In this document: piece by piece, positions 1 through 64,000 of the stretch | Layout of the letters: the number at the start of each line of letters is the position of its first letter | Numbering within the stretch: the stretch's first letter is position 1 | Source of the DNA: Ramlibacter sp. | GTDB lineage: Bacteria > Pseudomonadota > Gammaproteobacteria > Burkholderiales > Burkholderiaceae_C | DNA length: 64,000 nucleotides | Assembly (NCBI GenBank): GCA_029237735.1 | Contig: JAQZBU010000020.1 | Location: 1-64,000, forward strand | Reading direction: 5' to 3' | Notes under the pieces: model-generated | Databases searched by the model: none | Seen by the model: the letters and a program-made list of their open reading frames with translations, nothing else | What the model was told of the DNA's origin: nothing | Program-made: the position numbers and the translations under genes

Positions 1-1236
1 GAACAGCACGATGCTGACGTTCAGCAGGTTCCAGGCGATTCCGTTGAGGAATGCCGCGCGGTAGGAGCCCGTGAGGTCGAACACCGCGCCGGACATCCAA
101 CCACCCAGCGCCATGCCGAACAGTGTCGCCATGAGCACCGTACCCACCCGGGCGCCCGCTTCCGCCGGCGAAAAGTGCTCGCGCACGATGAGGGCGTAGG
201 CCGGCACGATGCCTCCCTGGAAAAGCCCGAACAGGCCCGACACGACATAGAGTGAAACCAGGCCGTCGAACGGCAGGAACAGCAGCAGCGCGATGCCTTG
301 CAGGATGGAGCCGAGCAGCAGCGTGCGCAGGCCCCCGATGCGGTCCGAAATCCAGCCAGACAGCAGCCGGCTCACCACGCCAAGGCCCAGCATCAGCGAC
401 AGCATCTCCGCGCCTCGCGCCGCACCGAAGCCCAGGTCGCCGCAGTAGGCCACGATGTGCACCTGCGGCATCGACATCGCCACGCAGCATGAGACGCCCG
501 CCACGCACAACAGCGCCTGCACCGTGCCCGCGCTCATGCCCATGGGGCGCACAGCGGAGGGCGCGAAGCCCGTGGCTGTGGCTGCGGCCGTGTCCGTGGG
601 CGCGACAGCGGCCGCGACTGGCACGAGTATCGGGGGGCGACGGCGCAGCACGAGTGCCAGAGGCAGCATTGACGCAACGCAGAAGATGCCCATGCCGATA
701 TACGTGTGGCGCCAGCCCACGCTGTCGATGAAGTATTGCATCACCGGCGGCCATACCGCACCGGCGGTGTAGTTGCCGCTCATGCAGATGGCCAGCGCGA
801 TGCCGCGGCGGCGATCGAACCATTGCGAAGTGTCGGCCACCAGCGGCGCGAACGTTGCCGACGTTCCCAGCAAGCCGATCAGCGCGCCCTGTGCGGCGCA
901 GAACAGCCAGAGGTTGGGTGCGAGTCCCGCCGCGATGAAGCCCGCGCCCAGCCCCACTGCGCCCAGTCCAACAGGCACGACCACACCGAAGCGGTCGGCC
1001 AGGCGCCCCATCAGCACGCCGCCCAGGCCGAAGCCGATCATCGTGAGCGTGTAAGGCAACGACGCGTCGGCCCGCGCCACCCCGAAATCCTCCTGGATGC
1101 GCGGCAACACCACCGTGACGGAATACATGCCCGAGCCGCCTATCGTCATCAGCACCAGCGACACTGCCAGGCGCATCCACGCATAAGGCGATTCAATGGC
1201 TTCCTGTGAGACCGTGGCGCTGCTCATCTTTGACAT
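1..1236 (-). CDS. MFS transporter, C terminus cut by window edge
   Basis: Major facilitator superfamily permease in the inner membrane; substrate unknown. Reading leftwards from an ATG at 1236 (second in-frame ATG at 1227) the frame stays open to base 1, about 412 codons, so most of a 12-helix protein is present and only the C-terminal end is missing. The loop 2-3 signature GRLADRFG lies near residues 77-84, followed by alternating hydrophobic helices and a polar Ala-rich central loop. The first helix carries GGSGMYSVTVVLPRIQ, as in oxalate/formate-antiporter-like MFS proteins. It is divergent from the solute-binding protein at 1349, so the 110-base gap should hold both promoters. No clear Shine-Dalgarno sequence precedes either ATG. 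Confidence 0.85.
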   Translation of the reverse strand, partial: MSKMSSATVSQEAIESPYAWMRLAVSLVLMTIGGSGMYSVTVVLPRIQEDFGVARADASLPYTLTMIGFGLGGVLMGRLADRFGVVVPVGLGAVGLGAGFIAAGLAPNLWLFCAAQGALIGLLGTSATFAPLVADTSQWFDRRRGIALAICMSGNYTAGAVWPPVMQYFIDSVGWRHTYIGMGIFCVASMLPLALVLRRRPPILVPVAAAVAPTDTAAATATGFAPSAVRPMGMSAGTVQALLCVAGVSCCVAMSMPQVHIVAYCGDLGFGAARGAEMLSLMLGLGVVSRLLSGWISDRIGGLRTLLLGSILQGIALLLFLPFDGLVSLYVVSGLFGLFQGGIVPAYALIVREHFSPAEAGARVGTVLMATLFGMALGGWMSGAVFDLTGSYRAAFLNGIAWNLLNVSIVLF

Positions 1237-1348
1237 TGGACAGGAACCGGCGAGTTAAGGAGCGTGATAGGTGCTTTCCACACGAATCCGCACTTGCGCC
1301 TGCCGTATGGTCGCGGCAGTCTGGGCTAATGTATCAGTGGAGGAAGTA

Positions 1349-2479
1349 ATGAGGACCTGCAGATTGCTGGCACGAATGTTCCTGGGCGCAGTTGCGGCCG
1401 CGGGTATGCAAATCGCGATGGCGGCCCCGGTCGTCGTCGGCCAGGTCGGCCCGATGTCGGGCCTGGAGGCAAACCAGGGCCGCGCCTATGCCGCAGGCAT
1501 GCAGCTGCTTTTCGCCGGCGTCAACAAGGCCGGAGGAGTACACGGGCATACGTTCACGCTCGTGCGCAAGGACGACGGCGGCCGCCCCGAGGACACTGTG
1601 AGCGTCACGTTGCAGATGCTCGCGCAAGACAAGCCGATGCTCCTGGCCGGTTACTTCGGCAATCGCAACATCCGGGATCTGGTGGCCACCGGCGTGCTCG
1701 AGAAGAACAGAATCGCGCTGGTGGGCTACCGCACCACCGAGATCCGGCCGGAGACCCCGTTTCTGTACAACGTACGCGCCGCGCTGCGCGACGAGATCAA
1801 CAAGCTCACCGAGCACCTGGCGACCATCGGCATCACCCGACTGGGCCTGTTCTACGAGGACGGGCCCGGCGCGGGGCCGCTGATCGCCGCCGCCGAGGAA
1901 GCCGCGGCCAAGGCCCGGGGAACGATCATCGCCAAGGCGCCGTACGCCGCGGGCACCAACCAGGTATCGGCCGCTATCGCAGAGTTCACCGTCAAGACGC
2001 CGCAGGCCATCATCATGGTGGCGAGCGGCGCGGCCGCAGCCGGGTTCATCGAACAATACCGCGCAGCCGGCGGTACCGCGCAGCTGTTCGCGCACTCGGG
2101 CGCGGACATCGAGCAATTGTCCAAGCGGCTTGCCGAGGAACAGATGCATGGCGTGGCAATCGCACAGGTCACGCCCAGCCCGTACAAGATCTCGAGCCGC
2201 CTCGCCAAGGAATTCACCGACGCCGTCGCCAACGCGGAGAAGCTCGAAGTACCCGTCAGCTACGCGATGATCGAAGGCTACATCAACGCGAAAGTGATCG
2301 TGGAGGCCGTTCGCCGCCAGGGCGCGCGGCCCACGCGCGAGGGCATGGCCGTCGCGCTGGACGGGATGGACAACTACAACCTGGGCGGCTATGTCGTTGC
2401 TTTCAAGCCCGGCATGCGCACTGGCTCGAAGTTTGTCGAGCTGTCCATCATCAGCGGCTCGGGCAAGATCCGGCAATAG
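1349..2479 (+). CDS. ABC transporter substrate-binding protein (Leu/Ile/Val-type, Peripla_BP_6)
   Basis: Periplasmic binding protein of the branched-chain amino acid type, 376 residues. The start at 1349 is preferred over an in-frame upstream start at 1271 because GGAGGAA sits just before it and the N terminus then becomes a clean Sec signal (hydrophobic stretch 9-24, probable cleavage after AMAA at 26). The mature part begins PVVVGQVGPMSGLEANQGR, the usual start of this fold, and continues with a GLFYED strand near residue 170. No permease or ATPase genes adjoin it, so it is an orphan binding protein, common in Burkholderiales. The ligand cannot be told from sequence; amino acids or aromatic acids are typical for the family. 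Confidence 0.85.
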   Translation: MRTCRLLARMFLGAVAAAGMQIAMAAPVVVGQVGPMSGLEANQGRAYAAGMQLLFAGVNKAGGVHGHTFTLVRKDDGGRPEDTVSVTLQMLAQDKPMLLAGYFGNRNIRDLVATGVLEKNRIALVGYRTTEIRPETPFLYNVRAALRDEINKLTEHLATIGITRLGLFYEDGPGAGPLIAAAEEAAAKARGTIIAKAPYAAGTNQVSAAIAEFTVKTPQAIIMVASGAAAAGFIEQYRAAGGTAQLFAHSGADIEQLSKRLAEEQMHGVAIAQVTPSPYKISSRLAKEFTDAVANAEKLEVPVSYAMIEGYINAKVIVEAVRRQGARPTREGMAVALDGMDNYNLGGYVVAFKPGMRTGSKFVELSIISGSGKIRQ

Positions 2480-2514
2480 GGTCCTGAGTGCGCGGAGGCG
2501 GCGTCCGGCAGCCG

Positions 2515-2841
2515 CTACGCCTGCCACACGCCGTAACCGGCCTTTCGCAAGGCGATCCCCAGCTCCACCTCCATGCCGCGCGCGGCGTCGTAAGACATTG
2601 GGTTGTACCTGTCATACAAGGCCGGCAGCAGCCGCAGCCCGAATTCGCGCACGAAGGTGTTTGCCTGGATGCCGGCCTTGTGCTTGTCGAAACGCAGGTC
2701 CGGGTCCAGCCCCGTCATGCCGACATAAACGAATGGCTTGCCAAGCTGGTAATCCGGATTGGCGCGACGAAAGCGCAATACGTTCCACACGCGGTCGGAA
2801 AGTTCGACGACGTAGACGTGATAGTGGGGGCGGCGCGCCAT
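2515..2841 (-). CDS. GIY-YIG-like small protein
   Basis: A 108-residue protein reading right to left from ATG at 2841. The N-terminal half has the layout of a GIY-YIG endonuclease core: HVYVVEL at residues 8-14, then KPFVYVGMTGL (35-45) followed by RFDKHKAG, where the Arg and His would match conserved positions of the family. The C-terminal half (YDAARGMEVELGIALRKAGYGVW) resembles the end of small stand-alone GIY-YIG proteins with a conserved Glu. Nuclease activity is an inference and the match is partial. It stands alone: 35 bases separate its stop from the convergent binding-protein gene. Confidence 0.6.
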   Translation of the reverse strand: MARRPHYHVYVVELSDRVWNVLRFRRANPDYQLGKPFVYVGMTGLDPDLRFDKHKAGIQANTFVREFGLRLLPALYDRYNPMSYDAARGMEVELGIALRKAGYGVWQA

Positions 2842-3064
2842 GCGCCATGCTAGCTTGTGCCCCCCTTCGATCGGATGAGCATCAAATCCGCCGCGTCGGG
2901 TCTATCATGCAAATGCGTGACACGGGAACAAACCCTTGCGCGGCACCGCCGACCCTCCGGCCGTCGGACAGCGCCGACAGGGGTCAAGGCCGCGCTCCCA
3001 CGAACCCGCCCCACGCGCGCGCTTAAGGTGAACTCGACGCTACGAAGGTCTACGAAGGTATCTC

Positions 3065-3694
3065 ATGCAACCAGCCGCCGCTCCCCGCCATTTCACAATG
3101 CTCCGCGGCTTCCACCTGGCCGATTTCTTCACGCTCGGCAACGCGGCGTGCGGCGTGGGCGCGGTCTTCTTTGCCATGCTCTATATGGCAAGCCAGCTGC
3201 CCTTCCACTTTTACGCGGCTGCATCGCTGGCGCCCGCGGCGTTCATCTTCGACGTGCTCGACGGGCGCATCGCCCGCGCGCGGCATGAGCACTCGCCCCT
3301 GGGTCGTGAGCTCGACTCCCTGTCCGACATCATTTCCTTCGGCGTCGCGCCGGCGGCACTCGGCTTCGCGGCGGGAATGCAGGGCGGCTGGGACGTGGCG
3401 GCACTGATCTATTTCGTGTGCTGCGGCGTAAGCCGGCTGGCGCGCTACAACGTGACGGCCGAATCATTGTCCGGTGACAGCGGCAAGGTGAAGTACTTCG
3501 AAGGCACGCCCATTCCCACGAGCGTGCTGATCACGGGCATCCTCGCCTTGGCCGCGGCGCTTGGCCGCGTGGGCGATGATCTGTGGGGCGGCGCCTGGAC
3601 CGTCGGACCGTGGGAACTGCATCCGCTGGTCCTGCTGTTCGTGCTCTCCGGCAGCCTGATGATCAGCAAGACGCTGCACATCCCGAAGCTGTAG
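3065..3694 (+). CDS. CDP-alcohol phosphatidyltransferase (phosphatidylserine synthase-like)
   Basis: Inner-membrane enzyme that transfers a phosphatidyl group from CDP-diacylglycerol to an alcohol. The complete family signature DG-x2-AR-x8-G-x3-D-x3-D is visible at residues 66-88 (D66, G67, A70, R71, G80, D84, D88), supplying the two-metal active site. Several hydrophobic helices surround it. The length (209) and the context of residues after the motif (IISFGVAPA, then FEGTPIP near 135) match PssA-type phosphatidylserine synthases better than PgsA. A weak GAAGG ribosome site precedes the ATG at 3065. The alpha/beta hydrolase gene follows after 20 bases and could share the transcript. Confidence 0.82.
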   Translation: MQPAAAPRHFTMLRGFHLADFFTLGNAACGVGAVFFAMLYMASQLPFHFYAAASLAPAAFIFDVLDGRIARARHEHSPLGRELDSLSDIISFGVAPAALGFAAGMQGGWDVAALIYFVCCGVSRLARYNVTAESLSGDSGKVKYFEGTPIPTSVLITGILALAAALGRVGDDLWGGAWTVGPWELHPLVLLFVLSGSLMISKTLHIPKL

Positions 3695-3714
3695 CGAGAG
3701 CGAGGAGAAAAACA

Positions 3715-4476
3715 ATGGTCATGACGATCACCGGCCCGGCCGGCGAGCTGTACGTGGACGACGCCGGCTCTGGCGGCGGCGTGCCTATCCTGTTCCTGCA
3801 TTCTTACGCGGGCACCAGTGCGCACTGGAAGCCCCAGCTCGCCCACCTGCGCCCGCGCCGGCGCGCTGTCGCGATGGACTTGCGCGGGCACGGCCACTCC
3901 GACAAGCCGCCCGATGGCGACTACAGCGTGCCCTCGCTCGCCGAGGACATAGCGGCGGTTGTCGACGCGCTGGAGCTGCGTCGCTTCGTGCTGGTGGGCC
4001 ACAGCCTGGGCGGCGCCGCGGCCGCCGCGTACGTAGGCAAGCACCCGCAGCGCGTGGCCGGCCTGGTACTCGCGGGCGCACCCGGAAAGGCCGCGCCCGA
4101 GCAGGCCAGGCAAGTGATGGGGTCGCTTCAAAGCGACTACGACAAGACCATGGCCGGCTATTGGGCTTCGCTGATCGCTGACGCGCAGCCAGAGGTGCGA
4201 GAGACGCTCGATGCAGGCATGCGCAGCGTGGACCGCGAAGCATCGCTGGCCATCATCGGCGCGATCTTCGGCTACGACCCCTTGCCCGCGCTCTCCGCCT
4301 ACGACGGCGCGAAGCTGATCATCGATACCGCGCATGGTGAAAGCCCGACGTCCCTGCACAACCAGTTGCCGGACATCAAGCGCAAAGTCATCCCCGGCAC
4401 CAGCCATTGGCCGCACATGGACAAGCCACAGGAGTTCAACCGGCTGCTGGACGAATTCCTCGCGTGGATCGCCTGA
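3715..4476 (+). CDS. Alpha/beta hydrolase
   Basis: Soluble serine hydrolase of 253 residues. The nucleophile elbow GHSLGG is at 95-100 (Ser97), the oxyanion region is FLHSYAG near 27-33, and the C-terminal catalytic His is in PGTSHWPHMD (His231). Between strands a DLRGHGHSDKP motif (55-64) is typical of haloperoxidase/esterase-like members. The ATG at 3715 is chosen over the longer frame because GAGGAG lies eight bases upstream. It follows the phosphatidyltransferase closely, and its 3-prime end overlaps the probable GTG start of the RNA phosphodiesterase gene, suggesting one transcript. The substrate is unknown. Confidence 0.85.
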   Translation: MVMTITGPAGELYVDDAGSGGGVPILFLHSYAGTSAHWKPQLAHLRPRRRAVAMDLRGHGHSDKPPDGDYSVPSLAEDIAAVVDALELRRFVLVGHSLGGAAAAAYVGKHPQRVAGLVLAGAPGKAAPEQARQVMGSLQSDYDKTMAGYWASLIADAQPEVRETLDAGMRSVDREASLAIIGAIFGYDPLPALSAYDGAKLIIDTAHGESPTSLHNQLPDIKRKVIPGTSHWPHMDKPQEFNRLLDEFLAWIA

Positions 4477-4976
4477 CGCAGCGGCTGTTCACCGCCATAT
4501 GGCCCGCGCCTTCCCTGCGCGCGGCCATCGCGAAATGGCAAGGCACCTGGGATTGGCCGCGCCAAGCCGCGCGCGTCAAGGCGGACCGCCTCCACGCCAC
4601 GTTGCACTTTCTCGGGGATGTGCCGGTGCGTCGCGTGGCGGAACTTACGGGCGCGCTCGCGGTGCCATTCGAATGCTTCGTGCTGCAACTGGGGGTGGCT
4701 TGCGTCTGGCCGAACGGCGTCGCCGTTGTCGAACCCCTCGCCACGCCGCCGGCGCTGACCGAGCTCCATGCGCGCTTGGGCGAGGTGCTCCAGCGCCTGG
4801 GATTTCCGGTGGACTCGCGACCCTATCGCCCCCATGTCACGCTGGCGCGCCGCGCGCATGCCGCCAAGCCGCCTCCCGAAGGGCCTGCCCTGCACTGGCC
4901 GGTCGATGACGGTTATTCCCTGGTGCGGTCGTTGCCGGGCGGCGCCGGGTATGAGGTGATCGCGCGGTTCGGCTGA
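4464..4976 (+). CDS. thpR: RNA 2',3'-cyclic phosphodiesterase (LigT/ThpR family)
   Basis: Member of the 2H phosphoesterase superfamily, which opens 2',3'-cyclic phosphates on RNA ends. Both signature motifs are present: HATLHFLG in the N-terminal half and HVTLARR in the C-terminal half, giving the two catalytic HxT tetrads. The opening QRLFTAIWP is a standard ThpR start, so the GTG at 4464 (VDRLTQRLFTAIWP) is preferred; it overlaps the 3-prime end of the hydrolase by 13 bases, implying translational coupling. At 170 residues the length is usual. An in-frame ATG at 4407 would add 19 residues translated inside the upstream gene and is less likely. Confidence 0.85.
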   Translation: MDRLTQRLFTAIWPAPSLRAAIAKWQGTWDWPRQAARVKADRLHATLHFLGDVPVRRVAELTGALAVPFECFVLQLGVACVWPNGVAVVEPLATPPALTELHARLGEVLQRLGFPVDSRPYRPHVTLARRAHAAKPPPEGPALHWPVDDGYSLVRSLPGGAGYEVIARFG

Positions 4977-4992
4977 GGGCCGGCCGGGTGGC

Positions 4993-5436
4993 TCAGCGCA
5001 GATGGGAGCGAACCCAGCGCACGATGTCGGTCGCGCCCATCGCGCCCGGCTGGCGCGCGACCTCGCGCCCGCCCACGAACACGGCCAGCGTGGGAATGCT
5101 TCGGATGTTGAACCGCGCGGCCAGCGCTTGCGCCTCCTCGGTGTTCACCTTGGCCAGCCGCACGGTGGGCTCGAGTTCGGCCGCCGCCTGCTCGAAGGCC
5201 GGTGCCATCTGGCGGCACGGCCCGCACCACGGGGCCCAGAAATCCACCAGCACCGGGATCTGACTGCGACCGACATGCCGCTCGAACGCGGCTTCGTCCA
5301 GCGCCGTGGAGTGGCCCGTGAAAAGCGCTTTGTGGCAGCTGCCGCAATCCGGCGACTTGCCCATGTCGCCGCGTTGCACGCGGTTGGTGGTGTGGCAGTG
5401 GGGGCAAACGATGTGCAGTGTTTCGCCGTTAGTCAT
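4993..5436 (-). CDS. trxC: Thioredoxin 2 (TrxC)
   Basis: Cytosolic thiol-disulfide reductase, 147 residues. An N-terminal zinc finger has Cys pairs CPHC (11-14) and CGSC (31-34), the feature that separates TrxC from TrxA. The thioredoxin active site WCGPC follows (Cys71 and Cys74), and the cis-proline loop appears as SIPTL. It is convergent with the ThpR gene (16 bases between stops) and monocistronic in appearance. In other proteobacteria trxC responds to peroxide through OxyR; no such site was identified here. Confidence 0.95.
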   Translation of the reverse strand: MTNGETLHIVCPHCHTTNRVQRGDMGKSPDCGSCHKALFTGHSTALDEAAFERHVGRSQIPVLVDFWAPWCGPCRQMAPAFEQAAAELEPTVRLAKVNTEEAQALAARFNIRSIPTLAVFVGGREVARQPGAMGATDIVRWVRSHLR

Positions 5437-5493
5437 CCCCGGGAATTGGGGGCCCGCGCCGGGAATGCAAGGCCCGGCATTTGCCGCACGGCG

Positions 5494-5754
5494 TTACAGC
5501 AGCAATGTCTGCAGCAGGACGATCTTGCCGCCCCCCTTGCCTTCGGCAATCGCGTGGGCCGCAACCTCGGCGATATGGAGGCGGTGCCGGGTGAATGCCT
5601 GCATCAATGCGTCATCGGTCTCGAAGAGCTGGTATTCCAGGTCTTCGAGCGCATCCCGATACACAATAAACTTTTGCTCGACCCCGCCATGTGCGCCGGT
5701 AAATTCGACGCCATCCAGCGCTACGACGGGGTTCGAGATGCTGAGCCTGCCCAT
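5494..5754 (-). CDS. Small hypothetical protein, possibly DUF1488-like
   Basis: An 86-residue soluble protein from ATG at 5754. It begins with a short beta-rich part (ISNPVVALDGVEFTGAHGG, with a Val/Phe pattern), continues EQKFIVYRDALEDLE, and ends in an amphipathic helix. This order (strand, strand, a 'x-x-FxVxxDAL' helix) resembles DUF1488 proteins, which have no known function; the resemblance is by pattern only. It lies between trxC and another uncharacterised gene on the same strand, with 57 and 84 bases either side. Coding is supported by the start context and the normal codon bias of the frame. Confidence 0.55.
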   Translation of the reverse strand: MGRLSISNPVVALDGVEFTGAHGGVEQKFIVYRDALEDLEYQLFETDDALMQAFTRHRLHIAEVAAHAIAEGKGGGKIVLLQTLLL

Positions 5755-5838
5755 GTTCCGTCTCCATCCTTGCTAACGCAGAGTATGCGTCGGCACCCAG
5801 CCAAGTCAATAGAAACTGATCCGAAGACAGCCGGGGCG

Positions 5839-6405
5839 CTAGCTGCTGCGTGGCGGCTTGGCCTGCGGCAACCCGGAAACGGGCATGGGCTCGGACAGCG
5901 CAGCGTCCCGGATGGCATAGAGCGCCTGTAGGTCCGAAGCCAGCTCTGCCGGGTCCTGATCGGGGGGCAGCGTGTCGTCATCCCAGCCCTCCGCCGCCGC
6001 CAGCGCCGGCACGCCGGTGCCCAGCCCATCGAATTGCCACGCCACGCTCAAGAGCCAGTTGCGTGGATTCGTCTCGAATTTTTCCAGCTCCTGCCAGAAG
6101 GTGTCCTGGAAAGCGTGAACAAAAGGCATCAGCCGGTCATCACCCTGACGCACGATGAACTGCACATGCATGCCGGTCTGCCCCTTCGGCGCCGAAACCG
6201 ACAAGATGCGGCAATCCATCCAGTCGGACGGGATGCCATGCTTGCGCATCGTGTCGCGCAGCACAACCTGGACCAGTTCACGCCGCGGCGCGTTTTCCGG
6301 GGTGGCGTGCTGCGTGGTGTCCTCGCTGTCATGAAACGGCGAGGATTCCCCGGTGAATCGCGAGCCGGCCGAGCGGCCCCCGAGAAGTCGTTTCAACAGT
6401 CCCAT
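5839..6405 (-). CDS. Hypothetical protein
   Basis: A 188-residue protein I do not recognise. The first 40 residues are polar and probably flexible (MGLLKRLLGGRSAG, then acidic and Ser-rich). The central part (42-135) looks folded: RRELVQVVLRDTMRKHGIP, then alternating strands (MHVQFIVRQGDDRLM) and an aromatic-rich helix (FQDTFWQELEKFE). The C terminus is acidic and ends with a Pro/Lys tail. No signal peptide or membrane segment. It lies just downstream of the FHA-domain gene on the same strand (33-base gap), so the two may be co-transcribed; that is the only functional hint. Confidence 0.7.
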   Translation of the reverse strand: MGLLKRLLGGRSAGSRFTGESSPFHDSEDTTQHATPENAPRRELVQVVLRDTMRKHGIPSDWMDCRILSVSAPKGQTGMHVQFIVRQGDDRLMPFVHAFQDTFWQELEKFETNPRNWLLSVAWQFDGLGTGVPALAAAEGWDDDTLPPDQDPAELASDLQALYAIRDAALSEPMPVSGLPQAKPPRSS

Positions 6406-6438
6406 CGGTCCATTATGACGACACGCCGCTGAGTTTGC

Positions 6439-7062
6439 CTATTCTTTCAGCAGGAACAGCATGCGCGTGCCGGCGAGTTCGAGCACGTCGTTGTTCGTCA
6501 ACATCACGGCAACCTCTCCGATGGGGGTTCCGTTGAGGACGGGTTTGGTGTCGCCATCGAGACGCGCCACGTAGTAGCCGTCGCGCCTGTGCGATACGGC
6601 GACGACCGACACGCCCGGTTTGCCGAAAGTCGTCACGGCCTTCACCACCGGCATCTCCAGCCCTTCGGACGAGCCGTTCAGCACCTGAAAAACCGCGTGC
6701 GGCAGCCGGGCCGGATGCCCGGCAGCATCGAACTTCATGGCCGCGGTCTCGGAGAAAGTGCTGGGCCGTTCGGAAGCCGAGAGGTACTGGATGCGAAAAT
6801 TGCCGATGGAAATCACTTCGCCGTCGTGCAGGCGCTGGCGCAACACCATCTTCCCGTTCACGTAGGTACCGTTCGTGCTGTGCAGGTCCTCGATGTATAC
6901 GTCCGCGAGGCCTTTGAGCTCGAACACGCAGTGATGGCCGCTCACGACCAGGTTGTCGAAGACGATGTCGTTGTCCGGTTTGCGTCCAAGCGTCGTACGG
7001 TCCTTCTGCAGGTACACGTGCTTGATCTCGACGCCTTCGACCGATGCGATAAGTTGCGGCAT
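6439..7062 (-). CDS. FHA domain protein, probably with a second degenerate FHA fold
   Basis: A 207-residue cytosolic protein. An N-terminal forkhead-associated domain is complete: GRKPDND (26-32), SGHHCVFE (41-48) and HSTNGTYVNG (61-70), carrying the Arg, Ser/His and Asn residues that bind phosphothreonine peptides. The second half repeats the topology (TTFGKPGVSVVAVSHRRDGYYVARLDG, then PVLNGTPIG and NNDVLELAG) but lacks the STNGT core, so it looks like an FHA fold that has lost phosphopeptide contacts. No kinase or phosphatase is adjacent. The start at 7062 leaves 84 bases to the M23 peptidase stop. The downstream 188-residue protein is the natural candidate partner. Confidence 0.85.
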   Translation of the reverse strand: MPQLIASVEGVEIKHVYLQKDRTTLGRKPDNDIVFDNLVVSGHHCVFELKGLADVYIEDLHSTNGTYVNGKMVLRQRLHDGEVISIGNFRIQYLSASERPSTFSETAAMKFDAAGHPARLPHAVFQVLNGSSEGLEMPVVKAVTTFGKPGVSVVAVSHRRDGYYVARLDGDTKPVLNGTPIGEVAVMLTNNDVLELAGTRMLFLLKE

Positions 7063-7146
7063 GGAAGCTCCGGAGATGCCTGAAACGGGGGCTGGCTGCG
7101 CACAAGGCGCGGTCGCATGGTAGCCCCAGCGGCTCAGTCCGGCAAG

Positions 7147-7719
7147 CTAGCGCGCGGCAACCGCCGTAGAAGCGTTGCGCAGCGCCGGGTAGGGATTGAT
7201 CGCGTCTCCCTTCCACCACTGCTTCTGCGGCCCAAGGCGGAATACGGCGAAGTGCAGGTGCGGCGCATCCGGGCGGGCATTGCCGGTGCTGCCCACATAG
7301 CCGATCACGTCCCCGCGCCGAAGCGGCGCGCCTTCTTTCAGCCCGGGCACGTAGCGATCGAGGTGCGCGTAGTAGTAGGCGAGCTTGCCTGCCGGGTCGA
7401 ACTGGTACACGGTCAAGCCCCCCGGCACGCTGGTGAACAGCTTGACCACCTTGCCGTCGTCCACGGCATGCACGGGCGTGCCTCTCGGCGCCGGGATGTC
7501 GATGGCTTCGTGACGATGCCCCGGGCGGCCCTGCTCGAACGTGTCCGCCAGCGCCTCGGGCTTGACGCCCGCCACGGGGATGACGAGCCGCCGCTGTGCG
7601 AGGAGCGCCGCGCCGTCGGGGGCGGGCGCGGCGACGCCAGGCATCGGCAGCGCATAAGCGAGCACGGCGGCAAGCGATACGGAGCCGAGCACCAGCCAGG
7701 GGAACACGCCACGCCTCAC
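7147..7719 (-). CDS. M23 family metallopeptidase (LytM-type)
   Basis: Predicted periplasmic zinc peptidase of 190 residues acting on peptidoglycan cross-links. An N-terminal hydrophobic stretch (residues 7-24) serves as signal or anchor. Zinc ligands are visible as HEAIDI (His70, Asp74) and HLHF (His156), with the further catalytic His154 and a conserved YAHLD at 117-121. Translation probably starts at GTG 7719; AGGAG lies seven bases upstream, inside the end of the L,D-transpeptidase gene, whose stop is only four bases away. The two form an operon, pairing a peptidoglycan cross-linker with a hydrolase. Confidence 0.87.
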   Translation of the reverse strand: MRRGVFPWLVLGSVSLAAVLAYALPMPGVAAPAPDGAALLAQRRLVIPVAGVKPEALADTFEQGRPGHRHEAIDIPAPRGTPVHAVDDGKVVKLFTSVPGGLTVYQFDPAGKLAYYYAHLDRYVPGLKEGAPLRRGDVIGYVGSTGNARPDAPHLHFAVFRLGPQKQWWKGDAINPYPALRNASTAVAAR

Positions 7720-7723
7720 ACGA

Positions 7724-8683
7724 TCACTCCTGCACTTCCACGGCGACGCCAGGCGCGGCCATTGCCGCGAGCCGCAGCACGTCCCAATTCGTCAGGCGCA
7801 CGCATCCGTTGGTTTCCACCCGAGCCATCTTCGAGGGCTCGTTGGTACCGTGGATTCCCCAGTGAGGTTTCGAGAGGCCCAGCCACATCACGCCGACCGG
7901 GCTGTTTGGCCCGGGGGGCAGCTGAACTTTCGTGTCGGTGGGTTTGGCGGTGCGCAGCAACTGCGGGTCATAGGTAAATTGCGGATCCTTACGCTCGCTG
8001 GTGATCTTCATGCGCCCGAGCGGCAGCGGATCCTGCGACCCACCGAAGCTCACTGGAAAGCCCGCCAGCACCTGGTCGCCTTCGCCCATCACGTAGAGCA
8101 TCTTGTCCGACTTGTCGATGCGCAGCAGCATCGCCTTCGCCGGCGCCATCTCTGCGGGGCGTGTGACGTCGGCGATGGTGAGCTGGGTGCCGGCCGCAAT
8201 CGCTTTTCCCCGATTGAGTTCGGCCAGTAGCCTGGGGCTCATGTGGAAGCGCTCTGCGAGCGCCTCTTGCGCCGACTCGTAGCCCAGCACCTGCAGCTTC
8301 GCCTGCTCCATCGGGTCGTCGGGCAGCTTCGCGAAGGGGCCAGCCATGTCCTGTTCCGTCACCGTGTAGGTCGAGATCGCCTCCGGCTGGCCTTCCTGCA
8401 ACGCGGCCCAGCTTGCCGCGTCGAGCTTCCCGGTGGCGGGCAATCCTCGCGCAAGCTGGAAGGCCGCCACGGCGTGGTGGGTATTGCGGCTGAAGATGCC
8501 GTCGATCTCGCCTGGCGAGAACCAATGGCGATCCAGCAGCACCTGCGCACGCACCACCTCGGCGCCACGGGCTCCCATGGCCAACGGCACAACAGGCTTT
8601 ACCGGCGCCGCCCAGCCGCCGAGGCCGGCGAGCGCCAACGCAGATGCCATGCCGAAGCGCAGCAGGATATTTCGCAACAGCAT
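7724..8683 (-). CDS. L,D-transpeptidase (YkuD) with peptidoglycan-binding domain
   Basis: Periplasmic enzyme that forms 3-3 cross-links or attaches proteins to meso-diaminopimelate in peptidoglycan. The ATG at 8683 is chosen because GGAGAG precedes it and a Sec signal (residues 5-26, ending GGWA-A) follows; the frame extends further upstream without support. Order of parts: signal, peptidoglycan-binding type 1 repeat (about 33-95), a LysM-like middle (about 105-175), and the YkuD catalytic domain (183-317) with HGT at 278-280 and TNGCVRL with catalytic Cys294. Length 319. The M23 peptidase gene follows after four bases. Confidence 0.9.
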
Positions 8684-8836
8684 TGAGTTCTCTCCAAAAG
8701 ACAGCTCCACCGTACCCGGCCGGTGCGGGCGAGCTTGTCGGCTGGGACCGCCGGCCTGGGTCGGCCTAAACCGATGGGGCTGCCTGCGCGCAAATCGAAG
8801 CCGGTCCACAATGGACGTGGCGAAAGGACCCATCCC

Positions 8837-9577
8837 ATGAGCGAACCGCAGACCGCTATCGCGAAACTGGCCGCCTTTGTGGGCGACAAGATCCTCGTCT
8901 TCGCCGTCGTCGCCGCAGTCGTGGTGGGTGCCTACATGGCTAGCAGCGCCGCGGCCGAGAAGGCGGTGCAGCTGCCCCTGCCCGCTTTCGACCCGCCCGC
9001 GAGTGACGGCCCGCGCACGGCCGTCTTCGCGGGTGGTTGCTTCTGGGGTGTGCAGGCGGTGTTCCAGCACACCAAGGGGGTGCTGGGCGCTGTATCCGGC
9101 TATGCTGGTGGTGCCCCGGATACCGCGAACTATCCGGCTGTCACCAGCGGTACGACCGGCCACGCCGAATCGGTGCAGGTCACTTACGACCCGAAGCAAA
9201 TCTCATACGGCAAGCTGCTGCAGATCTACTTTTCCGTGGCGCATGACCCGACACAGCTCGATCGACAGGGCCCGGACGCGGGTCCGCAATACCGTTCCGC
9301 CCTCTTCCATGCCGACGAAGGCCAAAAGCAGGTCGCGCAGCGCTACATCGCGCAACTCGAGGCGGCGCGCGCCTTCCCTGGAAAGATCGTGACGCAGCTG
9401 GCGCCGCTCGCGGGGTTCTATCCCGCCGAGGCCTACCACCAGGACTACGCGACGCTGAATCCGCATTCGCCCTACATCATCGCCTTCGACCGCCCCAAGA
9501 TCGACAACCTGAAGAAGCTCATGCCCGAGGTTTTCCGCGAGCGGCCGGTGCTGGTCTCGCGGGGTCAGGCGGGCTAG
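8837..9577 (+). CDS. msrA: Peptide-methionine (S)-S-oxide reductase MsrA, membrane-anchored form
   Basis: Reduces S-epimers of methionine sulfoxide in proteins. The catalytic motif GGCFWG is at residues 66-71 (Cys68), and family blocks [16 protein letters not shown] and [17 protein letters not shown] follow. Unlike cytosolic MsrA, the 246-residue protein has about 60 extra N-terminal residues with one hydrophobic segment (about 18-36), so it is predicted to face the periplasm. The ATG at 8837 follows GAAAGGA; the frame is open further upstream but that part lacks coding character. Its stop overlaps the convergent hemerythrin gene by four bases. The resolving Cys of C-terminal-tailed MsrAs was not seen. 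Confidence 0.92.
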
Positions 9578-10122
9578 ATATAGCCCACCGGCGGAGGCAC
9601 ATGGCGCATGTGCAGCGAGAGCCCGAGCGCGGCCATGTGGTTGCCGTTGCGTCCCAGTATTTCCTGGGAGAGCGGCAGGAAGTGGTCTTCCTCGAACCGG
9701 GCGTGGGCTGAATAGGCGCGAACCAATTCCGCCACCACCGCGGCGTCGATGTCGACGGCCTTGCCATGAGCGCCCGCGTTCACAGGCGCCTCGATGCGCT
9801 TCCACAACGCTTCCAGCGTCCGGTGCTCCACGGTCAGGCGGTCGACCAGCGCCTGAACGCGGTCGCGCTCCTCGCCCGGGTGCGCGCTGCGCAGCACGGC
9901 GGGGAACAACTCGCTTTCCTCTTCCGCGTGATGCTCGAGCACGGCGTGTTTGAAGAGCAGCTGGGTCTGCTCGGCGACGCTGCGCGCGCGTGCGGCCGCC
10001 TCCATCAGCGCGGGCAGCTCCGCCAGCGCCTGCAGCTGCGTGAGGATGCCTGCATGGCACTGCGAGAACGCATGCAGCGGCTGGTCGTCGACGGGTTTCG
10101 GGTTGGCGGGGAACATGCTCAT
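9574..10122 (-). CDS. Hemerythrin HHE domain protein
   Basis: A 182-residue four-helix-bundle protein with the diiron HHE pattern: His in LHAFSQCHAG, then FKHAVLEHHAEEESELF, TVEHRTLEALW and ARFEEDHFLPL, which together supply His/Glu ligands for a non-haem diiron site. Such proteins sense or store O2 or NO, or protect iron-sulfur clusters. The ATG at 10122 follows a GAGG element; an open frame to a TTG at 10137 lacks an advantage. It diverges from the universal stress protein gene, and the shared region contains an FNR/Anr-like dyad at 10179-10192, consistent with regulation by oxygen. Confidence 0.85.
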   Translation of the reverse strand: MSMFPANPKPVDDQPLHAFSQCHAGILTQLQALAELPALMEAAARARSVAEQTQLLFKHAVLEHHAEEESELFPAVLRSAHPGEERDRVQALVDRLTVEHRTLEALWKRIEAPVNAGAHGKAVDIDAAVVAELVRAYSAHARFEEDHFLPLSQEILGRNGNHMAALGLSLHMRHVPPPVGYI

Positions 10123-10178
10123 GGTGAACTGCCTCAAGAAGCGTTAACCCACTGTAGTGGCGCTGGACTGCACCCGGA

Positions 10179-10192
10179 TTGACGAAGGTCAA
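10179..10192. promoter_or_regulatory. FNR/Anr-like dyad TTGAC-N4-GTCAA
   Basis: A perfect inverted repeat, TTGAC-GAAG-GTCAA, matching the geometry of FNR/Anr/Crp sites (consensus TTGAT-N4-ATCAA). It lies 56 bases upstream of the hemerythrin ATG and 66 bases upstream of the universal stress protein ATG. Universal stress proteins and hemerythrins are frequent members of FNR/Anr regulons, so control of one or both genes by an oxygen-responsive regulator is a reasonable inference. Confidence 0.5.
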
Positions 10193-10257
10193 GCGGCCGG
10201 GACTGACGGGGCGGCACGATCAGTCTTGAAGAACTACCGATCCACCAAAGGAAAAAC

Positions 10258-10694
10258 ATGTTCAAGCACATCCTCTTGGGCACTGACGGCTCCGCCGCTT
10301 CAGAGCACGCCGCCACTCTCGCCGTGGGCCTGGCGAGCCAGCACGGCGCCAAGCTCACGGTCCTGTACGTGGTCGACCCTTACCCCTATCTCGGCATCGG
10401 GGAGACCAATCCACTGGGCTTCCAGGCTTACATGGCTGCGGCACAGCAGCACGGCGCCCAGGCGCATAGGTGGCTGCGCTATGCGAGGCGGCAGAGCCGA
10501 AAGTGAAGCTCGAGGCCCGGCTGGGCGAGGACGTCACCGCGGCGCGCGGCATCGTGCAGATGGCGCAGGACGAAGGCGCGGACCTGGTCGTGGTCGGATC
10601 GCACGGCCGCGCCGGCGTGGCGCGCCTGGTGCTGGGCAGCGTCGCCGCGAAGGTAGTGGCGCAATCGCCGGTGCCGGTGCTGGTCGTCCGCTAG
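10258..10694 (+). pseudogene. Universal stress protein (UspA family) with a frameshift
   Basis: The two halves of one UspA-domain protein lie in different frames. The first (10258-10506) starts MFKHILLGTDGS, as usual for the family, but runs into unrelated residues and a stop after AAQQHGAQAH. The second frame (from about 10470 to 10694) carries VKLEARLGEDV and the ATP-binding motif GSHG-x9-GS near the C terminus, ending VPVLVVR. Joined, they give the normal length of about 145 residues. The break lies at 10456-10470; restoring one G in the run at 10469-10472 would rejoin the frames. Either the gene is broken or the sequence has a one-base error. A GGAAA element precedes the ATG. Confidence 0.8.
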
Positions 10695-10749
10695 ACGGCG
10701 CAAAGTCCCTGATCAAGCACGGCGGCGACGCCCGGGCAATACTCGGTCG

Positions 10750-11739
<990 letters not shown>

Positions 11740-11796
11740 CCCCAGCACACATTTCCGCGCGGCTTTATGCTGCACGTTTTTTGCCGGAGGGAAGGC

Positions 11797-12690
11797 ATGC
11801 CGCGTCTGACCGCACAGGATTTCGACCAGGAACTGCTCATCCTTTTTGACGCCTATGTCCATGGCCGGCTGGACCGGCGAGGCTTCCTCGCCAAGGCAAA
11901 GAAGTTTGCCAAGGCCGGCGTGACGGCCGCGGGCCTGCTGGCCGCGCTCAGCCCCGACTTCGCGGCCGGGCAGCAGGTTCGTGAGAACGATCCGCGCCTG
12001 AAAACACAGCGGCCGGACTATCCGTCGCCCTCCGGCTCGGGCACGATGAAGGGCTACCTCGCGCGGCCCGCGAACGCGGGCGACTCAAAACTGCCTGCCA
12101 TCCTGGTCATCCACGAGAACCGCGGCCTCAGCCCGCACATCGAGGACATCACCCGCCGGCTGGCGCTCGATGGGTTCATGGCCTTCGCGCCGGACGCGCT
12201 CACGCCCGTGGGCGGCTACCCCGGTGACGAAGACAAGGCGCGCGCCGCGTTCGCCAGGCTGGACCAGGGCAAGACACTTGAGGATTTCCTGGCGGCGTCC
12301 GCATGGCTCAGCGCGCGTCCCGACGCGAGCGGCAATCTCGGCGCTGTCGGCTTCTGCTGGGGTGGGGGCATCGTGCACATGCTGGCCACGCGTATGCCGG
12401 ATCTCGACGCGGCTGTCCCCTTCTACGGCAACGCTCCCGCGCCTGCGGAAGCCGCCAAAGTCAAGGCGCCGCTGCTGGTGCAACTGGCCGATGTGGACGA
12501 ATGGGTGGACCGATCGTGGCGCACCTACGAGCCCGCGCTGAAGGCTGCCGGCGTGAAGTACACCGCTTACCGCTACCCGGGCACGCAGCACGGCTTCAAC
12601 AACGACACGACGCCGCGCTATGACGCCGCCGCGGCCAAATTGGCGTGGGAGCGCACCGTGGCGTTCTTCAAAGTAAACGTGGGGTCATGA
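11797..12690 (+). CDS. Dienelactone hydrolase family protein (YghX-like)
   Basis: A 297-residue alpha/beta hydrolase of the DLH family, similar in plan to E. coli YghX. The N terminus contains DRRGFLAKA (26-34) before a hydrophobic stretch ending in FAAGQQ near 60, resembling a Tat signal, so export is likely. Catalytic residues are visible: HENRG with Glu107, the nucleophile elbow GFCWGG with Cys187, and GTQHGFNN with His265; Asp232 or Asp234 would complete the triad. The ATG at 11797 has GGAGGGAAGG upstream. Its stop overlaps the ATG of the next MFS gene (ATGA), so the two are translationally coupled. Confidence 0.88.
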   Translation: MPRLTAQDFDQELLILFDAYVHGRLDRRGFLAKAKKFAKAGVTAAGLLAALSPDFAAGQQVRENDPRLKTQRPDYPSPSGSGTMKGYLARPANAGDSKLPAILVIHENRGLSPHIEDITRRLALDGFMAFAPDALTPVGGYPGDEDKARAAFARLDQGKTLEDFLAASAWLSARPDASGNLGAVGFCWGGGIVHMLATRMPDLDAAVPFYGNAPAPAEAAKVKAPLLVQLADVDEWVDRSWRTYEPALKAAGVKYTAYRYPGTQHGFNNDTTPRYDAAAAKLAWERTVAFFKVNVGS

Positions 12691-13952
12691 CGGCCACGAC
12701 CGGACAAGCCTCCATCGCCCGGCCACCCGCGACGCCGACCGCGGCGCAGGCGGTCGTGGCCGGCATGGTGGCGTTAGCGGTCGCGATGGGTATCGGCCGC
12801 TTTGCGTTCACGCCGCTCCTGCCGATGATGCTGGCTGACGGCGTGGTGAATCTCGACGCCGCAAGCTGGCTGGCCAGCGCGAATTACCTGGGCTATCTGC
12901 TCGGGGCGCTGCTATGCACCTTCCAGCCGCTGCTGTGGCGGCTGTTCGGCATCACGCAGCAGCCCAACGGCCCGACACTGGTGCGCGCAGGCCTGGCGTC
13001 CACGGCTTTGCTCACACTCGGGATGGCGCTGCCCATTCCTTCGATCTGGCCCGCGCTGCGCTTCGCGGCGGGCATCGCGAGCGCACTGGTCTTTGTCTTC
13101 GCATCGGGCTGGTGCCTCGCGCAATTCGCCCGGCTCGACGTGCCGTCGATGGGCGCCCTGATCTACATCGGCCCGGGCGCGGGCATCGTGCTCAGCGGCC
13201 TCGCAGCCAGCCTCATGGTCGCGTGGAACGGATCGGCGGCGCTGGGGTGGAGCGTTTTCGGGGTGCTCGCCGTGGCGCTGAGTGCCTTTATCTGGCCTGT
13301 CTTCGCATCCAGAGGGGCCTGGCCCGGCAGCGCGCCGGTGGCGGTGGGCCCATCCGCGCCGGCAAGGGCGACGCGCGAGCGACGCGGCGAAGTTTCCTTG
13401 CTCGCAGGTGCATACGGCCTCGCAGGATTCGGCTACATCATCACCGCCACCTTCCTGCCGGTGATCGCGCGCCAGTCGATGCCCGGCTCGCCATGGCTCG
13501 ACCTGTTTTGGCCGATCTTCGGCGTGGGCGTGATGACGGGCGCCGCTCTCGCTTCGCGCATACGCGGCCCCGGCGACCAGCGCCAGCGCTTGGCTGCCTG
13601 CTATTTCGTGCAGGCCCTGGCCATCCTCGTAGGGCTGTGGAGCCCGACCCCCGCAGGTTTCGCCATAGGCAGCCTGCTGCTCGGCCTGCCTTTCACCGCG
13701 ATCACATTTTTCGCTCTCCAGGAGGTCCGCCGCCTGCGGCCCGCGTCGCCTTCCGGCCTCACGGGCCTGATTACGTCGCTCTACGGGCTCGGCCAGATCG
13801 TCGGCCCGCCGCTGGCGACGGCGCTGCTGGCACGCAGCGCCGACACCGCGCGCGGCTTCGCGCCGTCACTGGAGATCGCGGCCGGTGCGCTGCTGCTGGG
13901 AGCTGTGGTGTTCGTGTCGATGTCGAAGTTCTATCCGGTGAACCGGCGATAG
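12687..13952 (+). CDS. YbfB/YjiJ family MFS transporter
   Basis: A 421-residue inner-membrane permease. The sequence AMGIGRFAFTPLLPMM near residues 28-44, followed by WLASANYLGYLLGAL, is typical of the YbfB/YjiJ subfamily of the major facilitator superfamily; about 12 hydrophobic segments follow with a short polar central loop around residue 220. The start ATG at 12687 overlaps the stop of the dienelactone hydrolase gene by four bases. Function in this subfamily is unknown; the coupling hints at export or import of a compound handled by the hydrolase. Confidence 0.88.
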   Translation: MTATTGQASIARPPATPTAAQAVVAGMVALAVAMGIGRFAFTPLLPMMLADGVVNLDAASWLASANYLGYLLGALLCTFQPLLWRLFGITQQPNGPTLVRAGLASTALLTLGMALPIPSIWPALRFAAGIASALVFVFASGWCLAQFARLDVPSMGALIYIGPGAGIVLSGLAASLMVAWNGSAALGWSVFGVLAVALSAFIWPVFASRGAWPGSAPVAVGPSAPARATRERRGEVSLLAGAYGLAGFGYIITATFLPVIARQSMPGSPWLDLFWPIFGVGVMTGAALASRIRGPGDQRQRLAACYFVQALAILVGLWSPTPAGFAIGSLLLGLPFTAITFFALQEVRRLRPASPSGLTGLITSLYGLGQIVGPPLATALLARSADTARGFAPSLEIAAGALLLGAVVFVSMSKFYPVNRR

Positions 13953-13962
13953 AGCCCCGCCA

Positions 13963-14409
13963 CTATCGCAGCATGTGAAAGTTCAACAACCGCGTCGCAA
14001 TCACAGTCTCCGCAAGAAAGCAAACGAGCGCCATCAGGAAGCACACCACGCCGAGCAGGAAGCCGCCGATCGCGAACTTGTTGATCTGGAACGCGGTGGT
14101 CTCGCCGAGGAATAGCACGATGATCGTGACGCCGATCAGGAAGGCGCAGGTGGTGAGCAGCGCGATGCAGCTGTTGGCCAGGCGCCCGCGCATGCGCAGC
14201 TCCCCCAGCTCGGCGTAGGCTCGGCGAAGGAATTCCTCGTCGGTGGTCGCGCGCGCTTTGTCCTCCACCAGCCGAGCGCGGTCGATGATGCGGGCGAGCC
14301 GACCGGCCACGGCGCCGATCATTCCGGAAACGGCCGTGAGGAGGAACACTGGCGCCACGGCCAGCTGTATGCCGTGCGTCACGGTGTTGGCATCGATCGG
14401 AAAAGCCAT
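13963..14409 (-). CDS. DUF2721 family membrane protein
   Basis: A 148-residue membrane protein starting MAFPIDANTVTHGIQLAVAPVFLLTAVSG, with the block AGRLARIIDRARLVEDKAR typical of DUF2721. There are three hydrophobic segments (about 14-35, 80-103 and 113-140). ATG at 14409 is preferred over the longer open frame because the family motif starts there. The upstream gene on the same strand ends at 14412, leaving two bases, so the pair is an operon. No function is known for the family. Confidence 0.85.
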   Translation of the reverse strand: MAFPIDANTVTHGIQLAVAPVFLLTAVSGMIGAVAGRLARIIDRARLVEDKARATTDEEFLRRAYAELGELRMRGRLANSCIALLTTCAFLIGVTIIVLFLGETTAFQINKFAIGGFLLGVVCFLMALVCFLAETVIATRLLNFHMLR

Positions 14410-14411
14410 CG

Positions 14412-14717
14412 TCAATCCTCGATCCTGATTTCGTACATCGCGTCGCCCATGTAGCGGTTGGGGCCGAACGCCGCGGCCACCGCGGCCGTCTCCGCCGCCT
14501 GCCACTGGTCGAAAACAGCCTGCTCGGCGTCGGTCAGCGTGTCCGGCGGCGGCGCCTCGCCGTAGGTGCCCACGATTCGAAGGTACGCCGCATAAACCGG
14601 CGCAACCAGCTCAGCGTCGCCCAACGTCTCTTCCAGCGCCTTGCGAAAGCGCGCTTCCGCCGCGCGCCGCTCTTCGGGTGGCACATCAGCTTCGTACAGG
14701 ACGAGGGAGTAAGACAT
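14412..14717 (-). CDS. Hypothetical protein
   Basis: A 101-residue acidic soluble protein I do not recognise. It begins MSYSLVLYEADVPPEERRAAEARFRKALEE, continues through Ala- and Glu-rich helices, and ends MGDAMYEIRIED. No Cys, signal or membrane segment. The ATG at 14717 has no strong Shine-Dalgarno sequence. The stop is two bases before the DUF2721 start, so the two genes are very likely translated from one mRNA; the exonuclease gene diverges from the same region. Confidence 0.65.
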   Translation of the reverse strand: MSYSLVLYEADVPPEERRAAEARFRKALEETLGDAELVAPVYAAYLRIVGTYGEAPPPDTLTDAEQAVFDQWQAAETAAVAAAFGPNRYMGDAMYEIRIED

Positions 14718-14790
14718 GGGACTACTGGCACCGGGATTATCAGCGAGCGCGGCAGGCGTGCACACAAGCCGGTTATCCTTGCACAAACCG

Positions 14791-15384
14791 ATGAACACGC
14801 GCCACGCCACTCCCGACAAGGAACAGATCGCCCTGCTCGAGCCCTTCGACCGCCTGGGGCTGGACCGCATCCGCCTGGTCGCGACCGCGAGCGATGCGCA
14901 CGACGCGCACGCCGAACTGTCCGCAAGCGGCGCGTGGGGCTTCGACACGGAGTCCAAGCCCACGTTCTTCAAGGACCAGGTTTCGGAAGGGCCGCACGTG
15001 GTGCAACTGGCGACCTTGGACAAAGCCTGGGTGTTCCAGCTGCATGACCTCGAATGCCGCGCAGTGGTAGCGCACCTGCTCGCGCACCCCAAGTCCACCA
15101 AGGCCGGCTTCGGCCTGGGGGACGACAAGAAGCGCATCGCCAGCAAGCTGGGAGTCGAGCCCGTGGGCGTGCTGGAGCTCAACACGATCTTCCGCGAGCG
15201 CGGCTATCGCAAGGACATGGGTGTGAAGGGCGCCGTTGCCGTGATGTTCAACCGGCGCTTCATCAAGTCGCGCAAGGCCACCACCTCGAACTGGGCCAAC
15301 CCGCGCCTCACCGAGGCGCAGTTGATCTACGCGGCCAACGACGCTTACGCCGCCATCCGCGTCTACCACGCGCTTAACGCGTAG
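14791..15384 (+). CDS. 3'-5' exonuclease domain protein (DEDDy, RNase D-like)
   Basis: A 197-residue soluble protein with the core of the DnaQ-like/RNase D exonuclease fold. Exo I appears as WGFDTES (Asp and Glu), Exo II as KAGFGLGDDKKRIA, and Exo III as LIYAANDAYAAIRVY, with the Tyr/Asp spacing of the DEDDy class. It lacks an HRDC domain and is shorter than RNase D, like the small stand-alone exonucleases of proteobacteria. ATG at 14791 was selected; an in-frame ATG at 14716 would overlap the divergent start. A nucleic-acid substrate is inferred only from the fold. Confidence 0.85.
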   Translation: MNTRHATPDKEQIALLEPFDRLGLDRIRLVATASDAHDAHAELSASGAWGFDTESKPTFFKDQVSEGPHVVQLATLDKAWVFQLHDLECRAVVAHLLAHPKSTKAGFGLGDDKKRIASKLGVEPVGVLELNTIFRERGYRKDMGVKGAVAVMFNRRFIKSRKATTSNWANPRLTEAQLIYAANDAYAAIRVYHALNA

Positions 15385-15387
15385 CGG

Positions 15388-15753
15388 TCAGCTCTTGTTC
15401 GGGTTGTTGGGACGGCTGTCGTCGCGATTGCGCACGCCGTCGCCGTCGCGGTCACCACGGCGCCACTGGCCGCGCCTGAGTTCCCACTGGCCGTTGCGTT
15501 CGACCCAGCGGTCAGCATCCCAATGCTGGCCGCGGCGTGCGCGCATGTAGTGCCCCGCCACCCAGACGTGCTGGCCGCGGCGCCATTCCCAATGACCCGG
15601 CGCCCAGACATGGCCGCGTCGTGCCTGGGGGACCGCTTCCTGGCGCGGCTCTGGCGGTGCTTCGCGGATGATGATGGTGCGCGCGACCGAGGTCAGCGGC
15701 ACGCTGGCGAAGGATGCCGCGATCAGGCTGGCGAGAAGAATCTTCTTGAACAT
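15388..15753 (-). CDS. YXWGXW repeat protein, secreted
   Basis: A 121-residue exported protein. A Sec signal covers residues 1-24 (cleavage after SVAR is possible). The mature part has tandem aromatic repeats of the YXWGXW type: HVWAPGHWEWRRGQ, HVWVAGHYMRARRGQ and HWDADRWVERNGQ, followed by WELRRGQWRRG. The tail DRDGDGVRNRDDS looks like a calcium-binding aspartate loop of the kind found in thrombospondin type 3 repeats. The protein is basic. Role unknown; such proteins are common in Burkholderiales envelopes. It converges on the exonuclease gene with three bases between stops. Confidence 0.85.
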   Translation of the reverse strand: MFKKILLASLIAASFASVPLTSVARTIIIREAPPEPRQEAVPQARRGHVWAPGHWEWRRGQHVWVAGHYMRARRGQHWDADRWVERNGQWELRRGQWRRGDRDGDGVRNRDDSRPNNPNKS

Positions 15754-15862
15754 GGGGTCCCCTAAGAGGGTACGAGCGTCGGGATTGAGCGCTCAGCTGT
15801 CCAACGCCCCAGCTTGCGCGGCGTTGACCCGCCGTTCGTAGGACAACAGCGCGACAGTGAGC

Positions 15863-16189
15863 CTAGCCCTCGAGTTCGCCCGCTTCTGCCTCGCCCTCAC
15901 CCGCCGGCCGTGCCTTGCGGTGGCCGGGCTTGGCCAGGATCTCCACGAAGACTTTGTCGGCGCCTTCCTTGGCGGCGGCATCGACCAGTCCAATGATGCT
16001 ATTGAGGTGGGCGGACTCCGCGGTGTCAGGCGTGATGCCTACCTTGCAATCGAAATCCCAGTAGTCGGCGCCCACGGGCACATCGCGCCGCCGCTCGCGC
16101 CTCACGTACTTTCGGATCTCGTGCTTCACTGCATCGATAACGCGGTCGCGGTTCTTGCCTTCGACGCTGAGCTGGAACGTTTTCTTCAT
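15863..16189 (-). CDS. DUF6172 family protein
   Basis: A 108-residue protein beginning MKKTFQLSVEGKNRDRVIDAVKHEIRKYVRRERRR, with WDFDCKVGITPDTAE and VFVEILAKPGHRK further on, which together match DUF6172 (a small cytosolic family of unknown function). The basic helix at residues 19-36 could bind nucleic acid, but this is inference. The last 14 residues are Glu-rich and probably disordered. The gene is monocistronic between the YXWGXW gene and the hydratase gene. Confidence 0.82.
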   Translation of the reverse strand: MKKTFQLSVEGKNRDRVIDAVKHEIRKYVRRERRRDVPVGADYWDFDCKVGITPDTAESAHLNSIIGLVDAAAKEGADKVFVEILAKPGHRKARPAGEGEAEAGELEG

Positions 16190-16205
16190 GCGCGATGGTA
16201 ACGCT

Positions 16206-17000
16206 TCATGTGAAGATGATTCGCAATGGCGACAGGGGCGCGTCGAACTCCGCGGTCCATTGCTGACCGGCCTGAACGGGCCAAGCGTCGGTCCACGTGC
16301 CCGTCGTGATCACGTCGCCGGGCTGCAAGTCCGTCGCGCCCGGGCAATCGCGCAAAGCCTGCAGGAAGTGATGCAGCGCATGCAGGGGCCCATCGAGCAC
16401 ATTGGCACCGACGCCGGTTTCCACCGCTTCGTTGCCGCGCTTGAGCGTGACGCGCGCGCGAGCCAGCCGCTGCTCGAACTCCCCGGCATCGTGTCCCACC
16501 AGCGCGACGGGCACCCTGGTGCCCACCAGCAAGCGGGCGTGCAACCCGCAATCGGCCACGGTGTCCGGCGCCGTGAACAGCCAGCCCGGCATGTGGGACT
16601 GGACGATTTCGAACCCCGGAGCCACCCATTCGACGCAGCGCAACAGATCATCGAGCGACGCATTGGCAGCGGGGGTCGCCGACATGCCGAAGACGGCTTC
16701 CGGTTCCAGGCGCGGCTCATTCGTGGCCGACAGCGACACCGTGCCTTCGCCCTCGCAGAAAACGACCGTGGTGTTCCAGACAGTGCCCCAGATCGGCGCG
16801 AACACCTGGTAGCGCGGCCAGATGTTGCGGTTGGTAAAGCCGATCTTGTAGCCCATGGGTCTTTCGCCGCGTGCGATGCGTAATTGCCGCACCGTCAGTG
16901 CGCGCTCGTACGCGGCGGGCAGGTCCAGCCCGCATCCTTGCGGCCAAGGCGAGCCGCGGTCCCAATGCGAGACGATTTGTTCCGGTGTCAGGGTGTTCAT
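16206..17000 (-). CDS. 2-keto-4-pentenoate hydratase / fumarylacetoacetate hydrolase family
   Basis: A 264-residue enzyme of the FAH superfamily, hydratase branch (MhpD-like), which hydrates 2-hydroxypentadienoates in aromatic degradation. Visible blocks: GYKIGFTNRNIW near residue 50, LEPEAVFGMS near 100 (metal-binding Glu), GFEIVQSHMPGW, and TTGTWTDAWPVQAGQ at the C terminus. The ATG at 17000 follows GGTGGA; a longer frame to 17096 has no support. No meta-cleavage genes adjoin it, so the pathway cannot be named. Confidence 0.85.
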   Translation of the reverse strand: MNTLTPEQIVSHWDRGSPWPQGCGLDLPAAYERALTVRQLRIARGERPMGYKIGFTNRNIWPRYQVFAPIWGTVWNTTVVFCEGEGTVSLSATNEPRLEPEAVFGMSATPAANASLDDLLRCVEWVAPGFEIVQSHMPGWLFTAPDTVADCGLHARLLVGTRVPVALVGHDAGEFEQRLARARVTLKRGNEAVETGVGANVLDGPLHALHHFLQALRDCPGATDLQPGDVITTGTWTDAWPVQAGQQWTAEFDAPLSPLRIIFT

Positions 17001-17052
17001 TCCACCACTGTAGGCCAAGCCCGCTGCCGAGGCAGCGATGCCCCTGGGGCGA

Positions 17053-17880
17053 TCAGCGCATATTCGGCATTGCCGAACTCGCCACCGTCTGCACATCGGA
17101 GTGGCTGTATCGCGCGGCTTGCGCCTGGCCGTCGAGCATGGCCGCTTCCTGCGCGCCCATGCGCGCGTTGGCGATGTGCCGCTTTGTCTCGACCGGCAGG
17201 CGGTCGGTGTTGCGGCCGTTCCACGCCGCGCGGCCGCGGCTGGAGAGGTTGTAGTAGATGGAAACGCCCTCGCGCAGCCGGGCGGCGCGGTCGCCCTCTG
17301 CGAGCTGCAGGCCGGCGATCCTCGAGGCGCTCCATTGCGCGGCTTCCTTCATATGCTCAGCCGCGACATGGACCGACTCGACCACGTCGTTGGGGTTGCG
17401 CAAGCCCAACGCGCGGGCTGTAGCGGGCTCGAATTGCGCGATGCCCAGGTTGGGCGTTCCGTCCTTGCTCTGGCCCGTGCGTGGCACCCAGGACGTCTCG
17501 GCGGTGATGATGCCGTACACGTCGCGCCAGCCCAGCCCCACCTCATGCAGGCCCGCGCGTTGCGCCGCCGATTTGGCCAGAACCAGCCGCGATGAGTGAT
17601 CGGGCGTGACATAGCTGTTGTCGCCGAGCCGGGTCTGCACCCAGCGGACGCCGGATCGCAGCCGTGCGTAGTAGCCCTCGTCGCTGCGTGCAGCTACGGT
17701 GACGGTGGGCAGCACGATAGAAGACTCCCCCGCGCGGGACGTCACGGCCGGCGGATGGATGAGCTTGAAAGGTGCCTGTACGGGCCCGCGCAAATCACGC
17801 GCGATCAGGCATGCAAGCCCGACAGTGGTGAAGCCGGCTATGGCGGCATAAACCGGCGAAGATGCAAAAGCGCGAGGCAT
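17053..17880 (-). CDS. Lytic transglycosylase (SLT domain)
   Basis: A 275-residue exported protein that probably cleaves the glycan strands of peptidoglycan. An N-terminal hydrophobic stretch (about 9-27) is signal or anchor. The SLT fold spans about 110-235, with the catalytic Glu in IITAETSW (Glu128), then PNLGIAQFEPATARALGL and a VSIYYNLSSRGRAAW segment. Residues 28-100 form a linker with Pro/Val-rich sequence. It is unlinked to other genes: 52 bases separate its stop from the hydratase start, and about 100 bases of AT-richer sequence precede its ATG. Confidence 0.8.
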   Translation of the reverse strand: MPRAFASSPVYAAIAGFTTVGLACLIARDLRGPVQAPFKLIHPPAVTSRAGESSIVLPTVTVAARSDEGYYARLRSGVRWVQTRLGDNSYVTPDHSSRLVLAKSAAQRAGLHEVGLGWRDVYGIITAETSWVPRTGQSKDGTPNLGIAQFEPATARALGLRNPNDVVESVHVAAEHMKEAAQWSASRIAGLQLAEGDRAARLREGVSIYYNLSSRGRAAWNGRNTDRLPVETKRHIANARMGAQEAAMLDGQAQAARYSHSDVQTVASSAMPNMR

Positions 17881-17983
17881 GTAGTCCCTTTCTTACGAAC
17901 ATGAAGGGACAGCGTCTGCGCGCCTGAAGTTCAGCGATATTTCAATTGATCCGGCTGATGGGCCAATTTGCGAGACAAATTCC

Positions 17984-18373
17984 TCACGGGCGGGAGCATT
18001 GCGGGCCTGTACCTGCTTTTCGCAGGTAGGCGATGAGGTCGGTCCGGTCCTGCGCATCGGGCACGCCGTCGTAGGTCATGCTGGTGCCCGGCACCACGGC
18101 CATCGGCTTGGCCAGGAAGCGATCAAGAGTCTTGTCGTCCCAGACGAGCTTGGACTTCTTCATCCCGTCCGTGTAGAAGAACCCGGGCACGCTGCCTGCG
18201 CGGCGGCCAAGCAGGCCGCAGTGCCGCGGGCCCACCCGATCGCTTGCAAGCGCGTGGCAGGCGGCGCAGCGGGCATACAGCTGCTCGCCGCGTGCCGCAT
18301 CGGCGGCTTGGGCCGGCGCGGCCGCGATAGCGAGCGCCGACGCCAACGTCGTGCCCGCGGCCAGCATCTTCAT
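17984..18373 (-). CDS. c-type cytochrome, class I
   Basis: A 129-residue periplasmic mono-haem cytochrome c. Signal peptide 1-23 (AAPAQA-A), haem-binding CAACH at 36-40, and the axial Met in PGTSMTYDG (Met99). The block GPRHCGLLGRRAGSVPGFFYTDGMKKSK is typical of cytochrome c2/c550-like proteins. It is the last gene of a three-gene unit: its ATG overlaps the stop of the ferritin-like gene (ATGA), and an ECF sigma factor precedes that. The pairing suggests electron transfer to or from the ferritin-like diiron protein. Confidence 0.9.
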   Translation of the reverse strand: MKMLAAGTTLASALAIAAAPAQAADAARGEQLYARCAACHALASDRVGPRHCGLLGRRAGSVPGFFYTDGMKKSKLVWDDKTLDRFLAKPMAVVPGTSMTYDGVPDAQDRTDLIAYLRKAGTGPQCSRP

Positions 18374-18939
18374 ACCATGAAGGCCGAGGGCACCGGCACC
18401 TCGCCCAGCGCCTGCCGCAGCACGGCCCAGTGCATGGCCTCGTCGCCCAGGATGCTCGCGGCCGCCTTCGCCAGGTCGCGATTGCCGAACAGCGGCACCG
18501 CGCCCAAATAGGCGCTGACGGCACCTTGCTCCAGCTTCGCCGCGAACTTCAGCACGGCGGCCTGCGAAGTCAGCTGCTCCACGGGGAAGTCGTACTTCGC
18601 CTTCGCCGCCACCGGCTTGCCACCAAGCTTCTGAACGGTCTTCGCCAGCACGTCCGCATGTTCCTTGTGGTGCCCCTGGAAGGTGACGGCCAGTTCGAGC
18701 GCGGGCTTTTGCAGCAGTTTGCTGTCGGCGCCCAACTGATAGGCCGCGATCGCTTCGAGCTCCGCGCCCAGCGCGGTGTTGAGGATCTGAATGTCGGTGG
18801 CCGCCCCGCCCTGCGTCTTGGCCGCGAGCGCATCATTGCCCGCGAGCAGCGCTATCGCCGCCCCCGAGAGCACGAGGCCCGATTGCCCGAGGAACAGGCG
18901 GCGTGCCGCGGCGGGGTTGGGCATGGTGAGGAATGACAT
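18370..18939 (-). CDS. Exported ferritin-like domain protein
   Basis: A 189-residue four-helix-bundle protein. The N terminus has RRLFLGQSG (13-21) before a hydrophobic stretch ending LAA near 40, a Tat-like signal, so a folded metalloprotein may be exported. Helices carry diiron-type ligand pairs: LGAELEAIAAYQLG, FQGHHKEHADVL, AAKLEQGAVSAYLGAV and LGDEAMHWAVLRQALG. It is shorter than cage ferritins and closer to the DUF4439/Ferritin_2-like group. It lies 18 bases after the sigma factor gene and overlaps the cytochrome gene. Confidence 0.85.
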   Translation of the reverse strand: MSFLTMPNPAAARRLFLGQSGLVLSGAAIALLAGNDALAAKTQGGAATDIQILNTALGAELEAIAAYQLGADSKLLQKPALELAVTFQGHHKEHADVLAKTVQKLGGKPVAAKAKYDFPVEQLTSQAAVLKFAAKLEQGAVSAYLGAVPLFGNRDLAKAAASILGDEAMHWAVLRQALGEVPVPSAFMV

Positions 18940-18957
18940 AGTGAAGCTCCTTCAGGT

Positions 18958-19671
18958 CTACGGATGGGGCGGAACAGGCCCGCCGGGGGTGATGGATGCC
19001 AGCACGCTGGCGACGATGCGGTCGCAGCGAACGCCCGCGAAGGAGAACGCGTCCTCCATGGCAAAGTCCATGTCGCGCGACAGGCTCTCGCGCAGTTGCG
19101 CGCGTGCACGAAAGAAGCGCGTGCGCACCGTCGTCTCGGGGATGCCCAGCAAGGCCGCGACTTCCTCCACCGGCATTTCCTCCACGGCACGCAGCATGAA
19201 CACCGTGCGGAACAGGTCCGGCAGCTGGTCGATGCGCGCCTCCATCAGGCGGCGCATTTCGCCGCGGCTGGCGGCCATGTCGGGCCGCTGGTCGTCGTCG
19301 GCTTGCATCGCCACCTCCGCTTGTTCTTCGTCCGATTCAGGGGCCACGCCGAAAGTCACGACGTTGGAAGCCCGCCGGCGCACGCGCTTGAAGGCCTCGT
19401 TGAGGGCGATGCGCACCAGCCAGCTGGAAAGCTTCGCGTCGCCGCGGAAGCTGCCCAGCGCCCGCCATGCGCAAAGGTAGGCCTCCTGCACGGCGTCTTC
19501 GGTGTCGGCGTCGCTCTTGAGGATGCTGCGCACGGTGCGAAACAGCAGCCGGTTGTGGCGGCGCATGATCGCCTCGAACGCGGGCGCCGAGCCGGCGGCG
19601 GCAAGGCTTGCCAGTTCTGCGTCGGTGGCACTTTCGGCGGCCACGGCCGTGAGGGAAGTGTGTGTTGGCAT
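18958..19671 (-). CDS. ECF-type RNA polymerase sigma factor
   Basis: A 237-residue sigma-70 family factor of the extracytoplasmic type. Region 2 spans about 36-100 (RHNRLLFRTVRSILKSDADTEDAVQEAYLCAWRA split around DAED/TEDAVQEAY), and region 4 about 150-200 (MPVEEVAALLGIPETTVRTRFFRAR). Between them is an acidic linker. ATG at 19671 follows GGAGGACC. No anti-sigma factor gene adjoins it; the gene is followed by the exported ferritin-like protein and cytochrome c. A GGAAC sequence on the minus strand at 19713-19709 resembles an ECF -35 element, hinting at autoregulation. The signal is unknown. Confidence 0.9.
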   Translation of the reverse strand: MPTHTSLTAVAAESATDAELASLAAAGSAPAFEAIMRRHNRLLFRTVRSILKSDADTEDAVQEAYLCAWRALGSFRGDAKLSSWLVRIALNEAFKRVRRRASNVVTFGVAPESDEEQAEVAMQADDDQRPDMAASRGEMRRLMEARIDQLPDLFRTVFMLRAVEEMPVEEVAALLGIPETTVRTRFFRARAQLRESLSRDMDFAMEDAFSFAGVRCDRIVASVLASITPGGPVPPHP

Positions 19672-19815
19672 GATCGGTCCTCCATAGGATGCGGCTCGAT
19701 CCCGCTGCGTTCCCGGCAGGGTCGAGTTTCGTTTGTACTCGCGTCGCGCCGGGTACCGCCTGCTGCGACGCGAGCGTGGTGGTACGCCACCGGTGGCGTG
19801 CCTACAGTGTTGGCA

Positions 19816-20049
19816 GCAAATCCGCGTGCGGGTGGGCCATGCCGCGCAATCAGACGATGCGCCTGCGAGGAGTGGTTTTGCGCTCGGCGCGAAGCGCTTC
19901 GTGAACATTCTCATCTCGCCTGTTTGAACGTAGCGGCCTCAGGGCGCGCAGTGAGTTGCGAGATGCGAGCGCAAAACCACTCATCGCAGGTTTGCCGGCA
20001 AAGCCGGCCGCATCGTCGCGCGGCATGGCCCACCCGCACGCGGATTTGC
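19816..20049. repeat. Long imperfect inverted repeat, intergenic
   Basis: The 463-base gap 19672-20134 has no convincing gene but contains two inverted copies of one unit. The outer arms, 19816-19847 and 20018-20049, are a perfect 32-base match. Inward, GACGATGCG at 19853-19861 pairs with 20009-20017, and a 25-base block at 19862-19886 pairs with 19966-19990 with one mismatch. The right copy carries an extra small hairpin (GCCGGCAAAGCCGGC-like, about 19993-20008). About 79 bases separate the arms; inside is a perfect palindrome GAAGCGCTTC (19891-19900). It lies between the metallophosphoesterase stop and the ECF sigma factor gene. No transposase or flanking duplication was seen. Confidence 0.8.
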
Positions 20050-20134
20050 CCGCGAGGTCATCGAGTGAAGGGTACCCCCAGCCCCACCCGCACGCAGTGC
20101 CCCGCGGCCCGCCCCGCCCCACCCGGCGATCGCG

Positions 20135-20899
20135 CTAGCCGACCTCCACAACGAAACCGGCGTCGAACGCGGCGTTCTCATTGACGCCCTCCCGCGCGTA
20201 ACCCCGCGGGTTGCACACCACGCGCGTTCCGTTGACTGTGTAGTCGAAACTGTCGTGCGTGTGACCGTGGATCCACAGCTGGGCGCGATCGTCACCCAGC
20301 AGGTGCTCGGCCCGGGAGACGAAGCAGGCATTGAGCAGCGAAGTCTCGAAGCGCGGGTGGATGCTGCGGGTCGAGGGCGCGTGGTGCGTGATCACCACCG
20401 TGGGGCCGTCGTGCGGCCGAGCCAGCTCGGCGGCCAGCCAGGCCGCGTGGCGCTGGAATCGCGCGGCAGTGTCCCTGGGTTGCAGCACGGCCTGCGGATC
20501 GTCGCCGGTCCTGATGCGGCTGTAGTCGCGCATGAAGCGAACGGCATCCGCGATCGCGGCCTCGCGTTGTTCGCCTTCGCCGAAGAGCAGGAAGTCCGTC
20601 CACAGCGTCGAGCCGAGGAACCGCACGTCGCCGATGACCAAGCTCTCATCGTCGAGCAGCCGCACGTTGGAGCGCGCGGACAAGGCCTTGAACTGGGCCG
20701 CCGTTGCCTCGATGCTGCCGCCATAGAACTCATGATTGCCCAGCACATACAGCACAGGTTTGCCGAGCTGCGACGCCCACGCCACCGCCTGCGGCGGACG
20801 GGCGATATCGCCGGCCAGGACGACAAGGTCCGCATCGGTGGGAGGCAGCGCGAGCGCACCCTGCCCCAGGTGCAGGTCGGACAGGATATGGAGTTTCAT
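20135..20899 (-). CDS. Calcineurin-like metallophosphoesterase
   Basis: A 254-residue cytosolic phosphoesterase with a two-metal active site: SDLHLG (Asp8, His10), AGDIA (Asp31), LGNHEFYGG (Asn55, His56), ITHHAPS and HGHTHDS. No signal peptide or membrane segment. The substrate could be a nucleotide, cyclic nucleotide or phosphoprotein; the order of motifs fits small stand-alone bacterial phosphoesterases. Its ATG at 20899 is 53 bases from the divergent MarR gene, and the operator-like dyad at 20925-20943 lies between them, so the MarR protein may control both. Confidence 0.88.
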   Translation of the reverse strand: MKLHILSDLHLGQGALALPPTDADLVVLAGDIARPPQAVAWASQLGKPVLYVLGNHEFYGGSIEATAAQFKALSARSNVRLLDDESLVIGDVRFLGSTLWTDFLLFGEGEQREAAIADAVRFMRDYSRIRTGDDPQAVLQPRDTAARFQRHAAWLAAELARPHDGPTVVITHHAPSTRSIHPRFETSLLNACFVSRAEHLLGDDRAQLWIHGHTHDSFDYTVNGTRVVCNPRGYAREGVNENAAFDAGFVVEVG

Positions 20900-20924
20900 C
20901 GTCGGCTGGAGGGTCTCTTGCCTT

Positions 20925-20943
20925 TATATCATGCCGTGATATA
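20925..20943. promoter_or_regulatory. Operator-like dyad TATATCA-N5-TGATATA
   Basis: A perfect inverted repeat with seven-base arms, TATATCA (20925-20931) and TGATATA (20937-20943), and a five-base spacer. It is the most AT-rich part of the gap between the divergent metallophosphoesterase and MarR genes and sits 10 bases before the MarR ATG. Size and position fit a MarR-family autoregulatory operator. Confidence 0.6.
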
Positions 20944-20952
20944 TTGAACCGT

Positions 20953-21375
20953 ATGCATGCTATCAAAACAAGGTCTTCAGGCCCGCCTCTGGCCAAGGCT
21001 GAGTTCGAGGCGCTGGCGGAATTCCGCTACCAGTTGCGCCGTTTCCTTCGCTTCAGCGAGGAAGTCACGCGCGAGAGCGGCATCACGCCCCTGCAGTACC
21101 AGCTCATGCTGCAGATCAAGGGCTTTCCCGGCCGCGACTGGGCCACGATTGGCGAATTGGCCGAGCGCCTTCAGTCCAAGCACCACGGCGTGGTCGCGCT
21201 CGTCTCGCGCTGCGAATCGCTCGGGCTTGTGCAGCGGCAGGCCAGCGTCAGCGACCTGCGCCGGGTAGAAATCCGCCTCACGCCCGAGGGGGAGCGTTGC
21301 GCCTCCCGCCTGGCGCGGCTGCACCGCGACGAGCTTGCTTCGCTGCAAGGCCTGCTCGACCTGGAGGCCGCGTGA
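20953..21375 (+). CDS. MarR family transcriptional regulator
   Basis: A 140-residue winged-helix regulator. The DNA-binding part covers about 46-112: PLQYQLMLQIKG, then WATIGELAERLQSKHHGVVALVSRCESLGLVQRQ (recognition helix around 75-88) and the wing SVSDLRRVEIRLTPEG. N- and C-terminal helices would form the dimer. The ATG at 20953 lies just after the dyad TATATCA-N5-TGATATA. One base after its stop begins the PAS-domain gene, so both are co-transcribed. Ligand unknown. Confidence 0.88.
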   Translation: MHAIKTRSSGPPLAKAEFEALAEFRYQLRRFLRFSEEVTRESGITPLQYQLMLQIKGFPGRDWATIGELAERLQSKHHGVVALVSRCESLGLVQRQASVSDLRRVEIRLTPEGERCASRLARLHRDELASLQGLLDLEAA

Positions 21376-21376
21376 G

Positions 21377-21823
21377 ATGAGGCTGCCGCCGCATCTGACG
21401 CATGGCGCCGGCGAGCTGCACCGCGCGATCATCGAGCAGGCGCAGGATGCAGTCATTCTTGCCGACCGCGAGGGCGTGATCCTGTTGTGGAACCGCGGCG
21501 CCGAGATCATCTTCGGCTGGGGCGCGCAAGAGGCCATCGGCCAGAACCTCTCGCTCATCATTCCTGAAAAGTTCCGCCGTGCTCACGATGAAGGCTTTCA
21601 CCGCGCGGTGCAGACCGGGCAGGTGCGGCATGACGGCCGCGTGATGACGACGCGGGCGCAGCACAAGTGGGGCTGCCGCCTGTACGTGGATATGAGCTTC
21701 GGCCTGCTGAAGGATGACAACGGAATCGTGACCGGCGTTTTCGCCATCGGCCGCGATGGCACCGCGCGCCATCTGGAGGAAGTCGCCCGCCGCGTCGAAG
21801 CCGAAGCGCACGCCGATCACTGA
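21377..21823 (+). CDS. Stand-alone PAS domain protein
   Basis: A 148-residue cytosolic protein consisting of a single PAS fold. Typical PAS blocks: AIIEQAQDAVILADREGVILLWNRGAEIIFGW split over residues 17-48, then EAIGQNLSLIIPEKFRRAHDEG and the C-terminal strands RLYVDMSFGLLKDDNGIVTGVFAIGRDGT. There is no kinase, cyclase or DNA-binding output domain. It starts one base after the MarR stop, implying translational coupling and a shared signal. A haem, flavin or small ligand is possible; no flavin-binding Cys motif of LOV domains is seen. Confidence 0.85.
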   Translation: MRLPPHLTHGAGELHRAIIEQAQDAVILADREGVILLWNRGAEIIFGWGAQEAIGQNLSLIIPEKFRRAHDEGFHRAVQTGQVRHDGRVMTTRAQHKWGCRLYVDMSFGLLKDDNGIVTGVFAIGRDGTARHLEEVARRVEAEAHADH

Positions 21824-21835
21824 GCCTTCGCGCGT

Positions 21836-22258
21836 TCAAAGGGTGTAGTCACCGCTGGCCTCCGGCTGGAACAGCATCGCCCCGACCCTGGCCGATTGCA
21901 GGGCCCCGTGCGGGCCGCGCCAGTGCGCGACGTCGCCAACGCGCAAGCCCAGCAAGCTCGTGCCGAGCGGCGAGAGTACAGAGACGAAACCCTGCGCCGG
22001 CTCGGCGTCATCGGGATAGCAGACCGTGAACTTGCCGGGTGCAGCCCCTACTGTGTCGGCCAGCATCACCCGCGAATACATCGTCACGACGTCGGGTGGC
22101 ACGCGGCCCGACTCCACCAGGTCGCTGTACGACAGCAACTCGTCGAGCCCTTCGAGGAAGGGCAACAACCGCGGGTCGGCCTTGGCCTGGGCCATGAGGC
22201 GCGTCAGGCGCACGTGATCGATTTCGGTGAGCGTACGCTCGAGACTGGACACTTTCAT
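21836..22258 (-). CDS. rnk: Regulator of nucleoside diphosphate kinase, GreA/GreB-type (Rnk)
   Basis: A 140-residue protein of the Rnk family, which binds RNA polymerase at the secondary channel like GreA/GreB but has a shortened coiled coil. Residues 1-55 form the short coiled coil (LTEIDHVRLTRLMAQAK and onward), and 57-130 the FKBP-like C domain: VVTMYSRVMLADT, FTVCYPDDAEPAQGFVSVLSPLGTSLLGLRVGD. Convergent with the PAS gene (12 bases). A 331-base upstream region separates it from the glutathione transferase gene. Confidence 0.88.
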   Translation of the reverse strand: MKVSSLERTLTEIDHVRLTRLMAQAKADPRLLPFLEGLDELLSYSDLVESGRVPPDVVTMYSRVMLADTVGAAPGKFTVCYPDDAEPAQGFVSVLSPLGTSLLGLRVGDVAHWRGPHGALQSARVGAMLFQPEASGDYTL

Positions 22259-22589
22259 GGAACACTCCTGAAGTCAGGCGACGCGCGGGCCATTAGCGCG
22301 CGCGTCATCGCGCGGGGGTGGTTGCCCGGCGATCAGGTGTTGCGCAAAAGGGGGAAGTGAGAATCGCCGGGCTCAGGAATGTGCCTGGCGTCGTGGGCAC
22401 ATCCGGCGAGCCTGCGCCGTCCCGCACGCGTTCATGGCGCGGACCATCGCTTCGCGGAACGCGAAGGCCCGGTTGACGACGATGACGGCAGTGGTGTTCA
22501 CACGCCAGAGTCTAAGCCATTGCGCCGCTGCGCCACAACCGCAGTGCAATACCCCAGTCGGCGTTGCCGGATTGTCGGCATCCGACAAT
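22259..22589. other. Intergenic region without a convincing gene
   Basis: Lies between the Rnk start and the glutathione transferase stop on the same strand, so it should hold the rnk promoter. A 71-codon frame on the minus strand (22373-22588) has no family resemblance, a Cys/Arg-rich end and its start inside the hairpin at 22570-22590; I do not call it a gene. No tRNA, riboswitch or repeat copy was seen apart from the hairpin. Confidence 0.5.
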
Positions 22590-22590
22590 C
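22570..22590. terminator. Perfect stem-loop after the glutathione transferase gene
   Basis: GATTGTCGG (22570-22578), a CAT loop, then CCGACAATC (22582-22590): a nine-base perfect stem whose last base is part of the transferase stop codon on the minus strand. Position suggests an mRNA 3-prime end structure or terminator for that gene, but no T-run follows, so intrinsic termination is not established. An operator role is also possible. Confidence 0.4.
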
Positions 22591-23231
22591 TACATCTTGG
22601 GCGCGGCCTTGCGGTCGGCCGCGACCTTCTGCGCCGTGGGCCGTTCGCCTATGAATTTCGTGTAGCTCCTGTGGTCGATGCCACCTGCCGAAAGCAGGTC
22701 TTCACCGAACACCGTCTTGGTCGCCAGCGCGACGAGTGGCAGGTGGTTGAACGCGGAGCAGTCGGCCTGAGTGAAGGTATCGCCCGCCACGAAGGGCGCG
22801 AATTTCGCCAGGCGCTTGAGCGCGGCGATGTTCTTCTCAAGCTGCTTGCGGATGCGCGCTGCATTGGACTCGCCGAGGGGCGCGCCGCCGAAGAACGCCT
22901 GGCCATACAACTGCCGCGCCACCATCTCGATGTGCCAGTCGATGAACGTTGTCAGCTCGCGAACCTTGGCCGCGGCGAACGGGTCGGCCGGCAGCAGCGG
23001 CGGCTGGGGATAGGTGGCCTCGATCCACTCCATGATCGGCTGGCTTTCGCACAGTGTCCCCTGCTCCGTGGTGATGTAGGGGATCTTCGCGAGCGGCGAG
23101 GCGGCCAGCACGGCATCTTCGGTGCTGTGCGTCGCCTGGTGGGTCTCGGTGAAAGGCACACCCTTTTCGAGCAGCGCGAGCTTGACCTTGTTGTAGTAGT
23201 TCGAGACGGCTAAACCGTGAAGCGTAATCAT
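22590..23231 (-). CDS. Glutathione S-transferase
   Basis: A 213-residue cytosolic transferase. The thioredoxin-like domain occupies 1-78 (ITLHGLAVSNYYNKVKLALLEKG, with SPLAKIPYITTEQGTLCESQPIMEWIE carrying the cis-Pro and the Glu-Ser glutathione-binding pair), and an all-helical domain with FVAGDTFTQADCSAFNHLPL follows. The active residue is likely Ser10 or a nearby Tyr. It is the last of four genes on this strand after TctC, SDR and racemase genes, with a 66-base gap to the racemase stop, so co-transcription is possible but not certain. Confidence 0.9.
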   Translation of the reverse strand: MITLHGLAVSNYYNKVKLALLEKGVPFTETHQATHSTEDAVLAASPLAKIPYITTEQGTLCESQPIMEWIEATYPQPPLLPADPFAAAKVRELTTFIDWHIEMVARQLYGQAFFGGAPLGESNAARIRKQLEKNIAALKRLAKFAPFVAGDTFTQADCSAFNHLPLVALATKTVFGEDLLSAGGIDHRSYTKFIGERPTAQKVAADRKAAPKM

Positions 23232-23297
23232 GAAAGTCTCCGAAATGTGCTGCTACTGTAGCCGCGCCGCCCGCCCGGCATTGCAACTCTCGTGACA

Positions 23298-23990
23298 CTA
23301 CGGGTTCACGGCATGCCGCAACGCGGCCCGCGCGAGCAGCCGCGTCGAATCCAGCGTCGGCAGCGGCGAGTTCGCGTCGTTGATGATCAGCGGAATCTCC
23401 GTGCAGCCGAGGACGACGGCGTCGCACCCCTCGCCTTGCATTCGGCCGATCACCTGCTGGAAATACGCGACGGCTTGCGCTGACGTGACCCCATATACCA
23501 GTTCGTCCATGATGAAGCGGTTGATCTGCTCGCGCTCGTCGGCCGTGGGCCGCAGGAAATCCAGCCCGCGCGCGGTGAGCTTCTGCGGATAGACGTCGCT
23601 TTCGACCAGCCACTTCGTCCCCGTGATCGCGAGGCGCCTGAACCCCCTTTCCACGGCCTGCCCCGCCACGACATCCGCGATATGCAGCCAGGGCAGCGGC
23701 GAGCGCGATTCGACGTACGGCAGCGCCTGGTGGATCGTGTTGTCCGGGCAGATGAGGAAATCCGCGCCGATACGCGCGAGCTTTTCCGCCGACGCGAGCA
23801 TCAGCTCTCCCACGCCCTTCCAGTCATCGCGGTAGATGCGCTCCATGTAATCCGCCAGCGATGGCGTGTGCATCGACACCTCCGGATGCGCGTGGGGCCC
23901 GAGCAGCTGCGCACCCTCGGTGCAGATGGTGCGGTAGCAAAGCGACGCGCCTTCGGCCGAACACGCGACGATGCCGATGTGCTGCGTCAT
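23298..23990 (-). CDS. Aspartate/glutamate racemase family protein
   Basis: A 230-residue two-domain racemase-fold protein. The two catalytic Cys of the family are present in FLICPDNT (Cys81) and VVLGCTEIPL (Cys196), with IGIVACSAEGA at the N terminus. The YgeA-like group racemises amino acids or isomerises hydantoins. The ATG at 23990 overlaps the stop of the SDR gene by four bases (ATGA); a longer frame to 24092 runs inside that gene and is unsupported. It belongs to the TctC-SDR-racemase unit. Confidence 0.88.
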   Translation of the reverse strand: MTQHIGIVACSAEGASLCYRTICTEGAQLLGPHAHPEVSMHTPSLADYMERIYRDDWKGVGELMLASAEKLARIGADFLICPDNTIHQALPYVESRSPLPWLHIADVVAGQAVERGFRRLAITGTKWLVESDVYPQKLTARGLDFLRPTADEREQINRFIMDELVYGVTSAQAVAYFQQVIGRMQGEGCDAVVLGCTEIPLIINDANSPLPTLDSTRLLARAALRHAVNP

Positions 23991-24778
23991 ACCGGCTTTG
24001 CGGCTGCCTGCACCTGGCGTGAGCCGAGGTGGATGCCGCCGTCCAGCAGGAGCAGCTCGCCGGTGACGCTGCGCGCGCCATCCACCAGCCACACGATGGC
24101 CTCGGCCACGTCTTCAGGACTGGAAGCGCGCTGCAACGGTACGCTGGACTCGAAGGACGCCTTCACTTTATCGAAGCCCGCTTGGCCCATGCCATCCACG
24201 AACCAGCGCGAAGTGACCAGGCCGGGGCAGACGGCGTTGACGCGAATCTCGGGCGCGAGCTCTCGCGCGAGGTGCAGCGTCATCGAGTTCACCGCCCCCT
24301 TGGACGCGATGTAAGGCATGGATGAGCCGATTCCCAGCGAGCCCGCCACCGACGAGACGTTGACGATGCAGCCGCGCGCGGCCTTCAGCGAGGGCACGCA
24401 GGCCCGCACCATCTGGAAGGTGCCGACCACGTTCACACCCATGATCCGCTGGAAGGCTGCTGCGTCCAAAGCTTCCCAGGCGGCGTCCCTGCCGAACACG
24501 GAGGTGCCCGCGTTGTTGACAAGGGCATCCAGCCGCTTCCAGCGTTTATGCGCCGCCTGCACCATCGCCTTGCAATCGGCGTCCTCGGCGACGTTGCCGC
24601 GCAGCAGCAGCGTGTCGGCACCGGCCTCCCTGCACGCTGCCTGAGTTGCCTGCGCCTCGCTTTCGCTCTTCGAGTAATTGATCAGCAGGTTGTAGCCGCG
24701 CCGCGCGAGGGCCAGGGCCGTCGCCGCCCCGATCCCGGTGGCCGAACCCGTGACGATGGCCGCCTTGCGTTCGATCAC
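23987..24778 (-). CDS. SDR family oxidoreductase
   Basis: A 263-residue NAD(P)-dependent short-chain dehydrogenase. Cofactor motif TGSATGIG (10-17), NNAG (88-91), catalytic Ser142/143, Tyr156 and Lys160 in YIASK, and NAVCPGLV after it. Resembles 3-oxoacyl-ACP reductase-like enzymes that act on small hydroxyacids or alcohols. The start is a GTG at 24778, four bases after the TctC stop, without a clear ribosome site. Its stop overlaps the racemase start. Confidence 0.9.
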   Translation of the reverse strand: MIERKAAIVTGSATGIGAATALALARRGYNLLINYSKSESEAQATQAACREAGADTLLLRGNVAEDADCKAMVQAAHKRWKRLDALVNNAGTSVFGRDAAWEALDAAAFQRIMGVNVVGTFQMVRACVPSLKAARGCIVNVSSVAGSLGIGSSMPYIASKGAVNSMTLHLARELAPEIRVNAVCPGLVTSRWFVDGMGQAGFDKVKASFESSVPLQRASSPEDVAEAIVWLVDGARSVTGELLLLDGGIHLGSRQVQAAAKPV

Positions 24779-24782
24779 GGCT

Positions 24783-25784
24783 TCAATCGGGCTTGGCGCC
24801 CGACTCCTTCACCACCTTGGCCCACTTCGCGGTTTCGGCCTGCATGAAGGTGCCGAGCGCTTCGGGCGTGCCCGTGGCTACTTCCAGGCCCAGCGTGGCG
24901 AGCTTCTCCTTCACGTCGGGCAGCGCCATCACGCGTGCCGTCTCGGCATTGATGCGCATCTGCACGTCCTTGGGCAAGCCGGCCGGTGCGTACAGAGCGA
25001 ACCACGACGTCGCTTCGAACCCGGGCAGGCCCGATTCAGCGATGGTCGGGATGCTCGGCGCCGCGGGCGAGCGGGCGGCGCTGGTGACGGCAATCGCCTT
25101 CACTTCGCCGGCCTTCACCAGCGGCAGTGCGGAGGGCATGTTGTCGAAGATCATCGCGATGCGGCCGCCCAGCAGATCGGGCACGGCCTGGGCACGGCCC
25201 TTGTACGGGATATGCTGCATCTTCACGCCGGCCATGGTGTTGAAGAGCTCGCCCGAAAGGTGGATCGACGTGCCGCTGCCGGACGAGCCAAACGACAGTG
25301 GCGTTTTCTTCGCCAGCTCGACCAGTTCCTTCACGGTGTTGGCGGGCACGTTCTTGTTGACCACCAGCAGGTTGGGGGTGGACGCCAGGAACGTGATGGG
25401 CGTGAAATCCTTGATGTGGTTGTACGGCATCTTGTCGTACAACGCGGCGTTGATCGCATGCGTGCCGACCGTGCCCACGACCAGCGCCGTGCCATCGGCC
25501 GGGCTCTTGGCCACGAAGTCCGCGCCAATGTTGCCGCCCGCCCCCGGCTTGTTGTCAACAGTAATGGACTGGCCGAGCGACTGGCCCCACTTGTCCGCAA
25601 GGATGCGGGCGAGCGTGTCGGGCGCGCCACCGGGCGGGAACGTCACCACGATCCTCACCGGCTTGGTGGGCCACACGGCAGGTTGCGCCTGGGCCAGGGT
25701 GGCCAGGGCAAGGCCGACCAGCAGCACGCTGGCGGCGATGAACAGTTTACGAACGCTGGGCTTCGTTATCGAACGTGTCGGCAT
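24783..25784 (-). CDS. Bug family tripartite tricarboxylate transporter substrate-binding protein (TctC)
   Basis: A 333-residue periplasmic binding protein of the Bug type, greatly expanded in Bordetella and Comamonadaceae. Signal peptide to about residue 33 (LATLAQAQ-P). Family blocks: WPTKPVRIVVTFPPGGAPD, DNKPGAGGNIGADFVAKSP, and PYKGRAQAVPDLLGGRI. No TctA/TctB membrane genes are adjacent, so it may use a transporter elsewhere or act as a sensor, as some Bug proteins do. It heads a unit with the SDR and racemase genes. Confidence 0.92.
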   Translation of the reverse strand: MPTRSITKPSVRKLFIAASVLLVGLALATLAQAQPAVWPTKPVRIVVTFPPGGAPDTLARILADKWGQSLGQSITVDNKPGAGGNIGADFVAKSPADGTALVVGTVGTHAINAALYDKMPYNHIKDFTPITFLASTPNLLVVNKNVPANTVKELVELAKKTPLSFGSSGSGTSIHLSGELFNTMAGVKMQHIPYKGRAQAVPDLLGGRIAMIFDNMPSALPLVKAGEVKAIAVTSAARSPAAPSIPTIAESGLPGFEATSWFALYAPAGLPKDVQMRINAETARVMALPDVKEKLATLGLEVATGTPEALGTFMQAETAKWAKVVKESGAKPD

Positions 25785-25832
25785 GGGCGGGGTCTCCTTG
25801 GGCCGCCCAGCTTACGCCGCCCTCGCCGGCAT

Positions 25833-25853
25833 GTCATCGCGGGTTTGACCCGC
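25833..25853. repeat. Degenerate REP-like palindrome
   Basis: GCGGG-tttga-CCCGC preceded by GTCATC, a near match to the palindrome GTCATTGCGGGCTTGACCCGC seen in the FGE gene (51105-51128, opposite strand). It lies in the 100 bases between the NrfJ-like gene and the TctC start, the usual kind of place for REP elements, where it could act as an mRNA end structure. Confidence 0.5.
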
Positions 25854-25884
25854 TTACGAAGCGGTTAATGCCGTCACATCCGCG

Positions 25885-26562
25885 TCAGCGCTGCAGTACG
25901 GCGTCCTCGACCAGGGCCTTGTACACATAGCCCGCCCCGAAATCCTTGTCGACGCGAACCACTCCCTTGGCGGTGACGACATCGCCCACCTTGGCCTGCT
26001 CGGTCGTGGTGATCACCAGGTCGTTGGTCTTGTCGGCCGCAGCGCCGGAGCCGTCACGCAGGTGGATCCAGTTGCGGCCCATGATGCCGCCGCTGAACTT
26101 CACGACCTTGCCGCGCACCAGCACGGGCTTGTCCTTCACGTCGCCCGGCTTGGCCATGATCTCACCCACGGTGCGGGCGTTCGCGCCCACGGCCTTGGGC
26201 ACCTTGACATCGAGCGTCTCCGCCGCCTTGGGCACACCCGTGTGCGGCGACACGGCCGCGCTCTTGCCGGCCGCGCTTCCGGGGCCTGCCGCGAGATTGC
26301 CGAACACCACCGTCTTGAACGTCCGCTTGAGCGACTTGCTCTCGAAATTGTTCATCACCGTGATGTCTTCGAGGGTGACGATCGCGCCCTTCTTGACCTG
26401 GGTGGTGGCCACCGCACCCCAGGTTTCGCCGTTGGCCGTCCTCATGCGCAGGTAGGTGTAGCTGTCCACCTGCAGCACTTCGAGTACTTCGCCCGTTACC
26501 GAGCCGGCCGCCCAGGCGAGCGCCGACGCGGCCAACATCCAGATCACCAATAACTTCTTCAT
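25885..26562 (-). CDS. Exported OB-fold protein (NrfJ-like)
   Basis: A 225-residue exported protein with a signal peptide (1-18, SALAWA-A). The first OB-type module (20-70) reads GEVLEVLQVDSYTYLRMRTANGETWGAV, the pattern of NrfJ and related proteins; a Pro/Lys/Gly-rich linker (about 90-130) follows, and a second OB module (135-225) contains PVLVRGKVVKFSGGIMGRNWIHLRDGSG. NrfJ proteins accompany cytochrome nitrite reductases but act more widely as small periplasmic OB proteins. An FNR-like half-dyad lies 82 bases upstream. No nitrite reductase is nearby. Confidence 0.75.
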   Translation of the reverse strand: MKKLLVIWMLAASALAWAAGSVTGEVLEVLQVDSYTYLRMRTANGETWGAVATTQVKKGAIVTLEDITVMNNFESKSLKRTFKTVVFGNLAAGPGSAAGKSAAVSPHTGVPKAAETLDVKVPKAVGANARTVGEIMAKPGDVKDKPVLVRGKVVKFSGGIMGRNWIHLRDGSGAAADKTNDLVITTTEQAKVGDVVTAKGVVRVDKDFGAGYVYKALVEDAVLQR

Positions 26563-26637
26563 ACCCGGGGCTCCTTGAGTCGAAGATCCAGCATATCAGC
26601 GAGGTCGTGAGCCGCACCCCGGCGAAATTCGCCGCGG

Positions 26638-26651
26638 ACGATCTAGATCAA
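26638..26651 (-). promoter_or_regulatory. Weak FNR/Anr-like site
   Basis: On the minus strand, TTGAT-CTAG-ATCGT: the first half matches the FNR/Anr consensus and the second in three of five positions. It overlaps the stop codon of the DUF2889 gene and is centred 82 bases upstream of the NrfJ-like ATG. Confidence 0.3.
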
Positions 26652-27250
26652 GCGGGGCCGCCTTCGGGCTTGTCCCGGCGCTTGAGGGGCTGCCAGCCCG
26701 CGAACTCGGGGTGGTGGCGCTTTGTCACCGGGCCGTCGAAATCCCAGGCGATGCACTTGCCCAGGTGGTAGGGCGGCTCGCTGCCCTCCTGGGCGGGCAG
26801 GCCGGCCTGGCGGCGCAGGCGCTGCTGGTAGGAGGGAATCGTCTGGTAGGCGGCCGTCGCCATGTTGAACAGCAGCTCGCGCAAGTGTGTGCAGCCGCGG
26901 ATGCCGCCCAGCGCGCGTTCGATTGCCACGCGCCAGCCCGGACCGAGCGTGACGCCCACCATCTTCTGCATCGGCGCATTGCCCTGCTGGCACTCGTCGA
27001 ACGGTGTGTGGTCCTGCGAGCTGGCGATCTCGCGGATAGTCATGGAGTCATCCACCGTCACGCGGATCGACATGCCGTGGATGGGAGTGCCCGGCGGCAT
27101 CAGCCCCCGCTCGGAACGCTCCAGGGGGTAGCTCTTGGTGTCGGACATCTCGGCTTCGATGTCCCACAACCCGTCCTCGCGGTGGTAGCCGCGAAACACG
27201 ACGGCGCGGGTGTGCAGGTGGGTGCGGGGTTGGGGTGCGGGCAAGGGCAT
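26648..27250 (-). CDS. DUF2889 family protein
   Basis: A 200-residue soluble protein. The segment HTRAVVFRGYHREDGLWDIEAEMSDTKSYP (14-43, shown here in parts: HREDGLWDIE, DTKSYP) is the hallmark of DUF2889, followed by IHGMSIRVTVDDSMTIREIA, GCTHLRELLFNMATAAYQT, and a Gly-Lys-Cys-Ile strand. The family is often beside genes for aromatic or acyl metabolism, but has no established function. Start ATG at 27250. A helix-turn-helix regulator gene lies 40 bases upstream on the same strand. Confidence 0.85.
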   Translation of the reverse strand: MPLPAPQPRTHLHTRAVVFRGYHREDGLWDIEAEMSDTKSYPLERSERGLMPPGTPIHGMSIRVTVDDSMTIREIASSQDHTPFDECQQGNAPMQKMVGVTLGPGWRVAIERALGGIRGCTHLRELLFNMATAAYQTIPSYQQRLRRQAGLPAQEGSEPPYHLGKCIAWDFDGPVTKRHHPEFAGWQPLKRRDKPEGGPA

Positions 27251-27290
27251 GGGAGGCTTCGTTTACTGCGAAACCCCCATTTTCGCAGGC

Positions 27291-27719
27291 CTACTCGCCC
27301 AGGCGCTTGGCGGCCTCGCGCCGGCCCATGCCTCGCAACGTGGCAATGGCCTCGATCTGTTTGGCGCGCGGGCGGGTCTTGCCGCTTTCCCACTTGTACA
27401 CGGACAACGCGGAAACGCCCAACAGCTTGGCCACGGCCGCTGCCGACAACCCCAGGCGCTTGCGCTGCGCCGCGAGGCCCTTGGCGCTGAAGCGAAGGTT
27501 GCCGGCTGGCTCCGCCATTTCCTTCGGTGCCGCGATTCGGGTGGTAACTTTGCCCAGGCGCTTGACCTGCTGCTCCAGCGCCTGCAGGCGCCGCTTGAGG
27601 TCGGCGATCTGCCCGCGATATTGAGATACCGACTTCTTGAGGGCCTGCGTTTCACCCCGTACTTCCTTGCGGGAGACCCGGGAAATTTCGCTTTTAAGAA
27701 TCGATCCGATGTTTGGCAT
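27291..27719 (-). CDS. Helix-turn-helix (XRE) regulator with coiled coil
   Basis: A 142-residue DNA-binding protein. Residues 25-55 form a basic coiled coil (ALKKSVSQYRGQIADLKRRL), and 84-135 an XRE-type HTH: RKRLGLSAAAVAKLLGVSALSVYKWESGKTRP. The ATG at 27719 (MPNIGSIL) is favoured over an upstream in-frame start at 27773. This layout, coiled coil then XRE domain, is common in small Burkholderiales regulators. It diverges from the EamA transporter gene (150 bases), which it might regulate. Confidence 0.82.
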   Translation of the reverse strand: MPNIGSILKSEISRVSRKEVRGETQALKKSVSQYRGQIADLKRRLQALEQQVKRLGKVTTRIAAPKEMAEPAGNLRFSAKGLAAQRKRLGLSAAAVAKLLGVSALSVYKWESGKTRPRAKQIEAIATLRGMGRREAAKRLGE

Positions 27720-27869
27720 TATGTTGATTGAATTGCGGACGCCTCGCCCCGGTTTCTGCGCCGGTGCTCCCACGGCCGCGATTGTGGCTCCGAGGCTTAC
27801 ATCTTAGCGCGTGAAAATAAAGCTTGCGGCTTAATATCACCCACCCGCCACGCAGCCGTCAGGAAAGAC

Positions 27870-28736
27870 ATGAAACGTGCCAACTTGCTGTTGCTGACCG
27901 CATTGGCCATGATGGCCTTCGCCGCCAATTCAGTGCTGTGCCGCCTCGCCCTGCGCCACACGCAGGTCGACGCCGCATCGTTCACAGCTGTCCGGCTGGT
28001 GTCCGCGGCACTGGTGTTGTGGCTGATCGTGCGAATCCGATCGCGCGGGCCTTCGACGGGCGGCAACTGGCCCTCGGCGCTCGCGCTCTTCACCTACGCC
28101 GCGGCTTTTTCATTTGCCTATACGGGGTTGCAGACGGGCATCGGCGCGCTCATCCTGTTCGGCTGCGTACAGGCCACCATGGTCGGGCACGGGCTGTGGC
28201 GCGGGGAGCGTCTGAACCTGTTCCAGGTCGCGGGCATGGGCATCGCCTTCGCGGGCCTGGTCGGGCTGCTGGTCCCGCAGGGGGCCCTGCCGGCCCCACC
28301 CCTCGGCTCGGCCGCGCTCATGATGGGCGCCGGCATCGCGTGGGGTGTTTATTCACTGCGCGGCCGTGTCGCGCAGGACGCGACGGCTGCCACGCAAGGC
28401 AACTTCGCCCGCACGGTGCCGATGGTGGCCATGCTCGCACTCGCCAGCTTGCAGTACTTGCGCTACGACGCGGCCGGCATGGCATTGGCGGTCGCATCCG
28501 GATCGCTTGCATCCGGCCTGGGTTACGTGGTGTGGTACATGGTCACGCCCCACCTGAAAGCCGCTCACGCGGCGACGGTACAGCTGTCGGTGCCCCTTAT
28601 CGCCACTGCGGCAGGCGCCGTGCTGATGGGTGAGTCCATGAGCGCGCTGCAACTGCTGGCGGGTGCCGCTATCGTGGGCGGAATATGGCTGTCGCTGTTC
28701 AAGCGTGCCGTGACGGGCGGGCTGAAGACGCCCTAG
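27870..28736 (+). CDS. EamA/DMT family transporter
   Basis: A 288-residue inner-membrane protein with ten hydrophobic segments arranged as two EamA repeats (about 5-135 and 145-280). The first reads LLLTALAMMAFAANSVLCRLAL, and the repeats end in GLLVP and WLSLF. AGGAAAG precedes the ATG. Drug/metabolite exporters of this class move amino acids, nucleosides or toxic compounds; no substrate is evident. The cardiolipin synthase gene follows after 79 bases. Confidence 0.9.
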   Translation: MKRANLLLLTALAMMAFAANSVLCRLALRHTQVDAASFTAVRLVSAALVLWLIVRIRSRGPSTGGNWPSALALFTYAAAFSFAYTGLQTGIGALILFGCVQATMVGHGLWRGERLNLFQVAGMGIAFAGLVGLLVPQGALPAPPLGSAALMMGAGIAWGVYSLRGRVAQDATAATQGNFARTVPMVAMLALASLQYLRYDAAGMALAVASGSLASGLGYVVWYMVTPHLKAAHAATVQLSVPLIATAAGAVLMGESMSALQLLAGAAIVGGIWLSLFKRAVTGGLKTP

Positions 28737-28815
28737 GACTTCGCGGCCTGCTCATCCACGTCCGAAAGGGCCATAGCGCCCCCCCGAACAGCTTGTTTCA
28801 GTCAAACTTAAGGTC

Positions 28816-30078
28816 ATGAACCCATCCTTTTGGGTCTGGCTTGCGTTTGGCATCGCCGCGTTGCTGGTGCTGGTGATCTGGTCGATCAAGCGGCACCGAG
28901 CGCCCGTCCTCACGGTCAAGTCCGACCTTTCCATCGACGAACTCGTGCCATCGCTTTCGGGCCTGACACTGGGCACCGCCGTGGGAGGCAATTCGGTCGA
29001 AGTGTTCGAGAACGGTGCCTTCTTCGACGCACTGCTCGAAACGATCGGCCGGGCCGAACATTCGGTGCACTTCGAGACCTTCCTGTGGAAGGAAGGCGCC
29101 CTGGGGCAACGGGTGGCCGACGCGCTCACGGCGCAGGCGCGCGCAGGCAGGCAGGTGCGCGTGCTGCTGGATGCCGTCGGCTCGAAGCTCGCCGGGAAGG
29201 ACGCCGTGCAGCAAATGCGCGACGCGGGCTGCAAAGTCAAGTTCTTCCACAAGCGCAAGCTGCTGAATGTGGGCGTGTTGAATGACCGCGACCACCGCAA
29301 GATCGTCATCGTCGACGGCCGCGTGGCCTTCGTCGGCGGCCACTGCATCGTCGACGAGTGGCTGGGCAACGCGGAGGACGGCAAGCACTACGCCGACGTC
29401 AGCGTGCGCCTGCACGGGCCCATCGTGCACAGTGTGCAGTCGGCCTTCAGCGAGAACTGGGGTGGCGAAACCGGCGAGCTGTTCGTCGGAAACGAGTTTT
29501 TTCCGAAGCTGGAGCCCGCCGGCGAGACGGAGATCCACGCCGTGTTCCTGAAGCCGCAGGGATCGGCGCCCGCCGTGAAGATCCTGCACCACACCGTGAT
29601 CTGCCTGGCCCGCAAGCGCATCTGGATCCAGAATCCCTACTTCATCCCGGAACCGGAGGCGATCGACGCTTTCGGCGAGGCCGTCAAGCGCGGGGTGGAC
29701 GTGCGAGTGATGATGCCCTCCACCAGCGGCTCGGACAACCCGATGGTGCAGCACGCTGGGCACCGAAATTTCGAGAAGATGCTCAAGTGCGGCGTGCGCC
29801 TGTTCGAATACCCGCACACGCTGCTGCACCAGAAGGCGATGACGGTGGACGGCGTGTGGAGCGCCATCGGCTCCAGTAACTTCGACGATCGCTCTTTCGA
29901 GACCAACGACGAGATCACGCTGGCTATCAAGGACGCCGCCCTGGCCGGGCAGCTGGATGCGATCTTCGAGAAATACGTGGCGCGCTGCGATGAGATCAAG
30001 CTGGAAAAGTGGCGCAAGCGCGGGCTGTGGCACAAGCTCAAGGACAACACGGTGTACGTGATCAATGAGCTGCTGTAG
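28816..30078 (+). CDS. Cardiolipin synthase / phospholipase D-like protein
   Basis: A 420-residue membrane-anchored enzyme that joins two phosphatidyl units or transfers a phosphatidyl group. One N-terminal transmembrane segment (5-23). Two HKD motifs are complete: DHRKIVIVD (His160, Lys162, Asp167) and LLHQKAMTVD (His338, Lys340, Asp345), each followed by a Gly/Ser strand (AFVGG and AIGSSNFD). Length and the single membrane segment fit the ClsB-like subgroup rather than ClsA. ATG at 28816 with AAGG upstream. A 180-base gap follows. Confidence 0.9.
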   Translation: MNPSFWVWLAFGIAALLVLVIWSIKRHRAPVLTVKSDLSIDELVPSLSGLTLGTAVGGNSVEVFENGAFFDALLETIGRAEHSVHFETFLWKEGALGQRVADALTAQARAGRQVRVLLDAVGSKLAGKDAVQQMRDAGCKVKFFHKRKLLNVGVLNDRDHRKIVIVDGRVAFVGGHCIVDEWLGNAEDGKHYADVSVRLHGPIVHSVQSAFSENWGGETGELFVGNEFFPKLEPAGETEIHAVFLKPQGSAPAVKILHHTVICLARKRIWIQNPYFIPEPEAIDAFGEAVKRGVDVRVMMPSTSGSDNPMVQHAGHRNFEKMLKCGVRLFEYPHTLLHQKAMTVDGVWSAIGSSNFDDRSFETNDEITLAIKDAALAGQLDAIFEKYVARCDEIKLEKWRKRGLWHKLKDNTVYVINELL

Positions 30079-30259
30079 CACCCGTCCTGTCGAAGCCCGC
30101 AGCCACCAATGTGGGCGCGCCACCGGTGAAATACCAACACTCCGGCGGCGGGCGCGCGCCAACCCCTTTCGTCAAAAAATTGCAATGGTGCGTGCGAAAT
30201 CTCCATCTCGATCTCCATAAGCCCGCCTCGCACAATGAGGTTCAAGGAAAGAAACCGCC

Positions 30260-30922
30260 ATGAACCGCATGCCCTCCCTCTTCGTCTCCCACGGCGCCCC
30301 CACTTTCGCCATCGAGCCCGCGCTGGCGGGCCCGCTGCTGCGCCAACTCGGCCGCGAACTACCCAGGCCGAAGGCCGTGCTGGTGTTCTCGCCGCACTGG
30401 ATGACGCCGGGCGTGCGCGTGAGCTCCACCGCCACGCCCGAGACCGTGCACGACTTCGGCGGCTTTCCGGCCGAGCTGTACCGCATCCAGTACCCCGCCC
30501 CCGGCAGCCCGGAGGTCGCCGCCCGCGCGCTCGAACTGCTCAACGCCGCGGGGTGGAGCCGCGCGCTCGCGCCGCTCGCTGACGAAGGGGTGCTGCTGCT
30601 CGGCTCGGGAAGCATCACTCACAACCTGTACGAGTTCCGGCAGGAGATCGGCGCTGCCGGTTCGGCCTATGCAAGCGAGTTCGTCGAATGGGCACGGGCC
30701 GCGCTGCGACGCCATGACGAGGCCGGGCTGGTCAACTACCTCACCGCGGCGCCGCATGCGCAACGCGCGCACCCGACGCCCGATCACTACCTGCCGCTGC
30801 CCTTCGCGTTCGGCGCGGCCGCCACCGATGCGCCGGTGCGAGTGCTGGACGGCGGCATGACGTATGGAGTGCTGGCCATGGATGCCTACCTTTTTGGCGA
30901 GAACAAGGGATCGAACTCGTGA
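30260..30922 (+). CDS. DODA-type extradiol dioxygenase (YgiD-like) with a missing internal segment
   Basis: A 220-residue protein of the class III extradiol ring-opening dioxygenase family (LigB superfamily). Retained: VSHGAP (His11), SPHWMT (His46), GSGSITHNL (His121) and PTPDHYLPL (His176). Family members are about 260-270 residues and carry a segment with an HGxWxPL motif between the AAGW and RALAPL blocks; here those blocks are joined directly at Trp99-Arg101 (about base 30555), so roughly 45 residues are absent without breaking the frame. The activity may be lost or altered. AAGGAAAG precedes the ATG. The esterase gene starts at a GTG overlapping its stop. Confidence 0.8.
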   Translation: MNRMPSLFVSHGAPTFAIEPALAGPLLRQLGRELPRPKAVLVFSPHWMTPGVRVSSTATPETVHDFGGFPAELYRIQYPAPGSPEVAARALELLNAAGWSRALAPLADEGVLLLGSGSITHNLYEFRQEIGAAGSAYASEFVEWARAALRRHDEAGLVNYLTAAPHAQRAHPTPDHYLPLPFAFGAAATDAPVRVLDGGMTYGVLAMDAYLFGENKGSNS

Positions 30923-31551
30923 GCGATGCGATCCTGGTCCATGCGCCCACGGCGGCCTCGCAGGTGTTCCTCTTGTTCCACGGCGTCGGCGCGTCCGCGG
31001 CCGGCCTCGTGCCGCTCGGGCAGCGGCTGGCCGAAGAGTTTCCGCTGGCCGCCGTGGTCAGCGTGCCCTCGCCCTACGAGTCCGATCTGGGCGCGGGGCG
31101 GCAGTGGTTTTCGGTGCGCGGCGTGACCGAGGAGAACCGGGCGGAGCGCGTCGCCGCGGCGATGCCCCTGTTTGAACGGACGGTCCAGGAATGGCAACAC
31201 CGTTTCAAGGTCGACGCTGCCGCCACGACGCTGGTCGGCTTCTCGCAGGGCGCCATCATGTCGCTCGAGTCGGCCCGAATGGGCAAGGCGCTGGCTGGCC
31301 GGGTTGCCTCGATCGCCGGTCGCTTCGCGCACATGCCCGAAACCGCCCCGCACTGCACCGTTCATTTCATCCACGGTCAGGACGACGCCGTGATCCCTTC
31401 CCGTTTCGCGGTCGATGCCGCCGAGCGCCTGGCCGCGTTGGGCGCGACCGTCACGGCGGACGTGCTGTCCTTCGTCGGACACCAGATCACGCCCGCGATG
31501 GTGAACGCAATGCTCCTGCGCCTGCGCACCCGAACCGCACCAATCGGCTAG
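30919..31551 (+). CDS. YpfH-like esterase (phospholipase/carboxylesterase family)
   Basis: A 210-residue alpha/beta hydrolase. FLLFHGVGASAAGLVPLGQRLAEEFP opens the fold, the nucleophile lies in VGFSQGAIMSLE (GFSQG), the acid in HGQDDAVIP, and the His in FVGHQITPAM. It starts at GTG 30919, overlapping the stop of the dioxygenase gene (GTGA), so both are translated together. Family members cleave short acyl esters. Its stop overlaps the convergent PBP stop (CTAG). Confidence 0.88.
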   Translation: MSDAILVHAPTAASQVFLLFHGVGASAAGLVPLGQRLAEEFPLAAVVSVPSPYESDLGAGRQWFSVRGVTEENRAERVAAAMPLFERTVQEWQHRFKVDAAATTLVGFSQGAIMSLESARMGKALAGRVASIAGRFAHMPETAPHCTVHFIHGQDDAVIPSRFAVDAAERLAALGATVTADVLSFVGHQITPAMVNAMLLRLRTRTAPIG

Positions 31552-33590
31552 CGCAGCCCCCTGAACAGCCGGTTCAGGAAGTTCGAGATGCCGTCGATCA
31601 CATCGGGATGCCCGATGATGGGGAACTCCTGCTCGGGCGGCTTCGGGCGCGGACGGGGGATGTCGAACTCGGCGCGGGCATCGATCACCTTGCCGCGTAA
31701 CGCCTGCTGGAAAACGTCGCTCACGATCGGCAATGCGCTGCGGGCGCCCGGGCCCCAGCTGTCGCCCATGGTCATGCGGTTGTCGTTGAACCCCACGCGC
31801 GCGCCGGCCACGAGCTGGGGGTGCATCAGGATGAACCAGCCGTCGGTGTTCTCCTGCGTCGTGCCCGTCTTGCCGGCCAAGTCTGGCTGCATGCCCAGGC
31901 GCGCACGGATGGCCGCGCCCGTGCCCTCGTCCACCACGCCGCGCATGACGTTCACCAGTTCCAGCGACTGGCGATACGACATGGCCTGTTCCGGCTGCGT
32001 CCACTGGAAGGCCTCGAGCACATTGCCGCGCCGGTCTTCCACCTGCGAGACCATCGCCGGCTCGATGTAGCGCCCGCCGTTGGCGATCGATCCATACGCA
32101 GCCACCATCTCGCGCAGCGTGACGGGGCTGGTGCCCAGCGCGAGCGACGGCACCTCGTCCAGCTTGCTCAGGCGCACGCCCAGGGCACGGGCCAGGTCGG
32201 CCGCGCGGCGCGGGCCCACCTGCATGATCAGTTGCGCGGTGATGGTGTTCTTCGAATAGACCAGGCCATCGCGCAGCGACATTGGCAACCCCGACGGGGG
32301 CGTGCCGTCGGCAGGGCTCCAGATGTCGCCGCCCGGAACCCGGATGGCGAGTGGCTCGTCCATCAACATGTCCCGCGGGCTCATGCCCATCTCGAAAGCC
32401 GCTCCATACACGAATGGCTTGAACGTGGAGCCAGGCTGGCGCCGCGCCTGGTTGACGTGGTCGAACTGTTCGGTCGCGAAATCGCGGCTGCCCACCCAAG
32501 CCAGGATGTGGCCGTTGCGCGGGTCCAGCGCCATGAAGCCCCCTTGCAGCGGCACTGCCTCTTCGCCCTTCTTGCGACGGCGGTCCGCGAGCGGCTGCAG
32601 CGCATCGAGCTGCCGGGTCAATGCCTGGTTCGCAGCCTTCTGCAATTTCGCGTTCAGCGTGGTGCGCACGACCAGCCCGTCGGCGTAGATGTTGAGGCCG
32701 CGCGCATCGGCCCAGGCTATCAGCCACTTGCGCACCCATTGCGCCACGTGCGCCGCCGGGCCGGGGGCCTGGTCCTGCCGCTCGAAGTCGAGCCGCAGAG
32801 GCGCCTTGGCGAGACTCTCGGCGCGCTTGGCATCGAGCTTGCCGTGCTTGACCATCTGCGCCAGCACCAGGTTGCGCCGGTCGCGCGCGCGCTCCGGGTT
32901 CAAGACCGGGTTGTAGTAGCTCGTGCCCTTGAGCATGCCCACCAGCGTGGCCGACTCGAGCACGCTCAGCTGGCTGGCGGACTTGTCGAAGTAGGTGCGC
33001 GCGGCCATCTCGATGCCGAAGGCGTTGTAGAGAAACGGCACCGTGTTGAGGTAGGTCTCGAGGATCTCGTCCTTGGAGTAAACCGCCTCGATCTTGAAAG
33101 CCGTGAGCGCCTCCTTGACCTTGCGGTGCACGCTGATCGAACGGCCGATCTCCTCGGGGTAAAGGTTACGCGCGAGCTGCTGCGTGAGCGTGGAGCCGCC
33201 CTGGGTGTTGCCGCGCAACGTGTTCAGAACGGCTGACGCGGTTCGCCGCACGTCGATGCCGTGGTGGCTGTAGAAGCGGTGGTCTTCCGTGGCGATCAGT
33301 CCATTGATCACATGCGGCGAGATCTTCGACAGCGGCACCCACTGGCGGTTCAGGCGCCTGAACTCGGCCAGCACGATGCCGTCGGACGACATCACCACGG
33401 ACGGAAACTCGGACTTGGCCTTGCGCAGGTCGGAGATGCTTGGCGTGAACGGCAGCACGGCCAGCACGTACAGCAGCACGAGCGCCGGCAGCACGAGGGC
33501 CGCGCGCACCGGGTAGCGGCGGGCGAGCGCCCAGAGGCGGCGAAGGAGATCGGTGACCCACGCTAGGGCGCGGGCAAGCAGCGGCGGCAT
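31548..33590 (-). CDS. Class A penicillin-binding protein (PBP1a-type)
   Basis: A 680-residue bifunctional peptidoglycan synthase. One transmembrane segment (29-48), then a GT51 glycosyltransferase domain with ATEDHRFYSHHGID (catalytic Glu102) and QGGSTLTQQLARNL (130-143). The transpeptidase domain has GSTFKPF (Ser388, Lys391), YSKNT (Ser446-Asn448) and AGKTGTT (Lys574-Gly576). The C-terminal tail is Pro-rich. It is smaller than E. coli PBP1a (about 850) because it lacks the inserted OB-type domain, as in monofunctional-like short class A enzymes. The ATG at 33590 is monocistronic. Confidence 0.92.
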   Translation of the reverse strand: MPPLLARALAWVTDLLRRLWALARRYPVRAALVLPALVLLYVLAVLPFTPSISDLRKAKSEFPSVVMSSDGIVLAEFRRLNRQWVPLSKISPHVINGLIATEDHRFYSHHGIDVRRTASAVLNTLRGNTQGGSTLTQQLARNLYPEEIGRSISVHRKVKEALTAFKIEAVYSKDEILETYLNTVPFLYNAFGIEMAARTYFDKSASQLSVLESATLVGMLKGTSYYNPVLNPERARDRRNLVLAQMVKHGKLDAKRAESLAKAPLRLDFERQDQAPGPAAHVAQWVRKWLIAWADARGLNIYADGLVVRTTLNAKLQKAANQALTRQLDALQPLADRRRKKGEEAVPLQGGFMALDPRNGHILAWVGSRDFATEQFDHVNQARRQPGSTFKPFVYGAAFEMGMSPRDMLMDEPLAIRVPGGDIWSPADGTPPSGLPMSLRDGLVYSKNTITAQLIMQVGPRRAADLARALGVRLSKLDEVPSLALGTSPVTLREMVAAYGSIANGGRYIEPAMVSQVEDRRGNVLEAFQWTQPEQAMSYRQSLELVNVMRGVVDEGTGAAIRARLGMQPDLAGKTGTTQENTDGWFILMHPQLVAGARVGFNDNRMTMGDSWGPGARSALPIVSDVFQQALRGKVIDARAEFDIPRPRPKPPEQEFPIIGHPDVIDGISNFLNRLFRGLR

Positions 33591-33674
33591 GGGCAGACTC
33601 TAACTGCTGGGCTGCCACCTGAGTCGTAGGACTTGGCGCACAAGCGGAAAGAGGTGCTGTAACGAAACAACCAA

Positions 33675-33694
33675 CACCATCCACTTGGATGGTG
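33675..33694. promoter_or_regulatory. Palindromic operator CACCATCCA-CT-TGGATGGTG
   Basis: Perfect inverted repeat with nine-base arms and a two-base spacer, ending 13 bases before the ATG of the ribbon-helix-helix gene. A second palindrome, ATGGCGCCAT (33700-33709), covers the start codon. Short dyads just upstream of the own start are typical of RHH repressors, so autoregulation is likely. Confidence 0.6.
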
Positions 33695-33707
33695 CTAAGA
33701 TGGCGCC

Positions 33708-34133
33708 ATGCCTAAAGCCAGCTCCAAGTCACTGACTCCCGCCGCCAGGCCCATCGACGAGAAGATCACCATCAACCTCGGCTGTGTGGACCTGGGGCAG
33801 ATCGACCTGCTGGTGCAGGAGGGCTTCTACGCCAACCGCACCGACCTGATCCGCACCGCCATCCGCAACCAGTTGGCCGTCCATGGGGACGCCGTGCGAC
33901 AGGCGATTTCCCGCAAGACGCTGGTGCTCGGCATCCAGCACTACACGAAGGCCGACCTGCAAAAGGTCAAGACGGCCGGCGAGAAGCTGCAGATCCGCGT
34001 GCTGGGCCTTGCCACCATCGACACCGCCGTCACGCCGGAGCTGGCGCTGGCGACGATCGAATCCATCACCGTGCTTGGCGCGCTTCATGCGAGCCCTGCC
34101 GTCAAAGCGGCGCTGACCCAGCGCATCCGCTGA
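33708..34133 (+). CDS. Ribbon-helix-helix (CopG-type) regulator
   Basis: A 141-residue protein with an RHH DNA-binding domain at about 18-58: EKITINLGCVDLGQIDLLVQEGFYANRTDLIRTAIRNQL in sequence order (strand, helix, helix). The C-terminal part (60-140) is helical with KTAGEKLQIRVLGLATIDTAV and may bind a ligand or partner. It is 20 bases upstream of the polyhydroxyalkanoate depolymerase gene in the same direction, so it probably controls itself and that gene through the dyad at 33675-33694. It is longer than antitoxin RHH proteins, and no toxin is adjacent. Confidence 0.8.
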   Translation: MPKASSKSLTPAARPIDEKITINLGCVDLGQIDLLVQEGFYANRTDLIRTAIRNQLAVHGDAVRQAISRKTLVLGIQHYTKADLQKVKTAGEKLQIRVLGLATIDTAVTPELALATIESITVLGALHASPAVKAALTQRIR

Positions 34134-34153
34134 ATACATACCTGAAAGTACCC

Positions 34154-35230
34154 ATGAACCTCGACTTCCAGCGCCTCATGAAGGCCGCTACACGCTTCAC
34201 GCGGGGTGGCGACCTGCGAGCCGCGACCGCGGCCATCCAGTCCGCATTGATGCGCAATGCGCCGGCACGGGAGCGCCCGCAAACGGACGACGTCATCGAC
34301 GTTCAGGCCAACGATGTTGCCGCCGCGCCCCGGGCGCTTCATGCGCAAACGGCGCCGCCGCCGGCAGCCACCGCGCAGCCGCTGGGCGGAGGTGAATTCA
34401 TTGCCGGCCGATTCGCCACCGCCACGGACGGGCGCGATTACAAGCTCTACATACCGCCCCAAGCGGGCCAGCGTCCCCTGCCTCTGGTGGTGATGCTGCA
34501 CGGCTGCACGCAGAACCCCGACGATTTCGCCGCTGGCACCGGCATGAACGAGGCAGCGCGCGCGCAAGGCTTCTTCGTGCTGTATCCCGCGCAATCGCAG
34601 AAAGCCAATGCACATCGCTGCTGGAACTGGTTCAAGCACAACCACCAGGAACGCGGCCGTGGCGAGCCCGCCTTGCTGGCGGGCATGACGCGCGACGTGA
34701 TGGCCCGGCATGCGATCGACCCTGCGCGTGTATTCGTAGCCGGCCTGTCGGCGGGCGGGGCGATGGCTGCCATCATGGGCGAGGCTTATCCTGAGCTGTT
34801 CGCTGCTGTGGGCGTGCACTCGGGGCTGGCGGCCGGTTCGGCCAACGACCTTCCCTCCGCATTGGGTGCGATGAAGCGCAGCGCGGCCAAGGCATCAGGC
34901 ACCGCGTCGGGCGTGCCCACCATCGTGTTCCACGGCGATGCCGATGGCACGGTGCATCCTGCCAACGGCGCGCACGTGATCGCGGCCAGTGTCCATTCCG
35001 CTGCCGACGTGCAGACGGAACAGGGCCTCGCCACAGGTGGACACCGCTACACCCGGCACGTGCATCGCGGGACCGACGGAGGACAGGTTGTCGCCGAGCA
35101 CTGGGTGGTGCACGGCGCCGCCCACGCGTGGTCAGGCGGCAGTGCGAAGGGTTCCTACACGGATCCGCGCGGGCCGGACGCCACCGCGGAGATGCTGCGG
35201 TTCTTCATGGGGCATGGGACGACACGGTAA
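34154..35230 (+). CDS. Polyhydroxyalkanoate depolymerase family esterase
   Basis: A 358-residue alpha/beta hydrolase of the PHB depolymerase/esterase family. VVMLHGCTQNPDDFAAGTGMNEAA (113-136) and the lipase box GLSAGG (Ser199) are the standard blocks; a HGDADGTVHPANG loop carries the acid and HAWSGG the His. The first 80 residues are a polar, Pro/Ala-rich extension without a Sec signal, so it may be an intracellular or non-classically exported enzyme acting on short polyester or feruloyl esters. It follows the RHH regulator. Its 3-prime end overlaps the convergent cytochrome gene by 26 bases. Confidence 0.85.
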   Translation: MNLDFQRLMKAATRFTRGGDLRAATAAIQSALMRNAPARERPQTDDVIDVQANDVAAAPRALHAQTAPPPAATAQPLGGGEFIAGRFATATDGRDYKLYIPPQAGQRPLPLVVMLHGCTQNPDDFAAGTGMNEAARAQGFFVLYPAQSQKANAHRCWNWFKHNHQERGRGEPALLAGMTRDVMARHAIDPARVFVAGLSAGGAMAAIMGEAYPELFAAVGVHSGLAAGSANDLPSALGAMKRSAAKASGTASGVPTIVFHGDADGTVHPANGAHVIAASVHSAADVQTEQGLATGGHRYTRHVHRGTDGGQVVAEHWVVHGAAHAWSGGSAKGSYTDPRGPDATAEMLRFFMGHGTTR

Positions 35231-35567
35231 CACGCGCGTCGGCTCGCGGCCGGGGCAGCTCAAACTGGTAGATCGTGTCATTGAGGTGGCGGGTGACTTC
35301 CTCGATGTCGGCGTCGCTCCAGCCGAGCGAGGCCGCGGCCTGCCAGCGGTGCACCTCCGCGCGCAGGGTGGTCCAGTCTCGCGCCTGGTGTCGCGCGCGC
35401 CAGTGCATCTGCGTGTTGTGACACTCGATGCAATGGGTTGAGTACAGCATTTGGCCGCGCGTGGATGCAGGCGGCTGCTGCTCAGGCTGGGTGAAAGCCT
35501 GCATGGCCGCGACGGCCAGCAAGGCCACCGAAAGGTAACGGACAAGCAGTAGCGAGCGCCTGGTCAT
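35205..35567 (-). CDS. Small c-type cytochrome
   Basis: A 120-residue exported haem protein. Residues 8-24 form a signal or anchor, HCIECH contains the haem-binding CIECH (46-50), and WSDADIEEVTRHLNDTIYQFE follows. No Met axial ligand in the usual position is obvious, so a His or other ligand is possible. It resembles the short soluble cytochromes of Burkholderiales with no known partner. The last 26 bases overlap the PHA depolymerase gene tail to tail. Confidence 0.78.
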   Translation of the reverse strand: MTRRSLLLVRYLSVALLAVAAMQAFTQPEQQPPASTRGQMLYSTHCIECHNTQMHWRARHQARDWTTLRAEVHRWQAAASLGWSDADIEEVTRHLNDTIYQFELPRPRADARVTVSSHAP

Positions 35568-35610
35568 GCCTTCATGCTAGAGCGCGCCGGCAAGACAACA
35601 ATGCGCTGCA

Positions 35611-36162
35611 TCAATGGTGCGTCGGCTCTGCTGGCTGCACGATGTCTTCGTAATGCCGGAACTCGTGGCAGCTCTTGGCCCAATGGCGGTTGGTGGCCTG
35701 CCGCGTGCCCACACCGACAAGCGTGCGGCCGGCCGCCCTGACCTTCTGCGCAAGCGGCATGAAATCGCTGTCGCCGGCCACCACGATCACTGTCGCGATG
35801 TGGGGGAAGCGCGCCATGTCTTCCGCGGCGTCCAGGCACAGCCGGATGTCCGCACCGTTCTTGGCGGTGGCGCCGGGCGGGAACAGTTGCACCAGCTCCA
35901 CAGCGTTCTGCAGCAATACGTCGCGGTAGCGGCCGAAGAACTGCCAGTTGCAGAAAGCCCGGTTGATCGCGATCGGCCCGAATGACGCGGCCATGTCCAC
36001 GATGGCCTGGATGTTCACCAGGGGCTCCTGCGGCTTGAAGCGGTTGTCAGGGCGAGCGTAGGAGCCCGGGTCTTTCTCTTCGCACAGGCTCGCGTGCAGG
36101 TTTTCGAAATCCCAGTAGAGGGCCACGAACCGGCCGGCGTTGTTGTTCTCGTTCCCTGGCAT
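35611..36162 (-). CDS. NYN/PIN-like domain protein (DUF88)
   Basis: A 183-residue protein of the NYN domain, a PIN-like RNase fold. Conserved acidic positions: VALYWDFENLH (Asp), KNGADIRLCLDAAEDM (Asp) and VVVAGDSDFMPLAQKVR (Asp-Ser-Asp). ATG at 36162 follows GGGAGG; the frame opens at a TTG at 36174. Many NYN proteins carry a C-terminal OST-HTH domain; here the chain ends shortly after the catalytic core (RHYEDIVQPAEPTHH). RNA cleavage is inferred. Confidence 0.85.
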   Translation of the reverse strand: MPGNENNNAGRFVALYWDFENLHASLCEEKDPGSYARPDNRFKPQEPLVNIQAIVDMAASFGPIAINRAFCNWQFFGRYRDVLLQNAVELVQLFPPGATAKNGADIRLCLDAAEDMARFPHIATVIVVAGDSDFMPLAQKVRAAGRTLVGVGTRQATNRHWAKSCHEFRHYEDIVQPAEPTHH

Positions 36163-36232
36163 GGCGCCTCCCAAAAGCCGATGGTAGCGCCCGGCTGGGT
36201 TTTAATGGAGCCACGAACCCCGGAAGGCTTGC

Positions 36233-36526
36233 ATGGACGACTTCAACGCCACCCCTCCCCCGCCGCGCAACCTGTGGCTGCGCGCAGTGCAAACACTGGT
36301 ATTGCTGGTCGCGCTCTACATCGCGATGTGGCTCCTTTGCATCGTGTCCATCGTGCAGTTGCTGGCGGTCGCGGTCAACGGCCACCCCAACGAGGACATG
36401 CGCAAGTTCGCGCGATCCCTCGGCGTATACATGGGCCAGATTGCGTCTTTCGGCAGCTTCACCAGCGACGACCTGCCGTTCCCCTTCGGCGACTGGCCGG
36501 CATCACCGAACGTGTCGGCGCCGTAG
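36233..36526 (+). CDS. DUF4389 small membrane protein
   Basis: A 97-residue protein: a polar start (MDDFNATPPPPRNLW), one long hydrophobic segment (LRAVQTLVLLVALYIAMWLLCIVSIVQLLAVAV), then GHPNEDMRKFARSLGVYMGQIASFGSFTSDDLPFPFGDWP, which is the DUF4389 pattern (two hydrophobic parts around a Tyr/Gln-rich loop). The family has no known role. It diverges from the NYN gene with 70 bases between them. Confidence 0.75.
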   Translation: MDDFNATPPPPRNLWLRAVQTLVLLVALYIAMWLLCIVSIVQLLAVAVNGHPNEDMRKFARSLGVYMGQIASFGSFTSDDLPFPFGDWPASPNVSAP

Positions 36527-36639
36527 GGAACAGCCCTCCTCTGCCTCAACGTTTGCTTACAGCAGAGGCACAAGCGCAGCAGCAGCGCCTACAGTGGCCG
36601 CACGGGCCGCCCCCGCGCGCTGCCCATCAGGGAGGCACC

Positions 36640-37644
36640 ATGCGTTTAATGAATTTCGTGCTCACGGTCGCGCTCGCGATATTTCCGCTGCTGGCCACCA
36701 CCATGGCCATCGCCGCAACGCAGCAGCAGCAGACGCAGAAAGTTGTCAAAAAGGCCGTCAAGAAGGCCGTCAAAAAGCCGGTGAAGAAATCCGTCAAGAA
36801 AACGCCTGCGGCTGTCCCCAAACCCAGCACCGATGTCGAGCGCAGGCTCACCCGCGCCGGCGATTACCGGTTCTCCATCCAGCATGACGGCCTCGCGCGC
36901 ACCTACCGCGTGCACGTACCCCCGCGCTATGACCCGGCCGAGCCCGCGCCCGTGCTGGTGGCGCTGCACGGCGGGGGCGTGGACCGGGTGGGCGACGACG
37001 GCTTTGACAGCCTGGCGCGTGAATCGGACTTGAATGGCTTCATCGCGGTGTACCCCGACGCCTGGACGGCGCCGGGCCAAGGCAAGCGCGCCGCCTGGAA
37101 CGCGGGCCACTGTTGCGGCGACGCGCACGAGCGCAACGTGAACGATGTCGGATTCGTCGCGCAGGTGGTGACCCACGTTTTCAGGCAGGTAAGCATCGAC
37201 CGCGAGCGCATCTATGCGGCGGGCGTGTCCGATGGCGGCATGATGGCCTTGCGACTGGCCTGCGACCTGCCCAACCTGTTCCGCGGCGTCGCCTCGGTCG
37301 GCGGCGCCGTCAGCACCACCCACTGCACGCCGGGCAAACCGGTCTCCGTGCTGCAGTTCCATGCCAGGAACGACCCGCGCGTGCCCCTGGCTTCGGCGCG
37401 CGCAACGGCCGTCAAGTGGGCCGAACTGAACGGCTGCAGCAATACGCCGCGTCTCGTGCTGGAAAAAGCCGGCGCCTATTGCGAGGCGTGGACGTACTGC
37501 CGCCGCCAGACCATGGTGCAGATGTGCGTGACCGATACGGGCGGCCATTCGTGGCCGGGCGCCAAGGCCCGCGTGGCCACGGCCGCGCCTTCGAAGGCGA
37601 TCTCGGCGACCGACGCAATGTGGGGCTTCCTCATCTCGCACTGA
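36640..37644 (+). CDS. Secreted PHB-depolymerase/feruloyl-esterase-like hydrolase with lysine-rich linker
   Basis: A 334-residue exported esterase (LpqC-like). A Sec signal covers 1-26; residues 34-54 form a tract of repeated VKKA/VKKP/VKKS units coded by near-identical GTCAA(A/G)AAG-type codons, before the fold. Lipase box GVSDGG (Ser197), oxyanion loop VALHGGG (107-113), and GGHSWPG carrying the His near 305. Several Cys pairs (HCCGD, YCEAWTYC, TTHC) suggest disulfides. The ATG at 36640 follows GGGAGG; the very long open frame upstream is spurious. Polyester or feruloyl ester substrates are typical. Confidence 0.85.
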   Translation: MRLMNFVLTVALAIFPLLATTMAIAATQQQQTQKVVKKAVKKAVKKPVKKSVKKTPAAVPKPSTDVERRLTRAGDYRFSIQHDGLARTYRVHVPPRYDPAEPAPVLVALHGGGVDRVGDDGFDSLARESDLNGFIAVYPDAWTAPGQGKRAAWNAGHCCGDAHERNVNDVGFVAQVVTHVFRQVSIDRERIYAAGVSDGGMMALRLACDLPNLFRGVASVGGAVSTTHCTPGKPVSVLQFHARNDPRVPLASARATAVKWAELNGCSNTPRLVLEKAGAYCEAWTYCRRQTMVQMCVTDTGGHSWPGAKARVATAAPSKAISATDAMWGFLISH

Positions 37645-37657
37645 CCGCGCAAAGTCG

Positions 37658-37671
37658 TTGATCTAGAGCAG
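37658..37671 (+). promoter_or_regulatory. Weak FNR/Anr-like site
   Basis: TTGAT-CTAG-AGCAG, a good left half and a poor right half, 83 bases upstream of the ATG of the seven-helix membrane protein. Listed because a related sequence with the same CTAG spacer lies upstream of the NrfJ-like gene. Confidence 0.2.
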
Positions 37672-37753
37672 GAAAGCGGCCCTTTTGGGGTGGCCTCGAG
37701 GGGGGCGTCTGGCATACGCTGGGCGCTGAAACCCACGCCCCCTCCTTTTCCCC

Positions 37754-38506
37754 ATGGCCGCCAATTCAATCCTGCACAGCGAGCCGGTGAGCCGTTCCGC
37801 CGCGCCCAGGAGGCGGCCCGGCAGCCGTCTCTACACATGGATGGCCCTCGCCGCCGCGCTGATCGTCTTCGCGGGCTTTGCCCGGACTTTCTACCTGCGC
37901 AGCAGCTCCGGCGCGCCTCCTCTATCGGCCTCGCTGGTGGTCCACGGCATCGTGATGACTGCGTGGTTCGTGCTGTTCTTCGTGCAGGTATGGCTCGTCG
38001 GCGTGGGCCGCACCGACCTGCACCGCCGCCTGGGCGTCTTCGGGATGGTCTTGGCGGTGCTGGTGCTGTGTGTCGGCGTGGCCGCGACGATCGATGCGGG
38101 ACGCCGCGGTGTGAGCCCTGCGTCGGGCATCGTCACGCCGCTGGAGTTCATGGCCGTGCCGCTGTTCGACATGCCCGTGTTCGCTGGCCTGGTGGGCGTT
38201 GCGTTCTTGCTGCGGCGCAGGCCCGATGTCCATAAGCGACTGATGGTGCTGGCCAGCCTGGGCATGCTGACGCCGGCCATCGCGCGCATCCCCTTGCGCT
38301 TCATCCAGGACGGCGGGCCGCCCGTGTTCTTCGGGCTGGCGATCATGGTGGTGCTGGCCTGTGTCGCGATCGACACCGTGCGAAATCGCAAGTTGCACCG
38401 CGCGTATGCATGGGGCGCATTGTTGATCGTCACCATGATTCCGCTGCGGCTTTTCATCGCGAGCACCGAAGCGTGGACGCGGCTTGCGGGCTGGCTCGTG
38501 GCCTGA
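37754..38506 (+). CDS. Seven-helix membrane protein of unknown function
   Basis: A 250-residue integral membrane protein. A basic start (SAAPRRRPGSRLYTW) is followed by about seven hydrophobic segments; loops carry VGRTDLHRRLGVFG and RRRPDVHKRLMVLASLGML, which repeat an xDxHxRLx pattern, as in DUF2306-like and related electron-transfer-associated membrane proteins with conserved His. No signal peptide or binding motif otherwise. A possible haem or quinone role is speculative. It converges on the TPR gene. Confidence 0.7.
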   Translation: MAANSILHSEPVSRSAAPRRRPGSRLYTWMALAAALIVFAGFARTFYLRSSSGAPPLSASLVVHGIVMTAWFVLFFVQVWLVGVGRTDLHRRLGVFGMVLAVLVLCVGVAATIDAGRRGVSPASGIVTPLEFMAVPLFDMPVFAGLVGVAFLLRRRPDVHKRLMVLASLGMLTPAIARIPLRFIQDGGPPVFFGLAIMVVLACVAIDTVRNRKLHRAYAWGALLIVTMIPLRLFIASTEAWTRLAGWLVA

Positions 38507-38532
38507 GCCGAGGCGAGGTGGCGCTACAGCGC

Positions 38533-39036
38533 TTACTCGTACTGACCCGCGACGCCGCTGCGCTCGCTCCCGGAGCCCGAGCCGTCCACCACCCGTTCGA
38601 GCTCGGCGGCCAGCTTCTGGTCGAGTTTGCGCAGCCGGTCCAGGTCCTCCCTGGCGCGGGGCAGGTTGCCCTGCTGCACGAACAGCACGCCGCGGTACAT
38701 GTAGGCCTGGGCCAGACCCGGCTTGAGCGCGATGGCCCGGTCGTAGTGCGCCAGTGACGCCTCGAAGTTGTGCCGCCCTTGCATGCGCAGCGAGAACGCC
38801 AGGTTGTTGTGCGCTTCGGCCAGCTTGTCGTCGATGGCCAGCGCGGCCTCGAACTTCTGCTGCGCCTCCTTGAAGTTGCGCGCGACGAGGAGCGCCACGC
38901 CGTCGTTGTAGAGACGCACGGCGCTCGCGCGCTCCGAGTTTTCAGGCACGGGCAGCGGATCGCTCTCGACGCCATGCGCCGCCGCCCCGGCAAGCGCCAG
39001 CAGCGATGCGATCCACCAGACCCGCAAGCCCTTCAT
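38533..39036 (-). CDS. Exported tetratricopeptide repeat protein
   Basis: A 167-residue protein with a signal peptide (1-23) and about three TPR units between 40 and 145 (RLYNDGVALLVARNFKEAQQKFEAALAID, KLAEAHNNLAFSLRMQGRHNFEAS, GLAQAYMYRGVLFVQQGNLPRARED), giving a helical scaffold in the periplasm. The tail is Gly/Ser-rich. ATG at 39036 overlaps the stop of the large TPR gene by four bases (ATGA), so the two are coupled. Confidence 0.88.
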   Translation of the reverse strand: MKGLRVWWIASLLALAGAAAHGVESDPLPVPENSERASAVRLYNDGVALLVARNFKEAQQKFEAALAIDDKLAEAHNNLAFSLRMQGRHNFEASLAHYDRAIALKPGLAQAYMYRGVLFVQQGNLPRAREDLDRLRKLDQKLAAELERVVDGSGSGSERSGVAGQYE

Positions 39037-40643
39037 CGCGTCACCGACTCCCGCGCCAGCTGCACGCCGGGGACGCCGGCATCCGCCTGCGCTGTCTGCC
39101 GCGCGACCTTGTCGGCATGATCACGGGCCTTCGACGCATCGCCGGCGCGCTCCGCGGCCAGTGCGGCGCCCGCCATCGCCCGCAGGCGGTTGGGCTCCTT
39201 GGTCAGCACCATCTCGAATTCGCGAAGCGCCCCAGCGGAGTCACCGCGTTCGAGCAGCGCGCTTGCAAGCACTTCGCGCGCCGGCAGCAGCGGCCCGGGC
39301 GACACAACGTGCTTTTCGCTCGCGTCTTCACGATCGGCTGCCTGCCGCAAGCCGGCGATGCCCGCGTCGGCCTGCCCGGCCTTGAACGCCGCGAAGCCAC
39401 GCACCACGCTCTCCTGGATGCCGATCTGCTCGACCCAGTAGCCTAGCTTGAGCTCCTCGGCGCGGGCACGCAGGGCCTGCAAGCGGGCCAGTTCGGCCTC
39501 GACTGCCGGCGCATCGCGCAACGCAGCGGCGCCCAGGGCGCGTGCATAAGCATTGGCCGCCTCGGCCTGCGGATACTTCGCCCACGGATAAGCACCCCGC
39601 GCGGGGGTAAGGGGAAGCTTGGCCGCCTCCGCCCAGTTGCCGCGCTCGAGCGCGACTCGTGCCGGTACTGCCGCGAAGGCATAAGCGGCGGCGAAGACAT
39701 CGGGCCGCTTCTCGAAAGTCGCGGTCTTGTCGCTCACTGCCTTCGCGGCCTTGTCCTGCCCCATCTGCAGGTGGGCGTAGACCATGTAGTCGTACGCGTG
39801 CAGCGCGTTCGCTCCGCTGGCCTTGTCTGACGAAGCCGATACGGTATTGGCCGTGACTGAATCGCTCCATGCACCCACGCGCGTGAAGATGTGCGAAGGC
39901 ATGTGCTGGGCGTGTGGCGCGGCCGGCGCGATCTTGCTGTAGCGGCGCGCCGCGGGCAATCCCTGCCCCGCCAGCGGCGGATAGTCGTAGCTGTGGATCA
40001 GGTAGTGCGCCGCGCCGGGATGCTCCGGCTGGCTGGCGAATACCGGCTCGAGAAGCTTCGCGGCGCGCAGCTGGTTGCCGTACTGCTTGTCGGCCGGATC
40101 GAAGTTGGCGGACAGAACGAGGCTATAGATGATCGTGGCTTCGGTGTCCTTCGGGTACTTGGCGGCGACTGCCCCAAGCGCCGTTTCCATGGCCTTAGCG
40201 CGCGTGCGATGGTTGAGTTTGTCCGTGTCCTGGAAGAAGATGGCCAGCGCATCGACATAGTCTTTCTCGCGCTGGGTAGAAAGCCCCGTCTTGCGCGCCT
40301 GCTCCATCAGCGCCGCGCCTTCGGCGAGCGTTGCCGCCGACACGTTGCCCGGCCACACGAACGGATTGTCGAGCGAGGCCAGGGCGCGCGCCCAATGCGC
40401 CATGCCGCATTTCGGGTCAGCTTCGAGCACCCTGTCGAGCGGCGCCTTGATCTGCTCCCATGCAAAGGAGTGGTACAGAGCCATCGCGAGATTGAATTCC
40501 CGCTGCGCTGCGGCGTTGCAGCTCACTTCGAAATTCACTTTGCCCAATGCCTGGGCGTTGGACCCGTCGGCGTGCGCCGCGGGGGGAAGGACGGCACCGA
40601 TCGCAGCGAACGCGATGATGCCTGGAACGAAACCTGGATTCAT
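39033..40643 (-). CDS. Large periplasmic TPR-like protein
   Basis: A 536-residue exported protein with a signal peptide (1-25, AAHA-D). The remainder is an alpha-solenoid with degenerate TPR units. Conserved-looking blocks are LYHSFAWEQIKAPLDRVLEADPKCGMAHWARALAS (50-84), HPGAAHYLIHSYDYP, and HAQHMPSHIFTRVGAW, which carry several His residues and resemble a family of proteins with histidine-rich TPR repeats of unknown role. The C terminus has standard TPR units. It is the first gene of the two-gene operon. Confidence 0.85.
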   Translation of the reverse strand: MNPGFVPGIIAFAAIGAVLPPAAHADGSNAQALGKVNFEVSCNAAAQREFNLAMALYHSFAWEQIKAPLDRVLEADPKCGMAHWARALASLDNPFVWPGNVSAATLAEGAALMEQARKTGLSTQREKDYVDALAIFFQDTDKLNHRTRAKAMETALGAVAAKYPKDTEATIIYSLVLSANFDPADKQYGNQLRAAKLLEPVFASQPEHPGAAHYLIHSYDYPPLAGQGLPAARRYSKIAPAAPHAQHMPSHIFTRVGAWSDSVTANTVSASSDKASGANALHAYDYMVYAHLQMGQDKAAKAVSDKTATFEKRPDVFAAAYAFAAVPARVALERGNWAEAAKLPLTPARGAYPWAKYPQAEAANAYARALGAAALRDAPAVEAELARLQALRARAEELKLGYWVEQIGIQESVVRGFAAFKAGQADAGIAGLRQAADREDASEKHVVSPGPLLPAREVLASALLERGDSAGALREFEMVLTKEPNRLRAMAGAALAAERAGDASKARDHADKVARQTAQADAGVPGVQLARESVTR

Positions 40644-40750
40644 GGTGACCCCGCTTTCTTTCCGGCGCCGGCGGCGCGGGAATGAAATTAAGACTCAGTT
40701 CGGCGGGCAAGTCAAACACCACAGCTCGGCCGCGAACGCGGCCTGCGGGA

Positions 40751-41005
40751 TCAGTCCGGCGTGAACTTCGCGTTGAAGGTCACCACGTCGTTTTCCAACT
40801 CGAACGTCACGAGTTGCCCATGCTTGCCATCGGCGAGCCGGTAGGCGGCGAACAGGCTGCACTTGCCGCGCAGGTGAAAGCTGGGCAGGTCGACCAGTGC
40901 ATAGGGATGCGGCACGAAGACCTCGTGCAGGAACACCTCGCGGTGCTCGTTGCGCGGCGAAGGGAACAGCTTGTAGTGCTGCGTGACGATGGTGGTTTCA
41001 GCCAT
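40751..41005 (-). CDS. Small hypothetical protein
   Basis: An 84-residue protein, MAETTIVTQHYKLFPSPRNEH at the start, then strands HREVFLHEVFVPHPYALVDL and LVTFELENDVVTFNAKFTPD at the end. Beta-rich, without signal or Cys-rich motifs apart from KCSLF. The ATG at 41005 is chosen; a longer open frame to 41287 runs opposite the kinase gene and is unlikely. Not recognised. Upstream is the divergent hybrid kinase gene, 91 bases away. Confidence 0.6.
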   Translation of the reverse strand: MAETTIVTQHYKLFPSPRNEHREVFLHEVFVPHPYALVDLPSFHLRGKCSLFAAYRLADGKHGQLVTFELENDVVTFNAKFTPD

Positions 41006-41096
41006 GGCGAAGCTAGAGTGTAGCCATCGCAACGGAGTGCAAAGATGAGTCCGCTCCCCCTGCTGCTGAGCTGAGTGAAACGGTAGACTCATCAGG

Positions 41097-43106
41097 ATGT
41101 CACTGAAGCCAGAACTCGCATTCCTCAACGGCCGCAGTGTCATGGCTCGGCTGATGCGCGAAAAACAATGGGCCGGCACGCCGTTCGGTCCGCCGCAAGA
41201 GTGGCCGCAGTCGCTGCGCTCGGTTGTCGACCTCATGCTGGGTTCCGCCTTCCCCATGTTCGTGGCCTGGGGGCCGAACCTCAACACACTCTACAACGAC
41301 GCCTACGGCGAGATCATGGGCGCCAAGCACCCGGATGGGCTGGGTAAGCCCTTCCTCGAAATCTGGCACGAGATCAGCGAGGACCTGCAGCCGCTCGCCC
41401 GGCGCGCCATGGGCGGTGAAGCCTTCTACATGGAGAACCTGCCGCTGCGCATGAGCAGGCATGGCTACGAGGAAGACACTTGGTTCACGTTCTCATGGTC
41501 GCCCGTGCTGGACGAGAGCGGCCGCATTGCGGGCATGTACTGCGCCTGCACCGAAACCACGCGAATGGTGCTGGCCGAGCAACACTTGCGCGCGCGCGAG
41601 GGATGGCTGCAGTCGCTGTTCGACCAGTCGCCCGGTTTCGCCGCGGTAGTGCGCGGACAGGACCATGTCTTCGAGATGGCCAACGAGGCCTACTACAGGG
41701 TCACCGGCAACCGCGAGTTGGTGGGCAAGGCGTTGGCCGAGGCACTGCCCGAGGTGCGGGAACAAGGGTTCATCGACCGGCTCGATAGTGTGTACAAGAG
41801 CGGCGTACCCTTCGTGGGGCGCTCCTACCCCATCACGATGAACAAAGGCCTTAACGCCCCGAATTACGAAGCCTACGTGGACTTCATGTACCAGCCGCTG
41901 CGCGACGCGGCCGGCAGGGTGCAAGGTATCTTCATCCAAGGCCACGACGTCACCGAGCAGCACCACGCGCAGCAGGCGCTGCGCGAAGCCGACCAGCAGA
42001 AGGATGAATTCCTGGCCACACTCGCGCACGAGTTGCGCAACCCGCTCGCGCCCCTGCGCAGTGCGGCGCACATCCTTTCCGCGCCGGGCGTGAGCGACGA
42101 AACCCGCGCACGCGCGACTGAAGTCATCAGCCGCCAGGTGGGCCACATGTCGCACCTGCTGGACGACCTCATCGACATTGCGCGCATCACGCAACGGCGG
42201 CTGTCGCTCAAAAAGCAGCTGGTCGAAGTCGGCGCCGTGGTGGACGCCGCATTCGAAGCCGCGCGTCCGCTGGCGGAAGCCAAGAAGCATAAGCTCACCG
42301 CCCACGTCACCAATCGCTCGGTGCGCCTGATGGTAGACCCCGTTCGCATGACGCAGGTGCTGTCGAACCTGTTGAACAATGCCACCAAGTACACGGACCC
42401 CGGCGGCAGCATCGACCTGAATGTGGGTGCATGCGACGGCGCATTGCGGTTCACCGTTTCGGACAACGGTATCGGCTTGACCCAGAGCGCCCTGAAGACC
42501 ATGTTCGTCATGTTCGCGCAGGAGAAGGCCGCGCTGGAGCGATCTGAAGGGGGGCTGGGCATCGGCCTGGCGCTGGTCAAGGGACTGGTGGAACTGCACG
42601 GCGGCACCGTGTCCGCGTCCAGCGAAGGCCTGGGGCGCGGCAGTCGCTTCGTGGTCACAATCCCGACCGCTGGCACAGCGGCCGAGCAGCCGGCCGCGGC
42701 GGTGGCGGCAGAGGCGGGCAGGGCCGAGCCAGAGGCCACCGCTTCCCGCCTGGTGCTTCTGGCCGACGACAACCAGGACGCCTCGGATTTGATGGCGGAG
42801 CTGCTGCGCATGTGCGGACACATCGTGCACACCGCTCGCAACGGCACCGAGGCCGCCGAGATGGCGCTGCGCCACAAGCCCGACGTGCTGGTGCTGGACA
42901 TCGGCATGCCCGGGCTGAACGGCTACGAAGTGGCGCAGCAGGTTCGCGCGCAACCCTGGGGCGCCAATCCGCTGATCATCGCGGCGACGGGCTGGGGGCA
43001 GGAGCAGGACCGGCAGAAGGCGACGCAAGCGGGGTTCGACCTGCACCTGACGAAGCCGTTCGATCCCCGCATGTTGACGGACATCATCGCGCAGCGAGGG
43101 CGGTGA
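41097..43106 (+). CDS. PAS-containing hybrid histidine kinase/response regulator
   Basis: A 669-residue cytosolic signalling protein. Order: two PAS/PAS-fold regions (about 30-150 and 165-290), HisKA with EFLATLAHELRNPLAP (phosphorylatable His311), an HATPase_c domain (NNATKYT, DNGIGL, GGLGIGLALVKGL), then a C-terminal receiver domain (about 550-668) with LLADDNQDASD, LVLDIGMPGLNG (Asp601) and LTKPFDP (Lys). No transmembrane segment, so it senses an intracellular signal. The ATG at 41097 has AGG upstream. Hybrid kinases of this type usually pass phosphate to a separate Hpt protein, not seen here. The OYE-type gene follows after 30 bases. Confidence 0.92.
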   Translation: MSLKPELAFLNGRSVMARLMREKQWAGTPFGPPQEWPQSLRSVVDLMLGSAFPMFVAWGPNLNTLYNDAYGEIMGAKHPDGLGKPFLEIWHEISEDLQPLARRAMGGEAFYMENLPLRMSRHGYEEDTWFTFSWSPVLDESGRIAGMYCACTETTRMVLAEQHLRAREGWLQSLFDQSPGFAAVVRGQDHVFEMANEAYYRVTGNRELVGKALAEALPEVREQGFIDRLDSVYKSGVPFVGRSYPITMNKGLNAPNYEAYVDFMYQPLRDAAGRVQGIFIQGHDVTEQHHAQQALREADQQKDEFLATLAHELRNPLAPLRSAAHILSAPGVSDETRARATEVISRQVGHMSHLLDDLIDIARITQRRLSLKKQLVEVGAVVDAAFEAARPLAEAKKHKLTAHVTNRSVRLMVDPVRMTQVLSNLLNNATKYTDPGGSIDLNVGACDGALRFTVSDNGIGLTQSALKTMFVMFAQEKAALERSEGGLGIGLALVKGLVELHGGTVSASSEGLGRGSRFVVTIPTAGTAAEQPAAAVAAEAGRAEPEATASRLVLLADDNQDASDLMAELLRMCGHIVHTARNGTEAAEMALRHKPDVLVLDIGMPGLNGYEVAQQVRAQPWGANPLIIAATGWGQEQDRQKATQAGFDLHLTKPFDPRMLTDIIAQRGR

Positions 43107-43136
43107 AGACGCGTGGCAACCAAGTTGGAGTTCCCT

Positions 43137-44255
43137 ATGAGCCGATTGTTCGAGCCCTGGTCCCTGGACGGGCTGCACATGCCCAACCGCATCGTCATCG
43201 CACCGATGTGCCAATACTCCGCGGACGGCGAAGGGTCCGCCACCGATTGGCACACGATCCACCTGGGCCAATTGGCGCTCTCCGGTGCGGGCCTGATGAT
43301 CTTGGAGGCGACGGCAGTATCGGCGCGGGGCCGCATTTCGGCACAGGACCTCGGCCTGTATTCCGAAGCCAACGAGGCCGCGCTGGGCCGCGTACTGGAC
43401 ATCGTCCGCGCGCACTCGCCCATGGCACTGGCGATCCAGCTCGGACACGCGGGACGCAAAGGCTCCAGCCAGCGTCCATGGGAAGGCGGCAAGCAGATCC
43501 GCCCTGATGCACCCTTCGGCTGGCTGACCGAAGCGCCCAGCGCGGTGCCGCACGCCGAAAGTGAAGCCCCGCCGATGGCGCTGGACCACGAAGGCCTGCG
43601 GCGCGTGCGTGATGACTTCGCACAGGCCGCGCGCCGCGCCGCGCGCCTCGGCTTCGACGGCATCGAGGTGCACGGCGCCCACGGATACCTGCTGCACCAG
43701 TTCCTCTCGCCCATCGCGAACAAGAGGGACGATGAATACGGCGGCAGCCTGGAGAACCGAATGCGGTTTCCGCTGGAGGTGTTCGACGCGGTGCGCGCGG
43801 CTTTCCCCGCGGGCAAGCCCGTCTGGATGCGCATCTCGGCGACCGACTGGGTGCCGGGCGGTTGGGACATCGAGGGCACGGTGGCACTCTCGCTGGCGCT
43901 CAAGGCCCGTGGCTGCGCTGCCATTCATGTGACCTCGGGCGGCGTCTCGCCGCAGCAGGCCATCAAGCTGGGCCCGGGCTATCAGGTGCCGTATGCGCAA
44001 AGGGTGAAGGCGGAGGTAGGATTGCCTACCCTCGCCGTGGGCCTGATTACCGAGGCGGAGCAGGCCGAAGCGATCATCGCCAACGGCGAGGCGGACGCGG
44101 TGTCGCTGGCCCGTGCGATGCTATACGACCCGCGCTGGCCCTGGCATGCAGCCGCGAAGCTGGGCGCGCATGTCTTCGCACCCAGGCAGTACTGGCGCTC
44201 CCAGCCGCGGGAGCACAAGGACTTGTTCGAAGGGCTGACGTTCGGGCAGAGATAG
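43137..44255 (+). CDS. NADH:flavin oxidoreductase (Old Yellow Enzyme, YqjM-like)
   Basis: A 372-residue FMN enzyme that reduces activated C=C bonds with NAD(P)H. Blocks: NRIVIAPMCQYSADGEG (FMN loop and Cys), QLGHAGRKGSS (His-Ala-Gly-Arg), GFDGIEVHGAHGYLLHQFLSP (paired His), EYGGSLENRMRFPLEV, and GEADAVSLARAMLYDPRW near the end. This is the YqjM subgroup of OYE proteins. The ATG at 43137 has GGAG upstream; a GTG at 43113 is in frame but unsupported. It lies 30 bases after the hybrid kinase gene and may be its target or neighbour by chance. Confidence 0.92.
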   Translation: MSRLFEPWSLDGLHMPNRIVIAPMCQYSADGEGSATDWHTIHLGQLALSGAGLMILEATAVSARGRISAQDLGLYSEANEAALGRVLDIVRAHSPMALAIQLGHAGRKGSSQRPWEGGKQIRPDAPFGWLTEAPSAVPHAESEAPPMALDHEGLRRVRDDFAQAARRAARLGFDGIEVHGAHGYLLHQFLSPIANKRDDEYGGSLENRMRFPLEVFDAVRAAFPAGKPVWMRISATDWVPGGWDIEGTVALSLALKARGCAAIHVTSGGVSPQQAIKLGPGYQVPYAQRVKAEVGLPTLAVGLITEAEQAEAIIANGEADAVSLARAMLYDPRWPWHAAAKLGAHVFAPRQYWRSQPREHKDLFEGLTFGQR

Positions 44256-44273
44256 GCTGCCCGGGCATTCAGT

Positions 44274-46211
44274 TCATGCCTGTACCCCGCTGTCATACTC
44301 CTTGGTTTCAGGCAATCCAACCTGGCGCACGAACGGCAGGCGCAACGTCAGACGCGTGCCACAGCCACTGGACGCCCACGTAATTTCAGCGCCTATGGCC
44401 TGGGCGCGGCGCAACTGATTGGCCAAGCCTTTCCCGCCGCTCTTGAGTGCGCGCTCGACGTCGAAGCCCGATCCGTTGTCGCTGATGGACACTGTGACTG
44501 CGTCGGCATCGGCAGCGGTGGCGACCCGGACTTCAGTCGCGTTCGCATGCTTGATGATGTTGGTGAAGGCCTCTTGCACGATTCGCAGGATGTGCAGCGA
44601 ATTCCTCGGGTCAAGCCAATCGAGCGGCGGGATGTTCTGAACCTCCCAACGCAGGGCGATGCCGGTGCTCTCCAGGCGCGGCTCCAGGCGAAAACGCAGC
44701 GTCGCCAGCAACAGCAGCACATCGGACTCCACCGGCTCCATCGAATCGATCGCCAGCTTGAGATCATCGATGCATCCCTTGAGCACCTGCGCGACTTCCG
44801 CTTCGTTCAGCTGGCCACGCTCTACCACCCGCAACGCGCTGTTCAGCGATGAACCCATGCCGTCGTGCATATCCTGCATCAGACGTTGTCGTTCCTGGCT
44901 CAATGTCTGGCGGTGTTCGATCTCGCGCAGGCGCTGGTGGCTTGCTGTCAGTTCGGCCTCGCGCGCCTGCAAGCGCTGCGCCAGGCCTTCATTGGCCTGC
45001 CGCACATCCTCGGTCGCCTGGCGCCGAATCATGTTGAACCGGTAGGCCAGGGCAAAAGCCAGCAGCAGCATTTCCAGGGCGGAGCCGATCTGGTATCCGT
45101 TCATCGTGAGCGTGTTGGCCGGAAGCAGCGTCAGCGTCTTCAGCCCGACCACGGTGGTGCCCAGAATCCACACGGAAAAGGCCGCCACGAAGAACACGGC
45201 GATGCGCTGCCGCCTCCAGACCGCGCAGAAAACGCCCACGGACAGGATGAGCACCGCCGTGACCGAGATCAACACCGTGCCCGGGACGGCAAACCCCTGC
45301 GGCGAAATGGCGACTCCGACCGCAAACAACAACTGCAGGACGACAAAAACCTTGATCAACCGATCCACCCGCGGGATGACTTCTCGCGTGTTGAGCATGC
45401 GCCTCGTGAAAAGCAGCAATGCGGCGAGCGTCAGCGAACCAAAAACACTGATCGCAATGTTCGACCACAGCGTGGTCTCGGGCCATATGAACTCCTTGCC
45501 CCAGCCATTGCTTGCCGAAATCGCGAGTGCCGTGCAAGTGGCGAAGACGCTGTACAACAGATAGACGACATCCCGCAGCGCGACGAAGAGCAGCAGGTTG
45601 AACAGGATCAACGCTGACGCCATGCCGAAATACCAGGCCTGGGTTGCATAGTCGTCGCGTTCATGCGCATGAAAGGATTGCGGCTCCCACAGCAGGGCGG
45701 GAACGAGCATGGCACTTACGGATTGGACACGCAGGTACACCACCTGCTGCGAGTGGGCCGGCAGCGCCACGGGGAAGACAAACGATCGGCTTGGATAGGG
45801 CCGCGTTGAAAAGGGCGTGGCAACGCCGGTTACCAGTGATTCATAGGTGCCGTCCGCCATCGGCCGATGAAACTGGATATCTGAAAGGATCGGGTAACCC
45901 ACTTCCATCATCCGCAGGGCGGGCTGCCCTGACGCATTGCGCAAGGTCAGGCGCAGCCAGTAGGCCGAGCGCTTGAACCCGTAACTGAGGGCGGGCGCCG
46001 GCGCCTGTCCCCCGGCGAAGCGACTCGCAATCTCCGGCCTTTGCATATCGGCCAGCGTCAATGCGAGGCCGGGGTCCTCGAGGACCGTGAAATACTCGGT
46101 CAACGAAACCGCATTCCGGCCAAGCTGGGCGACGTCCAGAACCTTGTCCGCCGCAACGGCCCGACCTGACAGCAGGAGCAACGCACACAGCAACAGAAAT
46201 ATGAAACGCAT
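44274..46211 (-). CDS. Sensor histidine kinase with 7TMR-DISM sensor
   Basis: A 645-residue inner-membrane kinase. Signal peptide (1-20), a periplasmic DISMED2-type sensory domain (about 40-170, with KRSAYWLRLTLRN), seven hydrophobic segments (about 190-390, GMASALILFNLLLFVALRD), a coiled-coil linker, then a HisKA_3 dimerisation domain with QDMHDGMGSSL (His449) and an HATPase with EAFTNIIKHA and DNGSGFD. The fold is NarL-partner type. The sensor usually binds carbohydrate-like or other small ligands. Its ATG is two bases after the regulator stop. It probably controls the divergent TonB-dependent receptor (inference from position). Confidence 0.92.
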   Translation of the reverse strand: MRFIFLLLCALLLLSGRAVAADKVLDVAQLGRNAVSLTEYFTVLEDPGLALTLADMQRPEIASRFAGGQAPAPALSYGFKRSAYWLRLTLRNASGQPALRMMEVGYPILSDIQFHRPMADGTYESLVTGVATPFSTRPYPSRSFVFPVALPAHSQQVVYLRVQSVSAMLVPALLWEPQSFHAHERDDYATQAWYFGMASALILFNLLLFVALRDVVYLLYSVFATCTALAISASNGWGKEFIWPETTLWSNIAISVFGSLTLAALLLFTRRMLNTREVIPRVDRLIKVFVVLQLLFAVGVAISPQGFAVPGTVLISVTAVLILSVGVFCAVWRRQRIAVFFVAAFSVWILGTTVVGLKTLTLLPANTLTMNGYQIGSALEMLLLAFALAYRFNMIRRQATEDVRQANEGLAQRLQAREAELTASHQRLREIEHRQTLSQERQRLMQDMHDGMGSSLNSALRVVERGQLNEAEVAQVLKGCIDDLKLAIDSMEPVESDVLLLLATLRFRLEPRLESTGIALRWEVQNIPPLDWLDPRNSLHILRIVQEAFTNIIKHANATEVRVATAADADAVTVSISDNGSGFDVERALKSGGKGLANQLRRAQAIGAEITWASSGCGTRLTLRLPFVRQVGLPETKEYDSGVQA

Positions 46212-46213
46212 GG

Positions 46214-46879
46214 CTACTTTGGCAGCAGTCCCTGATTGCGCGCTTCATAGATCGCTTCGGTTCTGGACTTCACCTCCAGCTTTGCGTAGATGCGCCGCAC
46301 GTAAGTCAGCACCGTATGGTGCGAAACGGACATCAATGCGGCGATCTCATTCGAAGAGAATCCCTTGGTGATGAATTCAAGCACTTCCTGTTCCCGCGCG
46401 GACAGTACGGCGCCCTGGCTCCTGGCTGCGGGCCGGAAACGCATCAGTATTTGCCGGGCGATCAGTGGGCTGATGGGGCTGCCCCCAGCGTGGAGGCTGC
46501 GTATTTCCGCGAGCAGCCTCTCCGGGGCGCTGTCTTTCAGCAGATAGCCGGATGCGCCAGCCTCGAGCGACTGCATCACATGGGTTTCGTCGCCGAATGC
46601 GGTGCTGACCATGATGTTGCATGTAGGCCATCGCACGAGCGCTGCACGGATCACGTCGATGCCGGAGCCATCAGGCAAGCCGAGGTCCACGAGCAGCACA
46701 TCGGCCCGTATTTGCTCCAGCATCTGCAACCCCTGCGAACGGCTGCGCGCCACGCCGAGCAAAGTCATGTCGGGGGCCGTTTCGATCGCCGCCATCAACG
46801 CGTTCTGGAAATTCACGTCGTCTTCGACCAGGGCGACCTGGATCGGCGAACTCGCTGGTGGTGGCTGGTTTGAATGCAT
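46214..46879 (-). CDS. LuxR-type (NarL family) response regulator
   Basis: A 221-residue DNA-binding regulator. A receiver domain (13-130) has VALVEDD, LLVDLGLPDG with the phosphorylation site Asp65, and GYLLKD (Lys). The C-terminal HTH is about 157-220: LSAREQEVLEFITKGFSSNEIAALMSVSHHTVLTYVRRIY. The ATG at 46879 is preceded by GAGGAG 11 bases upstream; an in-frame ATG at 46912 is possible. The kinase gene follows after two bases, making an operon. The TonB-dependent receptor gene diverges from the upstream side. Confidence 0.9.
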   Translation of the reverse strand: MHSNQPPPASSPIQVALVEDDVNFQNALMAAIETAPDMTLLGVARSRSQGLQMLEQIRADVLLVDLGLPDGSGIDVIRAALVRWPTCNIMVSTAFGDETHVMQSLEAGASGYLLKDSAPERLLAEIRSLHAGGSPISPLIARQILMRFRPAARSQGAVLSAREQEVLEFITKGFSSNEIAALMSVSHHTVLTYVRRIYAKLEVKSRTEAIYEARNQGLLPK

Positions 46880-47010
46880 GACCCGCACGGCTCCTCGATA
46901 CTCTCCAATCATGACACCGAAAAGTGGATAATCCCAGGTACACCCCCCAGTATCAACACAAAAACACGAGGGCCGGGCTCGCGCCGGTTGACGTTATTTC
47001 CGCAGCAATC

Positions 47011-49257
47011 GTGAGGCCACGACTCGGATTCAAGGGAGCGCCCGTCGCCGCCACATGGGTGGCCACTGTCTGCGCTTTCACCCCCCTCGCCGTCACGGCA
47101 CAATCGGGCCAGCCGCCCTCCGAGCCCGCCACGCCAGTCGCATCCCAGGCGCTGGAGAGGGTGACGGTCGTGGGCAAGCGCCGGCAGCGCCTGCACGATG
47201 TCGCCGGCGCGGTGGACGTCCTGGAGGGCGGCGATCTCGAGGAGCGCGCAACCCGTGACCAGGAAGACATGTTCAAGCTGACCCCGGGCGTGCAGTTCAA
47301 CAAGGGCCAGCCGCACCAGGCCCTGCCGACCATTCGCGGCATCGGCACCGTTGCCAACAGCGACCTGCTCGGCACGCAGCAGGCGACGACCGGGTTTTAC
47401 GTCGAAGACCTGCCGTTCAGCGACCCGTTCGGCTTCGTCGGCAACCCCGATATCGCGCTGTTCGACCTGCAACGCGTGGAGTTGCTGCGGGGTCCGCAGG
47501 GCGCCCTCTACGGGTCGGCCTCCCTGGGCGGCGCGGTCAACTACGTGTTCAACAAGCCGGATCTGCAAAGCTTTCACTCGTCCTTGCTCATGGGCGTGGG
47601 CAGCGTAAGCCACGGCGGCGGCGGCCACTCGCTGGATTTGATGCTCAACGCCCCAGTCAAGGAGGACGTCGCCGGAATCCGTTTGGTCGCCTTCGACCGG
47701 CGCGACGCGGGCTACATCACCAACCTGGGCACGGGGCAGGCGCTAGCCAACAGCTTGCGCCAGCACGGCGGCCGCCTCGTGGCCGCCGTGCAACCTGCCA
47801 GCGATGTTTCCATTACCGGGACAGTGCTCACGCAACGCACAGACAACGACGATTCGTTCGCCGTCTCGCCCGACCCGCGGCAACTCACGCGCAACACGCC
47901 GACTGCTTCGTGGCGGCGCAACGAATTCAGCTTGGGCAAGCTGCAGCTGGACATGGCGCTGGGCGCCGGCCACAGCCTCACCGCGATCGCCGGCGTCATC
48001 GACAAGCGCGCTTTCTACGTCAGCGATTCGACTCGCAGCAACGAGGCGCTCGGTGCGTATTACGGCCCCTTGCTCGGCCTGGGCGTGCTGCCCGCACTGC
48101 CGGTGGCCACGTCATCGTCGGCCAGGCCGTTATGGAGCCATGCGGTGTCGCAGGAACTGCGCATCACCTCGGGCGGCGACCACGCCCTGCGCTATGTTGT
48201 CGGTGCGCTGGCACAGCGCACGCGCTTCGACTGGCGCGGCATCAGCGCTGCTCCTGGCGGCCAGTCACTGTGGGGCGCCGCCGGCGCGCTGCTGCCGAAT
48301 GACCAGATCGGGGCGATCGACGTGCAGGCGAGGACGACCGAGACCGCTGTGTTCGCCGACGGCGAGTATCGTTGGCGAAACGGCGTGAGCCTGGGCCTTG
48401 GCGGCCGCGCCTACCGCACGACACTTGGCTATAGCGGGGAAACGACTTTCCTCGGCCGGTCCGCACCCCTGCAGGCTGCCAACGCGGAGCACGGCTTCAC
48501 GCCCAAGCTCAGCCTGAAATACAGCTTCGGCGAGCATCAGGTCTACGTGCTTGCGTCCAAGGGCTACCGGTTCGGCGGCGTCAATCTCAACCCGCCGCAG
48601 ATGTCGCCGTACCGCTCCGATTCCCTATGGAACCACGAGGCGGGCCTGCGGCTCGCCCCTTCCGCGACACTGCGGATCGACTTGAGCGCGTTCGTCATGG
48701 ACTGGAAGAACGCCCAGGTATCGACCCTGCTGGCCGGCCCGGTGCCGTTCATCGGGGTCGCCAATGTGGGACAAGCGCGCAGCCGCGGCGCTGAAGCAGC
48801 ATTGAACTGGCGGCCGGTGCGCGGCCTGGAACTGCACACCGCTGTGGCCTATACCGACGCCAGGACCACGGCGGCGTTCACCGCGAGCTCGGGCGCGCTG
48901 GTGCCGGCCGACGCGCGCCTGCCGGGCACGGCACGCTGGCAAGCGACGCTCCAGGCCAGTTATGCCTTCGAGGGTCCAGCGGCTTCGGCAGGGCGCTTCG
49001 TCGCGACGCACAGCATTGTCGGACCTCGGGTGTTCGACATCGAGGCCCGAAGCCGGGGGGCGGGCTATTCGGTGCTCGACCTGCGGCTGGCTTTCGCCAA
49101 GGGTCCGTGGGAAGTGAGCGCGACGGTCGGTAATGTGTTCGATTCGCGCGGTGTCGGCGGCGCCGCCGTGATCTACCGCCCGCGCCTGGTCTCCTATACC
49201 GACTACTACGTGGTCAAACCCCGCCAGCTGATGCTTCAGCTTCGCCACGACTACTGA
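47011..49257 (+). CDS. TonB-dependent outer-membrane receptor
   Basis: A receptor of about 748 residues that imports a scarce ligand (siderophore, vitamin or oligosaccharide). A signal-like stretch (TWVATVCAFTPLAVTAQ) precedes ALERVTVVGKRRQR, the TonB-box-like region. The plug holds LTPGVQFNKG, IRGIG, GFYVEDLPF and RVELLRGPQGALYGSASLGGAVNY; the rest is a beta barrel ending RQLMLQLRHDY with a C-terminal aromatic residue. The start is uncertain: GTG at 47011 is proposed because it leaves room for promoters, but the frame is open to a GTG at 46924. The divergent two-component system is a likely regulator. No TonB-ExbB-ExbD or permease genes are nearby. Confidence 0.88.
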   Translation: MRPRLGFKGAPVAATWVATVCAFTPLAVTAQSGQPPSEPATPVASQALERVTVVGKRRQRLHDVAGAVDVLEGGDLEERATRDQEDMFKLTPGVQFNKGQPHQALPTIRGIGTVANSDLLGTQQATTGFYVEDLPFSDPFGFVGNPDIALFDLQRVELLRGPQGALYGSASLGGAVNYVFNKPDLQSFHSSLLMGVGSVSHGGGGHSLDLMLNAPVKEDVAGIRLVAFDRRDAGYITNLGTGQALANSLRQHGGRLVAAVQPASDVSITGTVLTQRTDNDDSFAVSPDPRQLTRNTPTASWRRNEFSLGKLQLDMALGAGHSLTAIAGVIDKRAFYVSDSTRSNEALGAYYGPLLGLGVLPALPVATSSSARPLWSHAVSQELRITSGGDHALRYVVGALAQRTRFDWRGISAAPGGQSLWGAAGALLPNDQIGAIDVQARTTETAVFADGEYRWRNGVSLGLGGRAYRTTLGYSGETTFLGRSAPLQAANAEHGFTPKLSLKYSFGEHQVYVLASKGYRFGGVNLNPPQMSPYRSDSLWNHEAGLRLAPSATLRIDLSAFVMDWKNAQVSTLLAGPVPFIGVANVGQARSRGAEAALNWRPVRGLELHTAVAYTDARTTAAFTASSGALVPADARLPGTARWQATLQASYAFEGPAASAGRFVATHSIVGPRVFDIEARSRGAGYSVLDLRLAFAKGPWEVSATVGNVFDSRGVGGAAVIYRPRLVSYTDYYVVKPRQLMLQLRHDY

Positions 49258-49312
49258 CATCCGGGGGACACCAACGGGTGCGCCGATTGTGTCGCATCCG
49301 GCGGCGCCTCGC

Positions 49313-49330
49313 GTCCCCAGTCCTGGGGAC
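49313..49330. other. Palindrome GTCCCCAG-TC-CTGGGGAC
   Basis: A perfect inverted repeat with eight-base arms and a two-base centre, in the 141-base gap after the TonB-dependent receptor gene and 69 bases before the bacteriohemerythrin ATG. It may be an operator for the latter or an mRNA 3-prime structure for the former; no T-run follows. Confidence 0.35.
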
Positions 49331-49398
49331 AGACAAGCCCACCCGCTCCTTCCTAGACTTGCCCGCATTGGGACGGTGAAGATCAACGGAGGAAATCA

Positions 49399-49896
49399 AT
49401 GAACCAGGTTGCACCAATCGGCCGGATGCCGCTTAAGCATCTCTCGATCGACAAGCTGATGCAGTTCGGGGACCACTTTCTGGTCGATCATCCCGTCATC
49501 GATGCCCAGCACAAGGCGATCTTCGAGCTGGGAGTGAGGATGCACGAAGACTGGCGCAATGGGGGACACATTGATGTCCTGCGACCCGCCGTGGAAAAGC
49601 TCGTGAACCTGATGCACTCCCACTTCGCCCAGGAGGAGCGGGTGCTCGAGGCAATCGGCTACGCGGACCTGAAGGGCCATGCGGCGGAGCATCAGGCGAT
49701 GCGCGACGAACTGTCCATCTTGCATGACCGACTCCATGCATTCGACAGAGGCGGAAGGCCTCGAGGCGAATCGTTGAGCGCCCCGAGCGATGCCCTGGTG
49801 CGCTTCATTCTCGGGGTGACGGTGGGCCACGTTGCAGCCAGCGACATGCGCTACTGCCGCGCGCTCAATCGGTCATCAAACCACAGTCACAGCTGA
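49399..49896 (+). CDS. Bacteriohemerythrin
   Basis: A 165-residue diiron protein. Ligand pattern is complete: VIDAQHKAIFELG (His38), HSHFAQEERVLE (His75, Glu79), HAAEHQAM (His94, His98) and HVAASD (His144, Asp149). The N-terminal MQFGDHFLVDHPVIDAQH block is typical of bacteriohemerythrins that carry or sense O2. GGAGG lies just upstream of the ATG at 49399. It is a single-domain protein. The next gene, a small exported protein, follows after 13 bases. Confidence 0.9.
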   Translation: MNQVAPIGRMPLKHLSIDKLMQFGDHFLVDHPVIDAQHKAIFELGVRMHEDWRNGGHIDVLRPAVEKLVNLMHSHFAQEERVLEAIGYADLKGHAAEHQAMRDELSILHDRLHAFDRGGRPRGESLSAPSDALVRFILGVTVGHVAASDMRYCRALNRSSNHSHS

Positions 49897-49909
49897 CAGG
49901 AATATGCAA

Positions 49910-50260
49910 ATGAAGATCCAGATCAATCCCTTCCGGTTCCTTCCTCATGTTCTTGCCGCACTCTTGCTGTGCACCAACGCAGCGGCTGCGACCTCATCCG
50001 TCGATGCCGTCCGGTCCGACGCGCAATTCGACGAAGCCATGGATCTCTACAGCCTGGGCAAATGGGCTGCCGCCTACGGACGCTTTGCCGCGCTTGCGGA
50101 CCAGGGACATGCGGAGGCTGCGCGCATCGCGCTTCTCATGCTTCGTCACGGATCGAGGTTGTACGGTCATAGCTGGGGCGCATCGCAGCCACAGATCAAC
50201 CAATGGATGAAGCTGGCGCTTCAGCGCATGGAAGAACTGAAAGCGGAGTCAGGCGATTGA
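49910..50260 (+). CDS. Small exported protein with a Sel1/TPR-like helical pair
   Basis: A 116-residue protein with a signal peptide (KIQINPFRFLPHVLAALLLCTNAAAA, then ATSS). The mature part carries one helical hairpin, FDEAMDLYSLGKWAAAYGRFAALADQGHAEAARIALLMLRHG, the pattern of a single Sel1-like repeat. The ATG at 49910 has AGGA at good spacing; 49904 is an alternative. It follows the bacteriohemerythrin gene closely. The last 40 bases overlap the convergent FGE gene. Confidence 0.7.
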   Translation: MKIQINPFRFLPHVLAALLLCTNAAAATSSVDAVRSDAQFDEAMDLYSLGKWAAAYGRFAALADQGHAEAARIALLMLRHGSRLYGHSWGASQPQINQWMKLALQRMEELKAESGD

Positions 50261-51207
50261 GCGACCCGGAACCCCTGGTTGCTCGCCGAGCTGTGCGGCG
50301 TGTTGGAGCCGCGCGCGGCCACCCGGTAGCGGTTGCAGTATGAGTCGTGGCACAGGAACGAGCCGCCCCGGCTGGAGCGTCGGCCGGTCGGCTCGGCGTG
50401 AAGTGGGTCGCTCGTACCCGTCACGCGGTGGTAGTCGGGCGTGAACCAGTCTTCGCACCACTCCCACACGTTGCCGGCTACGTTGTAGAGGCCGTAGCCG
50501 TTGGGTGCATGCGTGGCTGTACCGACGACCCCCGGCTGCCAGCCCGGCGCGGGTTCGTTGGGGAACATGCCACGCCAGATGTTGCACAGCGGCTCGGCGG
50601 GCATCGCATTGCCCCAGGTGTAGCGCTTGCCTTCGAGGCCGCCGCGCGCCGCGTACTCCCACTGCGCCTCGGTCGGCAGGCTCGCGCCGGCCCAGCGACA
50701 GTAGGCCTGCGCATCGTCCCAGGACACATGCACTACCGGGTGATCCATGCGATCGCGCACATCCGAGCCTGGCCCTTCCGGGCGCTGCCAGCATGCGTCG
50801 CGCACTTCCAGCCACCAGGGCAGGCCACTGGGGTGTTGTCGGATCGTGCTGCGCAGCTCGCGCGGCACCTGCAGGTAGAACACGAAGGACGAGCCCGCCT
50901 CCTCGGCCTGCGTGATGTAGCCGGTGGCGCGGACGAAGTCGGTGAACTGCGCGTTGGTCACCGTGGTGGGGGCGATGCGGAAGGGGCTGAGGCGCACGCG
51001 CCGTGCGGGGCCCTCGCCGTCGGCGGGGAAGCCTTCGAGTGAATCGGTGCCCATGAGGAACTCACCGCCGGGGAGGGAGATGAAGTCGGGGGAGGCAGGC
51101 GTGGATTGCGGGTCAAGCCCGCAATGACTGACTGTTGTCATGCCGGACTCGATCCGGCATCCACTGTCTTGCGCACGCGACGGCGTGCAGCAGGGCTTGC
51201 CGTTCAC
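50221..51207 (-). CDS. Formylglycine-generating enzyme (FGE, SUMF1-type)
   Basis: A 328-residue protein that oxidises the sulfatase active-site Cys to C-alpha-formylglycine. The two catalytic Cys of true FGEs are present in RGGSFLCHDSYCNRYRVAAR (Cys286, Cys291), and the fold blocks FISLPGGEFLMGTDS (42-56), HPVVHVSWDDAQAYCRWAGASLPTEAQWEYAARGG and NVWEWCEDWF are standard. The start is a GTG at 51207 overlapping the sulfatase stop (GTGA), so the genes are coupled. A double palindrome of the REP type is read in frame at about residues 15-36 (bases 51101-51164). A shorter start, ATG 51141, lies inside it. No signal peptide, so cytosolic. Confidence 0.93.
   Translation of the reverse strand: MNGKPCCTPSRAQDSGCRIESGMTTVSHCGLDPQSTPASPDFISLPGGEFLMGTDSLEGFPADGEGPARRVRLSPFRIAPTTVTNAQFTDFVRATGYITQAEEAGSSFVFYLQVPRELRSTIRQHPSGLPWWLEVRDACWQRPEGPGSDVRDRMDHPVVHVSWDDAQAYCRWAGASLPTEAQWEYAARGGLEGKRYTWGNAMPAEPLCNIWRGMFPNEPAPGWQPGVVGTATHAPNGYGLYNVAGNVWEWCEDWFTPDYHRVTGTSDPLHAEPTGRRSSRGGSFLCHDSYCNRYRVAARGSNTPHSSASNQGFRVAQSPDSAFSSSMR
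51101..51164. repeat. REP-like double palindrome inside the FGE gene
   Basis: Two stem-loops in tandem: ATTGCGGG (51105-51112) with CCCGCAAT (51118-51125), and ATGCCGGA (51140-51147) with TCCGGCAT (51153-51160). The outer ends, GTGGAT (51101-51106) and ATCCAC (51159-51164), also pair, so the element is an inverted doublet. On the minus strand it is read in frame as part of the FGE (residues about 15-36, including GCRIESGMTTVSHCGLDPQS). A diverged copy sits at 25833-25853. Confidence 0.75.
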
Positions 51208-52844
51208 GGCAGGTACGGCGCCTTGAAGTCGTCACGCTCCCAGAATGCCGTTCCCACGTTCTGGTCGCGCAGCAACTGGTCGACGCGCTCGCGCGGGATC
51301 ACGCCGCAGCGCCGGGCCCAGGCCTCGTACTGCGCCGCCATGTCTTTCACGCGGTCGGGGTGCTTCGCGGCCACGTCATTCAGCTCCGTGCGGTCCTGCT
51401 CCATGTCGTACAGCTCCCATGGGTCCGGGTACTTGCGCACCAGCTTCCATTGGCCGATGCGCACTGCCGCGTTGCCCTCGTGCTCCCAGAACATCGGGGG
51501 GCGCTCACCATCCTGGCCATGCAGCGCGGGCAGCAGGCTGTGGCCTTCGAGCGGTTCTACCTGCCTGCCCTTCCAGCTCGCGGGATATTGCGCGCCCGTG
51601 GCTTCCACTATCGTCGCCATGATGTCCGGCAGGTAGCCGGGCGTGTGGCGCACGGCGTTCCGCTCCTTGATGCCCGCGGGCCAATGCACGATCAGCGGCG
51701 TGGAGATCCCGCCCTCGTGAATCCAGTGCTTGTACAGGCGGAAGGGCGAGTTCGAGAGGTTCGCCCACGCCCGCCCATAGCTCTGGTAGGTGTTCTCCGG
51801 GCCGGGCATCACGCCCGGGTCGTTGCCAAAGTGCACCGGCTCTCCTGTGCGCGTGTGCTCTTTGGCGATCATCAACTTGTTCACCAGCTCGTCGACGGTC
51901 AGGTCATCGGGGATGTCCTCCGCACAGGCGCCGTTATCCGAAAGGAAGATCACGAGCGTGTTGTCCAGCTCGCCCTCTTCTTCCAGCGTGCGCAGGATGC
52001 GGCCAATGCCCTGGTCCATGCGGTCGATCTGCGCGGCGTACACCTCCATGCAGCGCAGCAGCCATTCCTTGTGCTTGGCCTGCGTCCAGGCGGGCTGCGT
52101 TGGGTCGCGGTCGGAGAGCGGCCAGGATTTGTCGAGGATGCCGGAGTCCACCAGGCGTTGCAGCCGCTCTTCGCGCAGCTTGTCCCAGCCCTTGTCGAAG
52201 CGGCCCTTGTACTTGCCGATGTCGTCGTCGTGCGCGTGCAAGGGCCAGTGCGGCGCGGTGTAGGCCACGTACTGGAAGAAGGGCTTGCCCCCGTGTTCGC
52301 GTCCATGCTTCTTGATGAACTTCACCGCGTTGTCGCTGATCGCGTCGGTGTAGAAGAAGCCCGGGGCCTTGGCCTCTTGCTCGATGTTCTCGTTGCCGCG
52401 CGTGAGCGTGTTCGGGTCGTAGAAACTGCCGGCGCCGATGATGGTGCCGTAGAACGCGTCGAAGCCCCGCTGCAGCGGCCAGCTGTCCGTGGGCTGCGTC
52501 AGGTTACCGGCCACATGCCACTTGCCGCTCAGGTAGCTTCGGTAGCCCTTGCCCTTGAGCACCTCGGCGATGGTGACGCAGCGGTCGTTCAGGTTGCCCG
52601 CGTAGCCCTCCGGGCCCATGTTGTACGTCAGCACGCCGATGCCGGTCTGGTGCGGGTGCAGGCCCGTGAGCAGTGAGGCACGCGACGGACTGCAGCGCGC
52701 CGTGTTGTAGAACTGCGAGAAGCGCACGCCGCCAGCGGCCAGCCGGTCGAGGTTGGGCGTTTCCACTTCGCCGCCGTAGCAGCCGATGTCGGAGAAGCCC
52801 ATGTCGTCGTTCAGGATCAGGACGATGTTGGGTTGCTTGGCCAT
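51204..52844 (-). CDS. Cytosolic type I sulfatase (arylsulfatase family)
   Basis: A 546-residue sulfatase. It starts MAKQPNIVLILNDDMGFSDIG with the metal-binding Asp residues and has the modification motif CSPSR at 51-55, where Cys51 becomes formylglycine; further blocks are GKWHVAG, YTAPHWPLHAHDDD and IFLSDNGACAED, and the C-terminal domain runs to 546. There is no signal peptide, so it acts in the cytosol on an imported sulfate ester. A ribosome site, AAAGGAAG, precedes the ATG. The FGE gene overlaps its stop, and the ABC importer genes precede it (12 bases after the ATPase stop), placing it in a six-gene operon. Confidence 0.93.
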   Translation of the reverse strand: MAKQPNIVLILNDDMGFSDIGCYGGEVETPNLDRLAAGGVRFSQFYNTARCSPSRASLLTGLHPHQTGIGVLTYNMGPEGYAGNLNDRCVTIAEVLKGKGYRSYLSGKWHVAGNLTQPTDSWPLQRGFDAFYGTIIGAGSFYDPNTLTRGNENIEQEAKAPGFFYTDAISDNAVKFIKKHGREHGGKPFFQYVAYTAPHWPLHAHDDDIGKYKGRFDKGWDKLREERLQRLVDSGILDKSWPLSDRDPTQPAWTQAKHKEWLLRCMEVYAAQIDRMDQGIGRILRTLEEEGELDNTLVIFLSDNGACAEDIPDDLTVDELVNKLMIAKEHTRTGEPVHFGNDPGVMPGPENTYQSYGRAWANLSNSPFRLYKHWIHEGGISTPLIVHWPAGIKERNAVRHTPGYLPDIMATIVEATGAQYPASWKGRQVEPLEGHSLLPALHGQDGERPPMFWEHEGNAAVRIGQWKLVRKYPDPWELYDMEQDRTELNDVAAKHPDRVKDMAAQYEAWARRCGVIPRERVDQLLRDQNVGTAFWERDDFKAPYLP

Positions 52845-52856
52845 GGGTACTTCCTT

Positions 52857-53945
52857 TCAGATGCGGTTGCCGGTCGCCCGGTCGAACATGTGCGCGGCAG
52901 CGGGATCGAACGAGAGCCGCACGCCCTCGCCCTCCCGCACGGCCGGGAGTTCGCCGGCGCGCAACTTCACGCGCTGGCCGGCGGCCTCGAGGTTCACGAT
53001 GCTGCTGTCGCCGAAGTCTTCGACGAATTCCACGCGTGCGGGGATACCGGTGGTGCCGAGGCGCAGGTCGCCGGGGCGGATGCCCAGGGTGACTTCGCGG
53101 GGTACTCTCTCCGGCTGCGTGCCCCCACCCCCGCCCTCCCCCGGAAGGGGAGGGCGTAAAGATATGACCGAATCGCCGATGCGGAGGTGGCCGTCCTGGA
53201 GCACAGCGGGCAGCAGGTTCATCGGCGGCGTGCCGATGAAGGCCGCGACCGTCGTCGTCGCGGGTTTGCGAAAGATCTCATGCGGCGTACCCACCTGCAC
53301 GATGCGGCCTTCCATGAACACTGCCATGCGGTCGGCGATGGTCATGGCCTCTTCCTGGTCGTGCGTCACGTACACGGCAGTGACACCGAGCGAACGCTGC
53401 AACTTGCGCAGCTCGCCCCTCGTCTCAAGCCGCAGCTTCGCGTCGAGGTTGGAGAGCGGCTCGTCCAGCAGAAAAAGGCGCGGTTGCCGCACGATGGCGC
53501 GCGCCAACGCGCAGCGCTGCTGCTGCCCGCCGGAGAGCTGGCCTGGCTTGCGATCCAGCAGGTGAGAGATCGCGACCTTCGCGGCCGCGTCCTGCACCGC
53601 CTTGGCGATCTGCGACGGCGCCGTGCCGATCATCTTCAGTGGAAAGCCGATGTTCTGCCCCACGCTCATATGCGGATACAGCGCGTAACTTTGAAACACC
53701 ATCGCGACATCGCGCGAGCCCGGCTCGGTAGCAGTCACGTCGGCACCGTCGATCAACACGCGGCCCGCATCGACCGACTCCAACCCCGCGAGGATGCGCA
53801 GCGTGGTGGTCTTGCCCGAGCCTGACGGCCCAAGCAGGGCGAAGAACTCGCCGGGCTGGATGTCCAGGTCGATGCCGTGCAGCGCGGTGAATGTGCCGTG
53901 GCGCTTGACGATGCCTTCGAGGCGCACGCTGGCGGATTGCGTCAT
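52857..53945 (-). CDS. ABC transporter ATP-binding protein (MalK/UgpC-type)
   Basis: A 362-residue ATPase of a carbohydrate importer. Walker A GPSGSGKTT, Q-loop MVFQSYALYP, signature LSGGQQQR, Walker B LFLLDEP and switch VTHDQEEA are all present, followed by the C-terminal OB (TOBE) domain. In the latter, about residues 269-278 (RPPLPGEGGG) come from a palindromic repeat at 53132-53156 inserted without breaking the frame. The ATG at 53945 overlaps the permease stop by four bases. Confidence 0.93.
   Translation of the reverse strand: MTQSASVRLEGIVKRHGTFTALHGIDLDIQPGEFFALLGPSGSGKTTTLRILAGLESVDAGRVLIDGADVTATEPGSRDVAMVFQSYALYPHMSVGQNIGFPLKMIGTAPSQIAKAVQDAAAKVAISHLLDRKPGQLSGGQQQRCALARAIVRQPRLFLLDEPLSNLDAKLRLETRGELRKLQRSLGVTAVYVTHDQEEAMTIADRMAVFMEGRIVQVGTPHEIFRKPATTTVAAFIGTPPMNLLPAVLQDGHLRIGDSVISLRPPLPGEGGGGGTQPERVPREVTLGIRPGDLRLGTTGIPARVEFVEDFGDSSIVNLEAAGQRVKLRAGELPAVREGEGVRLSFDPAAAHMFDRATGNRI
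53132..53156. repeat. GC-rich palindromic repeat inside the ATP-binding gene
   Basis: CGCCCTCCCC (53132-53141), a five-base CGGAA loop, and GGGGAGGGCG (53147-53156): a perfect ten-base stem with a C-rich flank (GCCCCCACCCC before). Sequences of this kind are dispersed in many proteobacterial genomes. Here it lies in the reading frame of the ABC ATPase, in the loop before the last OB strands. Confidence 0.65.
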
Positions 53946-54784
53946 CGGCGCCCTCCCCCCTTGACGGCCCCGACAGTGAGCCCCTTGACGATGTGGCGCT
54001 GGGCCGCCAGCCCGATCACGATGACGGGAGCCATGGCAAGCATGGCGCCGGCCGCAAGCCGCGCCCATTGGGTCTGCTCGACAGAAATGAAATTGAACAT
54101 GGCGACGGTGACCGGCCTCACGTTGTTGCCGCCGAGCACGACGGCGAAGAGAAACTCGTTCCACGCGTTGAGGAACACGAACACCGTGGTGACGGCGATG
54201 CCGCCCTTCACCTGCGGCAACACCACGTACCAGAGAGTGCGGATGCGCCCCGCCCTGTCGAGCAACGCAGCTTCTTCCATCTCGTACGGGATGTCCTCGA
54301 AGTACGACACCATCAGCCATACGGCGAAGGGCAGCGAGAACGTGAGGTAGATGGCAGTGAGGCCGCTGTAGCTGTCCAGCAGGCCCACCTTCTGCAGCAC
54401 CAGGTAGTACGGGATGATCAGGCCCACCGGCGGCAGCATCTGCGTGGCCAGCACGTAGAACCCGGTGGACTTCTTGCCCGGGAAGCGCAGCCGCGCCAGC
54501 GCGTAGGCCGCTGGCACTGCGAACAGCATGGTGAGCAAAGTGGACGCGCTCGACACCACGATGCTCGACCACAAGTTGGGCAGGATCGACGAGGTGCCGA
54601 AGAGCACCTCGCGGTAGTTGGCCAGCGTCGGCTCGAATATGAACGTCGGCGGATAGGCCAGCACATCGCGCTCTGTCTTGAACGAGGTGAGCAGGCCCCA
54701 CAGCACCGGGAACACCCACACCGACACGAGCAGCCCCGCCGCCAGCCAGAGCAGCAACTTGCGCAACGGATTGCGCTGGCTCAT
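53942..54784 (-). CDS. Carbohydrate ABC transporter permease (MalG-type)
   Basis: A 280-residue inner-membrane protein with six hydrophobic segments. The coupling helix carries the EAA motif YEMEEAALLDRAGRIRTLWYVVLPQVKGG (168-196). The N terminus LLLWLAAGLLVSVWVFPVLWGLLTSFK is the usual MalG/UgpE start. ATG at 54784 overlaps the stop of the other permease by four bases, and the stop overlaps the ATPase start, so all three are translated in a chain. Confidence 0.93.
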   Translation of the reverse strand: MSQRNPLRKLLLWLAAGLLVSVWVFPVLWGLLTSFKTERDVLAYPPTFIFEPTLANYREVLFGTSSILPNLWSSIVVSSASTLLTMLFAVPAAYALARLRFPGKKSTGFYVLATQMLPPVGLIIPYYLVLQKVGLLDSYSGLTAIYLTFSLPFAVWLMVSYFEDIPYEMEEAALLDRAGRIRTLWYVVLPQVKGGIAVTTVFVFLNAWNEFLFAVVLGGNNVRPVTVAMFNFISVEQTQWARLAAGAMLAMAPVIVIGLAAQRHIVKGLTVGAVKGGGRR

Positions 54785-55686
54785 GCCTTCCTCCGCAGCC
54801 GGAACATGAAGAACGACACCAACATCGTGATGGCCAGCAGCACCATCGCGAGCGATGCGCCGTAGCCCAGGTTCAGCTCCGTGAAAGAGGTGCGGTAGGC
54901 GTACAGGTTCAGGATTTCCGTGGCCGAGCCCGGGCCACCGCCCGTGGCGGCGAAGATCGCCGCGAAGGCCGACAGCGCCGTCATCATCCGCATGATCACC
55001 ACCATCATGATCGCCGGGCGTATCAACGGCAGCGTGATGTACACGAAGCGCTGCCAGGCGCTGGCGCGGTCGAGCCGCGCGGCCTCATAGACATCGGGCG
55101 GCAACGTGGAGAGCGTCGCCAGCAGCACCAGGAAGGCGAAGGGCGTCCATTGCCAGGTGTGCATCGCGATGACGGAGATCAGCGCCAACTGCGGATCGCC
55201 CAGCCAGTTGTGACTGCCCAGCCCGAGCCCGCGCGTCGCCACATCAACCAGGCCCACGTCCGGCGACAACACCAGCGTGCGCCAGAACAAGCCCACCACC
55301 ACCGGCGCCAGCACGATCGGCAGGATCGCGCCCACCCGCAGCAGTGCCTGCCCGCGCGGAATCTGCAGCACCAGCAGCGCGAGCGAGAGGCCGATCACGA
55401 CCTGCAGCACCACAGTGGTCGCCGTGTACACGCCGGTGAGCCAGAGCGAATTCCAGAACCGCGGATCGTCGACCATCTTGCCGAAGTTGGTCGCACCGAC
55501 GAAGCCCGAGAGCCAGGGCATGCTCAGGTCGATGCGGTTCATGCTCGTCCACGCCAGGTAGACAAGCGGTACCGTGGTGGTGATCAGCAGCACGGCCAGC
55601 GCGGGCGCGAGCAGCGCCAGCGCGAAGCGCCGCTCCTGGCGCGCCAGGCTGTCACCCGGGCGCCCTGGCGTCACTGCCGCGTGCAC
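54781..55686 (-). CDS. Carbohydrate ABC transporter permease (MalF/UgpA-type)
   Basis: A 301-residue inner-membrane permease. After a short polar N terminus, the segment RRFALALLAPALAVLLITTTVPLVYLAWTSM is the first helix, and YEAARLDRASAWQRFVYITLPLIRPAI is the EAA coupling loop. The start is a GTG at 55686, four bases after the binding-protein stop, with AAAAG upstream. It pairs with the MalG-type permease to form the membrane channel. Confidence 0.93.
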   Translation of the reverse strand: MHAAVTPGRPGDSLARQERRFALALLAPALAVLLITTTVPLVYLAWTSMNRIDLSMPWLSGFVGATNFGKMVDDPRFWNSLWLTGVYTATTVVLQVVIGLSLALLVLQIPRGQALLRVGAILPIVLAPVVVGLFWRTLVLSPDVGLVDVATRGLGLGSHNWLGDPQLALISVIAMHTWQWTPFAFLVLLATLSTLPPDVYEAARLDRASAWQRFVYITLPLIRPAIMMVVIMRMMTALSAFAAIFAATGGGPGSATEILNLYAYRTSFTELNLGYGASLAMVLLAITMLVSFFMFRLRRKA

Positions 55687-55690
55687 CTTT

Positions 55691-57100
55691 TCAGGCCTTC
55701 AGGATTTGCTGGATGCGCGCCTGTGCCTCGTCCAGCGCTTCTTTTGGCTTCTTCTGCCCCACCAGCGCCGACTGGATGGCCGTGGCCATGGTCTCACCGA
55801 TGGCGGGCCACTGCGGCACGCGCGGGCGCCATTCGACGTCAGTGTCCTGCTCCAGCGATTCGAGCGCGGCGGCAATGAAGTTCGGCCCCGCGGCACCGAC
55901 GGCCTGCGAGAACTCGGCCGATTTCCATGCCGACAGCCGGTTGAGGCCCGAGCGCTTGGCCGGGCCGGCGAACTTCCATGACGTGCGGGCCTGCGTCTCG
56001 GCCGAGGTGGCCCACTGGATGAAGAGCCAAGTGGCCTTCTTTTGCTTTTCTGTAAGAGCCGCGTTGATGGGGAAGCCCCAGTTCCAGATCGAGGTTACGC
56101 GCTTGCCGTTGGGCCCGCGCGGCCAGCGCGCGAAGCCCACCTTGCCGATCACCTTGGACTTCTCGGGGTTCATCAGCACCGCCGCCGAAGAATGCGCGTC
56201 GATGTACGTCGCCACCGTTCCCTGCGAGAACGCGTCGGCGATGTCCGGCCAGTTCCAGTTGCGCACCGCCGGCGGCGCATAGGCCGAGAGCGCGTTCACG
56301 TACCAGTTAAGCGCGTTCACTGCTTCGGGCGAATTGACGACGATGTCCTTGCCCTTGAACCACTCGCCGCCGAAGCCGCGGAAAATCGAAGGGTAGATGT
56401 ACATGTTCTGCCCCGCGCCCGAGAAGCCGCGCAGAGCCAGCCCATACACGCGGTTGGCGGGGTCGTGCAGCGCCTTCGCGTTGGAGAGCAACTGGTCGTA
56501 CGTGTTGGCCGGGTGCAGGCCCTTGGCGTCGTACAAGTCCTTGCGATAGACCTGCACCGTCACCTCGCCGTCGTAGGGGATGCCGTAGGGCTTGCCGTCC
56601 ACCGAATCGGCGTCACGCCAGGCCTTCAGGATGTCGTTGTAGTTGTACCAGGCGGCATCGGTCAGCGTGGCGTCGTTCAGGTACTTGTCCAGCGGCTCGA
56701 CCCACTTGTTGGCGACGTACAGCGGGTAGTACATGGGGTCGGCCGCATGCGTGGCGTACGTCGTGGTCCTGGACGACAAGTCCAGCATCGCCTTCTGGCG
56801 GATCTGTCCGGGCGGCACCTTCTCGGCGCGCACCTTCACGCCGGTGAGCGCCTCGAACTGCGGTAACAGCCCCAGCAAGTTGTCGAAGTAACTGGCGGGG
56901 ATGACGGCCACCGAAATCGACTCACCCTCCACCTGCTTCCAGTTGACCTTGGCGCTGCGGTAGGGTGCCAGATCGTCGACCTGCGCAAAGGCGCTGGTCA
57001 CCCATTGGGGAGTGGCCGCTAGCACGCCCACAGAAGCTGCCTGCTGGATGGCGCGGCGGCGGTCGGGCTGTTGTGGATTGCGCTGGGTACGGTCGGTCAT
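55691..57100 (-). CDS. ABC transporter solute-binding protein, family 1
   Basis: A 469-residue periplasmic binding protein and first gene of the importer operon. The N terminus DRRRAIQQAASVG then AATPQWVTSAFAQ looks like a Tat signal, suggesting export of a folded protein. Family 1 blocks include ISVAVIPASYFDNLLGLLPQFEALTGVKV, ATHAADPMYYPLYVANKWVEPLDKYL, YGIPYDGEVTVQVYRKDLYD and NWGFPINAALTEKQKKATWLFIQWA. The ligand should be a sulfated compound because of the downstream sulfatase, but this is inference. The divergent LacI gene is 151 bases away. Confidence 0.93.
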   Translation of the reverse strand: MTDRTQRNPQQPDRRRAIQQAASVGVLAATPQWVTSAFAQVDDLAPYRSAKVNWKQVEGESISVAVIPASYFDNLLGLLPQFEALTGVKVRAEKVPPGQIRQKAMLDLSSRTTTYATHAADPMYYPLYVANKWVEPLDKYLNDATLTDAAWYNYNDILKAWRDADSVDGKPYGIPYDGEVTVQVYRKDLYDAKGLHPANTYDQLLSNAKALHDPANRVYGLALRGFSGAGQNMYIYPSIFRGFGGEWFKGKDIVVNSPEAVNALNWYVNALSAYAPPAVRNWNWPDIADAFSQGTVATYIDAHSSAAVLMNPEKSKVIGKVGFARWPRGPNGKRVTSIWNWGFPINAALTEKQKKATWLFIQWATSAETQARTSWKFAGPAKRSGLNRLSAWKSAEFSQAVGAAGPNFIAAALESLEQDTDVEWRPRVPQWPAIGETMATAIQSALVGQKKPKEALDEAQARIQQILKA

Positions 57101-57120
57101 CGGTGTCTCCTGTTGGGCTG

Positions 57121-57138
57121 GATGTATTCGATTACATC
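57121..57138. promoter_or_regulatory. LacI-type operator-like dyad, GATGTATTCGATTACATC
   Basis: An 18-base inverted repeat with one unpaired position (T:T), with a central CG as in LacI-family operators. It lies 20 bases before the ATG of the solute-binding protein gene, in its leader or promoter, and would suit repression of the importer operon. Confidence 0.5.
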
Positions 57139-57214
57139 GGCGATTGTGCTTTGACGTTGGTCATGACTGCACCCCGAAACTCTAGGGGAATTCCCTCTAA
57201 CTCCGCAAATAAAA

Positions 57215-57228
57215 TGAAAACGTTTGCA
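57215..57228. promoter_or_regulatory. LacI-type operator, TGAAAACGTTTGCA
   Basis: Close to the LacI/PurR-type consensus TGNAAACGTTTNCA with an AAACGTTT core and a central CG; only one outer pair is off. It is 23 bases before the LacI ATG and 115 bases before the importer start, between the divergent genes. A GCATATGC palindrome overlaps its right end (57226-57233). Confidence 0.6.
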
Positions 57229-57251
57229 TATGCGAATAAGCTCAGCCCGAC

Positions 57252-58274
57252 ATGGACACGCGCACCACCCGCAGCCGCACCGCAAAAGACGTGGCCCTGC
57301 TCGCGGGCGTATCCACCGCCACCGTCTCGCGCGCGCTGAATGCTCCCGAAGCGGTTGACGCGCATACGCTCAAGCGCGTGCGCGACGCGATCAAGAAGCT
57401 GCGCTACGTGCCGCACGGTGGCGCCCGCTCGCTGCGCAGCCAGCGCAGCCGCATGGTCGGCGCCATCGTCCCCTCTTTCGACTACGCGCTGTACGCGCGC
57501 ACCACCAGCGCGCTGCAGCAGCGCCTGGGCGAGCATGGCTACTCCGTGGTGCTGGCCGAGCACCACTACAACCTGCAGCAGGAACTGCAGGTAACGCGCC
57601 AGCTGATCGAGCATGCCGTCGACGCTTTCATGTTCGTCGGCCTCGACCACGACCCGCGCCTTTTTGCGCTGCTGGAAGACTACGGCCGCCCTTTCGTGTT
57701 GACCTGGGGCGTGGACAGCGCCCACCACCACCCTTGCGTCGGCTTCGACAATCGTGCCGCCGGCCACGCCATCGCCAGCCATGTGCTGGGGCTGGGCCAC
57801 CGCCGCATCGCCATCCTGAGCGCGCCGCTTGAGGGCAACGACCGCGGCCGCGAGCGCGTGGCGGGTTTCCGCGCGGCCATCGCCGGGGCCGGCGCGAAGG
57901 AGCCGCATGTGGAGTACGTGCAGCGCATCGCACTCGGCGCAGCCGAGGAGGCGATGCACAAAATCCTGAAACGCAAGCAGCGTCCCACCGCCGTGCTGGC
58001 CACCAACGACGTGATGGCCGTCGGCGCGATGCTGGCGTGCCGCAGTGCAGGCGTGCGCATCCCGGAAGACATCTCCATCACCGGCATCGACAACACCGAC
58101 CTCGGCGCGACCCAGGTGCCGGGGTTGACTTCGGTGCGCACGCCCATCGTAGAGATCGGCACCGCCGCGGCGGAACAGCTGATCGCGCGGCTGGAGGGGA
58201 AAGACTTTGCGGCGAATCAGGTGATGGGTTTCGAGGTGGTCGTGAGGGGAAGTACAGCGAGCCCGAGAGGGTGA
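57252..58274 (+). CDS. LacI family transcriptional regulator
   Basis: A 340-residue repressor. The HTH is at 11-56 (AKDVALLAGVSTATVSRALNAPEAV, with hinge KKLRYVPHGGARSLRS). The effector-binding part (60-340) has the periplasmic-binding fold: MVGAIVPSFDYALYARTTSALQQRLGEHGYSVVL, FVLTWGVDS, GFDNRAAGHAIASHVLGLGHRRIAILS, and ATNDVMAVGAMLACRSAGVRIPEDISITGIDNTDLG. It is divergent from the importer-sulfatase operon, which it most likely represses until its ligand, probably the imported solute or its desulfated product, binds. Confidence 0.94.
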   Translation: MDTRTTRSRTAKDVALLAGVSTATVSRALNAPEAVDAHTLKRVRDAIKKLRYVPHGGARSLRSQRSRMVGAIVPSFDYALYARTTSALQQRLGEHGYSVVLAEHHYNLQQELQVTRQLIEHAVDAFMFVGLDHDPRLFALLEDYGRPFVLTWGVDSAHHHPCVGFDNRAAGHAIASHVLGLGHRRIAILSAPLEGNDRGRERVAGFRAAIAGAGAKEPHVEYVQRIALGAAEEAMHKILKRKQRPTAVLATNDVMAVGAMLACRSAGVRIPEDISITGIDNTDLGATQVPGLTSVRTPIVEIGTAAAEQLIARLEGKDFAANQVMGFEVVVRGSTASPRG

Positions 58275-58295
58275 GTCGTTCAGCGCGGCCGTAGC

Positions 58296-58328
58296 GCTCG
58301 ACAGGGGTGATTTACACGCCTGTCGAGC
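58296..58328. terminator. Strong stem-loop after the LacI gene
   Basis: GCTCGACAGG (58296-58305) and CCTGTCGAGC (58319-58328) form a perfect ten-base stem; the loop GGTGATTTACACG can extend by three more pairs (GTG/CAC) after a mismatch. It sits 22 bases after the LacI stop and well before the NTF2-like gene. No T-run follows, so a Rho-independent terminator is uncertain; mRNA protection or an operator is possible. Confidence 0.4.
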
Positions 58329-58403
58329 ACGCACAGGGTTGAACTCCGTCCTGCCAAATCGCATACTGCCTGACTCTTCAACCGCACTTTGGAGGACCAT
58401 CAC

Positions 58404-58811
58404 ATGAACGAAAAGGAAAATTCTGCGTTGGTGCAACAGGGCTACAAACTCTTCGCGCAAGGCGACATCCCCGGCGTGCTGAAGCTGATGAGCCCGGATG
58501 TGGTTTGGGAATCGCCCAAGGTGGAGAACGTCCCCTTCTCAGGCAGCTTCAAGGGCCAGGAAGGGGTCGGCCAATTCTTCGGGGCACTGGCTGGAGCACT
58601 GGACATTCTGAAGTTCGAGCCGCGTGAGTTCATCGCGCAAGGCAACAAGGTGGTTGTGCTCGGCGAAGGCCGGTCTCGTGTCAAAGGGCAAAAGGAAGAG
58701 TTCGACGATCGATGGGTCGACGTACTCACCGTCGAGAATGGGAAGATCGCCCGCTACGAGCGGTATGGGAACACGGCGCAAACGGAGCGGGCGTTCAGGG
58801 CTGCGCGGTAA
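58404..58811 (+). CDS. NTF2-like / SnoaL-like protein
   Basis: A 135-residue cone-shaped alpha+beta protein. The pattern LVQQGYKLFAQGDIPGVLKLMSPDVVWESP followed by GVGQFFGALAGAL, KVVVLGEGRSRVKG and RWVDVLTVENGKIARYERYGNT is typical of SnoaL-like/NTF2 folds that bind small ligands. ATG at 58404 follows GGAGGA; an upstream TTG at 58389 is in frame but not needed. It ends 17 bases inside the convergent dehydrogenase gene. No catalytic residue can be assigned. Confidence 0.82.
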   Translation: MNEKENSALVQQGYKLFAQGDIPGVLKLMSPDVVWESPKVENVPFSGSFKGQEGVGQFFGALAGALDILKFEPREFIAQGNKVVVLGEGRSRVKGQKEEFDDRWVDVLTVENGKIARYERYGNTAQTERAFRAAR

Positions 58812-59871
58812 TCGGTTCCGCGGGGCCTGAGGCTTCGCACATCAGCACGATCTTGCCGACAACGCCGCCTTCGGCGAGCAGCTCCTGCGCCTGCCGTGCC
58901 TGCGCCAGCGGAAAGCGCGCCGCGACCAGCGGCTTGATCTTGCCCTGGCGGAGCAAATCGAGCAGCGCGAGGAGATCCTGCCGGAACAAGTCCGGCTTCA
59001 CGCGCCTGAGCGTCTGGATGCTGTAGGGCACGATGCGCTTGCGCCCCGGCAGCAGCCAGCCGCCCGCGATGTACATCGCAAACCTCGGCATGCCGTGAAA
59101 GCGGTTGCGCCGGCCGCTGCGGCCCGCCCCCAGCCCTTCGCTGCGCAGCGACGTGGTGGTGCCATAGCCCACCACCCTGCCCCCGCGCCGCAGCGCCCCG
59201 CGCGATTGCCACAGGTGCTCGCCCCCGAACGGGTCGAACACCGCGTCCACGCCGTCCCCCGTGAGCCGGCGGATTTCGGCGACGATGTCCTGGCTGCGGT
59301 AATCGATCGGCGTGCCGCCAAGATCCGTGACGGCCTGCGCGCCGCGCGCGGAACAGGTGCCGTACATCTCCAGCCCCGCGAGGCGCCCGAGCTGCAGCAG
59401 CGCGGTGCCCACGCCGCCGGAAGCGCCGTGAAACAACACCCGCTGGCCCTCTCGAACCTTGGCCGAGTGATGCAGCATCTGCCAGGCGGTGATGTAGTTC
59501 AGCACCAGGCTGACGACCTCGGCCGGGTCCAGGCCCGCAGGCACCGGCACCAGATCACCCTGCGGCAGGCACACGTACTGCGCGTACGCACCGTGGATCG
59601 GCATGGCAGTCACCACCTGGCCCGGCTCGAAGCCCGAGGTGCCGGGGCCGAGCCGGTCCACGACGCCCACCAGGTCCCACCCCGGTGTGTAGGGCACAGC
59701 GGGCGTTTCAGGGTGCACGCCCTCGCGCGCCATGACATCGGGCATGGCGACGCCCGCGGCCAGGACCCTGACGCGCACTTCTCCACTCCTGGGTTCGGGG
59801 CACTCCTCTTCGACCACCCGGAGCGCGTCGGGCCCGCCGTAATGAGTGACGATGACGCGCTGATGTCTCAT
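58795..59871 (-). CDS. Zinc-type/quinone-reductase-like MDR dehydrogenase
   Basis: A 358-residue medium-chain dehydrogenase/reductase. The catalytic domain starts RVIVTHYGGPDALRVVEEECPEPRSGEV, and the Rossmann fold carries LFHGASGGVGTALLQLGRLAG (nucleotide binding). No zinc-binding Cys/His set of alcohol dehydrogenases is seen, so it is closer to NADPH:quinone reductases. The region GAGRSGRRNRFHGMPRFAMYIAGGWLLPGRK is family-specific. The ATG at 59871 follows GAGGGCG. It is convergent with the NTF2-like gene. Confidence 0.85.
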   Translation of the reverse strand: MRHQRVIVTHYGGPDALRVVEEECPEPRSGEVRVRVLAAGVAMPDVMAREGVHPETPAVPYTPGWDLVGVVDRLGPGTSGFEPGQVVTAMPIHGAYAQYVCLPQGDLVPVPAGLDPAEVVSLVLNYITAWQMLHHSAKVREGQRVLFHGASGGVGTALLQLGRLAGLEMYGTCSARGAQAVTDLGGTPIDYRSQDIVAEIRRLTGDGVDAVFDPFGGEHLWQSRGALRRGGRVVGYGTTTSLRSEGLGAGRSGRRNRFHGMPRFAMYIAGGWLLPGRKRIVPYSIQTLRRVKPDLFRQDLLALLDLLRQGKIKPLVAARFPLAQARQAQELLAEGGVVGKIVLMCEASGPAEPITAQP

Positions 59872-60008
59872 GGCGCCCTCCGCGTTCCGCGTCGACGATG
59901 ACGCGACAGATGAAATGTTAGCGCTGCGCGACGGCTGCGTACAGATGCCCCCATTGACGAATCGCGTACGATGGCATGCCACCGCACTCACCTCAAGAAG
60001 GAGTTCCC

Positions 60009-60704
60009 ATGCGAAGCACTGTATTGATTGGCTCGTTGGCGCTGGCCGGCGTCGTTGGTGTTCTCGGATGCACAAGCATGCCGCCCGGCCCTGCCGGCAT
60101 GAGTTTCTTCGTGACCAGCGTCAATCCTGGCAACGGCGGCGACTTTGGCGGGCTCGAGGGGGCCGACAAGCATTGCCAGGCGCTTGCTACCACCGCTGGC
60201 GCGGGCAACCGCACTTGGCGCGCCTACCTGAGCGCGCAAGCGCCCGCGCTGAACAGCCCTGCTTTCGTGAATGCGCGCGACCGCATCGGAACCGGGCCGT
60301 GGCAAAACGCGAAGGGCGTCGTCATCGCGCGCAACGTCGAGGATCTGCATTCCGCCAAGAACAACATCAACAAGGACACGGCGCTCGACGAAATGGGCCG
60401 GCCCGTCAATGACCGCACGAAGCAGCCGAGCAAGCACGACATCCTCACCGGCTCGCGCCCGGATGGCACGGCCTTCGCGGGTGGCGCGGGCGGTGGGGTG
60501 CCCTTCCCTGACATGACGTGCGGCAACTGGACGAAGAGCACCACGGAAGGCTCGGCAATGGTCGGCCATTTCGATCGAGCTGGCACGATCACCCAGCCGT
60601 GGGCCACGTCATGGAATTCCAGCCACCCGACCATCGGGTGCAGCATGGAGCGCATCCGCCCGACCGGCGGCGACGGGCTCTTGTATTGCTTCGCGGTGAA
60701 GTAA
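60009..60704 (+). CDS. Lipoprotein with a lectin-like (DUF1554-type) domain
   Basis: A 231-residue predicted outer-membrane or periplasmic lipoprotein. The signal ends in the lipobox VLGC (Cys at about residue 21). The mature part has FFVTSVNPGNGGDFGGLEGADKHCQALATTAG and GNRTWRAYLSAQ, the start of a C-type-lectin-like fold; TIGCSMERIRPTGGDGLLYCFAVK closes it, with Cys residues that may form disulfides. The ATG at 60009 has AAGGAG upstream. An MFS gene starts at a GTG four bases after its stop, so the two are linked. Confidence 0.8.
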   Translation: MRSTVLIGSLALAGVVGVLGCTSMPPGPAGMSFFVTSVNPGNGGDFGGLEGADKHCQALATTAGAGNRTWRAYLSAQAPALNSPAFVNARDRIGTGPWQNAKGVVIARNVEDLHSAKNNINKDTALDEMGRPVNDRTKQPSKHDILTGSRPDGTAFAGGAGGGVPFPDMTCGNWTKSTTEGSAMVGHFDRAGTITQPWATSWNSSHPTIGCSMERIRPTGGDGLLYCFAVK

Positions 60705-60707
60705 AGG

Positions 60708-61961
60708 GTGAAGCGGGCATTTGCCGAGGTGCAACCCCAGGAAAATCCCCACGACAACCGCACGGCCTGGCTGATGCTCCTGGTGCTGATCGGCGGCTTC
60801 GCCCTCAGCCAGGCTTTCCGCACGGCGCCTGCGATCATGGCGCCATCGCTGGCGCAAACCTTCAGCCTGTCGCCGCAGCAGCTTGGCCTGTTCGCGGCGG
60901 CATTCCACTTCTCGTTTGCCGGCCTGCAGCTGTTCATGGGCATGGCCATCGACGTGTACGGCCCGCGCCGCACCATCGTGGCGGTCTTTCCGCTCGCGAT
61001 CGCGGGTCCGCTGGTGATGGCCGTCGCGCCCAACTTCAGCGTACTAATTGCCGGCCAGATCCTCACCGGCATTGGCTGCGGCCCGGCCTTCCTGGTGTGC
61101 ACGGTGTTCATCGCACGCAGCTTCCCACCGGGTCGGTTCGCCGCCGTCAACGGCGCGGCACTGGGCATCGGCTCGGTCGGCCTGCTGCTGACGGGCACAC
61201 CGCTCGCGTGGATTATCGAGGCGGCGTCATGGCGCGCCGGCTTCGTGGCGCTGGCGGTTATCGCGGCCGTGGCATGGACCGCGATCTTCGTCTTCGTGCG
61301 AGACGGCACCGATTCCCACGAGCCGCGCCATAAGCTGAACGTGGGCGCCGCGCTGCGCGGCTATGGCGAATTGTTCCGCCTGCCGCACACCATCGGCATC
61401 TTCGCCCTCGCGCTCACGACGTATTCGTCCTTCATGGCACTGCGCGGGCTGTGGCTGGGGCCGCTGCTGATCGAGCGCCACGGCTTCAGCCTGGTGCAGG
61501 CCGGCAACGTCGCCATCGCGATCTCCATCGTCGGCATGATCGGCCCGCCGCTCTTCGGGCGCGTGGACCCGGGCGAACACAGCCGCCGGCGCTGGATCAT
61601 GGCTTGCGCCCTCATCAGCGCGGCATTGTTCCTCTTGATGGCGATCAACCCCGGCGCGGGCGGTGACGTGGCGCTGGCCCTGGCTGTCAGCCTGCTGGCC
61701 GGCTTCGGCACGCTGCAGTACGCCGACGTGCGCTCGGCGTACCCGCCGCACATGACGGGGCGCGCGATGGCCGTCTTCACGATGGCGATGTTCCTGGGCG
61801 TGGCGGTAATGCAGTGGTTCACCGGCGCGGTGGCCGGCGGCGCGGCTGCGTTCGGCATCGAGACCTATGCGGCCGTGCTCGGTGCGATCGCGGCGTCGCT
61901 GGCGCTGGGCGCCCTGGCCTTCAAGGTGTTGCCGGCGCCCGATCCCCAGGCTGGACGCTGA
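60708..61961 (+). CDS. MFS transporter
   Basis: A 417-residue inner-membrane permease with 12 hydrophobic segments. A GMAIDVYGPRR motif is the loop 2-3 signature, and ILTGIGCGPAFLVCTVFIARSFPPGRFAAVNG and a GALALGIG-like stretch fill the N-terminal half. A polar loop with RDGTDSHEPRHK separates the halves. The start is a GTG at 60708 with AAAGG upstream, four bases after the lectin-like gene. Substrate unknown. Confidence 0.88.
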   Translation: MKRAFAEVQPQENPHDNRTAWLMLLVLIGGFALSQAFRTAPAIMAPSLAQTFSLSPQQLGLFAAAFHFSFAGLQLFMGMAIDVYGPRRTIVAVFPLAIAGPLVMAVAPNFSVLIAGQILTGIGCGPAFLVCTVFIARSFPPGRFAAVNGAALGIGSVGLLLTGTPLAWIIEAASWRAGFVALAVIAAVAWTAIFVFVRDGTDSHEPRHKLNVGAALRGYGELFRLPHTIGIFALALTTYSSFMALRGLWLGPLLIERHGFSLVQAGNVAIAISIVGMIGPPLFGRVDPGEHSRRRWIMACALISAALFLLMAINPGAGGDVALALAVSLLAGFGTLQYADVRSAYPPHMTGRAMAVFTMAMFLGVAVMQWFTGAVAGGAAAFGIETYAAVLGAIAASLALGALAFKVLPAPDPQAGR

Positions 61962-62433
61962 GCGCTTCTATCCTGCGCAGCTCGTGCCTGAGCCCGTCGT
62001 GGCGGGGCTGCTCACGCCGTATCGGCCGGCTCCTGCGCGATGGCCATCTGCGCGGGCTCGCGCGAGAGATGCGCCATGATCGCAGCCCATGCCGCCGCGC
62101 GGTTGGCTGGCGGATGGCCGTGAATGCCCCGAACCCGCTCGGCCGCCTGCTGGCCGCACTGCTCGCCGTAGCGCGTAACGAGCGCCAGGAGTTCTTCTTG
62201 CCAATGAGAGTACATGAAGGTGCCCTTTCGCGGCTGCCTGAATGCTCAGCCCACGAGCAATCGTGCGCCCGGATCGAAGAGGCCGCCATGATCTGGGACA
62301 GTGTTTTGCGCGGCTTGGGGCTGGCCAAGGCTCATCCATGGCGGCTGACCGCTTGTCGTGGCGTATTCCTACACGATCTTTGAAATTGCAAAAGCACGAT
62401 CGCTGCACCTCAACGAATACGAAGGTGACACTT
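61962..62433. other. Long gap with only one possible small gene
   Basis: A 472-base stretch between the MFS stop and the BON lipoprotein start. It holds the candidate small gene at 62012-62215 on the minus strand and, before 62434, the presumed promoter of the lipoprotein gene. Longer open frames across it on both strands lack start support and family resemblance. No hairpin with a T-run, tRNA or repeat copy was recognised. Confidence 0.5.
62012..62215 (-). CDS. Possible small hypothetical protein
   Basis: A 67-residue frame starting MYSHWQEELLALVTRYGEQCG and running through an Ala/Arg-rich helix (AAERVRGIHGHPPANRAAAWAAIMAHL) to a stop near the MFS stop. AAAGGG precedes the ATG by seven bases. 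No signal or known family. I list it because of the good start context and normal composition, but a chance frame is possible in GC-rich DNA. Confidence 0.4.
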   Translation of the reverse strand: MYSHWQEELLALVTRYGEQCGQQAAERVRGIHGHPPANRAAAWAAIMAHLSREPAQMAIAQEPADTA

Positions 62434-62748
62434 ATGAAGACACTGATCATTGCCGCAGCCACCGCATTGGCCCTTGCCGGCTGCGCCGGAATGATTGGCG
62501 GCCCGGGCGGCCCGACGCGCACTGCCGGCCAGGCCATCGACGACGTGACCATTGGCACCAAGATGAAGGCGGCCCTCGCCGCAGACCCGGAATTGAGCGC
62601 GCTCAAGATCAACGTCGACACGACGCAGGGCAACGTCCGCCTGCGCGGCGAGGTGAAGTCGGTCGTGCTGCGCCGCAAGGCCGAGGATATGGCGCGCAAG
62701 ATCGAAGGCGTGAAGTCGGTCGACAACCAGTTGATGGTTACGGGTTGA
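62434..62748 (+). CDS. BON domain lipoprotein
   Basis: A 104-residue exported protein. Signal and lipobox MKTLIIAAATALALAGCAG (lipid Cys at 17). The BON domain covers about 34-104: QAIDDVTIGTKMKAALAADPELSALKINVDTTQGNVRLRGEVKSVVLRRKAEDMARKIEGVKSVDNQLMV, the standard order of the fold. Such proteins help outer-membrane integrity or osmotic stress tolerance and often follow RpoE-type control. The ATG at 62434 is the only well-placed start; the long frame before it is spurious. Confidence 0.88.
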   Translation: MKTLIIAAATALALAGCAGMIGGPGGPTRTAGQAIDDVTIGTKMKAALAADPELSALKINVDTTQGNVRLRGEVKSVVLRRKAEDMARKIEGVKSVDNQLMVTG

Positions 62749-62787
62749 ACGTCAGAAGCTGAGGACCGCCCTCGAGGGCATGGGCAG

Positions 62788-62810
62788 GGTGATATACTTT
62801 GAATATCACC
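62788..62810. promoter_or_regulatory. Operator-like dyad overlapping the toxin-antitoxin promoter
   Basis: GGTGATAT (62788-62795), a seven-base spacer, ATATCACC (62803-62810): perfect eight-base arms. TATACT at 62793-62798 fits a -10 box inside the dyad, 26 bases before the antitoxin ATG, and AGGAG (62813-62817) is its ribosome site. The arrangement fits autoregulation by the antitoxin-toxin pair. Confidence 0.6.
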
Positions 62811-62823
62811 ACAGGAGCCCGCC

Positions 62824-63144
62824 ATGCCCTCCGCCGCCGAAAAACTTCTCGTCCGCTTCCGCGACCAGGACGGCCCCTTGGGCATCACGCGCGACACCCT
62901 GCGCAATCTGGCGCGCACCCTCGGCGTTGACGAAACAGCAGCCATACATTTGTCGCTGGTGCAACTGGCCGACAAGGTATTGCCGCGCTATGAACGCGAC
63001 GCCGGCCTGCTGACAGCGGCGCAATTGCGCGAGGCCCGGTCCCTGGTCTCGCAACAGCGCAAGCCGACCTCATCGCTCTTCGGAACCACGGCAAGGCAGC
63101 ACGCGGGCAAGAAGACGGATAAGACGGCGAAAGCGAAGGCTTGA
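62824..63144 (+). CDS. Probable antitoxin of a PemK/MazF-like pair
   Basis: A 106-residue protein whose family I do not recognise. Residues 1-60 are helical (EKLLVRFRDQDGPLGITRDTLRNLARTLGVDETAAIHLSLVQLADKVLPRYERD), as in DNA-binding antitoxins, and the tail (KKTDKTAKAKA) is Lys/Thr-rich and flexible, the typical toxin-neutralising end. It starts ATG 62824 after AGGAG and an operator-like dyad, and its stop overlaps the start of the PemK-like gene (TTGA). The order antitoxin then toxin is classical. Role assigned from context only. Confidence 0.65.
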   Translation: MPSAAEKLLVRFRDQDGPLGITRDTLRNLARTLGVDETAAIHLSLVQLADKVLPRYERDAGLLTAAQLREARSLVSQQRKPTSSLFGTTARQHAGKKTDKTAKAKA

Positions 63145-63569
63145 GCACGGCGCCGGCCTATTGGTGGGCCGCGCCCGCAGTCGGTGAAATCGTCTGGTGC
63201 CTGTGGCCCAACAACGGCAAGGGTCGCCCGCCCGGCCCAAAGCAGCGCCCCTGCCTCTTGCTGGAACTGGACGACAACATTCAAGGACAGCCGCACGTCC
63301 TTGTCGCCTACGGCACGAGTCAACGTATCACGCAGCTGCACGCCGGCGAGTTCGCCATCACGCAGCAAGGCCAGCCGCATGCTTACGCGGCTGCCGGCCT
63401 GAGCTACGACACCAAATTCAACATGGGCCAGACGGCGTGGCTGCCATATTCGAGCCTTGCGTTCGACGTGCCGCCAGGCGCACCCCACGGCCAGACCCCG
63501 AAGCTGGGCCTGCTGCATCCATCGGTGATGAAGGCAGCCCACGCCGCGCACAACGCGGCGTGGCCGTGA
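63141..63569 (+). CDS. PemK/MazF-like toxin
   Basis: A 142-residue protein with the barrel of the PemK/MazF endoribonuclease family: VGEIVWCLWPNNGKGRPPGPKQRPCLLLELDDNIQGQPHVLVAYGTSQ in the first half, and LPYSSLAFDV as the last strand region. The conserved Gly-Arg/Lys loop GPKQRP and the VAYGTSQ strand match the active-site surroundings, though the exact catalytic residues were not assigned. It starts at TTG 63141, overlapping the antitoxin stop. It is longer than MazF (111), with an extra loop (residues 83-100). Confidence 0.72.
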   Translation: MSTAPAYWWAAPAVGEIVWCLWPNNGKGRPPGPKQRPCLLLELDDNIQGQPHVLVAYGTSQRITQLHAGEFAITQQGQPHAYAAAGLSYDTKFNMGQTAWLPYSSLAFDVPPGAPHGQTPKLGLLHPSVMKAAHAAHNAAWP

Positions 63570-63612
63570 GTATCCAACACCGCCGTCTTGGAGCATCGCG
63601 GCCTCCCCTGCG

Positions 63613-63966
63613 CTAGACGTCGAGGATCATCTCGAAGCCGCCGTAGATCATCCGCTTGCCGTCGAAGGGCATGGGGTTGGCCTCGGGGTTGAATCGCGGA
63701 TCCTCCATGACCTTCTTCATCCCTGCGTCGCGCACGGCCTTGGACGGCCAGGTGATCCATGAGAACACCACCGTCTCGTCGGCCTTGCGCTGCACCGCCA
63801 TGGGGAACGACGTGAGCTTGCCCTCCGGCACGTCATTGCCCCAGCACTCGACAACCTGCAGCGCGCCGTTTTCCTTGAAGATCGCGGCGCCGGCTTGCGC
63901 GTAGCGCAGGTACTTCTCACGATCGGCCGTCGGCACGGCGACCACGAATCCATCGACGTAGTTCAT
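63613..63966 (-). CDS. DUF1428 family protein
   Basis: A 117-residue protein of DUF1428, a ferredoxin-like dimer family: MNYVDGFVVAVPTADREKYLRYAQAGAAIFKENGALQVVECWGNDVPEGKLTSFPMAVQ, then VVFSWITWPSKAVRDAGMKKVMEDPRF and GKRMIYGGFEMILDV. The role is unknown. AAAGGAGA precedes the ATG at 63966. It is convergent with the toxin gene, and the window ends 34 bases upstream of its start. Confidence 0.9.
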   Translation of the reverse strand: MNYVDGFVVAVPTADREKYLRYAQAGAAIFKENGALQVVECWGNDVPEGKLTSFPMAVQRKADETVVFSWITWPSKAVRDAGMKKVMEDPRFNPEANPMPFDGKRMIYGGFEMILDV

Positions 63967-64000
63967 GTGGAATCTCCTTTGATGGGGGCCGGCGAAGTGC

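Follow-up and report, generated by a model that had tools for sequence, protein, structure and literature searches.

A locus of a Ramlibacter draft genome, in which an ABC importer of the sugar/polyol class is encoded together with a sulfatase and a formylglycine-generating enzyme (FGE), raises the question of whether a sulfated solute is imported and desulfated in the cytosol and, if so, which solute this is. The locus lies in the window, by which we mean the whole 64,000-nucleotide stretch of DNA that was analyzed. The draft genome, with a completeness of 94% and a contamination of 8%, totals 5.75 Mb over 253 contigs, and its nearest named relatives are Ramlibacter (Comamonadaceae), with one MAG carrying a sulfatase that is 96% identical. 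The host is a soil bacterium. Six genes lie head to tail on the minus strand in the order binding protein, two permeases, ATPase, sulfatase, and FGE, with a LacI-type gene on the opposite strand (Table 1). The successive junctions from binding protein to FGE are a 4-nt gap, two 4-nt overlaps, a 12-nt gap, and a 4-nt overlap, and the Pfam assignments of all seven genes agree with the named roles. A chain of six genes with junctions of at most 12 bases and a divergent LacI gene, as described in an earlier sequence-only reading of this DNA, is thus confirmed by the reading frames, the junctions, and the Pfam matches. A promoter scan of positions 49300 to 58500, which include the LacI-importer intergenic region, returned no sigma-70-like promoter; since the scan is silent across this whole stretch, its silence between the genes says little about internal promoters. 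Terminator-like matches in the scanned stretch number 6, against a shuffle mean of 4.7.

Table 1. Positions of the genes, motifs, and candidate operators of the locus in the window
Feature	Position	Strand	Evidence
Solute-binding protein, family 1 (CUT1), twin-arginine-type N-terminus	55691..57100	-	PF01547, 123.7 bits
Permease 1 (UgpA/MalF type)	54781..55686	-	PF00528; best NCBIfam match UgpA, under cut-off
Permease 2 (MalG/UgpE type)	53942..54784	-	PF00528; best NCBIfam match MalG, under cut-off
ATPase (MalK/UgpC type, OB and TOBE domains)	52857..53945	-	PF00005, PF17912, PF08402; UgpC 391 bits versus cut-off of 432
FGly-type sulfatase	51204..52844	-	PF00884, 213 bits versus cut-off of 25
CSPSR motif of the sulfatase, codons 51-55; Cys51 is the predicted formylglycine site	52680..52694	-	Invariant in 87/87 aligned sequences, the window's included
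Formylglycine-generating enzyme (FGE), GTG start	50221..51207	-	PF03781, 252 bits; 333 bits to 6muj and 2q17
CHDSYC, catalytic Cys pair of the FGE	50335..50352	-	Identical in 2q17 and 6muj
LacI-family regulator, divergent	57252..58274	+	PF00356 and PF13377; opposite-strand orthologue upstream in 31/80 loci
Candidate operator O1, TGCAAACGTTTTCA as read on the minus strand	57215..57228	.	Pattern match
Candidate operator O2, TGTAATCGAATACA	57123..57136	-	92 nt from O1, directly ahead of the binding-protein gene

The sequence-only reading had proposed a search for this gene order in related genomes. We read the best 80 of 263 confirmed relatives; some of these stretches are short, and 63 of the 80 loci have sufficient flanking DNA. 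Among these 63, the complete set of four importer genes is present in 61, the FGE in 57, and all six genes in 55, and because the order is kept in other genera, it is more than chance. The regulator varies: a LacI gene lies opposite the operon in 31 of the best 80 loci, and in 32 others the ATPase and sulfatase genes have a GntR gene between them; no locus combines the two. The system is patchy in distribution. The importer is found at 1e-120 in 8 of 399 genomes of the order and at 1e-110 in 3 of 398 genomes of the phylum, the window's own being included in both counts, and a sulfatase orthologue is found at 1e-180 in 1 of the 385 genomes of the alphaproteobacterial set, which is the center genome itself. 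A TonB receptor gene at 46924 to 49257 was considered as an outer-membrane part of the system and was rejected, as it has no match above 35% identity in the best 80 of the 263 loci.

The importer is of the CUT1 sugar/polyol class, with a family 1 binding protein, two permeases, and a MalK-type ATPase with TOBE/OB domains. In 35 binding-protein sequences, Arg15 of the twin-arginine-type N-terminus is invariant and Arg14 is nearly so. By sequence, the closest solved chains to the binding protein are 5iai and 4rya, whose names describe ABC binding proteins for a sugar and for sorbitol, and a Foldseek search with an AlphaFold model also returned these two as best matches. The model was the top one of five and has a pLDDT of 81.4, while the two poorest have 57.9 and 54.8. 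Since 4rya is named a sorbitol binder, the resemblance fits a small polyol ester. SmoF (7ofy), the binding protein of a sulfoquinovose importer, stands at rank 11 and appears from the model to be a structural neighbor of the same CUT1 type that also binds a sulfo-solute, but the ligand of that system is a sulfonate rather than a sulfate ester, and the system is not known to include a sulfatase. The glycerol-3-phosphate importer UgpBAEC is also similar, in that the ATPase matches UgpC best and the permeases match the UgpA and UgpE models; however, the window proteins all score under the curated cut-offs, and UgpB is absent from the NCBIfam matches of the binding protein. To our knowledge, few importers of sulfate esters have a known ligand.

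The sulfatase has the PF00884 fold above the cut-off and the CxPxR motif with Cys that mark FGly (class I, S1) sulfatases, together with the metal- and sulfate-binding set. Ten residues (D13, D14, C51, R55, K108, H110, H199, D303, N304, and K372) are the same in all 87 sequences compared, among them the window's own, and the FGly, metal-binding, and sulfate-binding residues align with those of Pseudomonas AtsA that we take to be catalytic. No signal peptide was recognized on the sulfatase by eye; the protein begins right at its first strand (MAKQPNIVLILNDDMG), as AtsA does in their alignment. In relatives, 75 of 82 sulfatase frames begin 12 to 33 residues ahead of the DDMG motif, while the remaining 7 extend upstream and do not fix the start position. 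The description of a sulfatase that lacks a signal peptide and carries CSPSR is therefore borne out by the N-terminus, the starts in relatives, and the invariant motif, and because no signal peptide is seen, we place the enzyme in the cytosol.

The closest solved chain to the sulfatase is 7all, the Bacteroides enzyme BT4683 of SulfAtlas subfamily S1_4 (394 bits), and the next is AtsA of Pseudomonas aeruginosa (1hdh, 303 bits). The match to BT4683 starts at residue 26 of that protein, after a stretch that we assume to be a signal peptide, whereas the window sulfatase has no N-terminal extension and is encoded with an importer operon. AtsA, which belongs to a sulfur-starvation regulon, is likewise an FGly-type enzyme that starts without an N-terminal extension and aligns over nearly its full length; what sets the window locus apart is its single unit of CUT1 importer, FGE gene, and LacI regulator. 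The ats transporter is probably of another ABC type than CUT1. The window sulfatase falls far below the choline sulfatase (BetC) model TIGR03417 (124.6 bits versus a cut-off of 433.45), and plasmid records label its relatives only as arylsulfatase. In PMC10154620, BT4683 is listed as a 3-sulfogalactose enzyme with a mucin substrate.

The FGE is of the aerobic type, with a PF03781 domain and the catalytic Cys pair. It aligns with the solved chains 6muj and 2q17, and the claim that both catalytic Cys residues are kept in CHDSYC holds, since the motif is identical in these two chains. The N-terminal Cys-Cys included by the GTG start at 51207 recurs in relatives, which speaks for this start. The same reading had called this FGE a dedicated maturase, which stands as to its position in the operon but not as to exclusivity: the draft genome has a single full-score FGE match (252 bits; the runner-up has 85.2 bits), and CxPSR is present in three of the eight sulfatase-family matches scanned, the window's and two more. 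Because the sole full-score FGE is accompanied by two further CxPSR sulfatases, it probably serves all three.

Based on the conserved six-gene unit, the lack of a recognizable signal peptide, the full catalytic set, and a true FGE, the import of a sulfated organic solute and its desulfation in the cytosol, as the sequence-only reading had suggested, is the best reading of importer and sulfatase and is very probably correct.

That reading had left the ligand unknown; a candidate can now be offered from the genes beside the sulfatase in relatives. Among the best 80 of the 263 loci, a glycerol kinase gene (GlpK) adjoins the sulfatase in 13, GlpD adjoins it in 13, and both do so in 12. The expectation by chance is ~0.2 to 0.35 GlpK-linked loci (from 1.495 Mb of loci and a density of 13 GlpK genes in 12 genomes of ~57 Mb). 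In a tree of the sulfatase made by a quick method, which has 81 rows (the window plus the 80 loci) and leaves 22 of its 78 inner branches open, the 13 loci fall in five separate places, with 6 changes, of which at least 4 are forced. GlpK scores above the TIGR01311 cut-off in all four loci tested (L017, L088, L059, and L137), and GlpD is above its cut-off in L088, L059, and L137 and under it in L017 (305 versus 360). There are three arrangements: in L017 (Ramlibacter rhizophilus), FGE, GlpK, and GlpD lie on one strand with the GlpK start 7 nt past the FGE; in Xanthobacter (L088), GlpR, GlpD, and GlpK lie immediately ahead of the importer, whose frame starts 26 nt after GlpK; and in L059, the order is FGE, GlpR, GlpD, GlpK. 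Eight of the nine GlpK-linked genomes searched have no second GlpK, while the L088 genome has two. GlpK is present elsewhere in the genome in the unlinked genomes L009, L011, and L012. In the window's genome, GlpK has GlpR-like and GlpD-like neighbors on contig C113, and neither GlpK nor GlpD adjoins the sulfatase; the link is thus seen in relatives only. UgpB-like and GlpR-like genes upstream in Bradyrhizobium score under the cut-off and were left uncounted.

The transporter beside the sulfatase is exchanged among relatives. It may be a CUT1 ABC importer, a TRAP transporter, or an MFS protein, and the grouping of sulfatase, FGE, and GlpD/GlpK can persist through the exchange. Six plasmid records were examined among the 22 with a match; four of these six have TRAP genes, one has ABC genes, and one has a TauD gene instead. 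A Sulfitobacter plasmid has the order GlpD, GlpK, GntR, sulfatase (68% identical), three TRAP genes, and FGE. The sulfatase is accompanied by TRAP genes on three further plasmids, two from Paracoccus and one from Labrenzia, where GlpK is absent, so that GlpK is present in one of the four TRAP-type plasmid loci examined; in one of the three without it (L138), the FGE is also absent from the stretch. In L059 and L056, an MFS gene lies 72 to 73 nt ahead of the sulfatase (72 nt in L059); L059 continues into the glycerol genes, and the L056 stretch ends shortly past the sulfatase. Because GlpK accompanies the sulfatase under three kinds of transporter, we read the link as one to the product of the sulfatase and not to the importer.

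The recurrence of GlpK and GlpD beside the sulfatase points to glycerol sulfate, and we lean slightly toward a glycerol sulfate, either 2,3-dihydroxypropyl sulfate or its 2-isomer, as the small sulfate ester that the operon is predicted to take up. This prediction is drawn from relatives because the window's own GlpK lies on another contig. Several observations count against it: 67 of the best 80 of the 263 loci have no GlpK in the stretch examined, some of which are short; three of the four TRAP-type plasmid loci examined also lack it; in L117, the importer is paired with a choline sulfatase; and in L118 to L120, importer relatives lie beside a GMC oxidoreductase with no adjoining sulfatase match. 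The L117 genome has no close relative of the window sulfatase (best, 38% identical) and no FGE at 1e-30. Owing to these loci and to the substrate of 7all, choline sulfate, sulfated sugars, and general scavenging stay as rivals. A link to a sulfopyruvate decarboxylase in L120 was dropped, both proteins being far under the cut-offs.

The candidate operators connect the locus with choline-O-sulfate. A palindrome-like site, TGNAAWCGWWTNCA, is present in the LacI-importer intergenic region of 30 of the 31 LacI loci (among the best 80 of 263; one strand scanned), twice in 19 of them, and L046, whose stretch ends before LacI, also carries it. The O2 14-mer itself lies beside LacI in eight loci (L009 to L013, L016, L039, and L078). 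In 649 kb of LacI loci there is one further site on the scanned strand, ahead of a Bug/choline-sulfatase pair in L022. The window's genome has the site at three places, O1, O2, and one on contig C24, and the reversed pattern has zero occurrences there. The C24 site is followed by genes for a Bug protein, a choline sulfatase (612 bits to TIGR03417, versus a cut-off of 433), and a second LacI protein, and in the closest relative, L009, LacI and the importer are separated by a pair of Bug and choline-sulfatase genes. With a LacI HTH, a ligand domain, and the conserved palindromic candidate operator adjoining its gene, the regulator is predicted to be a LacI-type repressor, and, judged by the shared candidate operator and the L009 pair, the window operon and choline-O-sulfate use look co-regulated. 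Contig C24 could be mis-binned, given the 8% contamination of the draft; L009, L013, and L023 show the same link within one contig. No helical phasing of the two operators is claimed: 20 spacings of 88 to 127 nt show no peak at 10.5 (R 0.34; best period, 12.1). The BetC system of Sinorhizobium meliloti is similar in that an FGly sulfatase cleaves a small alkyl sulfate ester, and its counterpart in the window's genome shares the operator; however, the window sulfatase belongs to a different subfamily, and the GlpK-linked relatives carry glycerol genes instead of choline genes.

It is rather improbable that choline-O-sulfate, alone or with other esters, is itself the ligand, with the window sulfatase as an accessory enzyme of the choline-sulfate regulon. 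The shared operator and L117, where a choline sulfatase takes the place of the window-type sulfatase, are consistent with this, as is the choline-sulfatase relative that 5 of the best 80 of the 263 loci, from five groups, carry within the operon or next to it; all three of these relatives that were scored pass TIGR03417, and the one in L009 keeps Glu386, the choline-recognizing residue of the Sinorhizobium enzyme, by alignment count. However, the window sulfatase is far from the choline-sulfatase cut-off (125 versus 433 bits), and at 45% identity a choline sulfatase is missing from the stretch examined in 75 of the best 80 of the 263 loci. Another alternative is a sulfated sugar or sugar alcohol, such as a 3-sulfogalactoside or a glycerol glycoside sulfate, of which glycerol would be only a part. 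The closest solved sulfatase acts on 3-sulfogalactose (PMC10154620), and the binding protein belongs to the sugar/polyol class, with the sulfosugar binder SmoF at Foldseek rank 11. The families that recur by eye in at least three groups, core genes and regulators excluded, are GlpK/GlpD, choline sulfatase, Bug, HIBADH-like, CaiB-like, GMC, mandelate racemase, ClC, Ssu-type transport genes, an SDR-like frame, and a few frames without identification, and apart from GlpK no sugar kinase was recognized among them, nor any glycosidase or sugar isomerase. We regard a sulfated sugar as quite improbable. Bug-type binding proteins (11 groups) were discounted as evidence because the family is very large, and the ClC channel, GMC, and mandelate-racemase neighbors, in 3 or 4 groups only, were set aside.

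The system might instead serve, as AtsA does, for general sulfur scavenging from assorted aryl and alkyl sulfates, the glycerol genes of relatives being a separate polyol module. AtsA is the second-closest solved enzyme, and a TauD-like dioxygenase gene precedes the sulfatase in L027, L031, L032, L044, L045, and Phaeobacter L142. The AtsA gene is raised >95-fold in sulfur starvation, according to PMC12581299. We nevertheless consider scavenging unlikely, since LacI and GntR regulators and a carbohydrate-type importer would better suit a carbon source, GlpK accompanies the sulfatase at one locus with TRAP genes and at one with an MFS gene, and the neighbors that recur in five groups include GlpD and choline sulfatase.

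If glycerol sulfate is the ligand, a LacI-type repressor would act at two operators between its own gene and the importer and would be released by the ligand or its product. The CUT1 importer, as its family and context suggest, would carry the ester into the cytosol, and the FGE, following the chemistry of its family, would oxidize Cys51 of the sulfatase to formylglycine. The sulfatase would then free sulfate and glycerol, and GlpK and GlpD, encoded in or beside the cluster in GlpK-linked relatives and on another contig in the window's genome, would feed the glycerol into glycolysis. Somewhat short of even, in our judgment, is a broader possibility: a dedicated glycerol-sulfate pathway in soil, freshwater, and marine Proteobacteria, in which the sulfatase lineage and its own FGE would be a fixed core, three unrelated transporters (CUT1 ABC, TRAP, and MFS) and two regulators (LacI and GntR) would be swapped around this core, the sole GlpK found in the genome would sit in the cluster in some members, and one LacI-type regulon would include choline-O-sulfate use in Burkholderiales.

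The individual parts are of known kinds; in open-licence literature, represented chiefly by titles and the openings of abstracts, we found no description of an operon of this type or of a glycerol-sulfate sulfatase. Glycerol sulfate, as two isomers, is reported in aerosol samples and atmospheric particles in PMC12224290, and most of the sulfur of aerobic soils is present as sulfonates and sulfate esters, as stated in PMC3839906. If the reading is true, it would describe a route for bacterial use of small organosulfates, and it provides an easily tested candidate substrate for a conserved sulfatase lineage. It would tie small organosulfates to bacterial use of both carbon and sulfur and would show a single enzyme core that retains its downstream pathway beneath three kinds of transporter.

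The FGE proteins of the window and of related loci carry a hypervariable N-terminal tail in which a Cys-Cys pair, often in the form CCxP, lies 23 to 59 residues ahead of the domain. This pair is found in all 68 anchored FGE proteins and in 3 of the 4 unanchored ones (the remaining one is a fragment), as well as in 5 of the 6 plasmid FGEs read. Inspection of the sequence of the L134 FGE, a more distant member, found the pair to be missing. FGE is a copper enzyme (PMC4505483), and our guess is that the Cys-Cys pair of the tail helps to load the copper.

Within the operon, the genes for FGE and the ATPase host in-frame insertions of palindromic repeats of the intergenic type. By eye, the FGE tail of one related locus (L009) contains a repeat of the same kind as that in the window FGE, and the tail of another (L010) has a different repeat at the corresponding place.

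Features of the window in and beside the operon
Feature	Positions	Strand	Remark
FGE start	51187-51207	-	tail bearing Cys-Cys pair
Palindromic intergenic-type repeat	51108-51158		in frame, inside FGE gene
Palindromic intergenic-type repeat	53134-53154		in frame, inside ATPase gene
TonB-dependent receptor and hemerythrin-domain gene	46924-49896		adjoining operon

For the TonB-dependent receptor, comparison with 80 loci (the best 80 of 263 confirmed relatives) gave no match above 35% identity. Elsewhere in the draft genome of the window, contig C24 (L099, 6938-11468) encodes a Bug protein, choline sulfatase, LacI, and a metallophosphoesterase consecutively, and this row is preceded by the same operator as the window operon.

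In locus L117 (1844-8648), a choline sulfatase is paired with the same importer as in the window operon. Choline sulfatases of this kind require formylglycine, yet a search of the L117 genome at 1e-30 found no FGE, and therefore another route of sulfatase maturation may operate there.

Immediately upstream of the sulfatase, six related loci (L027, L031, L032, L044, L045, and L142) have a gene for a TauD-like dioxygenase; L027, whose flank is long enough to judge, has no importer. On a Sulfitobacter plasmid (L137, 6462-19715), a GlpD-GlpK-GntR-sulfatase-TRAP-FGE block may move as a unit, since IS6 and IS3 transposase genes flank it. In Bradyrhizobium and its kin, FGE is followed downstream by a ClC channel and then by GntR, a GMC oxidoreductase, a mandelate-racemase relative, and an Ssu-type transporter. 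For these FGE-ClC loci (L054, L057, L058, L060-L063, L065, L067, L068, L070, L074, and L141), a sulfate efflux path is conceivable.
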